Source: Maribacter sp.
GTDB taxonomy: Bacteria; Bacteroidota; Bacteroidia; Flavobacteriales; Flavobacteriaceae
Length of the DNA: 35,143 nucleotides
Reading direction: 5' to 3'
Assembly: GCA_029287355.1 (NCBI GenBank)
Contig: JARFRH010000262.1
Coordinates: 1 to 35,143, forward strand
Under the pieces are notes generated by a model, which was not told the DNA's origin, did not search any database, and saw only the letters and a program-made list of their open reading frames with translations. The position numbers were made by a program, and so were the translations under genes. Positions 1 to 35,143 of this stretch are shown here, in pieces (position 1 is the first letter of the stretch; every line of letters begins with the position of its first letter).

Positions 1-80
1 GGGTACAAGTGTCACAAGACATATTCTAAAATATTTTGGAAAAATCCTTGGCATTAAATTTTGGTTTCAGGTTACCCAGA
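1..80. other. Left-edge spacer, nothing recognised
   Basis: AT-rich sequence between the window edge and the end of the small minus-strand gene at 81. I see no coding frame, hairpin or repeat here that I can support. Confidence 0.4.
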
Positions 81-248
81 TTATTCAGTTCTATTATTAA
101 TTATTGGTTCTTCATTCACTAAGAGCATCTCATTGTCTGCATAACCGATAACATTACGTTTCGAAATCATTACCTCGGCTTTATCTGTAATAGCAGCTAT
201 TAAAAGCATGACTACAAAAAAGGCAAACATGATAAAACATTTTTTCAT
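81..248 (-). CDS. Small predicted secreted or membrane peptide (55 aa)
   Basis: Minus-strand frame from ATG at 246-248 to TAA at 81-83. The product starts MKKCFIMF and continues with a strongly hydrophobic stretch (about residues 5-20), then a polar, acidic tail ending NNRTE. This is the shape of a signal peptide or a single N-terminal membrane anchor with a short exported tail. I do not recognise the family. The leader is AT-rich without a Shine-Dalgarno sequence, which is normal for Bacteroidota. It is divergent from the LytTR response regulator at 612, so the two could share the 249-611 control region. The hydrophobic K-K-start makes it more credible than a random frame, but without homologues the call is tentative. 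Confidence 0.42.
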   Translation of the reverse strand: MKKCFIMFAFFVVMLLIAAITDKAEVMISKRNVIGYADNEMLLVNEEPIINNRTE

Positions 249-611
249 TTCACTACATATTTGGTATCCGTAACTTGATTTTGTGTTGTTCTAAGCTGAA
301 GGAACTAACTGAATAATGATTTCGACCACTAAAATATATTATGGAAAGACCCTTATTTTAGCTTATTGTACAAATGGTGCTAATTCTTGTATGAACTGCA
401 GACCCATAAGCTACAACCTTAATAAACGGTATAAAACATTACTCTGGATATCATAACTGTAAGAAATAACAACATTTTTAGTGGCGAAAACTTTTTTCAT
501 GCCATTTTCTGTCAATTACACTTGAATCTTGCCCATTGGCACATCTTTTTTTTAAAACCCAATTCATCGCACTATTTTTGATTACCTTTCTTTTTAGAGA
601 TAATCAGTATT
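249..611. promoter_or_regulatory. Divergent spacer upstream of the LytTR two-component pair
   Basis: This 363-base AT-rich region separates the small minus-strand gene from the LytTR regulator. A weak match to the Bacteroidota -7 element (TAnnTTTG) is seen as TACCTTTC at 583-590, about 22 bases before the ATG at 612; no convincing -33 TTG lies at the right distance. LytTR regulators often bind near their own promoters, so target sites here are possible, but I could not define a repeated motif. Confidence 0.3.
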
Positions 612-1346
612 ATGATTAAAGCCGTTCTAGTCGACGATGAAATAAAAGCACTCCAAAGTCTTTCTTGGGAGCTAACGAATTTTAGCAATGAAATTCAAGT
701 GACCGCCTCTTTTACGGATCCCTTGGAAGCGTTGGGATATCTAGAAACCAACACCCCTGACTGCCTTTTTTTGGATATTGAAATGCCTACTATGGACGGG
801 TTTCAATTCATTCAAAAACTGAAGAACAAGAATTTCCCAGTCGTTATTACGACCGCTTACAACCAATATGCAATTAAAGCGCTTAAAAACGAGGCAATCG
901 ATTATCTTTTAAAACCAATAGATACAGATGACCTCAAAGACACCATCGTTAAAATAAAAAAGTTCAATTCCAAAAACTTTACCGCAGAACGACTTGAGAA
1001 AATATTATTAAACTTCAACGCCAATTCAATTCACAAAAAGATAACTTTCAACACAGACGGAAAATTAGTCTTTCTTGATAGCGATGAGATTATTTACGCG
1101 GAGTCTGATGGAAATTACACTACCGTTTATCTAGTTGACGGCCATAAAATGGTGCTGACCAAAAAACTAAAAAAGGTCAATGAAATTTTACCTCAAGACT
1201 CGTTTTTCAGAATACATAATTCTTATATCATCAATCTTAATAAAATAAAGGAATTTCTCAAAACGGATGGCTACGTTATTTTAAAGCCCAACCACAAAAT
1301 ACCTGTATCAAGACAGAAGAAATCCGATTTTCTTGATATGTTGTAA
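612..1346 (+). CDS. LytTR-family two-component response regulator
   Basis: 244 aa. The N-terminal receiver domain (about residues 1-120) shows the acidic pocket D8/D9/E10, the phospho-acceptor D55 in LFLDIEMP, a TTAY segment and the LLKPID lysine motif. A LytTR DNA-binding domain follows (about 140-240), with the family-typical SDGNYTTVY and FFRIHNSYIIN segments. It is a cytoplasmic transcription factor activated by phosphorylation. The kinase gene begins 8 bases after its stop, so the pair is almost certainly one operon and the kinase its partner. The length is normal for the family (about 240-250 aa). The target genes cannot be read from the sequence. Confidence 0.93.
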   Translation: MIKAVLVDDEIKALQSLSWELTNFSNEIQVTASFTDPLEALGYLETNTPDCLFLDIEMPTMDGFQFIQKLKNKNFPVVITTAYNQYAIKALKNEAIDYLLKPIDTDDLKDTIVKIKKFNSKNFTAERLEKILLNFNANSIHKKITFNTDGKLVFLDSDEIIYAESDGNYTTVYLVDGHKMVLTKKLKKVNEILPQDSFFRIHNSYIINLNKIKEFLKTDGYVILKPNHKIPVSRQKKSDFLDML

Positions 1347-1354
1347 ATTTCCAC

Positions 1355-3334
1355 ATGCGGTATCAAACAAAACATAATACCCATGGCATATCCTCTTCCC
1401 TTATAAACAGGGCAAAGTACTGCCTTTTTGTAACTTCTTTTTTAATAGGGCTATCTGGATTTTCGCAGACTATTTCGGAAGACTTCAAAAAATCAGTCGA
1501 TAGTCTAATAAACAAGGCTCCAAGCACATATGCCGAAATAGATGTTGTTTTCAAAAGAAAGAGAGATGACTCGTTGCTTATGCGCTATTTTACGAATGAG
1601 GCCATTGATAAGAACTATCTAGATGGGCAAGCCTATGCAATCAATCAACTCGGAAGGAAATATAGGAACACCTCGCAATTTTCAAAGGCACTTGGACTAC
1701 ATCAACGTGCTTTAGAAATTGCCGAAAAGGCGGACAATTTAGAATTTAGAGTATATGCACTCAATATGCTAGGCGTTGTTTATAGAAGGGCAGATGCCAT
1801 ACAAGCTGCCCTGAACTATTATCAAAAGGCTCTCGAACTTGCTGAAACCGTTAAAAATCCGAATATCGGTCTCAAAAGAAGTATGAACGTTTCACTTAAC
1901 GGTATTGGCAACATCTATAAAACCCTTGAGCAATTTGATGTTGCTATTGAGAAATTCACCAAAGCCTTGAAACTAGACGAGGAGATGAACAATAAGCTCG
2001 GGCTTGCCGTTAACCATTTCAACATAGGAGAATGTCAAGAGTCTCAAGGTGAACTTGAAGAAGCGCTCCAAAATTTTCAAACATCACTTTCTTATAACAA
2101 AGATATAAAGTCAGACCGAGGCAAAATTCTTTGTAATTATAGTATCGCACATGTTTATGTTCATATGGGTAGAACTAAAGAGGCCCTTGATTTGCTTCTA
2201 AATGCCCTTTCCGAGGCAAAAGAACTGGGAGATAAAAGTATTGTTTCTTCCGTAGAAATAAACTTGGGGTGGTCTTTACTTCAACTAAAACGATTCAAAC
2301 AGGCAAAAGAACATTTGAGCAATGGTCTGCAAATTGCTCAAAATGTTAATCTGCCTAGTCAAATAGCTGAAGCGAACAAGTTTTTATCCGATCTAGCAGT
2401 TGCTCAAAATGATTTTGAAAGTGCTTTGGGATATTATAAAAAATCACAAAACTTCGATAAGGTAATTTCCAATGACAGAAATCTACGTTACGTCAATGAT
2501 ATGATCATGCGCTATGAAAGCGAAAAAGTCATAGATGAATTGAAAGAACTGGAGGAAGAACGTGACGCGGTCAAACTAGAGCTTGTAAAAAACCGAACTC
2601 GTTTGTTGATAAGTGGTATCGCAATTGCCTTGTTAGCTGGAATTCTATATATTTTGTACCGTCAATATCAACTGAAGAATGAAAAGAAATTATTGACCTT
2701 AGAACAGACCATGCTAAGAAGTCAAATGAATCCACATTTTTTGTTCAACACTTTGAATTCGATTAAATTATACATCATTAATAATGAGCAGAAAAATGCC
2801 GTTCATTATCTGAATAAATTTTCGAAACTGATTCGTAAAATATTGGAAGCCTCCTCTCTAAAAGAAATACCATTGGCTGATGAACTAGAAACCGTCGAAC
2901 TCTACATGAAAATAGAAAACATCCGTTTTTCAAATGAGATTAACTTCGAAACAAATATTGAGGAGGGTATCGACCCGCATACCGTCAGAATTCCGTCACT
3001 GATACTTCAACCCTTTCTTGAAAATGCGCTTTGGCACGGACTTTCTTCGAAAGAAGGCAAGAAGAACATTGTTCTTGAAGTTAACAAAGGAAAGGAAGAA
3101 GGGTTTATCGATATAGCTATAATAGACAATGGTATTGGACGCGAAGCCGCAGACATCATAAAACGGAATAAAGTACTCAAACGTAAATCAGTAGGTATTG
3201 ATATTACCAAAGAGCGCTTATCCAATTTTTCCCGTGATTACCATAACTCTTTCAATCTTGAGATTTTGGATCTTTTTGACAAAACGGGCATTGCCACAGG
3301 AACAAAGGTTCTATTACACATTCCTACCCTTTAG
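1355..3334 (+). CDS. TPR-containing LytS/YehU-type sensor histidine kinase
   Basis: 659 aa. An N-terminal signal segment (hydrophobic about 21-36, ending GFSQ) precedes a predicted periplasmic run of tetratricopeptide repeats (about 95-370). A coiled region follows (385-412), then one membrane helix (about 416-436). The cytoplasmic His_kinase (PF06580-type) domain has the acceptor H461 in MNPHFLFNTLNS. The ATPase part has the N-box N557 in LENALWHG and a DNGIGREAAD box. This build is common in Bacteroidota and pairs with LytTR regulators such as the gene immediately upstream. Its last 11 bases overlap the convergent DUF3109 gene. The stimulus is unknown; TPRs suggest sensing through protein contacts. 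I see no damage in the gene. Confidence 0.93.
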   Translation: MRYQTKHNTHGISSSLINRAKYCLFVTSFLIGLSGFSQTISEDFKKSVDSLINKAPSTYAEIDVVFKRKRDDSLLMRYFTNEAIDKNYLDGQAYAINQLGRKYRNTSQFSKALGLHQRALEIAEKADNLEFRVYALNMLGVVYRRADAIQAALNYYQKALELAETVKNPNIGLKRSMNVSLNGIGNIYKTLEQFDVAIEKFTKALKLDEEMNNKLGLAVNHFNIGECQESQGELEEALQNFQTSLSYNKDIKSDRGKILCNYSIAHVYVHMGRTKEALDLLLNALSEAKELGDKSIVSSVEINLGWSLLQLKRFKQAKEHLSNGLQIAQNVNLPSQIAEANKFLSDLAVAQNDFESALGYYKKSQNFDKVISNDRNLRYVNDMIMRYESEKVIDELKELEEERDAVKLELVKNRTRLLISGIAIALLAGILYILYRQYQLKNEKKLLTLEQTMLRSQMNPHFLFNTLNSIKLYIINNEQKNAVHYLNKFSKLIRKILEASSLKEIPLADELETVELYMKIENIRFSNEINFETNIEEGIDPHTVRIPSLILQPFLENALWHGLSSKEGKKNIVLEVNKGKEEGFIDIAIIDNGIGREAADIIKRNKVLKRKSVGIDITKERLSNFSRDYHNSFNLEILDLFDKTGIATGTKVLLHIPTL

Positions 3335-3896
3335 AAATCGTTTCCGCAACTTTTTCCAACTCGGAATACCAAGTTTCACCAAACTTGCGAATCAATGCTT
3401 CTTTCACAAATTTGTAAATAGGCACTTTCAGCTCTTCCCCTAAAGAACAAGCAGGGTCACAGATTTCCCATTTATGATAATTTACGGCAGTCAGTTCCGT
3501 ATATTCCTTTACCCTCACAGGATACATATGACATGAAACCGGCTTTCTCCATTGCGTAATTCCGTGATTATATGCTTCTTCCAAACCGCATTTTGTGATT
3601 CCATTTTCCGAAAAAACAACATAAGCACATTCACTTCCGTTGACCAAAGGAGTTTCCCATTCACCATCCTCTCCTTTTACAAAAGCACCTTGCTCTTCAA
3701 TCGCCTTGAGACCCTCGGTTCTTAAAAATGGTTTTACCTCCGCATAAATATTCACTAAAATTTGGGTCTCCTCATCTTCCAATGGGGCTCCAGCATCGCC
3801 ATCGATACAACAAGCGCCTTTACAAGCATTAAGATTACAGACAAAATCATTTTCGATGATTTCTTCTGAAATTATGGTTTTACCTATTTGGAACAT
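3324..3896 (-). CDS. DUF3109 family cysteine-rich protein
   Basis: 190 aa from the ATG at 3894-3896 (product MFQIGKTIIS). An upstream in-frame ATG at 3917 would add seven residues, but the shorter form fits what I recall of the family. The N-terminus carries a dense cysteine cluster, CNLNACKGACC (C20, C25, C29, C30). Further cysteines come later (ECAY, TKCG, SCHMYP, CDPACS), a pattern reminiscent of YkgJ-type metal or Fe-S binding proteins. The function is unknown; it is a soluble cytoplasmic protein widespread in Bacteroidota. The gene converges on the sensor kinase with an 11-base overlap. Metal binding is inferred only from the cysteines. Confidence 0.88.
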   Translation of the reverse strand: MFQIGKTIISEEIIENDFVCNLNACKGACCIDGDAGAPLEDEETQILVNIYAEVKPFLRTEGLKAIEEQGAFVKGEDGEWETPLVNGSECAYVVFSENGITKCGLEEAYNHGITQWRKPVSCHMYPVRVKEYTELTAVNYHKWEICDPACSLGEELKVPIYKFVKEALIRKFGETWYSELEKVAETISKG

Positions 3897-3978
3897 GGAA
3901 TTTGTATGAAATGCCAAATATACTTTTTAACTAGGTAATTATTTGAAAGAGTTGTAGCAACTTGCTCTTTTTTAAATG

Positions 3979-3986
3979 TAAATTTG
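3979..3986 (+). promoter_or_regulatory. Candidate Bacteroidota -7 box upstream of the MarC-like gene
   Basis: TAAATTTG is an exact match to the Bacteroidota -7 consensus TAnnTTTG and lies 18 bases before the ATG at 4005. TTG triplets occur at 3952-3954 and 3962-3964, but the gaps to the box (24 and 14 bases) fall just outside the usual range, so the full promoter is not certain. Confidence 0.35.
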
Positions 3987-4004
3987 CGCAAAATTTGAAT
4001 TCGT

Positions 4005-4595
4005 ATGCCATTAAATTTAAACTTTGATATTCGTGAAATAGGAACATCGAGCATGGTCTTGTTCGCCGTAATAGATATTATAGGAAGTGTACCCATCATA
4101 ATAGGTCTAAGAAAAAAGGTGGGCCATATTCAGTCGGAAAAGGCTTCTATTGTTGCTGCATGTATTCTCATTGCCTTCTTGTTCGTCGGAGAAGAAATCT
4201 TAAAACTCATTGGTATCGATGTCAATTCTTTTGCCGTAGCGGGTGCTTTTATCATTTTCTTTATCGCAATAGAAATGATATTGGGCATTACCTTGTATAA
4301 AGATGATGCAGCGGAAAGCGCATCCATTGTGCCCATCGCTTTTCCACTAATCGCTGGAGCAGGTACTTTGACGTCGCTTTTGTCTTTACGTGCCGAATAT
4401 CAAGTGGAGAACATCATAGTAGCAATTATTGTAAACATTATCTTTGTATATCTGGTACTGAAATCATCGCTAAGAATCGAAAAAGTATTGGGGAAAAATG
4501 GCATCAGTATTATTCGGAAAGTTTTTGGTGTCATTTTATTGGCCATTGCAGTGAAATTGTTTGCGACGAACATCAATGCTTTGTTTAGCCACTAA
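4005..4595 (+). CDS. MarC family integral membrane protein (UPF0056)
   Basis: 196 aa, almost wholly hydrophobic with about six membrane helices. The segments FAVIDIIGSVPIIIGL near the start and VPIAFPLIAGAGTLTSLL in the middle are family-typical of MarC/YchE-like proteins. Members were once linked to multiple antibiotic resistance, but that role was not upheld and the substrate is generally unknown. It is an inner-membrane protein of normal length for the family. A small two-helix membrane protein follows after 24 bases on the same strand, so the two may be co-transcribed. An exact -7 box lies just upstream. Confidence 0.9.
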   Translation: MPLNLNFDIREIGTSSMVLFAVIDIIGSVPIIIGLRKKVGHIQSEKASIVAACILIAFLFVGEEILKLIGIDVNSFAVAGAFIIFFIAIEMILGITLYKDDAAESASIVPIAFPLIAGAGTLTSLLSLRAEYQVENIIVAIIVNIIFVYLVLKSSLRIEKVLGKNGISIIRKVFGVILLAIAVKLFATNINALFSH

Positions 4596-4619
4596 GCAAC
4601 CGCGTAAAACAGTAATGAT

Positions 4620-4823
4620 ATGAGTAAAGCCCTTTCTTTGATCTTAATAGTTTTGGCAGTTGCATTGATTGCCTATAATGTGACTTTGGTAAATTTCCAG
4701 AATCCATTGGAAGGTAATAGCATCATCGCCCTTATAGGAATTATTGCCTCACTTTGTGCTATTGTGCTCTTATTGATTTATATCACCTCACGGAAGATCA
4801 AGGATAAAATGAATCAAGACTAG
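4620..4823 (+). CDS. Small two-helix membrane protein, function unknown
   Basis: 67 aa. Two predicted membrane helices (about residues 4-24 and 34-55) are joined by a short loop (NFQNPLEGNS), with a charged tail (RKIKDKMNQD) that is probably cytoplasmic. I do not recognise a named family; small proteins of this shape are common in Flavobacteriaceae. It lies 24 bases after the MarC-like gene on the same strand, which suggests co-transcription. Its last four bases overlap the convergent S41 peptidase gene. Confidence 0.75.
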   Translation: MSKALSLILIVLAVALIAYNVTLVNFQNPLEGNSIIALIGIIASLCAIVLLLIYITSRKIKDKMNQD

Positions 4824-6445
4824 TTGACACCTTCAATCGCTTCGGTCTCTTCTTGATTTACAACTGGATTGTCGAGTTCCAATACATGTTGCAGCATTTT
4901 ATCAGCACTGCTCTTTATTTTCGCATGAACATTGGGTCCGAATAACTGTTCGGCCAATGCAGCTTTGAGGTATAGTTTTATGCTATCCTCGTAATCATAA
5001 AAACTCATCTTAAACCTTCGTGCCATCAAATAATCAATGAACTTTTCAAAAAGCACATCATCTACTTTGAAATTGGCGACGAAATCTTTTTGGGTATAAT
5101 CAGCATATCGTGCGCGGTCTTCGTCTAAATGTTCAAAGATAAAGTAGGATATCCATCCGTAGCTATCCATACTTTCAACAGCTTCCTCTTCATTGGTACC
5201 TATAGCCACAAATTCATCCGGAATGATTCCTCCGCCACCATAAACAACTTTCCCTTTTGGGGTTTTGAATATTAACGAATCAGCTACTTTAATACTATCA
5301 ACAGATGTCAGCTCACCATTTTGATAGCGGTCGATGAACTTTTGATAATAGTCTTTATGTCCGTTTTTATAGGTTCTTTGAATACTTCGCCCTGTCGGGG
5401 TGTAATATCTCGAAACCGTCAACCGCACAGCGGAACCATCTCCGAGCTCCATCTCTCTTTGCACTAATCCTTTGCCGAATGACCTGCGGCCAACGATGGT
5501 TCCAATATCATTGTCTTGTAAGGCCCCGGCTATAATCTCACTGGCAGAAGCCGAGCGTTCGTTGATCAAAACATAAACAGGCTTGTCCTCAAAGCTCCCC
5601 TCATCCGTAGCGAATACTTTATTGACTTTTCCTTTCTTATTCTTGGTGAAAAGAATCAATTTCCCATCATCTAAAAATTCATCGGCCATTTGTTCTGCAA
5701 CTCCAAGATACCCCCCGGGATTATCTCTCAGATCCAAGGTCAATTTCTTTGCGCCCCTCTTTTGCAAATCTTTCAAGGCAGCTTTGAATTCCTTGAACGT
5801 TGGTTCAGCAAAACGATTGACTTTGATATAGCCCATATCATCCGTAAGCATATAATAGGCCTCCACACTTTTAATTGGAACGATATCCCGTTTGATATTC
5901 GCGGTAAATATCCTATCATCTGTTTTGCGATATACGCGAAGCTTTACAGACGAACCCTTGATTCCTCTAAGTCGCTGAATAATCGCATCATTAGAAATGT
6001 TTTTGCCGAACAGGGTATCTTTGTCGGCCATTAGTATGCGGTCTCCCGGTTCTATTCCTTTCAAAGAACTAGGCCCCTCGTCAATAGTTCTGATAACCGA
6101 AATCGTGTCATTGTACTTGTAAAAATTGATCCCGATTCCCACAAAATCGCCTTTCATATTTTCGGACACTTGGGTCATTTCATCTTTGGGGATATAGACA
6201 GAATGTGGGTCTAACTTCTCTAAGATATTGTTTACTGTGACGTCAACGATACTATCCGTATTGATTTCGTCCACATATTCATAGTCAATATAGTCGATAA
6301 GCCGATTCAGCTTATCTTTTTTCGAGTTGGTCGTGAAAAGTTTTTCCGGGGAATCGTTGAAATTCAATTTACCTCCAAGAAATACGCCCAATGCAAGAGC
6401 TGCGGCAAGTATAGTTGGCCATAAGTAATTAATTTTCTTTTGCAT
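4820..6445 (-). CDS. S41 family C-terminal processing peptidase (CtpA/Prc-like)
   Basis: 541 aa. An N-terminal signal or anchor segment (about 8-24) exports the protein to the periplasm. It is followed by an S41 N-terminal part, a PDZ domain (about 90-175, with GIGINFYK and EPGDRILMADK) and the tail-specific protease core. The catalytic signature is SASASE at 298-303 (the nucleophile is one of these serines), with the lysine K325 in SFGKGLVQ. The substrate-cleft segment LDLRDNPGG is also present. CtpA-type enzymes cleave exported proteins near their C-termini. It ends an apparent minus-strand operon, 12 bases after the dCMP deaminase gene. The C-terminal 120 residues beyond the core are typical of Bacteroidota versions. 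Confidence 0.93.
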   Translation of the reverse strand: MQKKINYLWPTILAAALALGVFLGGKLNFNDSPEKLFTTNSKKDKLNRLIDYIDYEYVDEINTDSIVDVTVNNILEKLDPHSVYIPKDEMTQVSENMKGDFVGIGINFYKYNDTISVIRTIDEGPSSLKGIEPGDRILMADKDTLFGKNISNDAIIQRLRGIKGSSVKLRVYRKTDDRIFTANIKRDIVPIKSVEAYYMLTDDMGYIKVNRFAEPTFKEFKAALKDLQKRGAKKLTLDLRDNPGGYLGVAEQMADEFLDDGKLILFTKNKKGKVNKVFATDEGSFEDKPVYVLINERSASASEIIAGALQDNDIGTIVGRRSFGKGLVQREMELGDGSAVRLTVSRYYTPTGRSIQRTYKNGHKDYYQKFIDRYQNGELTSVDSIKVADSLIFKTPKGKVVYGGGGIIPDEFVAIGTNEEEAVESMDSYGWISYFIFEHLDEDRARYADYTQKDFVANFKVDDVLFEKFIDYLMARRFKMSFYDYEDSIKLYLKAALAEQLFGPNVHAKIKSSADKMLQHVLELDNPVVNQEETEAIEGVN

Positions 6446-6457
6446 TTTTAGAGCTTC

Positions 6458-6895
6458 TTATTTTTTAGATGTGATGTCAGGCAGATGTTGTAATTCAACA
6501 CCTGCTTTGGTCAAAAATTTCAATCCGGAGTCATCTTTATACCCCTTTTGATACACTACACGTTTTATGCCAGATTGATGAATTAATTTGCTGCATTCCC
6601 TACAGGGGGATAGCGTGATATAAAGTGTTGCTCCTTGGCATGATTGGGTTGAGGAAGCGACCTTTGAAATGGCATTGGCCTCTGCATGTAACACATACCA
6701 CTTTGTATAACCCTCCTCATCTTCACAGACATTTTCAAAGCCGGTAGGTGTGCCATTGTAGCCATCGGAGATGATCATTCGGTCACGCACCACAATCGCA
6801 CCGACCTGTTTTCGTTTACAGTATGACAATTTACCCCATTCCGCAGCCATTCGTAAATAGGCTTTGTCATATTTGATCTGTTTGGATTCCTTCAT
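6458..6895 (-). CDS. Deoxycytidylate (dCMP) deaminase, ComEB-like
   Basis: 145 aa. It carries the zinc-dependent cytidine deaminase signature: H70-A-E72 (HAEANAI) and PCRECSK with C98 and C101, where His and the two Cys bind zinc and Glu is the proton shuttle. The N-terminal segments RKQVGAIVV and SDGYNGTP fit dCMP deaminases, which turn dCMP into dUMP for dTTP synthesis; they make a plain nucleoside deaminase less likely. It is a cytoplasmic enzyme. The S41 peptidase gene starts 12 bases downstream, so they are probably co-transcribed. The length is normal. Confidence 0.92.
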   Translation of the reverse strand: MKESKQIKYDKAYLRMAAEWGKLSYCKRKQVGAIVVRDRMIISDGYNGTPTGFENVCEDEEGYTKWYVLHAEANAISKVASSTQSCQGATLYITLSPCRECSKLIHQSGIKRVVYQKGYKDDSGLKFLTKAGVELQHLPDITSKK

Positions 6896-6974
6896 CTAAT
6901 CAACGTGCTAGCAAACACCTAAGATACCTGCTTTACGAAATTCCCGCAACCTTATAAGGTTTATTTTAACATCC

Positions 6975-7559
6975 CTACCAAGGGAACGTGGCAATCAACA
7001 TCTGTATTGTGACCAAAATGATTAAAATAGATGATACAAGGACAAAAAGAGCCGGTTTTATCCTTAAAATGGAAAGAAAAAGGTAACTGACGGCCAATAC
7101 CGCTGAAACGATACACACTTGAGCCATTTCGATACCGGCAGCGAAGCCTAGTAATGGGGCTAGTTTATTATCTTCTTCTGCCACGAGCATTTTGAAGTAA
7201 TTACTAAATCCGAAGCCGTGGATTAGGCCGAAAAAGGCAGTGGCAACCATGTGAAGTAGCACACTTTTATCTGCCATCTTGGCACTGATATAATTCAAAT
7301 TAAATAATGCAGTAACCAAAATAGTTACGGGAATCAGGAACTCTATTAGACCGACATCCATGACCACAATTCCATAAACCGATGCATACAATGAAAAACA
7401 ATGGGCAATGGTGAATATAGTAGCTAATAACAGTACTTTTTTCCAATTTTTAAAAGAAAAGGGAAGTGCTAAAGCCGTTAAAAAAAGAATATGATCATAA
7501 GCCGCGAAATCAAGTACATGATTCAGGCCTAGTTTTATATAAAAAATGAAATCTTGCAT
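6975..7559 (-). CDS. HupE/UreJ family membrane protein
   Basis: 194 aa from the ATG at 7557-7559 (MQDFIFYIKLG). An upstream TTG at 7574 would add five residues and is less likely. The protein has about six to seven membrane helices. The N-terminal GLNHVLDFAAYDHILFL and the central FGLIHGFGFSNYF segments, with conserved His and Asp, are typical of HupE/UreJ proteins. Related proteins are proposed metal (nickel or cobalt) permeases linked to hydrogenase or urease, but no such enzyme is encoded nearby, so the substrate is unknown. It lies 30 bases after the TerB/DnaJ gene and 79 bases before the deaminase gene on the same strand. Confidence 0.85.
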   Translation of the reverse strand: MQDFIFYIKLGLNHVLDFAAYDHILFLTALALPFSFKNWKKVLLLATIFTIAHCFSLYASVYGIVVMDVGLIEFLIPVTILVTALFNLNYISAKMADKSVLLHMVATAFFGLIHGFGFSNYFKMLVAEEDNKLAPLLGFAAGIEMAQVCIVSAVLAVSYLFLSILRIKPALFVLVSSILIILVTIQMLIATFPW

Positions 7560-7589
7560 TTTTTTAGTAATCAACTACGACTGCCAGCT

Positions 7590-8324
7590 TTAAAGCCCCC
7601 GTTCTTTTTGAATCGTCTCATAGGCCTTTTGAACTTGCTTGAATTTTTCTTCAGCACCTTTTTTGATCGCCTCATTTTCAGTGTTGACCCGGTCAGGATG
7701 GTACTTTTTGGCCATGGTCCGATACGCCTTTTTCACCTCATCATTTGTCGCCGATTTTTGAATTTCCAAAATTTTATAAGCAGTATCGGCAGATTTGACG
7801 AACATCGCCATGATACTTTCAAAGTCGCGAAAAGCAACGCGCAAGTATCCCGAAATTTCCTTTATTTTACTGATTTCGGCCCTACTTACATTGCCATCGG
7901 CTTGAGCAATTCCGAATAAGAAATGGAGTAACTGCAAACGTACCTCGTAACGGGTACGCTGATTCAGAAAGGTACAGATGCGCTGTGCGGATATTTCTCT
8001 GCTCTTACTGACGTCATTAAAAGTGCGGAAGATGGCATTTGCTTTCTCTTTTCCGTATGTGCTTACAAAATACTGCCTTACATAATCCATTTCAGTCTGA
8101 CTCACTGTACCATCTGCCTTAATCACAATAGAACAAAGTGAAATCAGATTTAACTCAAAATCGGCCGGCGAAACCTTTTGCCTAGTGAGGTCGCCAAGTA
8201 TGCTTTGTGTACCACCACCTTTGTTGAATTGACTATCGACAAAACTACCGGCGAAGAACCCCAATATAGCGCCAGGATATCGAAATAAATAATACCCGAT
8301 TAACGCCGCAATCCATTTGACCAT
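7590..8324 (-). CDS. TerB-like and DnaJ domain protein (DjlA-like)
   Basis: 244 aa. A short N-terminal membrane-associated segment (about 4-28, [17 protein letters not shown]) is followed by a TerB-like helical domain (about 55-170) with two acidic segments, [10 protein letters not shown] and [10 protein letters not shown], of the kind proposed to bind metal. The C-terminal J domain (about 180-244) has the HPD motif at 209-211, needed to stimulate DnaK ATPase. The order resembles DjlA, a membrane-bound co-chaperone. It is the first gene of the minus-strand run ending at the S41 peptidase and is divergent from the bacilliredoxin gene. Confidence 0.9.
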
Positions 8325-8425
8325 TAGTGTATATTTTTTGTCAAAGATAAGTCCCTCTCATGTCACGAACAAGATAGCGCATCGTATATCATGAAAAGTC
8401 AAAAAGAAAAATTCGACAAATTGAG

Positions 8426-8434
8426 TATCTTTAC
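8426..8434 (+). promoter_or_regulatory. Possible -7 box of the bacilliredoxin gene
   Basis: TATCTTTAC resembles the Bacteroidota -7 element (TAnnTTTG, with A in place of G) and lies about 30 bases before the ATG at 8465. It is followed by an A-rich leader typical of Bacteroidota translation starts. A -33 TTG at the correct distance is not clear. Confidence 0.3.
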
Positions 8435-8464
8435 ACACTGAAACAAAAAATAAAAAAATATACT

Positions 8465-8875
8465 ATGTACCCTGCAGAATTAGTAAAACCCATGAGAGAT
8501 GATTTGGCCAATGCCGGATTTGAAGAATTATATACGGCAGAAGCCGTTGAGAATGCCATAAAACAAGAAGGAACAACACTAGTAGTTGTAAATTCCGTTT
8601 GCGGATGTGCCGCGGCAAATGCAAGGCCAGCTGCTAAAATGAGTTTGCAAAACGCAAAAAAACCAGATCATACGGTAACCGTTTTCGCGGGTGTCGATAC
8701 CGAAGCTGTTGATACAGCACGAAATTTGATGATTCCTTTTCCTCCATCATCCCCAAGTATGGCACTGTTTAAAGATGGTGAATTGGTACACATGATCGAG
8801 CGTCATCATATTGAAGGTCGACCTGCCGAATTAATTGCAGAGAACCTGACAGAAGCATATAACGAATTCTGCTAG
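8465..8875 (+). CDS. BrxA/BrxB family bacilliredoxin (YphP/YqiW-like)
   Basis: 136 aa. The N-terminal MYPAELVKPMRDDL and the active-site segment VCGCAAANARPA (C46-G47-C48) are hallmarks of the YphP/YqiW family. In Bacillus these CGC thioredoxin-fold proteins remove bacillithiol from mixed disulfides. Here the role is probably thiol redox repair, with bacillithiol or another low-molecular-weight thiol as partner; no biosynthetic genes for it lie in the window. It is cytoplasmic. The gene stands alone, with a clear hairpin terminator about 50 bases after its stop. Confidence 0.9.
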   Translation: MYPAELVKPMRDDLANAGFEELYTAEAVENAIKQEGTTLVVVNSVCGCAAANARPAAKMSLQNAKKPDHTVTVFAGVDTEAVDTARNLMIPFPPSSPSMALFKDGELVHMIERHHIEGRPAELIAENLTEAYNEFC

Positions 8876-8922
8876 ATGGTCTCCGTCCAGCCTAAACGTG
8901 GCAACTTAAAATAGTTCATAAG

Positions 8923-8950
8923 AAACCGTTCCTTAAGGAGCGGTTTTTTA
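8923..8950 (+). terminator. Rho-independent terminator after the bacilliredoxin gene
   Basis: The stem pairs 8923-8932 with 8937-8946 (AAACCGTTCC and GGAGCGGTTT, one G-T wobble) around a TTAA loop and runs straight into a T tract (TTTTTTA). It lies only 10 bases before the next ATG, so the acyltransferase leader is either very short or includes this hairpin. Confidence 0.8.
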
Positions 8951-8960
8951 TTTTTGTGCA

Positions 8961-9701
8961 ATGCAGAAATTATTGGCATATCCCTTTAGTGTTCTATACT
9001 TGATTTTTTTCGGGTTGACCCTTTTGATATTCCATCCCATTCAGTGGATTTGTTTTAATCTCTTCGGTTACAATGCGCATCGTATGAGTGTAGCCTACTT
9101 GAATCTTTCTCTTATGCGCTGCACCCACTTTCTAGGAACAACCTATCGTTTTCATAATCCACATAACATACCCACGAACAGACCGCTCATTATAGTTCCC
9201 AATCATCAGAGCATGCATGATATTCCACCGATCATATGGTTTATGCGAAAATACCATCCTAAATTTGTAAGTAAAAGAGAATTGGGCAAGGGCATCCCTA
9301 GTGTATCCTATAATTTAAGACATGGGGGATCCGTTTTGATCGACAGAAAGGACAGCAAACAAGCCTTGGGCGAAATCATAAAACTGGGAAAATATATAGA
9401 AGAACACAATAGATCTGCGGTCATTTTTCCTGAAGGAACACGTAGTCGCGACGGCCATCCGAAACCATTCAAAACAACAGGGCTAAAACTCCTCATGAAA
9501 AATGCGCCTTCCGCCCTAGTAGTGCCCATAAGCATTGACCATTCATGGAAAATGTTGAAATACGGGAAGTTTCCCAGCGGACTTGCCAACCACATTACTT
9601 TTGAAGTGCATCAACCAATCGCTGTTGGCAAAAATCTAGAAGAAATTATCAATCTGACCGAAAACGCCGTGATTTCCGGAATAACTTCGTTCAAAACATG
9701 A
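8961..9701 (+). CDS. 1-acyl-sn-glycerol-3-phosphate acyltransferase (PlsC-like)
   Basis: 246 aa. An N-terminal membrane helix (about 8-28) is followed by the acyltransferase block I NHQSMHD (H82 and D87, the catalytic pair) and block III FPEGTRSRDG, which binds the phosphate. The enzyme adds the second fatty acid to lysophosphatidic acid to make phosphatidic acid at the inner membrane. Other PlsC-superfamily acceptors cannot be excluded. Its stop overlaps the start of the HD hydrolase gene by four bases (ATGA), so the two are translationally coupled. Confidence 0.9.
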   Translation: MQKLLAYPFSVLYLIFFGLTLLIFHPIQWICFNLFGYNAHRMSVAYLNLSLMRCTHFLGTTYRFHNPHNIPTNRPLIIVPNHQSMHDIPPIIWFMRKYHPKFVSKRELGKGIPSVSYNLRHGGSVLIDRKDSKQALGEIIKLGKYIEEHNRSAVIFPEGTRSRDGHPKPFKTTGLKLLMKNAPSALVVPISIDHSWKMLKYGKFPSGLANHITFEVHQPIAVGKNLEEIINLTENAVISGITSFKT

Positions 9702-10366
9702 CCGATACCGAATTTATAGAAGAAACCATTCAATTTGTCAAAGAAACCCTTGCCAAAGCCGAAGGGGGGCATGATTGGTTTCATATTCAACGGGTTTTCA
9801 ATAACACGCTACTGATTGCCAAGGATGAAAAGGTCGATATTTTAGTAGCTAGCTTAGGTGCGCTCTTACATGATATTGCTGACGCAAAATTCCACGACGG
9901 TGATGAAACCGTGGGACCTACAATGGCAAGGAGCTTTTTAGACGCTTTGGGTGTCGATAAAAAAACGATTGCCCATGTGGTCAACATCATAGAACATATT
10001 TCCTTTAAATCTAGTTTGAAAGATCATACGGGCCCGCAGAAAAAATTTGCTTCTAAAGAACTTGAAGTCGTACAAGATGCCGACCGCCTCGATGCTATAG
10101 GCGCCATAGGTATTGCCAGGGCTTTTAACTATGGAGGTTTTAAAAATAGGCAGTTGTATAATCCTGAGATTGCCCCAAATCCAAAAATGACGAAGGAGGA
10201 ATATAAGAAGGCCAAAGGCCCGACTATTAATCATTTTTATGAGAAGCTGTTGTTGCTCAAAAACAAAATGAACACCAAAGCAGGAGCGAAATTAGCGGAA
10301 ATTCGACATCAGTATATGTTGGATTATTTGGTACAGTTCGACAAAGAGTGGCACGGACTTTCGTGA
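9698..10366 (+). CDS. HD domain phosphohydrolase (YedJ-like)
   Basis: 222 aa. HD-superfamily metal ligands are visible: an N-terminal GGHDWFHIQRV segment (H25, H29), the central HD pair H58-D59 in LLHDIADAKFHDGDE, and a later aspartate in VQDADRLDAIGAIG. This order fits the YedJ-type HD hydrolases. The enzymes are cytoplasmic, metal-dependent phosphohydrolases, probably acting on nucleotides; the exact substrate is unknown. It starts inside the last codons of the acyltransferase gene. The length is normal for this subgroup. Confidence 0.87.
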   Translation: MTDTEFIEETIQFVKETLAKAEGGHDWFHIQRVFNNTLLIAKDEKVDILVASLGALLHDIADAKFHDGDETVGPTMARSFLDALGVDKKTIAHVVNIIEHISFKSSLKDHTGPQKKFASKELEVVQDADRLDAIGAIGIARAFNYGGFKNRQLYNPEIAPNPKMTKEEYKKAKGPTINHFYEKLLLLKNKMNTKAGAKLAEIRHQYMLDYLVQFDKEWHGLS

Positions 10367-10444
10367 GACTACCTGTTTTCAACCATGGATATTCATGTTT
10401 ATTTTCCGTATCTTTTTACCCTTAAAATCAATCCACAATAGAAG

Positions 10445-11869
10445 ATGCAAAGAAGAAAATTTATCAAAAAGTCGGCGGCGGCCTCCGCTGCATTCTCAAT
10501 CGTTCCGAGCTTTGTAATGGGCAAAGATCATATTCCGCCAAGTGACACCTTATATGTTGGGGCCTTTGGCGTTGGTGGTCGTGGATCAGCAGTAATACAA
10601 GGTATGGCCGACACGAAGAAAGTGAAATTCGTAACCCTTTGCGATGTGGATGACAGAAGAGCCGCAGCTACCTATAATAAATACCCCAACGCAAAACGTT
10701 TCAAAGATTTTAGAAAAGTATATGATACCCATCTCAATGAAATAGACGCTATAATGGTGGCAACGCCTGACCATATGCATGCTTCGATTGCGCTGCCTTT
10801 CATGCGTGCTAAAAAACACGCTTATGTCGAAAAGCCATTAACCCATAATATTAACGAAGCCCGTTTGATGACAGGGGTTGCCAAAGAAAATGGCATAGTC
10901 ACACAAATGGGAAATCAAGGCGCTTCAAGTGCCGGAAGCCGAGAAGCCAAAGAATGGATAAATTCTGGGATTATTGGAAAAATATATAAAGTAGACTGTT
11001 GGACGAATCGTCCCGTTTGGCCACAAGGTGTTCCTGTACCCACCGAAAAACAACCCGTACCCGAAGGATTGGACTGGGACTTATGGTTAGGAACAGCCGC
11101 AAAACGTGATTACAACGCCGCCTACTTGCCATTTAAATGGAGAGGTTTCTGGGATTTTGGAACAGGCGCACTAGGGGATATGGGATGCCATATTATGGAA
11201 ACTCCTTTCGGAGTTCTCGATCTAGGGTATCCTACCGAGGCGGAAGCGAGCTGTACGACCAATTGGGTAGGCGATTTTGCGGAAGCTGATTATAGCGCTT
11301 CCTGTCCTGCATCTTCGATTGTACGTTTAAAATTCAAAACCGAAGCCCATGGCGATATTGCCCTGAATTGGTATGACGGGGGACTTTTACCTGATCTTCC
11401 GGACGAATTGAAAGACGGAGAAAAGATTGGTGATGGCGGTGGTGGTTCGATTTTCTATGGCACCAAGGGTATCTTGGTAGCAGATACGTATTCTCGAAAC
11501 GCAAGATTGTTACCTAGTACAAATATGGAATTGTTCAATGCGCCTCAGCCCTACCTCAAAAGAATAGATGGTGATGTCAGCGGCCATCAAAACAACTTTG
11601 TAGAAGGTTGTTTGACCGGTGTGGAAACTTCCTCTGATTTCCAGCGCTCAGGTCCTTTGACTGAAGCAGTTCTTATGGGTAATTTGGCGATCAAAGCTTT
11701 TCAGTACAAAAAATTCAAGGCCGGCAAAAAAGCTGGGGATTGGGATCCCTATGAATACCCAGGAAGACGAAAGATCCTTTGGGATGGTACCAATATGAAG
11801 GTTACCAATTGGGATATGGCCAACGAATGGGTGAAAGGTTCTTATCGAAAAGGTTGGGAATTGTCTTAA
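10445..11869 (+). CDS. Exported Gfo/Idh/MocA family oxidoreductase
   Basis: 474 aa. The N-terminus MQRRKFIKKSAAASAAF has a twin-arginine motif and a hydrophobic stretch ending near VMG, predicting Tat export already folded with its cofactor. The Rossmann domain (about 35-155) has GVGGRG at 42-47, and the catalytic lysine is in EKPLTHN (EKP at 129-131). The C-terminal substrate domain contains GTGALGDMGCH. Such proteins are NAD(P)-dependent dehydrogenases or oxidoreductases of sugars and related polyols; Tat-exported versions are common in Bacteroidota that use glycans. The substrate is unknown. It stands alone, 78 bases after the HD gene. Confidence 0.9.
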   Translation: MQRRKFIKKSAAASAAFSIVPSFVMGKDHIPPSDTLYVGAFGVGGRGSAVIQGMADTKKVKFVTLCDVDDRRAAATYNKYPNAKRFKDFRKVYDTHLNEIDAIMVATPDHMHASIALPFMRAKKHAYVEKPLTHNINEARLMTGVAKENGIVTQMGNQGASSAGSREAKEWINSGIIGKIYKVDCWTNRPVWPQGVPVPTEKQPVPEGLDWDLWLGTAAKRDYNAAYLPFKWRGFWDFGTGALGDMGCHIMETPFGVLDLGYPTEAEASCTTNWVGDFAEADYSASCPASSIVRLKFKTEAHGDIALNWYDGGLLPDLPDELKDGEKIGDGGGGSIFYGTKGILVADTYSRNARLLPSTNMELFNAPQPYLKRIDGDVSGHQNNFVEGCLTGVETSSDFQRSGPLTEAVLMGNLAIKAFQYKKFKAGKKAGDWDPYEYPGRRKILWDGTNMKVTNWDMANEWVKGSYRKGWELS

Positions 11870-11873
11870 CATC

Positions 11874-11915
11874 ATGTCAGTCTGCCGAGTGCAGTCGGAG
11901 TACACCATGTGACAA
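11874..11915. repeat. Degenerate REP-like sequence between convergent genes
   Basis: The 51-base spacer between the oxidoreductase (+) and the radical SAM gene (-) holds CATGTCAGTCTGCCGAGTGC followed by AGTCGGAG. It has a small CCGA/TCGG stem and resembles the GTGACAG-flanked REP-like palindromes further right in the window. It may act as a bidirectional transcription stop. Confidence 0.35.
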
Positions 11916-11920
11916 AAGGT

Positions 11921-12994
11921 TTAAAACAACTTCAATTGACCGTCTTTATACGACTCGTGTAAATCCGTATTCAATTTAGGGAAATTGGTTTCTTTAAAAT
12001 AGCGCTTCTTTGCCAAGCGCATCATATCATGAATCTGCTGGGCTATTTTGCCTTCTCCTCGACTTCTGACTCCAAATCTACTATCATTTAAGGACCCTCC
12101 ATGGCATTCTTGAATTTGATGTAATACCTTATCGGCTTTATCCGGTAATGTCTTCTTTATCCAATCGGTAAAAATTTGGCCAATTGCTCCATTGAGGCGA
12201 ACTACCGTAAAGGCAAAAGAACGAGCTCCGTTGTCGGATACCGCCTTGGCCAATTTCAATATTTCATGACTGTTGATTCCAGGAATAATAGGTGCCAGCA
12301 TTGCATTTACCGGAATTCCATTCTCAGATAAAACCCGAATAGTTTCTAGCCTTTTCTTTATAGTAGCCGTTCTTGGTTCAAGTATGCGCCTTGTTTTTTC
12401 CGAAAGGGAGGTCACCGAGATATTCACCCCTACCAAATTGTCTTTCGCTAGTTCTTTCAAGAGTTCCAGGTCCCTTAAAATCAAGGCGTTTTTTGTGATG
12501 ACACCAACTGGGTGTTTGTATTTCAAGAAGATTTCCAAGCAGGCCTGAGTGATTTTAAATTGTTGTTCTGCGGGTTGGTAACAATCCGTATTTCCTGATA
12601 GTACAATGGTACAGGCCTTCCATTTCTTGCTCTTTAATTTCGCTTCCAGAAGTTGGGGAGCATCTTCTTTGATGAGTATTTTACGTTCAAAATCCAAGCC
12701 CGCACTATACCCCCAAAATTCATGGGTATTTCTGGCATAGCAATATATACATCCATGCTCGCAGCCTTGATAGGGGTTCATAGAGTAATCCATGCCCACA
12801 TCAGGACTCGTCACTTTGTTCACAATGGTCTTCGGAAAAATAGGGAGGTATTGGGTTTTATTCCAATTCGCCTCTTCACCGGCTACACGGCAAAATTCCA
12901 AGAAGTCATCACGTGTTTCGTAAATGTGCTCTGAGAATCTGTTGTGTGAATTTTGTTGGGCCCCACGGCCTTTGAGATAGTCTTTTTGATTCAA
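11921..12994 (-). CDS. PA0069-type radical SAM protein (SplB-related)
   Basis: 357 aa. The radical SAM cluster motif CEHGCIYC (C78, C82, C85) follows YSMNPYQG, which is characteristic of the PA0069 family related to spore photoproduct lyase (SplB). The segments YARNTHEFWGYSAG and VLSGNTDCYQPAE also fit. These cytoplasmic proteins bind a 4Fe-4S cluster and S-adenosylmethionine; the reaction is not established for this family, and a nucleic-acid substrate is only suggested by the SplB relationship. The start ATG gives a normal family length. It is separated from the next minus-strand gene by 126 bases with a hairpin, so it is probably transcribed alone. Confidence 0.87.
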   Translation of the reverse strand: MNQKDYLKGRGAQQNSHNRFSEHIYETRDDFLEFCRVAGEEANWNKTQYLPIFPKTIVNKVTSPDVGMDYSMNPYQGCEHGCIYCYARNTHEFWGYSAGLDFERKILIKEDAPQLLEAKLKSKKWKACTIVLSGNTDCYQPAEQQFKITQACLEIFLKYKHPVGVITKNALILRDLELLKELAKDNLVGVNISVTSLSEKTRRILEPRTATIKKRLETIRVLSENGIPVNAMLAPIIPGINSHEILKLAKAVSDNGARSFAFTVVRLNGAIGQIFTDWIKKTLPDKADKVLHQIQECHGGSLNDSRFGVRSRGEGKIAQQIHDMMRLAKKRYFKETNFPKLNTDLHESYKDGQLKLF

Positions 12995-13063
12995 TTATTG
13001 GATTTATTCCAAATTTATGGAATATTTCCTATTCATGCTCAGGTCTATGTGTTAATTTTAAGA

Positions 13064-13088
13064 GGTCTTCCCCTGCCAGGGGAGGACC
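13064..13088. repeat. Hairpin upstream of the radical SAM gene
   Basis: GGTCTTCCCCT (13064-13074) pairs with AGGGGAGGACC (13078-13088) around a GCC loop: 11 base pairs with one non-Watson-Crick position. On the minus strand it lies downstream of the secreted-protein gene and could stop transcription, although the following T run is weak. It resembles, but is not identical to, the CTCCCCTCCT hairpins further right. Confidence 0.5.
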
Positions 13089-13120
13089 CAATGGATAACT
13101 TGTTTATAAAGCAGTATGAT

Positions 13121-14695
13121 TTATTTCGATGGGCTACTTGACATCCCCCCAATCGTAACCTGAATCAATTGTTTTTTACTACCGCGTTTTGCGTAAAACA
13201 AAAGTTCGTCAGAAACTTTATCAACAAAAGGTCGAGATACCATAATAGGAAGCCGCACCTCTTTGTCATCTATTAGTTTTTTATAGGAGAGACCTCCTTT
13301 TTCATCGATTTTGATAACGAACATATTTGGGTTTCTGCTGTATCCTTGTTTGAAAAGAATGCGTTCATTCCCTATTTTTTTGGGGGTTTCCCCAGAATTT
13401 ATAAAGAAGTAAGTATCATTTCCGTTTCCGTAGGTACTATAGGATGCATAGGCGGCATCTCCTTTTGTTACTTCCGCCTTGTTGATGTTCCTGGCCCATT
13501 CCATAGCTCCTGTAGCATTCAGTTTGGCACATACGATATCATTATAATGGTAGCGATTGACCTTACGCCCGCTATTGCCATCAAATTCCTCTCCTACGGT
13601 GACAAAATACTCCTCGGCACTAAAAACGATTCCTTTATTCGGTGTGATATGAATATCCTTGAAAATTAGGTTTTTTACTGTGGCATCGACTTCACGCCCG
13701 AATTTATCGTCCATGAATTGTTGGGAGAAAGGATTATATTTTCTCGCCTGTATGGCTAGGGTATTCGGATTCAGTTCAAAATAAGCCAATCCGTTATAGC
13801 GATTATCTTTTCGGTCAGCGTAGAAGCCCACACTTACCAACTTGTCGTCAATTAAAATTGGTTTTAAAGACTCCGGAAATCTACCGGCTTCAGCAAACTC
13901 TTGTGTGGTATGGCCAGTGTTCGTAATCTTGAGCAACTCATATTGATATCTCCTTTCCTTGGCATCAAAACGCCTTTTCTTGAAAAAAGCTTTCCCCATA
14001 AAGTATAAGGTCTTCAAATCCCTCGAGGTGGCCATGTTTTCAAAAGCATAGTTCTTTTCGACAATTTGATCACTTAAATCATATTTCAGTTGTTGTGTTA
14101 GATCCGTTCCGAAGAGAAAGATTTTATACTTCTCATTTTTGCCTTCTCGGTGGTGTACCGTAATCGCAAAAGCGGATTTATCATCATTAAAATGGGTCGC
14201 AGTCGAAAACCCGTTGCCGAATTTTCGATTGTATTTGCTAACCGCCAGAGGATTCATCACTTCCTTTGAAGGAACTGAAAGCAGCACGCGTTCCGAAAAA
14301 TTAAAGTCATCGATCGGACTCTGGTGTGCCTTATATTGATACACTTCTTTATCGTAATCATAAACCAATTCCAACAAATACAATTGTCCGTTTTTCACAA
14401 AACCATCGACCATATGCTCCCCGGCATATTTGTAGTTATAGTCCGATTTTAAGGTCATATCGGCATTATAAATCTCAATGAAATGTCCCTTTGGTCGCAG
14501 CGGTAAACCACCATAATAGGTACGCACCAAAACGGTTTCCCCAGAGGAGGCTTTGTCGATAGACAAAACCGTCGAAAATTTATACCTATCGGAATTATTT
14601 TCGCCCAAGCTATAGTTTACAGGGATGTCCTGAGCTTTGACGAATGGCAATACGGCCAAAACAAACAGTAGTGCAAGTGCCTTTCTGGTAATCAT
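13121..14695 (-). CDS. Secreted protein of unknown function
   Basis: 524 aa with a clear signal peptide (hydrophobic about 6-20, cleavage likely after VKA-Q). I recognise no domain. The mature part alternates short beta-like stretches with aromatic and charged residues, and a segment such as GLAYFELNPNTLAIQ suggests a beta-propeller or lipid-free periplasmic beta protein; this is a guess from appearance only. It starts 21 bases after the crotonase gene and so ends the minus-strand operon kinase - PhzF - crotonase - this gene. The following spacer contains a possible terminator hairpin at 13064-13088. Confidence 0.78.
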   Translation of the reverse strand: MITRKALALLFVLAVLPFVKAQDIPVNYSLGENNSDRYKFSTVLSIDKASSGETVLVRTYYGGLPLRPKGHFIEIYNADMTLKSDYNYKYAGEHMVDGFVKNGQLYLLELVYDYDKEVYQYKAHQSPIDDFNFSERVLLSVPSKEVMNPLAVSKYNRKFGNGFSTATHFNDDKSAFAITVHHREGKNEKYKIFLFGTDLTQQLKYDLSDQIVEKNYAFENMATSRDLKTLYFMGKAFFKKRRFDAKERRYQYELLKITNTGHTTQEFAEAGRFPESLKPILIDDKLVSVGFYADRKDNRYNGLAYFELNPNTLAIQARKYNPFSQQFMDDKFGREVDATVKNLIFKDIHITPNKGIVFSAEEYFVTVGEEFDGNSGRKVNRYHYNDIVCAKLNATGAMEWARNINKAEVTKGDAAYASYSTYGNGNDTYFFINSGETPKKIGNERILFKQGYSRNPNMFVIKIDEKGGLSYKKLIDDKEVRLPIMVSRPFVDKVSDELLFYAKRGSKKQLIQVTIGGMSSSPSK

Positions 14696-14716
14696 AAGTA
14701 GGAAATTTGGGGTAGG

Positions 14717-15499
14717 CTATTCTCCGGGAAAGTCGGCTTTCCGCTTTTCTAAGAACGCGGTTGTACCTTCTTTAAAATCCGCAGTGCCAAAACAGGCGCC
14801 AAAGGCTTCGATTTCGGCAGCATACCCATTACTATCATGTTTAAAACCAGCATTTACCGCTTTTATTGCATGACTAATTGCGACAGATGAATTATTCGAT
14901 ATCTTATTCGCCAATTTTACACAGGTCGACAGTAACTCTTCTTGAGAAACCACATGATTGACCAGCCCATAATGAAGTGCATTGTTGGCATCGATCATAC
15001 CAGCGGTCATGATCATTTCCATTGCCCTTCCTTTGCCTATTAATTGGGGTAATCGTTGTGTACCCCCATACCCTGGAATGACACCCAAAGAAACTTCCGG
15101 AAGTCCCATTCTGGCATTATCACTCGCTACTCTAAAATGGCAAGCCATGGCCAATTCGAGGCCACCCCCTAAAGCAAATCCATTGATTGCGGCTATCACG
15201 GGGGTGGAAAGGTTTTCTATAAAATCGAACAGCTTTTTTTGACCTTTAGCCGCCAACTTTCCGCCCTTTTTTACCGAGAAATTGGAGAATTCCGAAATAT
15301 CGGCGCCAGCGACGAAAGCTTTCTCGCCACTACCTGTTAAGATAACAACTTTGGTGGCCTTGTCTTTGTCCAAAGATTTAAAAGCATCGTGTAGTTCTTG
15401 AATGGTGTCTTTGTTTAAAGCATTGAGTTTATTGGGGCGGTTGATCGTAACCGTAGCCAAGGTCCGTTCTTCTTGAACAATAATGTTGTTATATTTCAT
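14717..15499 (-). CDS. Enoyl-CoA hydratase/isomerase family protein (crotonase)
   Basis: 260 aa from the ATG at 15497-15499 (MKYNNIIVQE). An ATG at 15532 would add eleven residues and overlap the PhzF gene, so I prefer the shorter form. Crotonase landmarks are present: NRPNKLNAL, the oxyanion-hole segment AFVAGADI, GGGLE with E115, and LPEVSLGVIPGYGGTQRL with E135. Both glutamates used for hydration are therefore in place, consistent with an active enoyl-CoA hydratase in beta-oxidation or a similar pathway. It is cytoplasmic. The gene starts 11 bases after PhzF in the same transcription unit. Confidence 0.92.
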   Translation of the reverse strand: MKYNNIIVQEERTLATVTINRPNKLNALNKDTIQELHDAFKSLDKDKATKVVILTGSGEKAFVAGADISEFSNFSVKKGGKLAAKGQKKLFDFIENLSTPVIAAINGFALGGGLELAMACHFRVASDNARMGLPEVSLGVIPGYGGTQRLPQLIGKGRAMEMIMTAGMIDANNALHYGLVNHVVSQEELLSTCVKLANKISNNSSVAISHAIKAVNAGFKHDSNGYAAEIEAFGACFGTADFKEGTTAFLEKRKADFPGE

Positions 15500-15509
15500 G
15501 TGCTCGTTT

Positions 15510-16427
15510 TTAAATCGACCATGTTCCCTCACTGATCGGAATCACCTGGCCTCCTACTTTTAAGATATATTCGTTTTCATTTAATGCTCCATCCAAATAT
15601 AAAAGGGATTCCCTACCCATTTCATAGCCTTGTTCGACAATCGCCGACATCGGGGCGTTCACGTTTTTTAGCAAATAGGCCAACAAACAGCCATTCGCAC
15701 TTCCGGTGGCGGCATCTTCCCAGATACTATCGCTCTCTAAAACAAACATACGGGAATGATACTGATGTTGCTTCTGTTCCGTTTCTTTCGTCACAAAGAA
15801 CAAAGAGGTCGTCAGGCCTATTGGACTGTTTTCTTTATGCAGTTTTTGACTCCTTAAGAATTGCTCCACCTTATCGCTATTCAGTTTAAGCTTCTTAATG
15901 ACATTTAAATTTTTGAGAAAAACAATCAAATAGGGTAATCCCGTATTGACCACTTCGATAGGCATGCTCGAATCGAGGTCATTTGCCGAAAAGCCAAGGG
16001 CTGTGGACACCATTTCCGAATCAAAAGTTGCTCCAAAGTCTGGTTGTGCTTGTTGCATGGTAAATCGACTTGTCTCCAAATTATCAGGGCTGCCGATACG
16101 AACAGGAATATCGCCCTTTTTTAATCTCAGCAGTACTTCATTCGATGGGGTGTCAAGTAACTTTTTAGCGATAATATACGCCGTGCCCAAGGTAGGGTGC
16201 CCCGCAAAAGGCACTTCATATTCCGTTGTAAAAATGCGTACCCCAAAACTACCGTCAGCTTCTATGGAGGTAATAAAAGTACTTTCGGCAAAATTGATTT
16301 CACGGGTTATGGCTAACATTTGATCCGAAGACACTAGTTGTTCCAAATCGAAAAAAACCGCAAGCTGGTTGCCTGCATATTTTTTCGGCGCAAATACGTC
16401 TACAATGTAAAATTTAATGTTCGCCAT
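15510..16427 (-). CDS. PhzF family isomerase
   Basis: 305 aa. The family landmarks are the N-terminal DVFAPKKYAGNQLAVF, a catalytic-type glutamate in NFAESTFI (about 47), VPFAGHPTLGTAY, and EDAATGSANG near the C-terminus. PhzF proteins form a two-lobed diaminopimelate-epimerase-like fold and catalyse isomerisation; only some take part in phenazine synthesis, and no phenazine genes are visible here. Its ATG overlaps the stop of the upstream kinase in the string TAATG, so the two are translationally coupled. The substrate is unknown. Confidence 0.9.
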   Translation of the reverse strand: MANIKFYIVDVFAPKKYAGNQLAVFFDLEQLVSSDQMLAITREINFAESTFITSIEADGSFGVRIFTTEYEVPFAGHPTLGTAYIIAKKLLDTPSNEVLLRLKKGDIPVRIGSPDNLETSRFTMQQAQPDFGATFDSEMVSTALGFSANDLDSSMPIEVVNTGLPYLIVFLKNLNVIKKLKLNSDKVEQFLRSQKLHKENSPIGLTTSLFFVTKETEQKQHQYHSRMFVLESDSIWEDAATGSANGCLLAYLLKNVNAPMSAIVEQGYEMGRESLLYLDGALNENEYILKVGGQVIPISEGTWSI

Positions 16428-17920
16428 TAAGACTCCGTTTCTTTTTCTTTAGGAAAGCGTACTGTGAAAACAGTTCCTTTGCCTGGTTGGGAACTGAAAC
16501 CGATACTCCCTTTATAGGTTTCTACAATGTTTTTGACCATCCCTAATCCAAGACCCATTCCGCTGGATTTGGTCGTAAATTTGGGTTCGAAAATCTTATC
16601 CTCGAAATCATCCGCTATACCAATGCCATTATCGGCAACTGCGATTTTTACAAAGTCTCCATCCGAGGCTACCGTTACTAAAATACGTGGCGCTTCTACT
16701 TCAGGCACCGCTTGAATCGCATTTTTTACCAAATTCGTAATCACACGTATCAATTGGGTACGATCGAGTTTTGCAATGATTTTTTCCTCATCCGCGATGA
16801 AGTGAATATACTTTTCGGTAAAAATATCCAAGGCAAGCTTGACGATGTTCACCACGTTCAAGGTTTCGCTCTGTTGTGCCGGCATCTCCGCGAAATTGGA
16901 GAAAGCGCCAGCGATATTGCTCATGGTATCGATTTGTTGGATCAGCGTCTTGGAATACTCGGCTACTTTCTTTTCTATATCAGGGTCCTTAGGGTCGAAT
17001 TTGCGTTCAAAACTCTGTACACTCAGGCGCATTGGGGTCAAGGGGTTCTTAATCTCGTGTGCCACTTGCTTGGCCATTTCGCGCCATGCTTGTTCTCGTT
17101 CGCTACGGGCCAATTTGGCAGCACTTGCGCCCAACTCATCGATCATCTCATTGTATGAATCGACCAATTTTCCAATTTCTTCACTGGGATTCTTAATGTA
17201 GATCTTCTCATTGCGTTTCGTCAGATCGGTCTCGTGCATCATATCGGATATCGTCTGAAGCGAACGTGTGATATATTTTGAAATGAAGTAGGCCAAACCA
17301 ATGGCGGACAATAACATTAATATGTATACCCAACCCAAACGAACAAAAAATTCGCGTAACTCATATTCATTAAAGGAAGGGTCTTCAAAATAAGGCAAAT
17401 TCAAAATGCCGATCGGTTTGAATTTTGTGTCGTTGATATAGGTGTAAGAAGCCTTGTATTTGTCTCCGGCAGTGGTATTCTCTTCCACATACCGCCGATT
17501 CAAACTAGCCCCTAAATTATTGAGCACTTCTGCATCTAAACAATTGGCAATGGAATCCATCTCGAATTTTGGCCTTGAACTTCTGATCAAGCCACCCTCT
17601 AAGTCATAGATATTGAAATACACATTTTGAACATCGGCAATCTCATAAATCTCATCCTTGAAGATCAAAGGCAGATTTTCGGTAGTTTGCGGATAGGTCG
17701 TTTTCTTGAGAACGTAGTTGATGCTTTGCTTTATCTGCTCTTCCTTCCGTTCTAGACGGATGTCATGATAATCATCGAGTTGTTCGCGGTACTGATAAAT
17801 CGTCACTCCGGATATCAAGACCGACGCAATGACCACTAAAAGAATCATGGTTGTAAAAATGCGTGATCGAAGCGATAGTTTTTTGAGCAAGTCTACGGTG
17901 TTTGACCTCAAAGATAGCAA
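16427..17920 (-). CDS. Membrane sensor histidine kinase (HAMP, NtrY-like)
   Basis: 497 aa. Two membrane helices (about 21-40 and 194-215) enclose a periplasmic sensor domain. HAMP (about 213-265), a HisKA dimerisation domain with H288 in VAHEIKNPLTPMR, and an ATPase domain follow; the N-box is NLVKNAIQA, G1 is DNGIGIADDF and the lid region is SSGMGLGLGMVKNIVE. The HEIKNPLTP box is typical of NtrY-like kinases. No response regulator gene is adjacent, so it is an orphan in this window. Downstream PhzF and crotonase genes are coupled to it, an unusual pairing of kinase and metabolic enzymes. Its leader holds a small hairpin at 17961-17976. Confidence 0.92.
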   Translation of the reverse strand: MLSLRSNTVDLLKKLSLRSRIFTTMILLVVIASVLISGVTIYQYREQLDDYHDIRLERKEEQIKQSINYVLKKTTYPQTTENLPLIFKDEIYEIADVQNVYFNIYDLEGGLIRSSRPKFEMDSIANCLDAEVLNNLGASLNRRYVEENTTAGDKYKASYTYINDTKFKPIGILNLPYFEDPSFNEYELREFFVRLGWVYILMLLSAIGLAYFISKYITRSLQTISDMMHETDLTKRNEKIYIKNPSEEIGKLVDSYNEMIDELGASAAKLARSEREQAWREMAKQVAHEIKNPLTPMRLSVQSFERKFDPKDPDIEKKVAEYSKTLIQQIDTMSNIAGAFSNFAEMPAQQSETLNVVNIVKLALDIFTEKYIHFIADEEKIIAKLDRTQLIRVITNLVKNAIQAVPEVEAPRILVTVASDGDFVKIAVADNGIGIADDFEDKIFEPKFTTKSSGMGLGLGMVKNIVETYKGSIGFSSQPGKGTVFTVRFPKEKETES

Positions 17921-17960
17921 TAATGGCTATGCCATAAATTCCAAAAAAGGAAATTCCAAA

Positions 17961-17976
17961 CCTGTCGGCAGACAGG
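17961..17976. repeat. Small hairpin in the kinase leader
   Basis: CCTGTC and GACAGG pair around GGCA. It lies 40 bases upstream of the kinase ATG on the minus strand and is flanked on its left by TTCCAAA-type words related to the TTTGGAA heptad repeats. Its role is unclear. Confidence 0.4.
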
Positions 17977-18055
17977 CAAGATTGCAAACTAAGGGGTTCT
18001 TATCACTTACTATTATATCAAATATCAGACCATTTAAAGAATAAGAGGCTTGCAC

Positions 18056-18069
18056 TTTGGAATTTGGAA
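18056..18069. repeat. TTTGGAA heptad repeat, two copies
   Basis: Two tandem copies of TTTGGAA lie just outside the 3' end of the HemJ-like gene. The same heptamer recurs at 28831, 31032, 33364 and (partly) 34699, always in spacers. Confidence 0.75.
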
Positions 18070-18074
18070 TTTAA

Positions 18075-18581
18075 CTAAGCTTCCGGGTTCTTATTGCGAA
18101 TGCGTTTGTACAATTTGATGCCGAGCATGAGCAGAATTCCTAAAAGGACGATTCCTACGACCCCATAAATCCAATTGACGGCACTTTTGAGAACGACAAG
18201 AAATATGACGGCAAAGAGGATCAAAGTAGCTCCTTCGTTCCAGATGCGCATATAGTTGCTGGAGTACTTGATTTCATTGCGTTGCAGTTGTTTATACATC
18301 ACATGATTCTTCATATGGTACACAATGAGCAAAACCACAAACCCCAGTTTTACTTGCATCCACGGTTGATAGATCAATCCTGAATTCAGATGTAACAGCC
18401 ACAGGGCGAAAAATGTGCACAAAATGGCCGAGGGCCAAGTGATGATATTCCAAAGCCGCTTGGTCATTAATTGCAATTGTACCGTCAATATTTCCCTTTC
18501 GGGGGATGCCTTTTGTGCCGCTTCAATATGATAAATGAACAAACGCGGTATGTAGAAAAGTCCGGCAAACCAGGTCACCAC
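18075..18581 (-). CDS. HemJ/CopD-like membrane protein, start codon uncertain
   Basis: 168 aa if started at the GTG at 18579-18581. The protein has about four membrane helices. TWFAGLFYIPRLFIYH near the start and VKLGFVVLLIVYHMKNH in the middle match the HemJ (protoporphyrinogen IX oxidase, UPF0093) family, which makes protoporphyrin IX in the inner membrane for heme synthesis. The same frame stays open for a further 17 codons to a TAA at 18636-18638 and reads IEHYNYIKALHLIF, exactly the missing conserved first helix including its histidine, but it contains no ATG, GTG or TTG. ATC at 18621-18623 sits where the usual initiator Met is expected. The gene may therefore use a rare start codon (true extent 18075-18623), carry a start-codon mutation, or contain a sequencing error. 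Confidence 0.82.
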   Translation of the reverse strand: MVTWFAGLFYIPRLFIYHIEAAQKASPEREILTVQLQLMTKRLWNIITWPSAILCTFFALWLLHLNSGLIYQPWMQVKLGFVVLLIVYHMKNHVMYKQLQRNEIKYSSNYMRIWNEGATLILFAVIFLVVLKSAVNWIYGVVGIVLLGILLMLGIKLYKRIRNKNPEA

Positions 18582-18658
18582 GAAAATGAGGTGGAGGGCT
18601 TTTATGTAGTTGTAGTGTTCGATTATTTGAAGGTGTTAGTTATCTCAAAACCGCCACT

Positions 18659-18705
18659 TCGAGCGGAGTCGAGAAGCTTCTAGGCAGGGTCTCGACTCCG
18701 CTCGA
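18659..18705. repeat. REP-like perfect inverted repeat
   Basis: TCGAGCGGAGTCGAGA (18659-18674) and its exact reverse complement (18690-18705) form a 16-base-pair stem with a 15-base loop, followed by CCTGACAG. The arm ending in a TGACAG word is shared with the REP-like palindromes at 28777, 30961 and 33301. Confidence 0.8.
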
Positions 18706-18850
18706 CCTGACAGCAGGACAAAAGTACTAATTACCAAAGTGAAATTCCGAATTATCTACACCCTAATAGCCCAAAAACGGCTTCCAAAGGTTTTTTGGAA
18801 TAGGCGGGAATTGCTTCGCCATAGTCAACCATTCACTATTTGAAGCAGCT
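18706..18850. other. Spacer without a recognised gene
   Basis: AT-rich sequence between the inverted repeat at 18659-18705 and the hairpin element at 18851. I see no coding frame or RNA gene in it. Confidence 0.4.
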
Positions 18851-19070
18851 AAAAGCCCCCTCTTTTATCAAGGAGGGGTGGATACTTGTTTCGCCTAAAG
18901 CCGAAGCAAGAAGACGAGGTGGTAAAATCACAGGGCGCGGTTTCTTGTACCAAAGTTTACGGGAAAACGGGAAAACTCGGGCTTAACCACCCCTTTCTCG
19001 CCCATTCTGCAGCTCGCCCAAAGCTCTCGCTGTATCGCCCCTTGAATCACGATAGCTATCGGGAGGGAGG
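18851..19070 (+). repeat. Gene-less relative of the multi-hairpin element
   Basis: It begins AAAAGCCCCCTC, then AAGGAGGGGTGGAT, and shares ordered words with the copy at 24466-24663: a TTCGC word, GAAGCAAGAAGACG, GGTGGTAAAA, AAAGTT with CGGGAAAAC, and CGGGCTTAACCACCCCTTTCT. GGTGGT and ACCACC form the inner stem. The right end differs: the terminal CCCCTCCT hairpin is missing, and CGATAGCTATCGGG is found at 19050-19063. It is non-coding; the plus-strand open frame crossing it is only the repeat read as codons. It lies directly downstream of the sulfatase gene and could affect its 3' end. Confidence 0.72.
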
Positions 19071-19080
19071 ACCATATTCT

Positions 19081-20850
19081 TTAATCGATTCTTTCCAAGG
19101 AAACCCAAAAGGGGAATATTTTTTTGGACTTGCTCCTATAAAAAGGTACCAGATCACCAACAATTTCGGGCAGCGAAACATTCTTCATCTCCAATAGATC
19201 CACTCCTGTTTTCGTGTTCTTAAATTGGTTGACAATAGGTCCGGCCTCCAAATACATGCTGCCTTCCTCTTGTAAAGGGCTTATAAATTTATAGGTGATA
19301 TTGTAAGTGCCTTCGGCAATATTCACGGCCCATTTTCCATAGACTTCTTCCTGTGCCCAAATACCGCGGTCTCCACCGGCATCATTTCTATTTAAGACAA
19401 TCGGATTTTCATGGGTCGTTCCGATATGAATTCGAGGTGGGTTTTTCAGGTTTTCCGAATGGATCAACTCGGTATAATTTCGTTCTAATTCAGACATCAG
19501 CTTTTCGGCGATAGCTCTTTTCTCCGAAACCATATTGTGTTGCTCGTAAGGGTCATTCGTAATGTCGAAGAGTTCAAAATCTTCTATGGTGGCGTCATAA
19601 TCGGTATGCCCCGCCAATTTATAATTTCCACGCTGCAAGGCAATATTCTGAAACCGTTCAGGATATCTTCTTGTCCAATACGAGAACAGGGAGCGTTCTT
19701 CCCAATCGTGATCGTTTCCATTTAATAAGGGCATCAGGCTCTTGCCATCAATTTTACGGTTCTCAGGAAGGTCAACACCACAGATTTCCGCCAAAGTTGG
19801 AAGTACATCAATATGGGCCGCCATGATAGCTATATCCTTATTTTTCTTCCCTATATCAGGAAGACGCATATAAAATGGCACTCGGGTACCCCCGCGATAC
19901 ACACTGCCTTTTCTGCCACGCATACCTCCCACGTACCGCACCTGCTGCGGACCGTTATCCGTCATAAAAATGACCAAGGTATTGTCAGCGATGTTCAGTT
20001 CTTCGAGCTTCGCTAGTAGTCTTCCAACATTATCGTCGATATTCGACACCATCGCATATACCTTTCGGGCATCTTCCTTGTCTTTCTCTGACATGCTTGT
20101 AAAAGGCCGTCCGTCATCAAATCCGGTTGCCGGGTCGATATCCTTATACATGTCATAATAGCGTTCTGGCACCTGTAATGGCGTGTGCGGCGCATTAAAA
20201 GAGAGATAACAGAAGAAAGGATCGGCAGCATTTTGTGCTATGAAGTCGATTGCGCCATCGGTGAAGATATCGCTGCAATAGCCTTCGTACCCCTGTTGCT
20301 TCCCATTATGCCAAAGCACCGGGTCAAAATAACTGCGGTCACCTTGAAACCAGGTCGTAAAATCACCTACTTGGCCCATACCCCCAGAAAGATGCATGAC
20401 CGACTCATCGAACCCCTGGTCAATAGGCCGGCTAGGATAATTGTCTCCCAAATGCCACTTTCCGAAGAGTCCGGTCTTATAATCCGCCTGTTTCAGGACT
20501 TCCGCCAAGGTCACCTCATCGGTTGACATGATAGCCCCTCCGTTATAGGTGTCACGAACCCCCGTTCGCAAGGAATAGCGACCGGTCATCAAACTGGATC
20601 TTGTCGGAGCACAGACTGGGGAAACATAAAAATTATTGAACCGCAGGCTTTCCTTTGCAAAGGCATCAAGCACGGGAGTTTTTAAATGATGATTTCCCGT
20701 AGCCCCTAAATCTCCGTAGCCCTGGTCATCGGTAATGATCAAAATGACATTAGGGCGTTTTTCAGCTTGTGAAAACACTCCCCATGGTATAAGGAGAATC
20801 AAGAAAAGAATTCCCTTGAACTCCGGCCCCAACTTAAAAATAGTAGTCAC
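19081..20850 (-). CDS. Exported FGly-dependent sulfatase (S1 type)
   Basis: 589 aa from GTG at 20848-20850. The ATG at 20985 would overlap the upstream gene by 109 bases and place a non-hydrophobic extension before the signal peptide, so I reject it; a TTG at 20856 is an alternative. The signal segment is about 13-27, ending FSQ. The metal site DD (41-42) and the C80-A-P-T-R motif, whose Cys is converted to formylglycine, define an active type I sulfatase. A C-terminal beta-rich extension follows the usual sulfatase end. It would release sulfate from sulfated glycans or aryl sulfates outside the cytoplasm; the exact substrate is unknown. It starts 26 bases after the stop of the Asp-box protein gene and is probably co-transcribed with it. 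Confidence 0.88.
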   Translation of the reverse strand: MTTIFKLGPEFKGILFLILLIPWGVFSQAEKRPNVILIITDDQGYGDLGATGNHHLKTPVLDAFAKESLRFNNFYVSPVCAPTRSSLMTGRYSLRTGVRDTYNGGAIMSTDEVTLAEVLKQADYKTGLFGKWHLGDNYPSRPIDQGFDESVMHLSGGMGQVGDFTTWFQGDRSYFDPVLWHNGKQQGYEGYCSDIFTDGAIDFIAQNAADPFFCYLSFNAPHTPLQVPERYYDMYKDIDPATGFDDGRPFTSMSEKDKEDARKVYAMVSNIDDNVGRLLAKLEELNIADNTLVIFMTDNGPQQVRYVGGMRGRKGSVYRGGTRVPFYMRLPDIGKKNKDIAIMAAHIDVLPTLAEICGVDLPENRKIDGKSLMPLLNGNDHDWEERSLFSYWTRRYPERFQNIALQRGNYKLAGHTDYDATIEDFELFDITNDPYEQHNMVSEKRAIAEKLMSELERNYTELIHSENLKNPPRIHIGTTHENPIVLNRNDAGGDRGIWAQEEVYGKWAVNIAEGTYNITYKFISPLQEEGSMYLEAGPIVNQFKNTKTGVDLLEMKNVSLPEIVGDLVPFYRSKSKKIFPFWVSLERID

Positions 20851-20876
20851 CCTCAAATGTCTTGGCCATTGCTGCA

Positions 20877-23800
20877 CTAGTCCGAAATTCGTATCGCTCC
20901 AATACCCGCTTCCCAAAGTTTGGTATTGTATGCCGGAATAGCCGTATTCTTCAGGGCAGCTGCTTTTCCTTTCAAGGTCGACCATTGTGCATCAAGTTCA
21001 ACTTTTCGATCTTTCGAGCCTTGATTGACCCTAGGAATGCTACTATTGGTGGCATCGATCAAAAACAGATATTCGGCCGTGAATTTGTTGGGGAAATTCT
21101 CCACATCATCGTAGGCCTGTGACTTGCGTTGGATCATATCCTTGTCCCAAGCATCGAGCTCGTCCATCAATTTTTGCCCCTCCGCCTTGACGGATGCATC
21201 TTTCACATCCTTTAGAACATCCTTCAGTTGTTGCTGTGCCTTATACAAGGTATTGACCGTATTGTGCATATCGGTCAGCTCCGCTTCCAATTCGTTCATA
21301 AAGCTATGGTATTCGGCATACTGCTCAGGCGTGGTGCTATAGGTGGGCACCGCTACGATTTTACCTTTCGTAGTACTGGTTTCAGCTCCTGATGAAATGC
21401 GAACCGTATAATTTCCAGGGGGTACACGATGACCGCTAAAACGCGACTCGATATAGGTGCCTGGAACTCCGGGTAAAATCCCCGTCCGCATATCCCACAC
21501 AAAACGATTCAAACCTTCTTTTTTGGACAAAACCGGAGCAGGTCTTGGCCCACCACCATTATGCGGTTTGTAATTCTTATCTTTTTCGGAGGTAAAACTA
21601 CGCACGATAGCTCCGTTGGCATCCATAATATCCATTGTGATGGCCACGGAATCCGCTAGCTTGGGCAATTCATAATACAGCACCATACCGTTCGCAGGAT
21701 TCACCCCCGCCAAGGTATTCATCCCATCGAATTTATCCGTCTTACCGTTCAAGGGACTAGACCATGAGCCGTTCATGGCGTCTTTGGGCTGATAGAGTTT
21801 CATGCTATAGTTTCGGCCCTCATGTGAACTGGTTGCCTGACCCATTTCATATTGTGAGAGCATGGTCAAATCATCCAATATCCAAAAAGCCCTGCCCGAA
21901 GTCGCCACGATCAAATCACCTTGGTGGATTTTAATATCCGTTATCGGTGTTTTAGGCAAATTCAATTGAAAAGGTTTCCATGTTTTTCCACCATTCCAAG
22001 AGAGGTACAATCCCTTTTCCGTACCCGCATAAAGCAAATCTTTTCTGACGGGATCTTCGCGTACCACTCTAGTAAAGGCACCATATGGTATTCCGGTATT
22101 GATGCTCGCCCAGGTTTTTCCATAATCCGTACTCTTATATAGCGCAGGGGTATGGTCATTGAATTTATACTTTGTCGTGGCGATGTATACCGTTGCTTTG
22201 TCGTGCGGAGAAATCTCAATGGCATTCACCAAAGACTCGCCCAAATTCTTTGGAGTGATATTTTGCCAGCTTTCACCATTATCCTTGGTGATCTGTACAT
22301 AACCGTCATCGCTTCCTGTATAGAAAACACCGGCTTCGTGCGGAGATTCCAAAACATAGGCCAGCGTACCATAATTTTCAGCTCCCACGGCTTCATTCGT
22401 GTACGGTCCGCCACCTTTGCCTTGTTTGGCATCGATATCCCTTGTCAAATCCGGAGACATTTCTTCCCAGGTCACGCCCATATCACGTGTTCGTAATAAC
22501 AATTGTGCGCCGTGGTAAAAGGTATTGGGTTCATGCTGTGATCTTAGGGTCGGGGCGTTCCAATTGTAGAGGTATTTCATGTTACGTGCCTCCCGACCTA
22601 AATACTGAATAGGAGCCGCCATCACCTTTGTAGAAGCGTTTGATTTGGTATCCAAGATTTCAATCGTACCCAAATAACTTCCGCCCATGACGTATCTGGG
22701 ATTATCGGGGTCGAAGGCTAAAAACGCACTTTCCCCTCCTGCAGACGGACTGAAATCAGACATGGTGATGCCGCCTCTACCCGTAGACAAACTGGCGATC
22801 ATGGCCGATGAATAATCTTGCTGCCCTGCATAAATATTATAAGGATATAGATTGTCGGTATTAATGCGATAGAACTGCCCGGTCGGCATGTTCACTTGCG
22901 AGGACCAGGTTTTTCCAAAGTCAAAACTCACGCCCGCACCCCCATCATTGGCGATGACCATATTCCGGGAATTTTTTGGATTGATCCATAGATCGTGAAA
23001 ATCCCCATGGGTGCCAGTCAAACGTTCCCAGTTCTTTCCTCCATCCAAAGAACGAAGGGCCGGGGCGCTCATGACATAGACAATATTTTCATCTTTGGGA
23101 TCGGTAAATACTTCGATATAGTACCAAGCACGTTGTACGAGTCGGTTATCGCCACTGGCCATACTCCAAGTTTTTCCGGCATCGTTTGACACGAAGAGTC
23201 CGCCTTTGTCTTGATCGCTATCGCTTTCGATTAGCGCGTACACCTTATTCGAATTCGCGGCACTCACAGAAATCGCCATCTTTCCTTTTTCTTCGGGAAG
23301 GCCTTCCGTCATCTCCGACCACGTTTCTCCGGCGTCGGTAGATTTATACAACCCGCTACCTGCGCCACCACTGACCACCATATTCGGTTTACGTTGGTGT
23401 TCCCACATGGCGGCATACATAATTTCAGGGTAATTCGCATCCATCGAAAGCTCTACAGCGCCAGTCAGTTCATTGACAAAAAGCGTATTCTTCCAAGTCT
23501 TTCCGCCATCGGTCGATTTGTAAATGCCGCGTTCTTTATTCGGACCATATAATTGCCCCTGAGCCGCCACATATACTATATCAGGATTGGAAGGGTGAAT
23601 GATAATCCGCGAAATATGTTGGGTCTCTTTGAGTCCCATATGCTTCCAGGTTTGTCCGGCGTCGGTAGATTTATAAACCCCGTCTCCATAAGAAGTCATT
23701 ACTCCACGCGGTGCGTGCTCGCCCATGCCCACATAAACGATATTGGTATTAAAGGTGGACACGGCCACTGCACCTACAGAGCCCATTTCAAAGTAGCCAT

Positions 23801-24032
23801 CGGAAATATTGTTCCAGCGCTGCCCTGCGTCTACAGTCTTCCAAAGTCCGCCTCCCGTGGTACCCATATAATAGGTCATCGGGTCATCCACAACCCCCGA
23901 AACCGACACGGAACGCCCCCCACGAAAGGGGCCGATATTCCGGAACTTTAAAGGTGAAAAATAGTCTTCGGCTGTTTGGGCGAAGGTGATGGTTGCGGTT
24001 AAGAATGCGAGTAGGAGGATGTTTTTTTTCAT
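20877..24032 (-). CDS. Secreted VPS10/sortilin-like Asp-box repeat protein (copy 1)
   Basis: 1051 aa with a signal peptide (about 1-19). The N-terminus [12 protein letters not shown] leads into a long beta-propeller region with at least nine Asp-box motifs of the S-x-D-x-G-x-T-W type (for example [36 protein letters not shown]). The region resembles sortilin/VPS10 domains and BNR glycosidase-like repeats. The C-terminal part (about 770-1051) has a beta domain with PGNYTVRI and a helical end. Such proteins are often called glycosyl hydrolases, but no catalytic residues are evident, so binding or scaffold roles are equally possible. It is paralogous to the gene at 24680. The hairpin of the DUF559 element ends 25 bases upstream of its ATG. 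Confidence 0.88.
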
Positions 24033-24056
24033 TTTGGTTTGTTTATTTTTTTTTAA

Positions 24057-24081
24057 CTCCCTCCTTTTTCAAGGAGGGGAG
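24057..24081. repeat. Left flanking hairpin of the DUF559 element
   Basis: CTCCCTCCTT (24057-24066) pairs with AAGGAGGGGAG (24071-24081), with one bulged base, around TTTC, and runs into CTCTTTTTT. The outward word AGGAGGGGAGCTC matches the right end of the element (AGGAGGGGAGCTTTT at 24649-24663). It sits in the leader of the copy 1 Asp-box gene and just after the end of the DUF559 gene. Confidence 0.75.
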
Positions 24082-24101
24082 CTCTTTTTTTTATCCTTTG
24101 T

Positions 24102-24451
24102 TTATTTTTTATAATTATCCTTTATCTCCAGAATTACCGATTGAAGATTATCAAAGACCATCTTATTCTCAAAGCGAATTACCTTGTAATCTAGGTTCTC
24201 AAAATATTGGGTTCTCATTTGGTCCTTTTCTTCCGCTGTAACGTTCAAATGTATTTCTCCATCCAATTCAACAATCAATCTTTCTGAAGGGCAGAAAAAG
24301 TCCACGATATAATTACCATACTATGCTGTCTTCTAAACTTCTTACCCTCCAATTTACTTTTCGATAGTTGTTTCCAAAGAAATGCTTCAGCAGAAGTGCC
24401 CTTATTTCGCAACGCTTTACGGTATTCCTTTAAGTCATTCTTATTGTGCAT
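24102..24451 (-). pseudogene. DUF559 endonuclease-like gene with a one-base frameshift
   Basis: Two minus-strand frames together encode about 116 aa of a DUF559 (PF04480, Vsr-like PD-(D/E)XK) protein. The first part starts MHNKNDLKEYRKALRN at ATG 24449-24451 (another ATG lies at 24458-24460) and is in frame up to FRRQHS. The second part continues with DFFCPSERLIVELDGEIH, where the ELDGEIH segment is the DUF559 hallmark, and ends near EIKDNYKK. Adding one A on the plus strand beside 24318 (one T in the coding strand) would restore HSIGNYIVDFFC. It is thus a recent pseudogene, a programmed shift or a sequencing error. It lies between the hairpin at 24057-24081 and the multi-hairpin element at 24466-24663. 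No other nuclease or transposase is present. Confidence 0.85.
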
Positions 24452-24465
24452 ATGGTTCAATAGAT

Positions 24466-24663
24466 AAAAGCTCCCCTCCTAATTCTAGGAGGGGTGGATT
24501 CCTGATTCGCAACAAGCGAAGCAAGAAGACGGGGTGGTAAAAGCCCAAGGCTTGGGTCTTTACTCTAAAGTTCGCGGAAAAACGCAAAATTTCGGGCTTT
24601 ACCACCCCTTTCTTTGCCTCTCGGCAAATTCATTCCCCTCCTCGAAAAAGGAGGGGAGCTTTT
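24466..24663 (+). repeat. Multi-hairpin repeat element beside the DUF559 gene
   Basis: 198 bases bounded by perfect 15-base inverted repeats, AAAAGCTCCCCTCCT (24466-24480) and AGGAGGGGAGCTTTT (24649-24663). Each end can also fold on itself: 24473-24481 pairs with 24486-24494, and 24635-24642 pairs with 24649-24656. A middle stem pairs GGGGTGGTAAAAGCCC (24531-24546) with GGGCTTTACCACCCC (24594-24608), with one bulged A. The whole can form a three-hairpin, cloverleaf-like shape closed by AAAAGCT/AGCTTTT. It starts 15 bases upstream of the DUF559 ATG and ends 16 bases after the copy 2 Asp-box gene. It has no open frame of its own. Confidence 0.85.
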
Positions 24664-24679
24664 ACTCATAAACCAACAA

Positions 24680-27600
24680 CTACTCCTCCTCCACAAACAA
24701 ATAATTCAAGCTCAATTCGTTAAACGCTTTATTAAACTCTTGTAACTCCGAATCGAGCATGGCATCAAAGGCTTTTAATTGTGTTTCTATTTTGCCGGTT
24801 AGTTCTTTTTGAACGGCTATATCTTGATCTGTGGGCGGAAAATCACCAATGCCGACCAATCGGTTGAGATGCGCTAATTTGTTCGTCAATCGGATCGGGA
24901 AGTTCAAGGGGTCTTGACCACTTCGGTTTTGGGTTTGGTATAAGGCTTTCTCGATTTTTTCGAACTCCTCCTTCATGGTTTTTGCCTTCTCCACCAGCTC
25001 TTTGGTTTGGGCATTGTCTTTATACTGCTTGGTGAACGCATCTAATTGTTTATTGACACCGCGTATTTTCTTGATGGAACCATGCGCCTTGTCTACCGTC
25101 GCGTTGATCTCCGAAATAAAATCGTGCTGCTTCTGCATATCGGCGACTGAAACCTCAGCCCGTGGATCGGGGATTATATTGAACTCTTGGGTTTGATTCG
25201 CACCGTTAACGTTCAGATGGACTTTATACTTCCCAGGTACGGCTTTTGGTCCGTCGAAGCCTGCTGCCCAAAAAATCATGCCCTTTAAGGTTTCGGCTTT
25301 TTTGCCACGGGTGTTCCAAACATGGGTGTTGCCTCCTTTTTCGACTTTGATTTTCTTCTCTTTTTCTTTGGCGGAATTGCTGAAGGATGCCAAGGTATCC
25401 CCTGCCATGGTCGTATAGGTGACTGCGATACTGTCTTTCTCGGCTAGATTTTTCAAATAGAAATGCGTAATCACGCCATTCGGATGGTTCATGCCTTCGG
25501 TCTTAGAGGGCTCCTTAGCTGCACGGCCACTAGTACGGTAGCTGTCTTTTGGTTTGTACAAAATAGAGGCCATGCTTTTCTTCGCATCATCCAATTGATG
25601 GATGACCGTTAAGTCGTCAATGATCCACAGACTTCGACCTTGAGTGGCGACGATTAAATTGTTGTCCTTAATCGCCAAATCGGTAATGGGAACGATCGGA
25701 AGGTTCAACTGAAACGGACTCCAATTAGCTCCGTCATCAAAGGAAATGTACATGCCCGTTTCGGTACCGGCATACAAAAGCCCTTTTCTTTTCGGGTCTT
25801 CGCGAACGACGCGGGTAAAATGTTCGGCTGGTATACCATTCGTTATTTTTTTCCAGGTCTTCCCGTAGTCGGTGGTTTTGTAAAGATAGGGCGCAAAATC
25901 ACCCAGCTTGTATTTGGTCGCTGCTACATAGCAGGTGCCTTCATCAAAGGCGGAAGGTTCGATACTGTTGATCATGTTCCATTCGGGCATTCCAGCGGGG
26001 GTTACATTCTCCCAATTGGCGCCTCCATCTTGGGAAACGTGAATCAATCCGTCATCACTTCCTACCCAAAGTAGTCCTTCTTTAAGCGGACTCTCATTGG
26101 CCGCGAAAATGGTACAGTAGTATTCCACTCCTGTGTTATCCTGAGTTATCGGGCCTCCACTGGACACCAGTTTTGTAGGGTCGTTACGCGTTAAATCGTC
26201 ACTTAATAATTCCCAACTTTGGCCTTCGTTGGTGCTCATGTGCACATGCTGTGAAAAGGTGTAGAGTTTTTTCGGGTCGTGCTTGCTGAACATAATCGGA
26301 AAATTCCATTGAAAACGGTATTTCATGCCCTCGGCACCATAACCCATCGGGTTATCAGGCCACACATTGATACCGCGAACGGTTCCTGTTTCGTGATTTA
26401 CCCGAGTTAGGAATCCACCATAACTACCACCATAGACGATATCATTATTCAAAGGATCCACGGCAATATGCGCCGATTCACCACCTGCAGTGACCTCCCA
26501 ATCGTCTTCGCTAATACTGTTTCCGTCGCTGCGGTGTTTGACACGCAGTGTAGAGTTGTCTTGTTGGGCCACATAAATACGATATGGGTGCGCATTATCG
26601 GTCGTCACGCGATAATACTGTGCGGTAGGCTGGTTGTAATAGGTACTCCAAGTTTCGCCGCCATCGTAGGAAACCTGTGCGCCTCCATCATCGCCAATGA
26701 TCATACGTTTAGAGTTCTCTGGCGATATCCACAGATCGTGATGATCGCCATGGGGGGCATTGAAGGTATTAAAAGTTTTACCGCCATCGGTAGATTTGTG
26801 ATAGCGTACGTTCAAGACATACACCACATCTTCGTCTTCGGTATCGGCATAGATACGGGTGTAATACCAGGCACGCTGACGCAGTTTACGTTCGCTATTG
26901 ATTTCCGTCCATTTTTTGCCTCCATCTTCGGAGCGGTAGAGCCCGCCTTTTTTCTTGTTCTCGACAATGGCCCAAACCCGCTCTGAATTTTTCGGGGAAA
27001 CGGTGACGCCGATAATCCCTAAAGTATCTTTAGGGAAGCCTTCGTTTTTGGAGATCTCCGACCAGGTCTCACCGCTATCGGTACTTTTCCACAAGCCCGA
27101 ACCATCACCCCCACTACTTAAACTGTAGGGCGTTCGTTTTGCGCGCCATGAGGCCGCATATAAAATACGCGGATTGTTGGGATCTAGGGTCAAGTCGACA
27201 AAGCCCGATTGGTTGTTTACAAAAAGTTTCTTGCTCCAGGTCTTTCCGCCATCGGTACTTTTATAGATACCGCGGTCTTGGGTAGGCTTATAGATATTTC
27301 CTAAAACGGCCGCATATACCACATCTGAATTGGTCGGGTGAATGCGAATACGGGGTACATGCCGACTATTTTTTAACCCTGCCGAAGTCCATGTTTTGCC
27401 TCCATCTACGGTTTTCCAAATGCCATAGCCCGAAGACACATTACCCCGAAGGGTTTTTTCACCGCCGCCCACATAAATCACATTCGGGTCGCTTTTGGCG
27501 ACCTCAACGGCACCGATACTACCCCCAAAATAGCCATCGGAGATATTCTCCCAGCTACGGCCACCATCGAGGGTTTTCCAGACACCACCGCCAGTGGCAC

Positions 27601-27820
27601 CAAAATAAAAGAGATTGGGCTCGCCCGGCACCCCAGTTACGGCAGCAGAACGCCCGCCCCGGTGAGGCCCAATAGAACGGTACTCCAAGCTCGAATAGAG
27701 GTCTTGTGGGTAAGCGGTCTTTACAGGTTGTACTTTGTTACGTCTTTGTGAATTTGCCGTTAACGGAATAAACAGCAGGACCAAGGCCAAAAGGCCTAGG
27801 TGGGTGTAGTAGTTCTTCAT
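24680..27820 (-). CDS. Secreted VPS10/sortilin-like Asp-box repeat protein (copy 2)
   Basis: 1046 aa with a signal peptide (hydrophobic about 9-22, ending NSQ). It opens YRSIGPHRGGRS and carries about ten Asp-box motifs ([46 protein letters not shown] and others) across the first 700 residues. A C-terminal beta part with PGKYKVHL and a charged helical end follow. Overall order and spacing parallel copy 1 (20877-24032), so the two derive from an old duplication. No clear glycosidase active site is seen, so a hydrolase label would be inference. Upstream lies a long hairpin (27844-27895). Between the two copies sits the DUF559 element. Export is expected; there is no obvious C-terminal sorting domain. 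Confidence 0.88.
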   Translation of the reverse strand: MKNYYTHLGLLALVLLFIPLTANSQRRNKVQPVKTAYPQDLYSSLEYRSIGPHRGGRSAAVTGVPGEPNLFYFGATGGGVWKTLDGGRSWENISDGYFGGSIGAVEVAKSDPNVIYVGGGEKTLRGNVSSGYGIWKTVDGGKTWTSAGLKNSRHVPRIRIHPTNSDVVYAAVLGNIYKPTQDRGIYKSTDGGKTWSKKLFVNNQSGFVDLTLDPNNPRILYAASWRAKRTPYSLSSGGDGSGLWKSTDSGETWSEISKNEGFPKDTLGIIGVTVSPKNSERVWAIVENKKKGGLYRSEDGGKKWTEINSERKLRQRAWYYTRIYADTEDEDVVYVLNVRYHKSTDGGKTFNTFNAPHGDHHDLWISPENSKRMIIGDDGGAQVSYDGGETWSTYYNQPTAQYYRVTTDNAHPYRIYVAQQDNSTLRVKHRSDGNSISEDDWEVTAGGESAHIAVDPLNNDIVYGGSYGGFLTRVNHETGTVRGINVWPDNPMGYGAEGMKYRFQWNFPIMFSKHDPKKLYTFSQHVHMSTNEGQSWELLSDDLTRNDPTKLVSSGGPITQDNTGVEYYCTIFAANESPLKEGLLWVGSDDGLIHVSQDGGANWENVTPAGMPEWNMINSIEPSAFDEGTCYVAATKYKLGDFAPYLYKTTDYGKTWKKITNGIPAEHFTRVVREDPKRKGLLYAGTETGMYISFDDGANWSPFQLNLPIVPITDLAIKDNNLIVATQGRSLWIIDDLTVIHQLDDAKKSMASILYKPKDSYRTSGRAAKEPSKTEGMNHPNGVITHFYLKNLAEKDSIAVTYTTMAGDTLASFSNSAKEKEKKIKVEKGGNTHVWNTRGKKAETLKGMIFWAAGFDGPKAVPGKYKVHLNVNGANQTQEFNIIPDPRAEVSVADMQKQHDFISEINATVDKAHGSIKKIRGVNKQLDAFTKQYKDNAQTKELVEKAKTMKEEFEKIEKALYQTQNRSGQDPLNFPIRLTNKLAHLNRLVGIGDFPPTDQDIAVQKELTGKIETQLKAFDAMLDSELQEFNKAFNELSLNYLFVEEE

Positions 27821-27843
27821 TTTGTGTTCTTTTGGTTCAACAA

Positions 27844-27895
27844 AAAAATCTGTGATTTCGAGCGTCCCGAAATTTCGGGAGAGAAAAAGATTTTT
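27844..27895. repeat. REP-like palindrome in the copy 2 leader
   Basis: The core CCCGAAATTTCGGG (27866-27879) is a perfect 14-base palindrome. The outer AAAAATCT (27844-27851) pairs with AGATTTTT (27888-27895). Read on the minus strand, CTCTCCCGAAATTTCGGGAC followed by GCTCGAAA matches the repeat at 30961-31013. It lies 24-75 bases before the ATG at 27820, so it is in or near the 5' leader of the Asp-box gene. Confidence 0.7.
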
Positions 27896-28082
27896 CGTGT
27901 GATTAGCTTTTCAAATTAGTCCGTTTAAATGTAGTGAACTCGTGCAACTTAAAAAAATGATGCTTGTCAAGATTTTTTGGGATAAACCGTAGTTGCGAAT
28001 TACTGCTGTCAACGGCGATTCAATCTGTAGTAGCGTAAATGTCAATAGTATTCCCTATTTTAGTTTTTATGCGTAAGTGAAT
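27896..28082. other. Spacer without a recognised gene
   Basis: AT-rich spacer between the copy 2 leader hairpin and the tRNA-like fossil. I see no supported coding frame or promoter here. Confidence 0.4.
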
Positions 28083-28170
28083 TACTCCCTAGCTCAGTTG
28101 GTTCGAACATCTAAGGGTACCATCAGAGCCCCAATAGCTATCGGGATTGGTTCGAGTCCAAGAGGGGGAC
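28083..28170 (+). pseudogene. tRNA-like fossil sequence
   Basis: TAGCTCAGTTGGTT (28090-28103) is the exact D-arm word of many tRNAs, and TTGGTTCGAGTCCAA (28147-28161) is a good T-arm with the conserved TTCGA loop, followed by a purine-rich AGGGGGACC acceptor-like end. The remaining parts fail: the 5' acceptor pairs poorly with the 3' end, the D-stem has a mismatch, no anticodon stem is visible, and the middle is too long and contains CCCCAATAGCTATCGGG, a copy of the dispersed palindrome. It is best read as a decayed tRNA invaded by a repeat, not a working tRNA. There is no CCA end. Confidence 0.5.
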
Positions 28171-28178
28171 CTGATAAA

Positions 28179-28766
28179 TTACTTTTTTATCAACTCCTCC
28201 AAAACCCCCCGCACCTTCTCACTATCCCAATCCGCAACCCCGGTTTCTTTGATGATGACTTTAGCCTTGCCATCAATAACATAATTGGTCGGTATACTCC
28301 GGTCAAAAAGCGCTTCAGGTGTTTGCATTCTGGGGTTAAAAACAGGTAAGTCGTACTGCTTCTTTTCCAAAAAACGGGTGACCACCTCAGGGTCTTCATT
28401 GGTAATCAGTATAAAATTCACTTGCTCGCCATAGTCGGCATATAATTTTTCAATACTAGGCAGTTCTGCAATACAGGGCGGGCACCAGGTGGCCCAATAG
28501 CTGATAAAGATGACTTTGCCCATGCCTATTTCTATGGTTCTTGGGGTACCGTTCAAATCTCTTAATTGATAAGTAAACGGTTCTAATTGGGTTTGGTCTT
28601 CGGCAGCTAACTCCGATGGTGACCATACCAATAGCTTCGCCCTATTTAACGCAACTTGAATGGGGGTTCTGGTTTGGGGGATGATCAACAGGATAATGAA
28701 TAGTGCGAAGAGGAGGCTGCTGGGTTTTGGGATTTTTCTTTTCATTTCGAGGAGCAATTTAGTCAT
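28179..28766 (-). CDS. TlpA-like thioredoxin-fold disulfide reductase
   Basis: 195 aa. An N-terminal membrane anchor (about 17-30) is followed by a periplasmic thioredoxin domain with ISYWATWCPPCIAELPS (C95-P-P-C98). TlpA/ResA-type proteins reduce disulfides in exported proteins, for example during cytochrome c maturation. An alternative start is the ATG seven codons in (28745), giving MKRKIPKPS; I cannot decide between them from the leader. It stands alone with a REP-like palindrome and TTTGGAA heptads upstream. A decayed piece of a close relative lies at 34462-34571. Confidence 0.9.
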   Translation of the reverse strand: MTKLLLEMKRKIPKPSSLLFALFIILLIIPQTRTPIQVALNRAKLLVWSPSELAAEDQTQLEPFTYQLRDLNGTPRTIEIGMGKVIFISYWATWCPPCIAELPSIEKLYADYGEQVNFILITNEDPEVVTRFLEKKQYDLPVFNPRMQTPEALFDRSIPTNYVIDGKAKVIIKETGVADWDSEKVRGVLEELIKK

Positions 28767-28776
28767 TATTTGGCTG

Positions 28777-28819
28777 TTCCTAAGCTCTCGACGGAGCTTC
28801 GGTGCGCTCGAGGTGACAG
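28777..28819. repeat. REP-like palindromic repeat
   Basis: TTCCTAAGCTCTCGACGGAG is followed by CTTCGGTGCGCTCGAGGTGA and then CAG, a GC-rich imperfect palindrome with GAGCTTC and GCTCTCGAC arms. The copy at 33301-33343 differs at one position (TTCCTAT instead of TTCCTAA). The flanks TTCCTA-x-GCTCTC and GCTC-x-A-x-GTGACAG are shared with 30961-31013. Confidence 0.85.
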
Positions 28820-28830
28820 TATAGGTGGCT

Positions 28831-28858
28831 TTTGGAATTTGGAATTTGGAATTTGGAA
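28831..28858. repeat. TTTGGAA heptad repeat, four copies
   Basis: Four perfect tandem TTTGGAA copies, placed 12 bases after the REP-like repeat and just before the lactonase gene end. The order REP-like repeat then TTTGGAA heptads is repeated at 30961-31045 and 33301-33389. Confidence 0.85.
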
Positions 28859-28863
28859 TAAGT

Positions 28864-29964
28864 TTACAAAAACACCAAACAAACTGGTTTGGAGAGTTTA
28901 TGCTCGTTTAAAAAAGTAAGGGTTCCTTTTTCGAGATCACGTTTAAAAACAGTGATGTTGTTGCTGTTTTGATTGGCGACCAAGAGAAACTTTCCTGTGG
29001 GGTCTAGCGTGAAGTTTCTCGGCCAATCGCCTTGTACCCCTTCTCGACCTACTAGGCTTATACGACCGGTTTGTTGGTCGATGGCAAATATGACTATTGT
29101 ATTTTCGCCTCGGTTGGAGCCGTATAAAAACTTACTGTCATGTGACACATGAATATCAGCACAGAAGCTTTCTCCCTTAAAGTCGGCTGCCAAGGTCGAT
29201 TCATTTTGAATGTCCGAATAGACGCCTTCGCCGTTCTTTTCAAAAACCGAAATGCTTGAATTCAATTCATTGATCACATACAAGAATTTTCCATTTTGAG
29301 TCGTTGTAAAATGGCGTGGCCCGGCATCTTCCGGTAGTTGCAGTATGGCCTTGGGTTTTGCCATTTCCGCAGCCTCATCGCTGTACGCCAAAAGGGCATC
29401 CAAGCCTAGATCGGCGATATAAATGTCATCATTTACCCATTTTGCCATGTGCGCATGTGGCGTTTTGGTCGAATCGATTTGAGTGTGATCCATAATAGCG
29501 GATGGGCCTGATAATTTGCCGTCTGTACCTACCTCATAAATGCTTGCGTTGCCTCCCGAATAATTGGCTACCGCTAGTTGCTCGCCTGATGGCGATAAAC
29601 TGACATGACAGGGGTGTGCCCCTTTACTGGAAACGGTATGCATTTCAGTCAAACTATCATTTTTCATGGCAAAAGTAGTAACCGCACCTGAACCATTTTC
29701 AAAATCGTTGCTTTCTTGAACGGCATATAAAAAATCCCTCTGTTGATTAATAGCCAAATACGACGGGCTTGTAATCCGTGCTGCCAGTTTGGAGCTTAGA
29801 ATTTTTCCGTTTTCGGAATCAAATTGCATTTTATAAATCCCTTCACTCTCGGCGTCCGTGTAGGTACCCACGAATAGTGTTAACGGCTTTATTTCTTTTT
29901 CAGTAGTACAATTGACTAGGGTCATCGCAAGGCTTAGAATCAATATTGGTTTGCTATTTATCAT
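28864..29964 (-). CDS. Lactonase family lipoprotein (6-phosphogluconolactonase-like)
   Basis: 366 aa. The N-terminus has a hydrophobic signal ending LVNC, a lipobox-like site with Cys 19, so a lipoprotein is predicted, although Asn before Cys is unusual. The body is a seven-bladed beta-propeller of the lactonase (PF10282) type, with LFVGTYTD, HPCHVSLSPSGEQLAVANYSGG, GPRHFTTTQNGKFLYVINELNSS and SHDSKFLYGSNRGENTIVIF. Family members include cytoplasmic 6-phosphogluconolactonases (Pgl), but an exported version more likely acts on other lactones; the substrate is unknown. It is divergent from the DsbA-like gene at 30130. Confidence 0.88.
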   Translation of the reverse strand: MINSKPILILSLAMTLVNCTTEKEIKPLTLFVGTYTDAESEGIYKMQFDSENGKILSSKLAARITSPSYLAINQQRDFLYAVQESNDFENGSGAVTTFAMKNDSLTEMHTVSSKGAHPCHVSLSPSGEQLAVANYSGGNASIYEVGTDGKLSGPSAIMDHTQIDSTKTPHAHMAKWVNDDIYIADLGLDALLAYSDEAAEMAKPKAILQLPEDAGPRHFTTTQNGKFLYVINELNSSISVFEKNGEGVYSDIQNESTLAADFKGESFCADIHVSHDSKFLYGSNRGENTIVIFAIDQQTGRISLVGREGVQGDWPRNFTLDPTGKFLLVANQNSNNITVFKRDLEKGTLTFLNEHKLSKPVCLVFL

Positions 29965-30129
29965 GTAGTTCGTTGTCTATTTCTGATTGTGCATCTAAAA
30001 ATAGCGGAAATCTTAGAATTCGATTGTACTTTGTATCGTAAATAGGTGCATTCCTTTTTAGCGGCTTAAAATGCACTGTTAGTATTCTATTCAAAAACCG
30101 ACTAAATCGGGAATCTAGATTTTAAAAAA

Positions 30130-30825
30130 ATGGAACAAGAAACTATAAAAGTAGCTATCGTATCAGATGTGGCCTGCCCCTGGTGCTACGTTGGCAAACG
30201 AAGATTAGAAGCCGCATTGGAAGAGTGGAAAGGTGCACCCGTGGAAGTAACTTGGCATCCGTTTCAATTGGACCCGACCATACCCGAATCCGGTTTTGAC
30301 CGAGATACCTACCTTACCAACAAATTTGGCGATCTCGAACGTACCAAGGCCATGACGAATCGTCTGACCGAAGCTGGGGCAGAAGAAGGCATCAACTTTA
30401 ATTTCGGTGTTCAATGGTTGGCGGTAAATACCCTGCCCTTGCATCAATTACTTCATGTAGCGGGAGAAGAAGGTTTTAAAGACAGCCTCAAAGAACGCTT
30501 TTTAAAGGCTTATTTTGAAGAAAATCTACACCTCAACAAACCCGAAGTACTCATCAAAGTAATGTCCGAATACGGCTGGGATGCCGAAAAGACCAAACAA
30601 GTGCTCGCCGATGACACTATTGCCTATGCCGTAAAACAAGAGATTGCCCATTACCAAGAACGCGGTGTTACCGGGGTTCCCTTTTTTATTATCAATGACA
30701 AATACGGTATTAGCGGGGCGCAGCCGGTAAGTGTTTTCTTAGATGCTTTTGCTCAGGTTGCCCCTATTCCTATTGCCGTGATTGGTGAGGGGGATAGTTG
30801 TGACCCGGTTACGAGGGAGTGTTAA
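30130..30825 (+). CDS. FrnE-like DsbA family oxidoreductase
   Basis: 231 aa. VSDVACPWCYVGKRRLE gives the CPWC active site (C16-P-W-C19), and VTGVPFFIIND holds the cis-Pro segment; a helical insert lies between them. The first gene-like segment and the VEVTWHPFQLDP motif fit FrnE-like DsbA proteins. It has no signal peptide, so it is probably a cytoplasmic thiol oxidoreductase. The ATG at 30130 is preceded by an A-rich leader (TTTTAAAAAA). It stands alone, divergent from the lactonase gene. After its stop come TTGGTTG heptads and several repeat elements. Confidence 0.9.
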   Translation: MEQETIKVAIVSDVACPWCYVGKRRLEAALEEWKGAPVEVTWHPFQLDPTIPESGFDRDTYLTNKFGDLERTKAMTNRLTEAGAEEGINFNFGVQWLAVNTLPLHQLLHVAGEEGFKDSLKERFLKAYFEENLHLNKPEVLIKVMSEYGWDAEKTKQVLADDTIAYAVKQEIAHYQERGVTGVPFFIINDKYGISGAQPVSVFLDAFAQVAPIPIAVIGEGDSCDPVTREC

Positions 30826-30826
30826 T

Positions 30827-30846
30827 TTGGTTGTTGGTTGTTGGTT
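30827..30846. repeat. TTGGTTG heptad repeat, about three copies
   Basis: TTGGTTG occurs twice perfectly and once as TTGGTT in tandem right after the FrnE-like gene stop. It is another 7-base-period array, different in sequence from TTTGGAA. Confidence 0.7.
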
Positions 30847-30904
30847 TTGTCAACAGGTTGCCGCGTCGCTTTTACCATTTAATCTAGTTTCAAAATTCGT
30901 TTAG

Positions 30905-30960
30905 CTCCTCGCAAAGACGTCATTGCGACCCCGATAGTTATCGGGGGAAGCAATCTGTTG
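30905..30960. repeat. TCATTGCGA-type dispersed repeat with nested palindrome
   Basis: CTCCTCGCAAAGACGTCATT, then GCGA, then CCCCGATAGTTATCGGGG (30929-30946), then AAGCAATCTG. The words TCATTGCGA and AAGCAATCTG are known from dispersed repeats in several Bacteroidota genomes. The inner palindrome also occurs as CGATAGCTATCGGG at 19050 and in the tRNA-like fossil at 28129-28144. Confidence 0.55.
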
Positions 30961-31013
30961 AAATTCGTGTTCCTAGGCTCTCTCCCGAAATTTCGGGACG
31001 CTCCAAGTGACAG
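30961..31013. repeat. REP-like palindrome with CCCGAAATTTCGGG core
   Basis: TTCCTAGGCTCTCTCCCGAA is followed by ATTTCGGGACGCTCCAAGTG and then ACAG. The flanks match the REP-like repeats at 28777 and 33301, while the core is a different palindrome (CCCGAAATTTCGGG), the same core as in the copy 2 leader at 27844. Confidence 0.7.
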
Positions 31014-31031
31014 TCTAGATTGCTCTCGGCT

Positions 31032-31045
31032 TTTGGAATTTGGAA
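31032..31045. repeat. TTTGGAA heptad repeat, two copies
   Basis: Two tandem TTTGGAA copies, 20 bases before the methyltransferase ATG at 31065. They may lie in or beside the promoter or leader of that gene. Confidence 0.75.
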
Positions 31046-31064
31046 TTTAAATAATTTATTAGGG

Positions 31065-31703
31065 ATGAACAAATATGCAATCACTCAAGCTACCTATAAC
31101 AAGGCTGCCCAATGCTATTGGGAAAAAGTCGTTAATCTAAAGCAATACAATGAAAGCTATGATACCTTTTGTGCGTTGCTGCCCCAAAAGGCCAATGTGT
31201 TCGAAATGGGTTGTGGCCCAGGCAATGTAACTCAATATCTGTTGCGCAAACGACCTGATTTAAACTATACCGCAAGTGATTTGGCACCCAATATGTTGGC
31301 CTTGGCCGAAAAGCATAATCCCAATGCCCATTTTTTACTGCTGGACTGCCGCGAAATTGCTACCCTCCACCGAAAATTCGATGCTATCATTGGCGCCTTT
31401 GTCCTCCCGTATTTGGACAAAGTAGCATGTGTAACGCTTATTTCAGATTGCGCAAAACTAATAAACCCAAATGGGGTACTATACCTAAGCACCATGGAGA
31501 GCGAAGAGGCCCATTCGGGTTTTGAACACACAAGTTTTAGTGGGGATGACCAAGTCTATATTCATTACCATCAAGAAGCTTTTTTAAGGAAATGCCTTTC
31601 TAATAATGGTTTTGAGGTTTTACATTTGATCAAGCAAGCCTGCCATGAACCTAATGGTAAGGTTTATAGTGATATGATTTTTATGGCACGAAGGATTCAG
31701 TAA
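31065..31703 (+). CDS. Class I SAM-dependent methyltransferase
   Basis: 212 aa from the ATG at 31065 (MNKYAITQATYNKAAQCYWE). A TTG at 31020 would extend it by 15 residues through the heptad repeat and is rejected. The SAM-binding motif I is VFEMGCGPGNVTQYL (about 45-60), followed by an acidic loop (YTASDLAPNMLALAEKH) and LLDCREI and IIGAFVLPYL segments of motifs II and III. The substrate cannot be predicted; small-molecule or lipid methylation is typical of this group. The leader sequence is composed of repeats, so the promoter may lie within them. Confidence 0.88.
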   Translation: MNKYAITQATYNKAAQCYWEKVVNLKQYNESYDTFCALLPQKANVFEMGCGPGNVTQYLLRKRPDLNYTASDLAPNMLALAEKHNPNAHFLLLDCREIATLHRKFDAIIGAFVLPYLDKVACVTLISDCAKLINPNGVLYLSTMESEEAHSGFEHTSFSGDDQVYIHYHQEAFLRKCLSNNGFEVLHLIKQACHEPNGKVYSDMIFMARRIQ

Positions 31704-31739
31704 GGATATTGATTTTTGGGTTGTGGTTTGGGGTTGGAG

Positions 31740-31866
31740 GTATCTCCGGTAATTTCGACAATGTTGCCAAATACATTGAAAATATCTTTTTTCACAAAGG
31801 ATACGGGTATGTCTGAAATTCTTGGCTGTGTGGCTATTAGTTTGCCTTCTTTTTCTATTCTGGCGA
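31740..31866 (-). pseudogene. Decayed C-terminal fragment of the serine-hydrolase family
   Basis: This aligns without gaps, at a fixed offset of 3130 bases, to 34870-34996 inside the probable serine hydrolase. Read on the minus strand it encodes EGKLIATQPRISDIPVSFV and KKDIFNVFGN, against EGKLIATHPRISDIPVSFV and KSDIFNIGGN in the intact gene. Sequence outside is unrelated: the start of the gene is missing and the frame is lost at both ends. It is a fragment left by a duplication or recombination. Confidence 0.8.
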
Positions 31867-31924
31867 GCTAAGGCAATACTTAAATTCAAAATCCAATGAT
31901 AAAAACCATCTTACCAGTTTTGGC
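31867..31924. other. Spacer before the acetyl esterase end
   Basis: Short AT-rich spacer between the decayed fragment and the stop of the acetyl esterase gene. I see no feature in it. Confidence 0.35.
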
Positions 31925-33217
31925 CTACTCCCTAAGTTTTGCGTACAACCATTCGTTTCTAAGTTCACGCTGTTCAGGGTAGGTCCAATGTTGTGTTTTT
32001 TGAAAGAGGTGAAGTTCTTTTTCTGCGGGCAGCACATTGTATGCGGAATAGGTAGAAGCAGGGGAACATACATTGTCATTATAGCCCCAGCTATACCACC
32101 CCGGCACTTTTACAAAGCGGGCAAAATTCACAACATCATAATATTTGGAAACTTCCAATTTTTCGGGTTTGTTGGTGAATTCGTCCACGAAGAGCTGTGG
32201 CCAGCCACCGGCACGCCCGTGTAAAAAACCGGTCATATCGGACAATGCAGGGTAAAAGGCAGCCAAATAATCGATGCGATCATCCAAACTTGCCGTTACG
32301 ATAGAAAGCGCACCGCCTTGACTACCTCCGGTAACTGCAATATGCTCCCCATTGAACCCATTCACACTTTCAATAAAATCGACCGCCCGAATACAACCGA
32401 GATAGACGCGGCGGTAATACATGTTTTCCTTATCATCAAGATTAAAAGCCTGATAGCCGTTCAAAGCGCCCTGTCTGAGATCGGTATATACGCCTGGATC
32501 AAGATTCACCGGTATGCCGTGAATACCGATCGTAAACGAGATAAAGCCTTCTGCAGCTTCGTCAATTTCGCCGTAATAGGGTCGAATGCCCGCACCGGGT
32601 ACATGCAAAATGGCGGGGTATTTTCCGGGTTTTTTGGGTTGGGTCAAAATACCGTAGATCTTGCCTTTGATATTGTCAAGTCGAACATGGTAGACGTCAG
32701 CTTTGTCGGTACAGCGTTCGGGCATCAAGGTCAGTACGGGATTCATGGGTACTTGGGCAAGCGCCTCCTTCCCTTTGTTCCAAAACGCTTCAAAATCCTT
32801 AGGTAGGGTTGTTGTGGGCTGTATTTTATCAGGGGCAAAACCTACCGTCGTATAGGAGCTGTATTCCTTGCCATCGACCTTTACCGTTGCCGTACAACGG
32901 AGAAAGCCCGGAGTATTGAATTTTTTTGCTTTTATTTTGACGGACTTATTTTTAAGCCTGCGCGTGCCTTCATCCCAAACGGGAAGGGTTCGATACCCTG
33001 GATCGGGCTGTACTTTATAGCTTATTTCGATTCCGTCTAGCGGGATATTGTTCTTAAATACCGAAATTGAAAATTCGGCCTGAGCGCCCAAGACGTAGGT
33101 CCAGTCCGCAGCGCTGGGGGTAATCATGATCTGGACCAGTTCTTGACGGGGTTGTGCGCTGAGGTATAGCGAAAAAAGAAGTAGGGTACTTAGGAAGGCA
33201 TACGTCGTACGTTTCAT
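31925..33217 (-). CDS. Secreted acetyl esterase (CE7/AXE1-like)
   Basis: 430 aa from the ATG at 33215-33217, which begins a clean signal peptide (MKRTTYAFLSTLLLFSLYLS, cleaved near SAQ). Longer frames back to 33436 read through heptad and REP-like repeats and are rejected; the ATG at 33247 (MKKTLKLSYK) is a possible alternative. The alpha/beta-hydrolase triad is visible: S299 in TGGSQGG, D381 in GYNDNVCSP and H410 in KTQHWTYPE. The GSQG nucleophile elbow and DNVCSP fit acetylxylan esterase/cephalosporin C deacetylase-like enzymes (AXE1, CE7). It would remove acetyl groups from glycans outside the cytoplasm. The N-terminal 130 residues form an extra beta domain. Confidence 0.88.
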   Translation of the reverse strand: MKRTTYAFLSTLLLFSLYLSAQPRQELVQIMITPSAADWTYVLGAQAEFSISVFKNNIPLDGIEISYKVQPDPGYRTLPVWDEGTRRLKNKSVKIKAKKFNTPGFLRCTATVKVDGKEYSSYTTVGFAPDKIQPTTTLPKDFEAFWNKGKEALAQVPMNPVLTLMPERCTDKADVYHVRLDNIKGKIYGILTQPKKPGKYPAILHVPGAGIRPYYGEIDEAAEGFISFTIGIHGIPVNLDPGVYTDLRQGALNGYQAFNLDDKENMYYRRVYLGCIRAVDFIESVNGFNGEHIAVTGGSQGGALSIVTASLDDRIDYLAAFYPALSDMTGFLHGRAGGWPQLFVDEFTNKPEKLEVSKYYDVVNFARFVKVPGWYSWGYNDNVCSPASTYSAYNVLPAEKELHLFQKTQHWTYPEQRELRNEWLYAKLRE

Positions 33218-33250
33218 CTTGTAGCTTAGTTTAAGGGTTTTTTTCATTTG

Positions 33251-33271
33251 GCTGTTGGCTGTTGGCTGTTG
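33251..33271. repeat. GCTGTTG heptad repeat, three copies
   Basis: Three perfect tandem GCTGTTG copies in the leader of the acetyl esterase gene, about 34 bases upstream of its ATG. The words TTGGCTGTTGG and TGTTGGTTGTTGG recur near 34565. Confidence 0.8.
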
Positions 33272-33300
33272 GAATTTTAATGAAGGTACAAATTTTCGTG

Positions 33301-33343
33301 TTCCTATGCTCTCGACGGAGCTTCGGTGCGCTCGAGGTGACAG
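33301..33343. repeat. REP-like palindromic repeat, second copy
   Basis: It is nearly identical to 28777-28819 (one base changed in the 43). It is followed after 20 bases by TTTGGAA heptads at 33364-33389, the same order as at 28777-28858. Confidence 0.85.
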
Positions 33344-33363
33344 GTTAGGCGGCTTTTGGCTTT

Positions 33364-33389
33364 TTTGGAATTTGGAATTTGGAATTTGG
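33364..33389. repeat. TTTGGAA heptad repeat, 3.7 copies
   Basis: TTTGGAA occurs three times in tandem, followed by TTTGG. It belongs to the spacer between the acetyl esterase and the aldo/keto reductase, 149 bases before the latter's ATG. Confidence 0.85.
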
Positions 33390-33537
33390 CTATTGGTAGC
33401 TAACAAATTCAAGGAGTTATGAATGCCGTATGTCATCTACCTATGTTTTTTTTCACAGTTACGCATTTCACAATCCCTTAACAGGGCGTTTATCTAGAAA
33501 TGCCTAATTTAAGAATCAATCAAGAAAAACGATTTCG

Positions 33538-34461
33538 ATGCGGTATTCCAGAAGGGAAATCTTGCAATTGTATGGGCTTTCGGGCCTTGGTCTGGCCGTG
33601 GGCCCCTCCTTATTTTCATTTATGCAAAACGAGACGATGCGAGAACGAACGATTGCGAGTTCGAGAGAAACACTGCCCATAGTGGGGTTGGGCACTTGGC
33701 AGACTTTTGATGCCAAAGGCGATGCAGCACAATTGGCGACTTTAAAACAGACCTTGATCGAAACACACAAGTTGGGCGGTAGCATGATCGACTCCTCACC
33801 AATGTACGGCAGTTCAGAGACAACCGTCGGTCAATTGACGTCCGCTCTCCCCAGCCAAAATGATTTTTTCTACGCCACCAAAGTATGGACCTCCGGGAAA
33901 CAGGCCGGTATCGACCAGATGAACAGCTCGTTTCGGAAAATGCGCCGTACGAAAATGGATTTGATGCAAATACACAATCTCGTCGATTGGGAGACGCATG
34001 TGAAAACGCTGCGCGACTGGCAAGCGGAAGGGAAAATCCGCTATTGGGGCTTTACGCATTATATGGATTCGGCCCATGGCACCCTGGAAAAAATCATCCG
34101 CCAAGAAAAACCGGATTTTGTACAATTCAACTATTCCATACGTTCTAGAAATGCGGAAAAATCACTTTTCAATACCTGTCAAAAAAACGGCACGGCGGTC
34201 ATCATCAATCAGCCTTATGAAAGTGGTACGCTCTTTCAAAAAATAAAAGGGAAATCCCTGCCTGAATGGGCGTCAGAATATGATATCAACAGCTGGGGGC
34301 AGTACTTTTTGAAATTTATCCTTTCAAACGAAACGGTTACCTGCGTGATTCCGGGTACCTCAAAACCCAAACATGCCATCGATAATATGGGGGCGGGGTA
34401 TGGAAAACTACCCGATACGAAAGGAAGGGAGAAAATGGCTGCTTATCTTAGAGCCTTATGA
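33538..34461 (+). CDS. Tat-exported aldo/keto reductase
   Basis: 307 aa. The N-terminus MRYSRREILQLYGLSGLGLA has a twin-arginine-like RR followed by a hydrophobic stretch, suggesting Tat export. The aldo/keto reductase tetrad is in place: D85 and Y90 in GSMIDSSPMYGSSE, K115 in FYATKVW and H146 in DLMQIHN. The C-terminus has VIPGTSKPKHAIDNMGAG, the NADPH-phosphate region. The substrate is unknown. The Tat-type start is shared with the Gfo/Idh/MocA protein at 10445, consistent with folded cofactor-binding exported enzymes. The gene is slightly short at the C-terminus but ends normally. Confidence 0.88.
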   Translation: MRYSRREILQLYGLSGLGLAVGPSLFSFMQNETMRERTIASSRETLPIVGLGTWQTFDAKGDAAQLATLKQTLIETHKLGGSMIDSSPMYGSSETTVGQLTSALPSQNDFFYATKVWTSGKQAGIDQMNSSFRKMRRTKMDLMQIHNLVDWETHVKTLRDWQAEGKIRYWGFTHYMDSAHGTLEKIIRQEKPDFVQFNYSIRSRNAEKSLFNTCQKNGTAVIINQPYESGTLFQKIKGKSLPEWASEYDINSWGQYFLKFILSNETVTCVIPGTSKPKHAIDNMGAGYGKLPDTKGREKMAAYLRAL

Positions 34462-34571
34462 AATTCAAACACCTCTTTCTTTATATACTCTCGGGCTTCT
34501 TGGTCCAAAGCAGATGGTGACCATACCAATACCCGCACTTTATTTACCGCCACTTGAAGGGGGTTCTGTTG
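34462..34571 (-). pseudogene. Decayed fragment of a tlpA-like gene
   Basis: The piece at 34513-34570 aligns to 28614-28672 of the TlpA-like gene, with one base missing in a G run. On the minus strand it reads PLQVAVNKVRVLVWSPSALD, against PIQVALNRAKLLVWSPSELA in the intact protein, then continues EAREYIKKEVFEF, which does not match well. The thioredoxin domain with CPPC is absent. It lies directly behind the aldo/keto reductase stop. Confidence 0.72.
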
Positions 34572-34621
34572 GTTGTTGGCTTTTAATGAAGGTAGGTGGT
34601 GAGTTCATACTTGCGTGTTCC

Positions 34622-34679
34622 GAGGTTAACCACCTCGTCCGCCGAAGGCGGACACCCCCTCCTCGAATGAGGAGGGGAG
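34622..34679 (-). repeat. Half copy of the multi-hairpin element
   Basis: On the minus strand it reads GCTCCCCTCCTCATTCGAGG, then AGGGGGTGTCCGCC, TTCGGCGGACGAGGTGG and TTAACC. This matches the left half of the element at 24466 (GCTCCCCTCCT-loop-AGGAGGGGTGG, a TTCGC-type word, GACGGGGTGGTAA). The terminal hairpin (CCCCTCCTCGAATGAGGAGGGG) is intact; the inner stem partner and right end are missing. Confidence 0.65.
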
Positions 34680-34698
34680 CATATGGTTGTTGGCTTTA

Positions 34699-34712
34699 GG
34701 AATTTGGAATTT
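34699..34712. repeat. TTTGGAA-type heptad repeat, short
   Basis: GGAATTTGGAATTTG gives about two periods of the TTTGGAA heptad immediately before the CCTCTGA-type array. It follows the half hairpin element after a short GGTTGTTGGC stretch. Confidence 0.55.
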
Positions 34713-34714
34713 GT

Positions 34715-34791
34715 CTTCCGTCCTCTGACTTCCGCCCTCCGACTTCCGCCCTCCGACCTCCGACTTCTGACCTCTGACCTCTGACCTCTGA
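34715..34791. repeat. CCTCTGA-type heptad array, eleven copies
   Basis: Eleven consecutive heptads of form C-C/T-T-C-C/T-G-A/C/T, for example CCTCTGA three times in a row, CCTCCGA and CTTCCGC. One strand is wholly pyrimidine-rich. Variation between units is mostly C/T transitions. It lies 9 bases beyond the serine-hydrolase stop codon. Confidence 0.85.
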
Positions 34792-34799
34792 CTTTTAAG

Positions 34800-35143
34800 C
34801 TACTCTTTGATAAACCGCAAATTCTTTACCCTTCCGGTGGAGACTTTTAGGCCTGATATGCTGTTGTCGGTATCTCTGGTAAATTCAACAGTGTTGCCCC
34901 CAATATTGAAAATATCCGATTTCACGAAGCTTACGGGGATGTCTGAAATTCTTGGGTGTGTGGCTATCAGTTTGCCTTCTTCTTCGATCATGGTATAGGT
35001 GGTACTCAACTCCTCACTGAAATAGCTGCCCAGGTATTGCTTCATATCGACGCTTGAAGGATCAGCGGGTTCATATTCGTCTAAGCTACCCAGTACCGTC
35101 TCCCCTTCCGAAACGATCATACGGTCTTTTCCATCTTCTGAAA
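34800..35143 (-). CDS. C-terminal part of a probable serine hydrolase (beta-lactamase-like)
   Basis: The frame is open to the window edge, so the start lies outside; 113 complete codons plus the stop are visible. The visible part ends in a beta-rich region (YLGSYFSEELSTTYTMIEEE, GKLIATHPRISDIPVSF, VEFTRDTDNSISGLKVSTGR, VKNLRF) like the C-terminal lipocalin-type domain attached to many Bacteroidota class C beta-lactamase/PBP-like serine hydrolases. The catalytic domain is not visible, so this family name is an inference from the tail only. A decayed copy of this region lies at 31740-31866. Confidence 0.6.
   Translation of the reverse strand, partial: SEDGKDRMIVSEGETVLGSLDEYEPADPSSVDMKQYLGSYFSEELSTTYTMIEEEGKLIATHPRISDIPVSFVKSDIFNIGGNTVEFTRDTDNSISGLKVSTGRVKNLRFIKE

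Follow-up and report, generated by a model that had tools for sequence, protein, structure and literature searches.

The gene for a HemJ-like protein on contig JARFRH010000262.1 of a Maribacter sp. (assembly GCA_029287355.1) raises the question at which codon its translation starts. The contig was analyzed over its whole length of 35,143 nt and is called the window in the following. The source genome (4.23 Mb, 353 contigs, 2.84% contamination) is perhaps a metagenome bin. In the window hemJ forms an open stretch of 186 residues on the minus strand, situated between a sulfatase gene and a histidine kinase gene (Table 1).

The encoded protein matches PF03653 with 143.7 bits (E 6.5e-42, cut-off 34.2), so the family named in the first-pass annotation of this DNA is borne out. 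With the equivalog model TIGR00701 it scores 115 bits and stays below the cut-off of 138.05. The same holds for all four relatives tested (116.6, 123.6, 130.9, and 117.1 bits), and the shortfall is therefore unrelated to the start codon. Since the TIGR00701 cut-off was not reached, we file the gene as UPF0093, HemJ-like; its role as protoporphyrinogen oxidase is putative and follows from the family match.

Table 1. Features in and around the hemJ gene (positions in the window)
Feature	Position	Strand	Basis or remark
Histidine kinase gene, downstream of hemJ	16427..17920	-	Conserved gene order
hemJ (UPF0093, HemJ-like putative protoporphyrinogen oxidase)	18075..18626	-	183 aa if started at ATA
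GTG, first canonical codon, within helix 1	18579..18581	-	ORF listing
ATC, start in the first-pass annotation; alternative start, though residue 2 (Ile) is more likely	18621..18623	-	Homology columns
ATA, most likely start	18624..18626	-	ATG in the sister genome and in four other ATC-type genes
TAA, in-frame stop closing the frame upstream	18636..18638	-	Read from the sequence
REP-like inverted repeat within the leader of hemJ, with a predicted hairpin of 16 bp	18659..18705		Repeat search, folding
TACTTTTG, fits TAHHTTTG, the -7 element of Bacteroidetes	18719..18726	-	Motif match, 92 nt before ATA
TAGTGAATGGTT, 12-mer in common with the sister leader right upstream of hemJ	18827..18838	-	Shuffle test
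Sulfatase gene, upstream of hemJ	19081..20985	-	Also in the sister genome

The hemJ frame lacks a canonical start codon

Read on the minus strand, the stop codon TAA is followed in frame by CAC CTT CAA ATA ATC GAA CAC TAC and then by AAC TAC ATA AAA GCC CTC CAC CTC ATT TTC GTG. From the stop down to this GTG there is no ATG, GTG, or TTG; the second ATA, at 18603-18605, lies inside the conserved helix. The first helix is thus encoded in frame upstream of the GTG, as had been claimed before. Because no earlier canonical codon is available in the frame, the ORF lister begins hemJ at this GTG and arrives at a product of 168 aa.

To compare the starts, hemJ loci were fetched from the genus (13 of 14 genomes contain the gene), from the family, where 266 genomes have a match and first 30, later 80 more of them were sampled, and from 80 named contigs, which are mostly labelled Flavobacteriaceae or genera within this family. 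After removal of identical coding sequences the 203 loci yielded 188 distinct genes (115 of 123 in the first round). The ATC of the window was taken as column 0. A canonical codon was found at columns -1 to +2 in 185 of the 188 genes: ATG occupies column 0 in 78, column -1 in 59, and column +1 or +2 in 8 genes, and in 40 genes GTG or TTG is the best codon near the start. No such codon is nearby in three genes; in two of these (L186 and L236) an ATG nevertheless occurs in the same frame, 4 or 8 codons further up. The alignment of HemJ starts, proposed as a check in the first-pass annotation, thereby singles out the window as the only gene (1/188) without a usable canonical start, and together with the frame itself it upholds the claim that ATG, GTG, and TTG are missing at the expected position. 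None of the other 187 distinct genes conserves the rare codon.

The comparison also bears on the first canonical codon in the frame, the GTG within helix 1. A start at this position would give the 168-residue protein, and the peptide IEHYNYIKALHLIF would not be part of the product. Such a protein would lose most of helix 1 together with the Lys at column 7 and the His at column 10, which are present in 188 of 188 hemJ genes. We regard this start as very improbable.

Two candidates for the start codon: ATA and ATC

The first-pass annotation had placed the start at ATC, exactly where homologues begin with Met. For the column as such this is correct in 78 of the 188 genes, but in 59 the ATG lies one codon earlier, and it does so in the closest relative. 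This is the sister genome G010 (locus L012, named copy L069), whose hemJ is 87% identical to that of the window and which shares the upstream sulfatase gene. In a tree of 35 chosen rows of the 123 the window groups with G010 with a support of 93/86, the bootstrap not being fully settled. The start region reads ATG-ATC-GCC in G010 and ATA-ATC-GAA in the window. ATC occurs at column 0 in five other hemJ genes (L008, L012, L075, L100, and L235), and in all five, the sister included, ATG directly precedes it. These two observations argue that ATC is residue 2 and that the ATA before it is the altered start. The idea of a rare start thus stood, with ATA rather than ATC as the probable codon, and by homology ATA is the likeliest start of hemJ in the window. 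The G010 frame remains open for 12 further codons upstream, to a GTG, and the ATG of G010 is accordingly a likely, though unproven, start. As the DNA upstream differs strongly from that of the sister, the change from ATG to ATA by one substitution is an argument of parsimony over a poorly alignable flank.

The sequence context points the other way. In Flavobacterium johnsoniae A at -3, -6, -12, and -13 favours initiation (PMC6847099, PMC9976891). The ATA has none of these four bases (C at -3, C at -6, T at -12, and C at -13), whereas the ATC has A at -3 and -13, two of the four. The weight of this point is reduced because only 37 of the 137 ATG-started hemJ genes have A at -3, so that this base predicts little. 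No Shine-Dalgarno sequence was seen by eye before hemJ in the window. F. johnsoniae, a model of the group, does not rely on Shine-Dalgarno pairing. Initiation at ATC, in spite of its context and of the 78 homologues with ATG in the same column, is in our judgement improbable, the ATG one codon earlier in 5 of 5 ATC genes and the infC genes of the family, which show ATA and not ATC, speaking against it.

ATA in place of a canonical start in infC

The gene for IF3, infC, is the classical gene with a rare start. ATT is used in E. coli and ATC in Streptomyces (PMC5472188). We compiled 43 infC loci (L301-L343), namely 13 of the genus, with L301 from the source genome itself, and the best 30 of 117 family matches. 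All 43 carry ATA-GCW at the same place, a pattern that the script had sought. In the genus, 13 of 13 loci have no ATG, GTG, or TTG upstream of the domain and show the invariant ATA; in the source genome, too, ATA stands in place of a canonical start, as judged from the sequence alone. When the loci were located by another motif, 40 of 42 had no canonical codon in frame before the domain; of the two exceptions, one has a GTG that follows the ATA, the other a TTG located 32 codons ahead of the domain. The Ile codon two past the first ATA varies (30 ATA, 11 ATT), and the invariance of the first ATA is therefore not a matter of codon preference alone. The leader of infC is conserved and A-rich, with A at -13 in 43/43 and G at -3 in 41/43 loci; the hemJ leader of the window is unlike it. 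Across the phylum 22 of 50 infC loci had no canonical codon in the scanned stretch, and the starts look varied outside the family.

From this conservation we infer that infC probably starts at AUA in these Flavobacteriaceae loci. No AUA start of infC in Flavobacteria is apparent in the titles and abstracts of the papers searched, which does not imply its absence from print. As the ATA is conserved in the Flavobacteriaceae loci read, autoregulation of IF3 would become testable in F. johnsoniae.

The coding sequence is intact

The hemJ frame of the window contains neither a stop codon nor a frameshift. Its branch in the hemJ tree has a length of 0.12 compared with 0.083 for the sister, so there is no marked acceleration. 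Between the window and L012 the differences per site are mainly silent over the whole gene (pN 0.095, pS 0.79, the latter saturated); for the first 15 codons after ATC pN is 0.169 and pS 0.632. These values indicate that the coding sequence is intact and constrained.

The gene is the sole PF03653 gene in the source genome. A HemY-type oxidase over the cut-off was found in none of the 14 genus genomes, all of which gave partial matches below the cut-off; the search covered HemY-type oxidases only. In the family a PF03653 match is missing in 33 of 299 genomes and in 16 of the 249 good ones, and hemJ can therefore be lost and is not indispensable in the family.

It is thus conceivable that the start was destroyed recently, by the rearrangement of the leader with its REP-like insert, and that HemJ is no longer made, as a first step of decay. 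The losses just mentioned fit this explanation, and so do the strong dissimilarity of the leader to that of the sister and the presence of a 12-mer of the sister leader about 200 nt upstream. An open reading frame with neither stop nor frameshift, the lack of marked acceleration, and the status as sole PF03653 gene without a HemY over the cut-off, in a search that covered this type of oxidase only, argue against it, and we give it a low probability.

The leader region of hemJ

From the sulfatase stop codon to the start the distance is 457 nt in the window (through ATA) and 63 nt in the sister (through ATG). The leader of the window is rearranged and contains the REP-like inverted repeat. A search of the source genome yielded 17 half-sites of this repeat with up to 3 mismatches, 18659-18705 included, and none in the reversed control. 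The segment 18590-18708 folds with -42.7 kcal/mol (z -5.97).

Upstream of the repeat lies TACTTTTG, a candidate -7 box by its motif match; the -7 consensus of F. johnsoniae is TAHHTTTG (PMC6847099). A -7-like box within 40 nt of the start is present in 50 of the 188 hemJ genes and in 3 of 113 background windows, and 109 of the 188 genes have none within 150 nt. At one other locus, L009 (G005), hemJ is preceded by a similar REP-like repeat and a -7-like box at 93 nt; a TTG start follows, which sits right after a stop codon.

The 12-mer TAGTGAATGGTT recurs in the sister leader right upstream of hemJ. Its score was reached by 0 of 1000 shuffles with the 63-nt query and by 13 of 1000 once the query was extended by 60 nt. 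It is possibly a remnant of the old leader and would then tentatively suggest that DNA was inserted between this leader and hemJ.

Three further ideas on the leader were tried and rejected. First, coupling to a leader ORF found no support: two short ORFs terminate 13 and 18 nt ahead of the ATA (stops ending at 18640 and 18645), and the longer one already opens at 18737, on the upstream side of the -7-like box, and would hence not be on the transcript from this box. Second, a clean deletion of the promoter and the ATG was considered on the basis of TTCAAATA, common to L004, L011, and L065, yet the upstream similarity to the window is weak. The score was reached by 12, 18, and 33 of 500 shuffles, respectively; for L044, L061, and L008 the numbers were 7, 14, and 45, and for the other ten rows 223 to 494. 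Only for L009 did none of 500 shuffles reach the score, owing to the REP-like repeat. Third, the pattern TAGTGAATGGTTNAC fits the window and not the sister and is ill-suited; it matched the window, an unrelated place in G011, and the reversed control once.

Two other repeats were noticed upstream of hemJ. The 152-base intergenic stretch 18847-18998 recurs with 77% identity at 24462-24613, likewise intergenic. The stretch of about 40 bases at 19007-19046, distinct from the REP-like repeat, has copies with 83-90% identity in five other contigs (C15, C61, C200, C221, and C257). In related genomes tandem repeats of about 7 bases (e.g. units TAGCCAA and GCTAACT) lie directly upstream of hemJ at L002, L005, L006, L037, and L081 and take up most of the 45 bases inspected, reaching the start codon or ending close to it. 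Such repeats could vary the length of the leader.

Could the missing start be an error?

That loss of the start or an error could also account for the missing codon had been conceded from the beginning, and we retain both as real options alongside a rare start. In the case of an error of sequencing or assembly, or of a mixture of strains, the base at 18624 or a few of its neighbours would differ and an ordinary ATG would be real. The window is the only one of 188 genes without a start and is one base away from the ATG of the sister, and the genome is fragmented into 353 contigs with 2.84% contamination, being perhaps a metagenome bin. A second genome of the species was not found, which leaves the base at the hemJ start unreplicated.

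The other genes of the window were examined for comparable defects. Eleven genes could be compared with syntenic contigs; 14 more matching frames lie inside better-scoring genes. In nine of the ten genes other than hemJ the homology begins at a canonical codon or at most 5 residues from it. For the tenth (24683-27910) it starts near a canonical codon for one relative only, and the sister differs. In this comparison of starts none of the ten genes is without one, and the hemJ frame itself is intact. On balance an error is unlikely, though still a serious contender.

In the tenth gene the frame ahead of the ATG of the 24680-27820 gene (stretch 27820-27910) can be aligned with the sister over 28 residues, but not with the second close relative that spans this stretch. 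It may be a conserved leader or a longer start.

Proposed explanation: a working hemJ with an AUA start

The explanation that we tentatively prefer is that hemJ is a working gene whose start codon was altered from ATG to ATA on the lineage of the window. Ribosomes would begin at this ATA with fMet-tRNA, as the sequence suggests for infC of this genome at its own ATA, and would produce a normal HemJ of 183 residues at a low rate. As the third base of AUA mismatches the initiator anticodon, IF3 would be expected to oppose this initiation; abundant IF3 would then lower the HemJ level, and a shortage of IF3 would raise it. We hold this explanation with less than even confidence because the decisive base is unreplicated, and because error, initiation at AUC, and decay are together about as likely.

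If AUA is used, hemJ would be a second AUA-started gene beside infC and would test how a weak start is found without Shine-Dalgarno pairing. Gene callers that assume ATG, GTG, or TTG would truncate HemJ at the cost of its conserved first helix, which is what happened with the ORF lister.

Weak starts in other hemJ genes

It had been suggested that a weak start limits the level of HemJ, and to us this appears plausible. For comparison two other genes of heme synthesis in related species were used, hemH and hemB, each with the 30 top-scoring loci of 56 matches in 60 genomes. GTG or TTG starts were found in 40 of 185 hemJ genes and in 0 of 58 controls, i.e. 0/28 for hemH (2 more were not located) and 0/30 for hemB, where ATG stands at the start in 30 of 30 loci. 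Fisher's test gives p 8e-6, which overstates the independence of the data, as the genomes are related and the controls comprise two genes. In the subset from genus and family genomes (n=116) 90 hemJ genes have ATG, 23 have GTG or TTG, and 3 have none nearby. L164, counted among the 40 genes with GTG or TTG, also contains ATGs in frame farther upstream. As GTG and TTG starts recur in hemJ and are absent in hemH and hemB, the idea of a limited HemJ level gains some support across the family.

A more far-reaching proposal would be that HemJ initiation is a regulated node in Flavobacteriaceae, at the last-but-one step of heme synthesis: weak starts would recur and keep the output low, and in the species of the window AUA would add control by IF3 jointly with infC. 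This proposal counts GTG and TTG, the tandem repeats in leaders, and the AUA of the window as weak starts. We consider it rather doubtful.

Comparison with known systems

Within the UPF0093 family (PF03653) the gene of the window resembles the others in sequence, length, and invariant N-terminal residues, but it differs from all 187 distinct genes compared with it in lacking a usable canonical start. Rare starts under the control of IF3 are known in other bacteria, and hemJ of the window would by analogy be a further case.

In Streptomyces sigR has a GTC start that is repressed by IF3 (PMC5472188). As in the genome of the window, a codon one base off a canonical start occurs together with a rare-started infC. 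The sigR codon, however, is described as conserved across Streptomyces and has been tested genetically, whereas the hemJ codon is found in a single genome.

In Staphylococcus aureus AUA serves as the start of infC and ccpN, and for citZ it is reported in NCTC 8325-lineage strains (PMC13009471). Compared with AUG, the non-canonical starts tested there reached about 10% of the output in poor medium, and the AUA of ccpN up to 30% in rich medium (PMC13009471). The likeness to the window lies in an AUA start in a metabolic gene, citZ, while infC is itself AUA-started. The sites in S. aureus were mapped by ribosome profiling, whereas the ATA of the window is known from its sequence only; furthermore, the paper describes Shine-Dalgarno motifs of the extended kind at infC, cvfC1, and ccpN, and none was seen at hemJ. 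Conservation of the rare codon, which is true of infC and sigR and amounts to 1 in 188 for hemJ, is not required in citZ. The closest parallel to hemJ of the window is citZ, a metabolic gene whose AUA has a limited spread.
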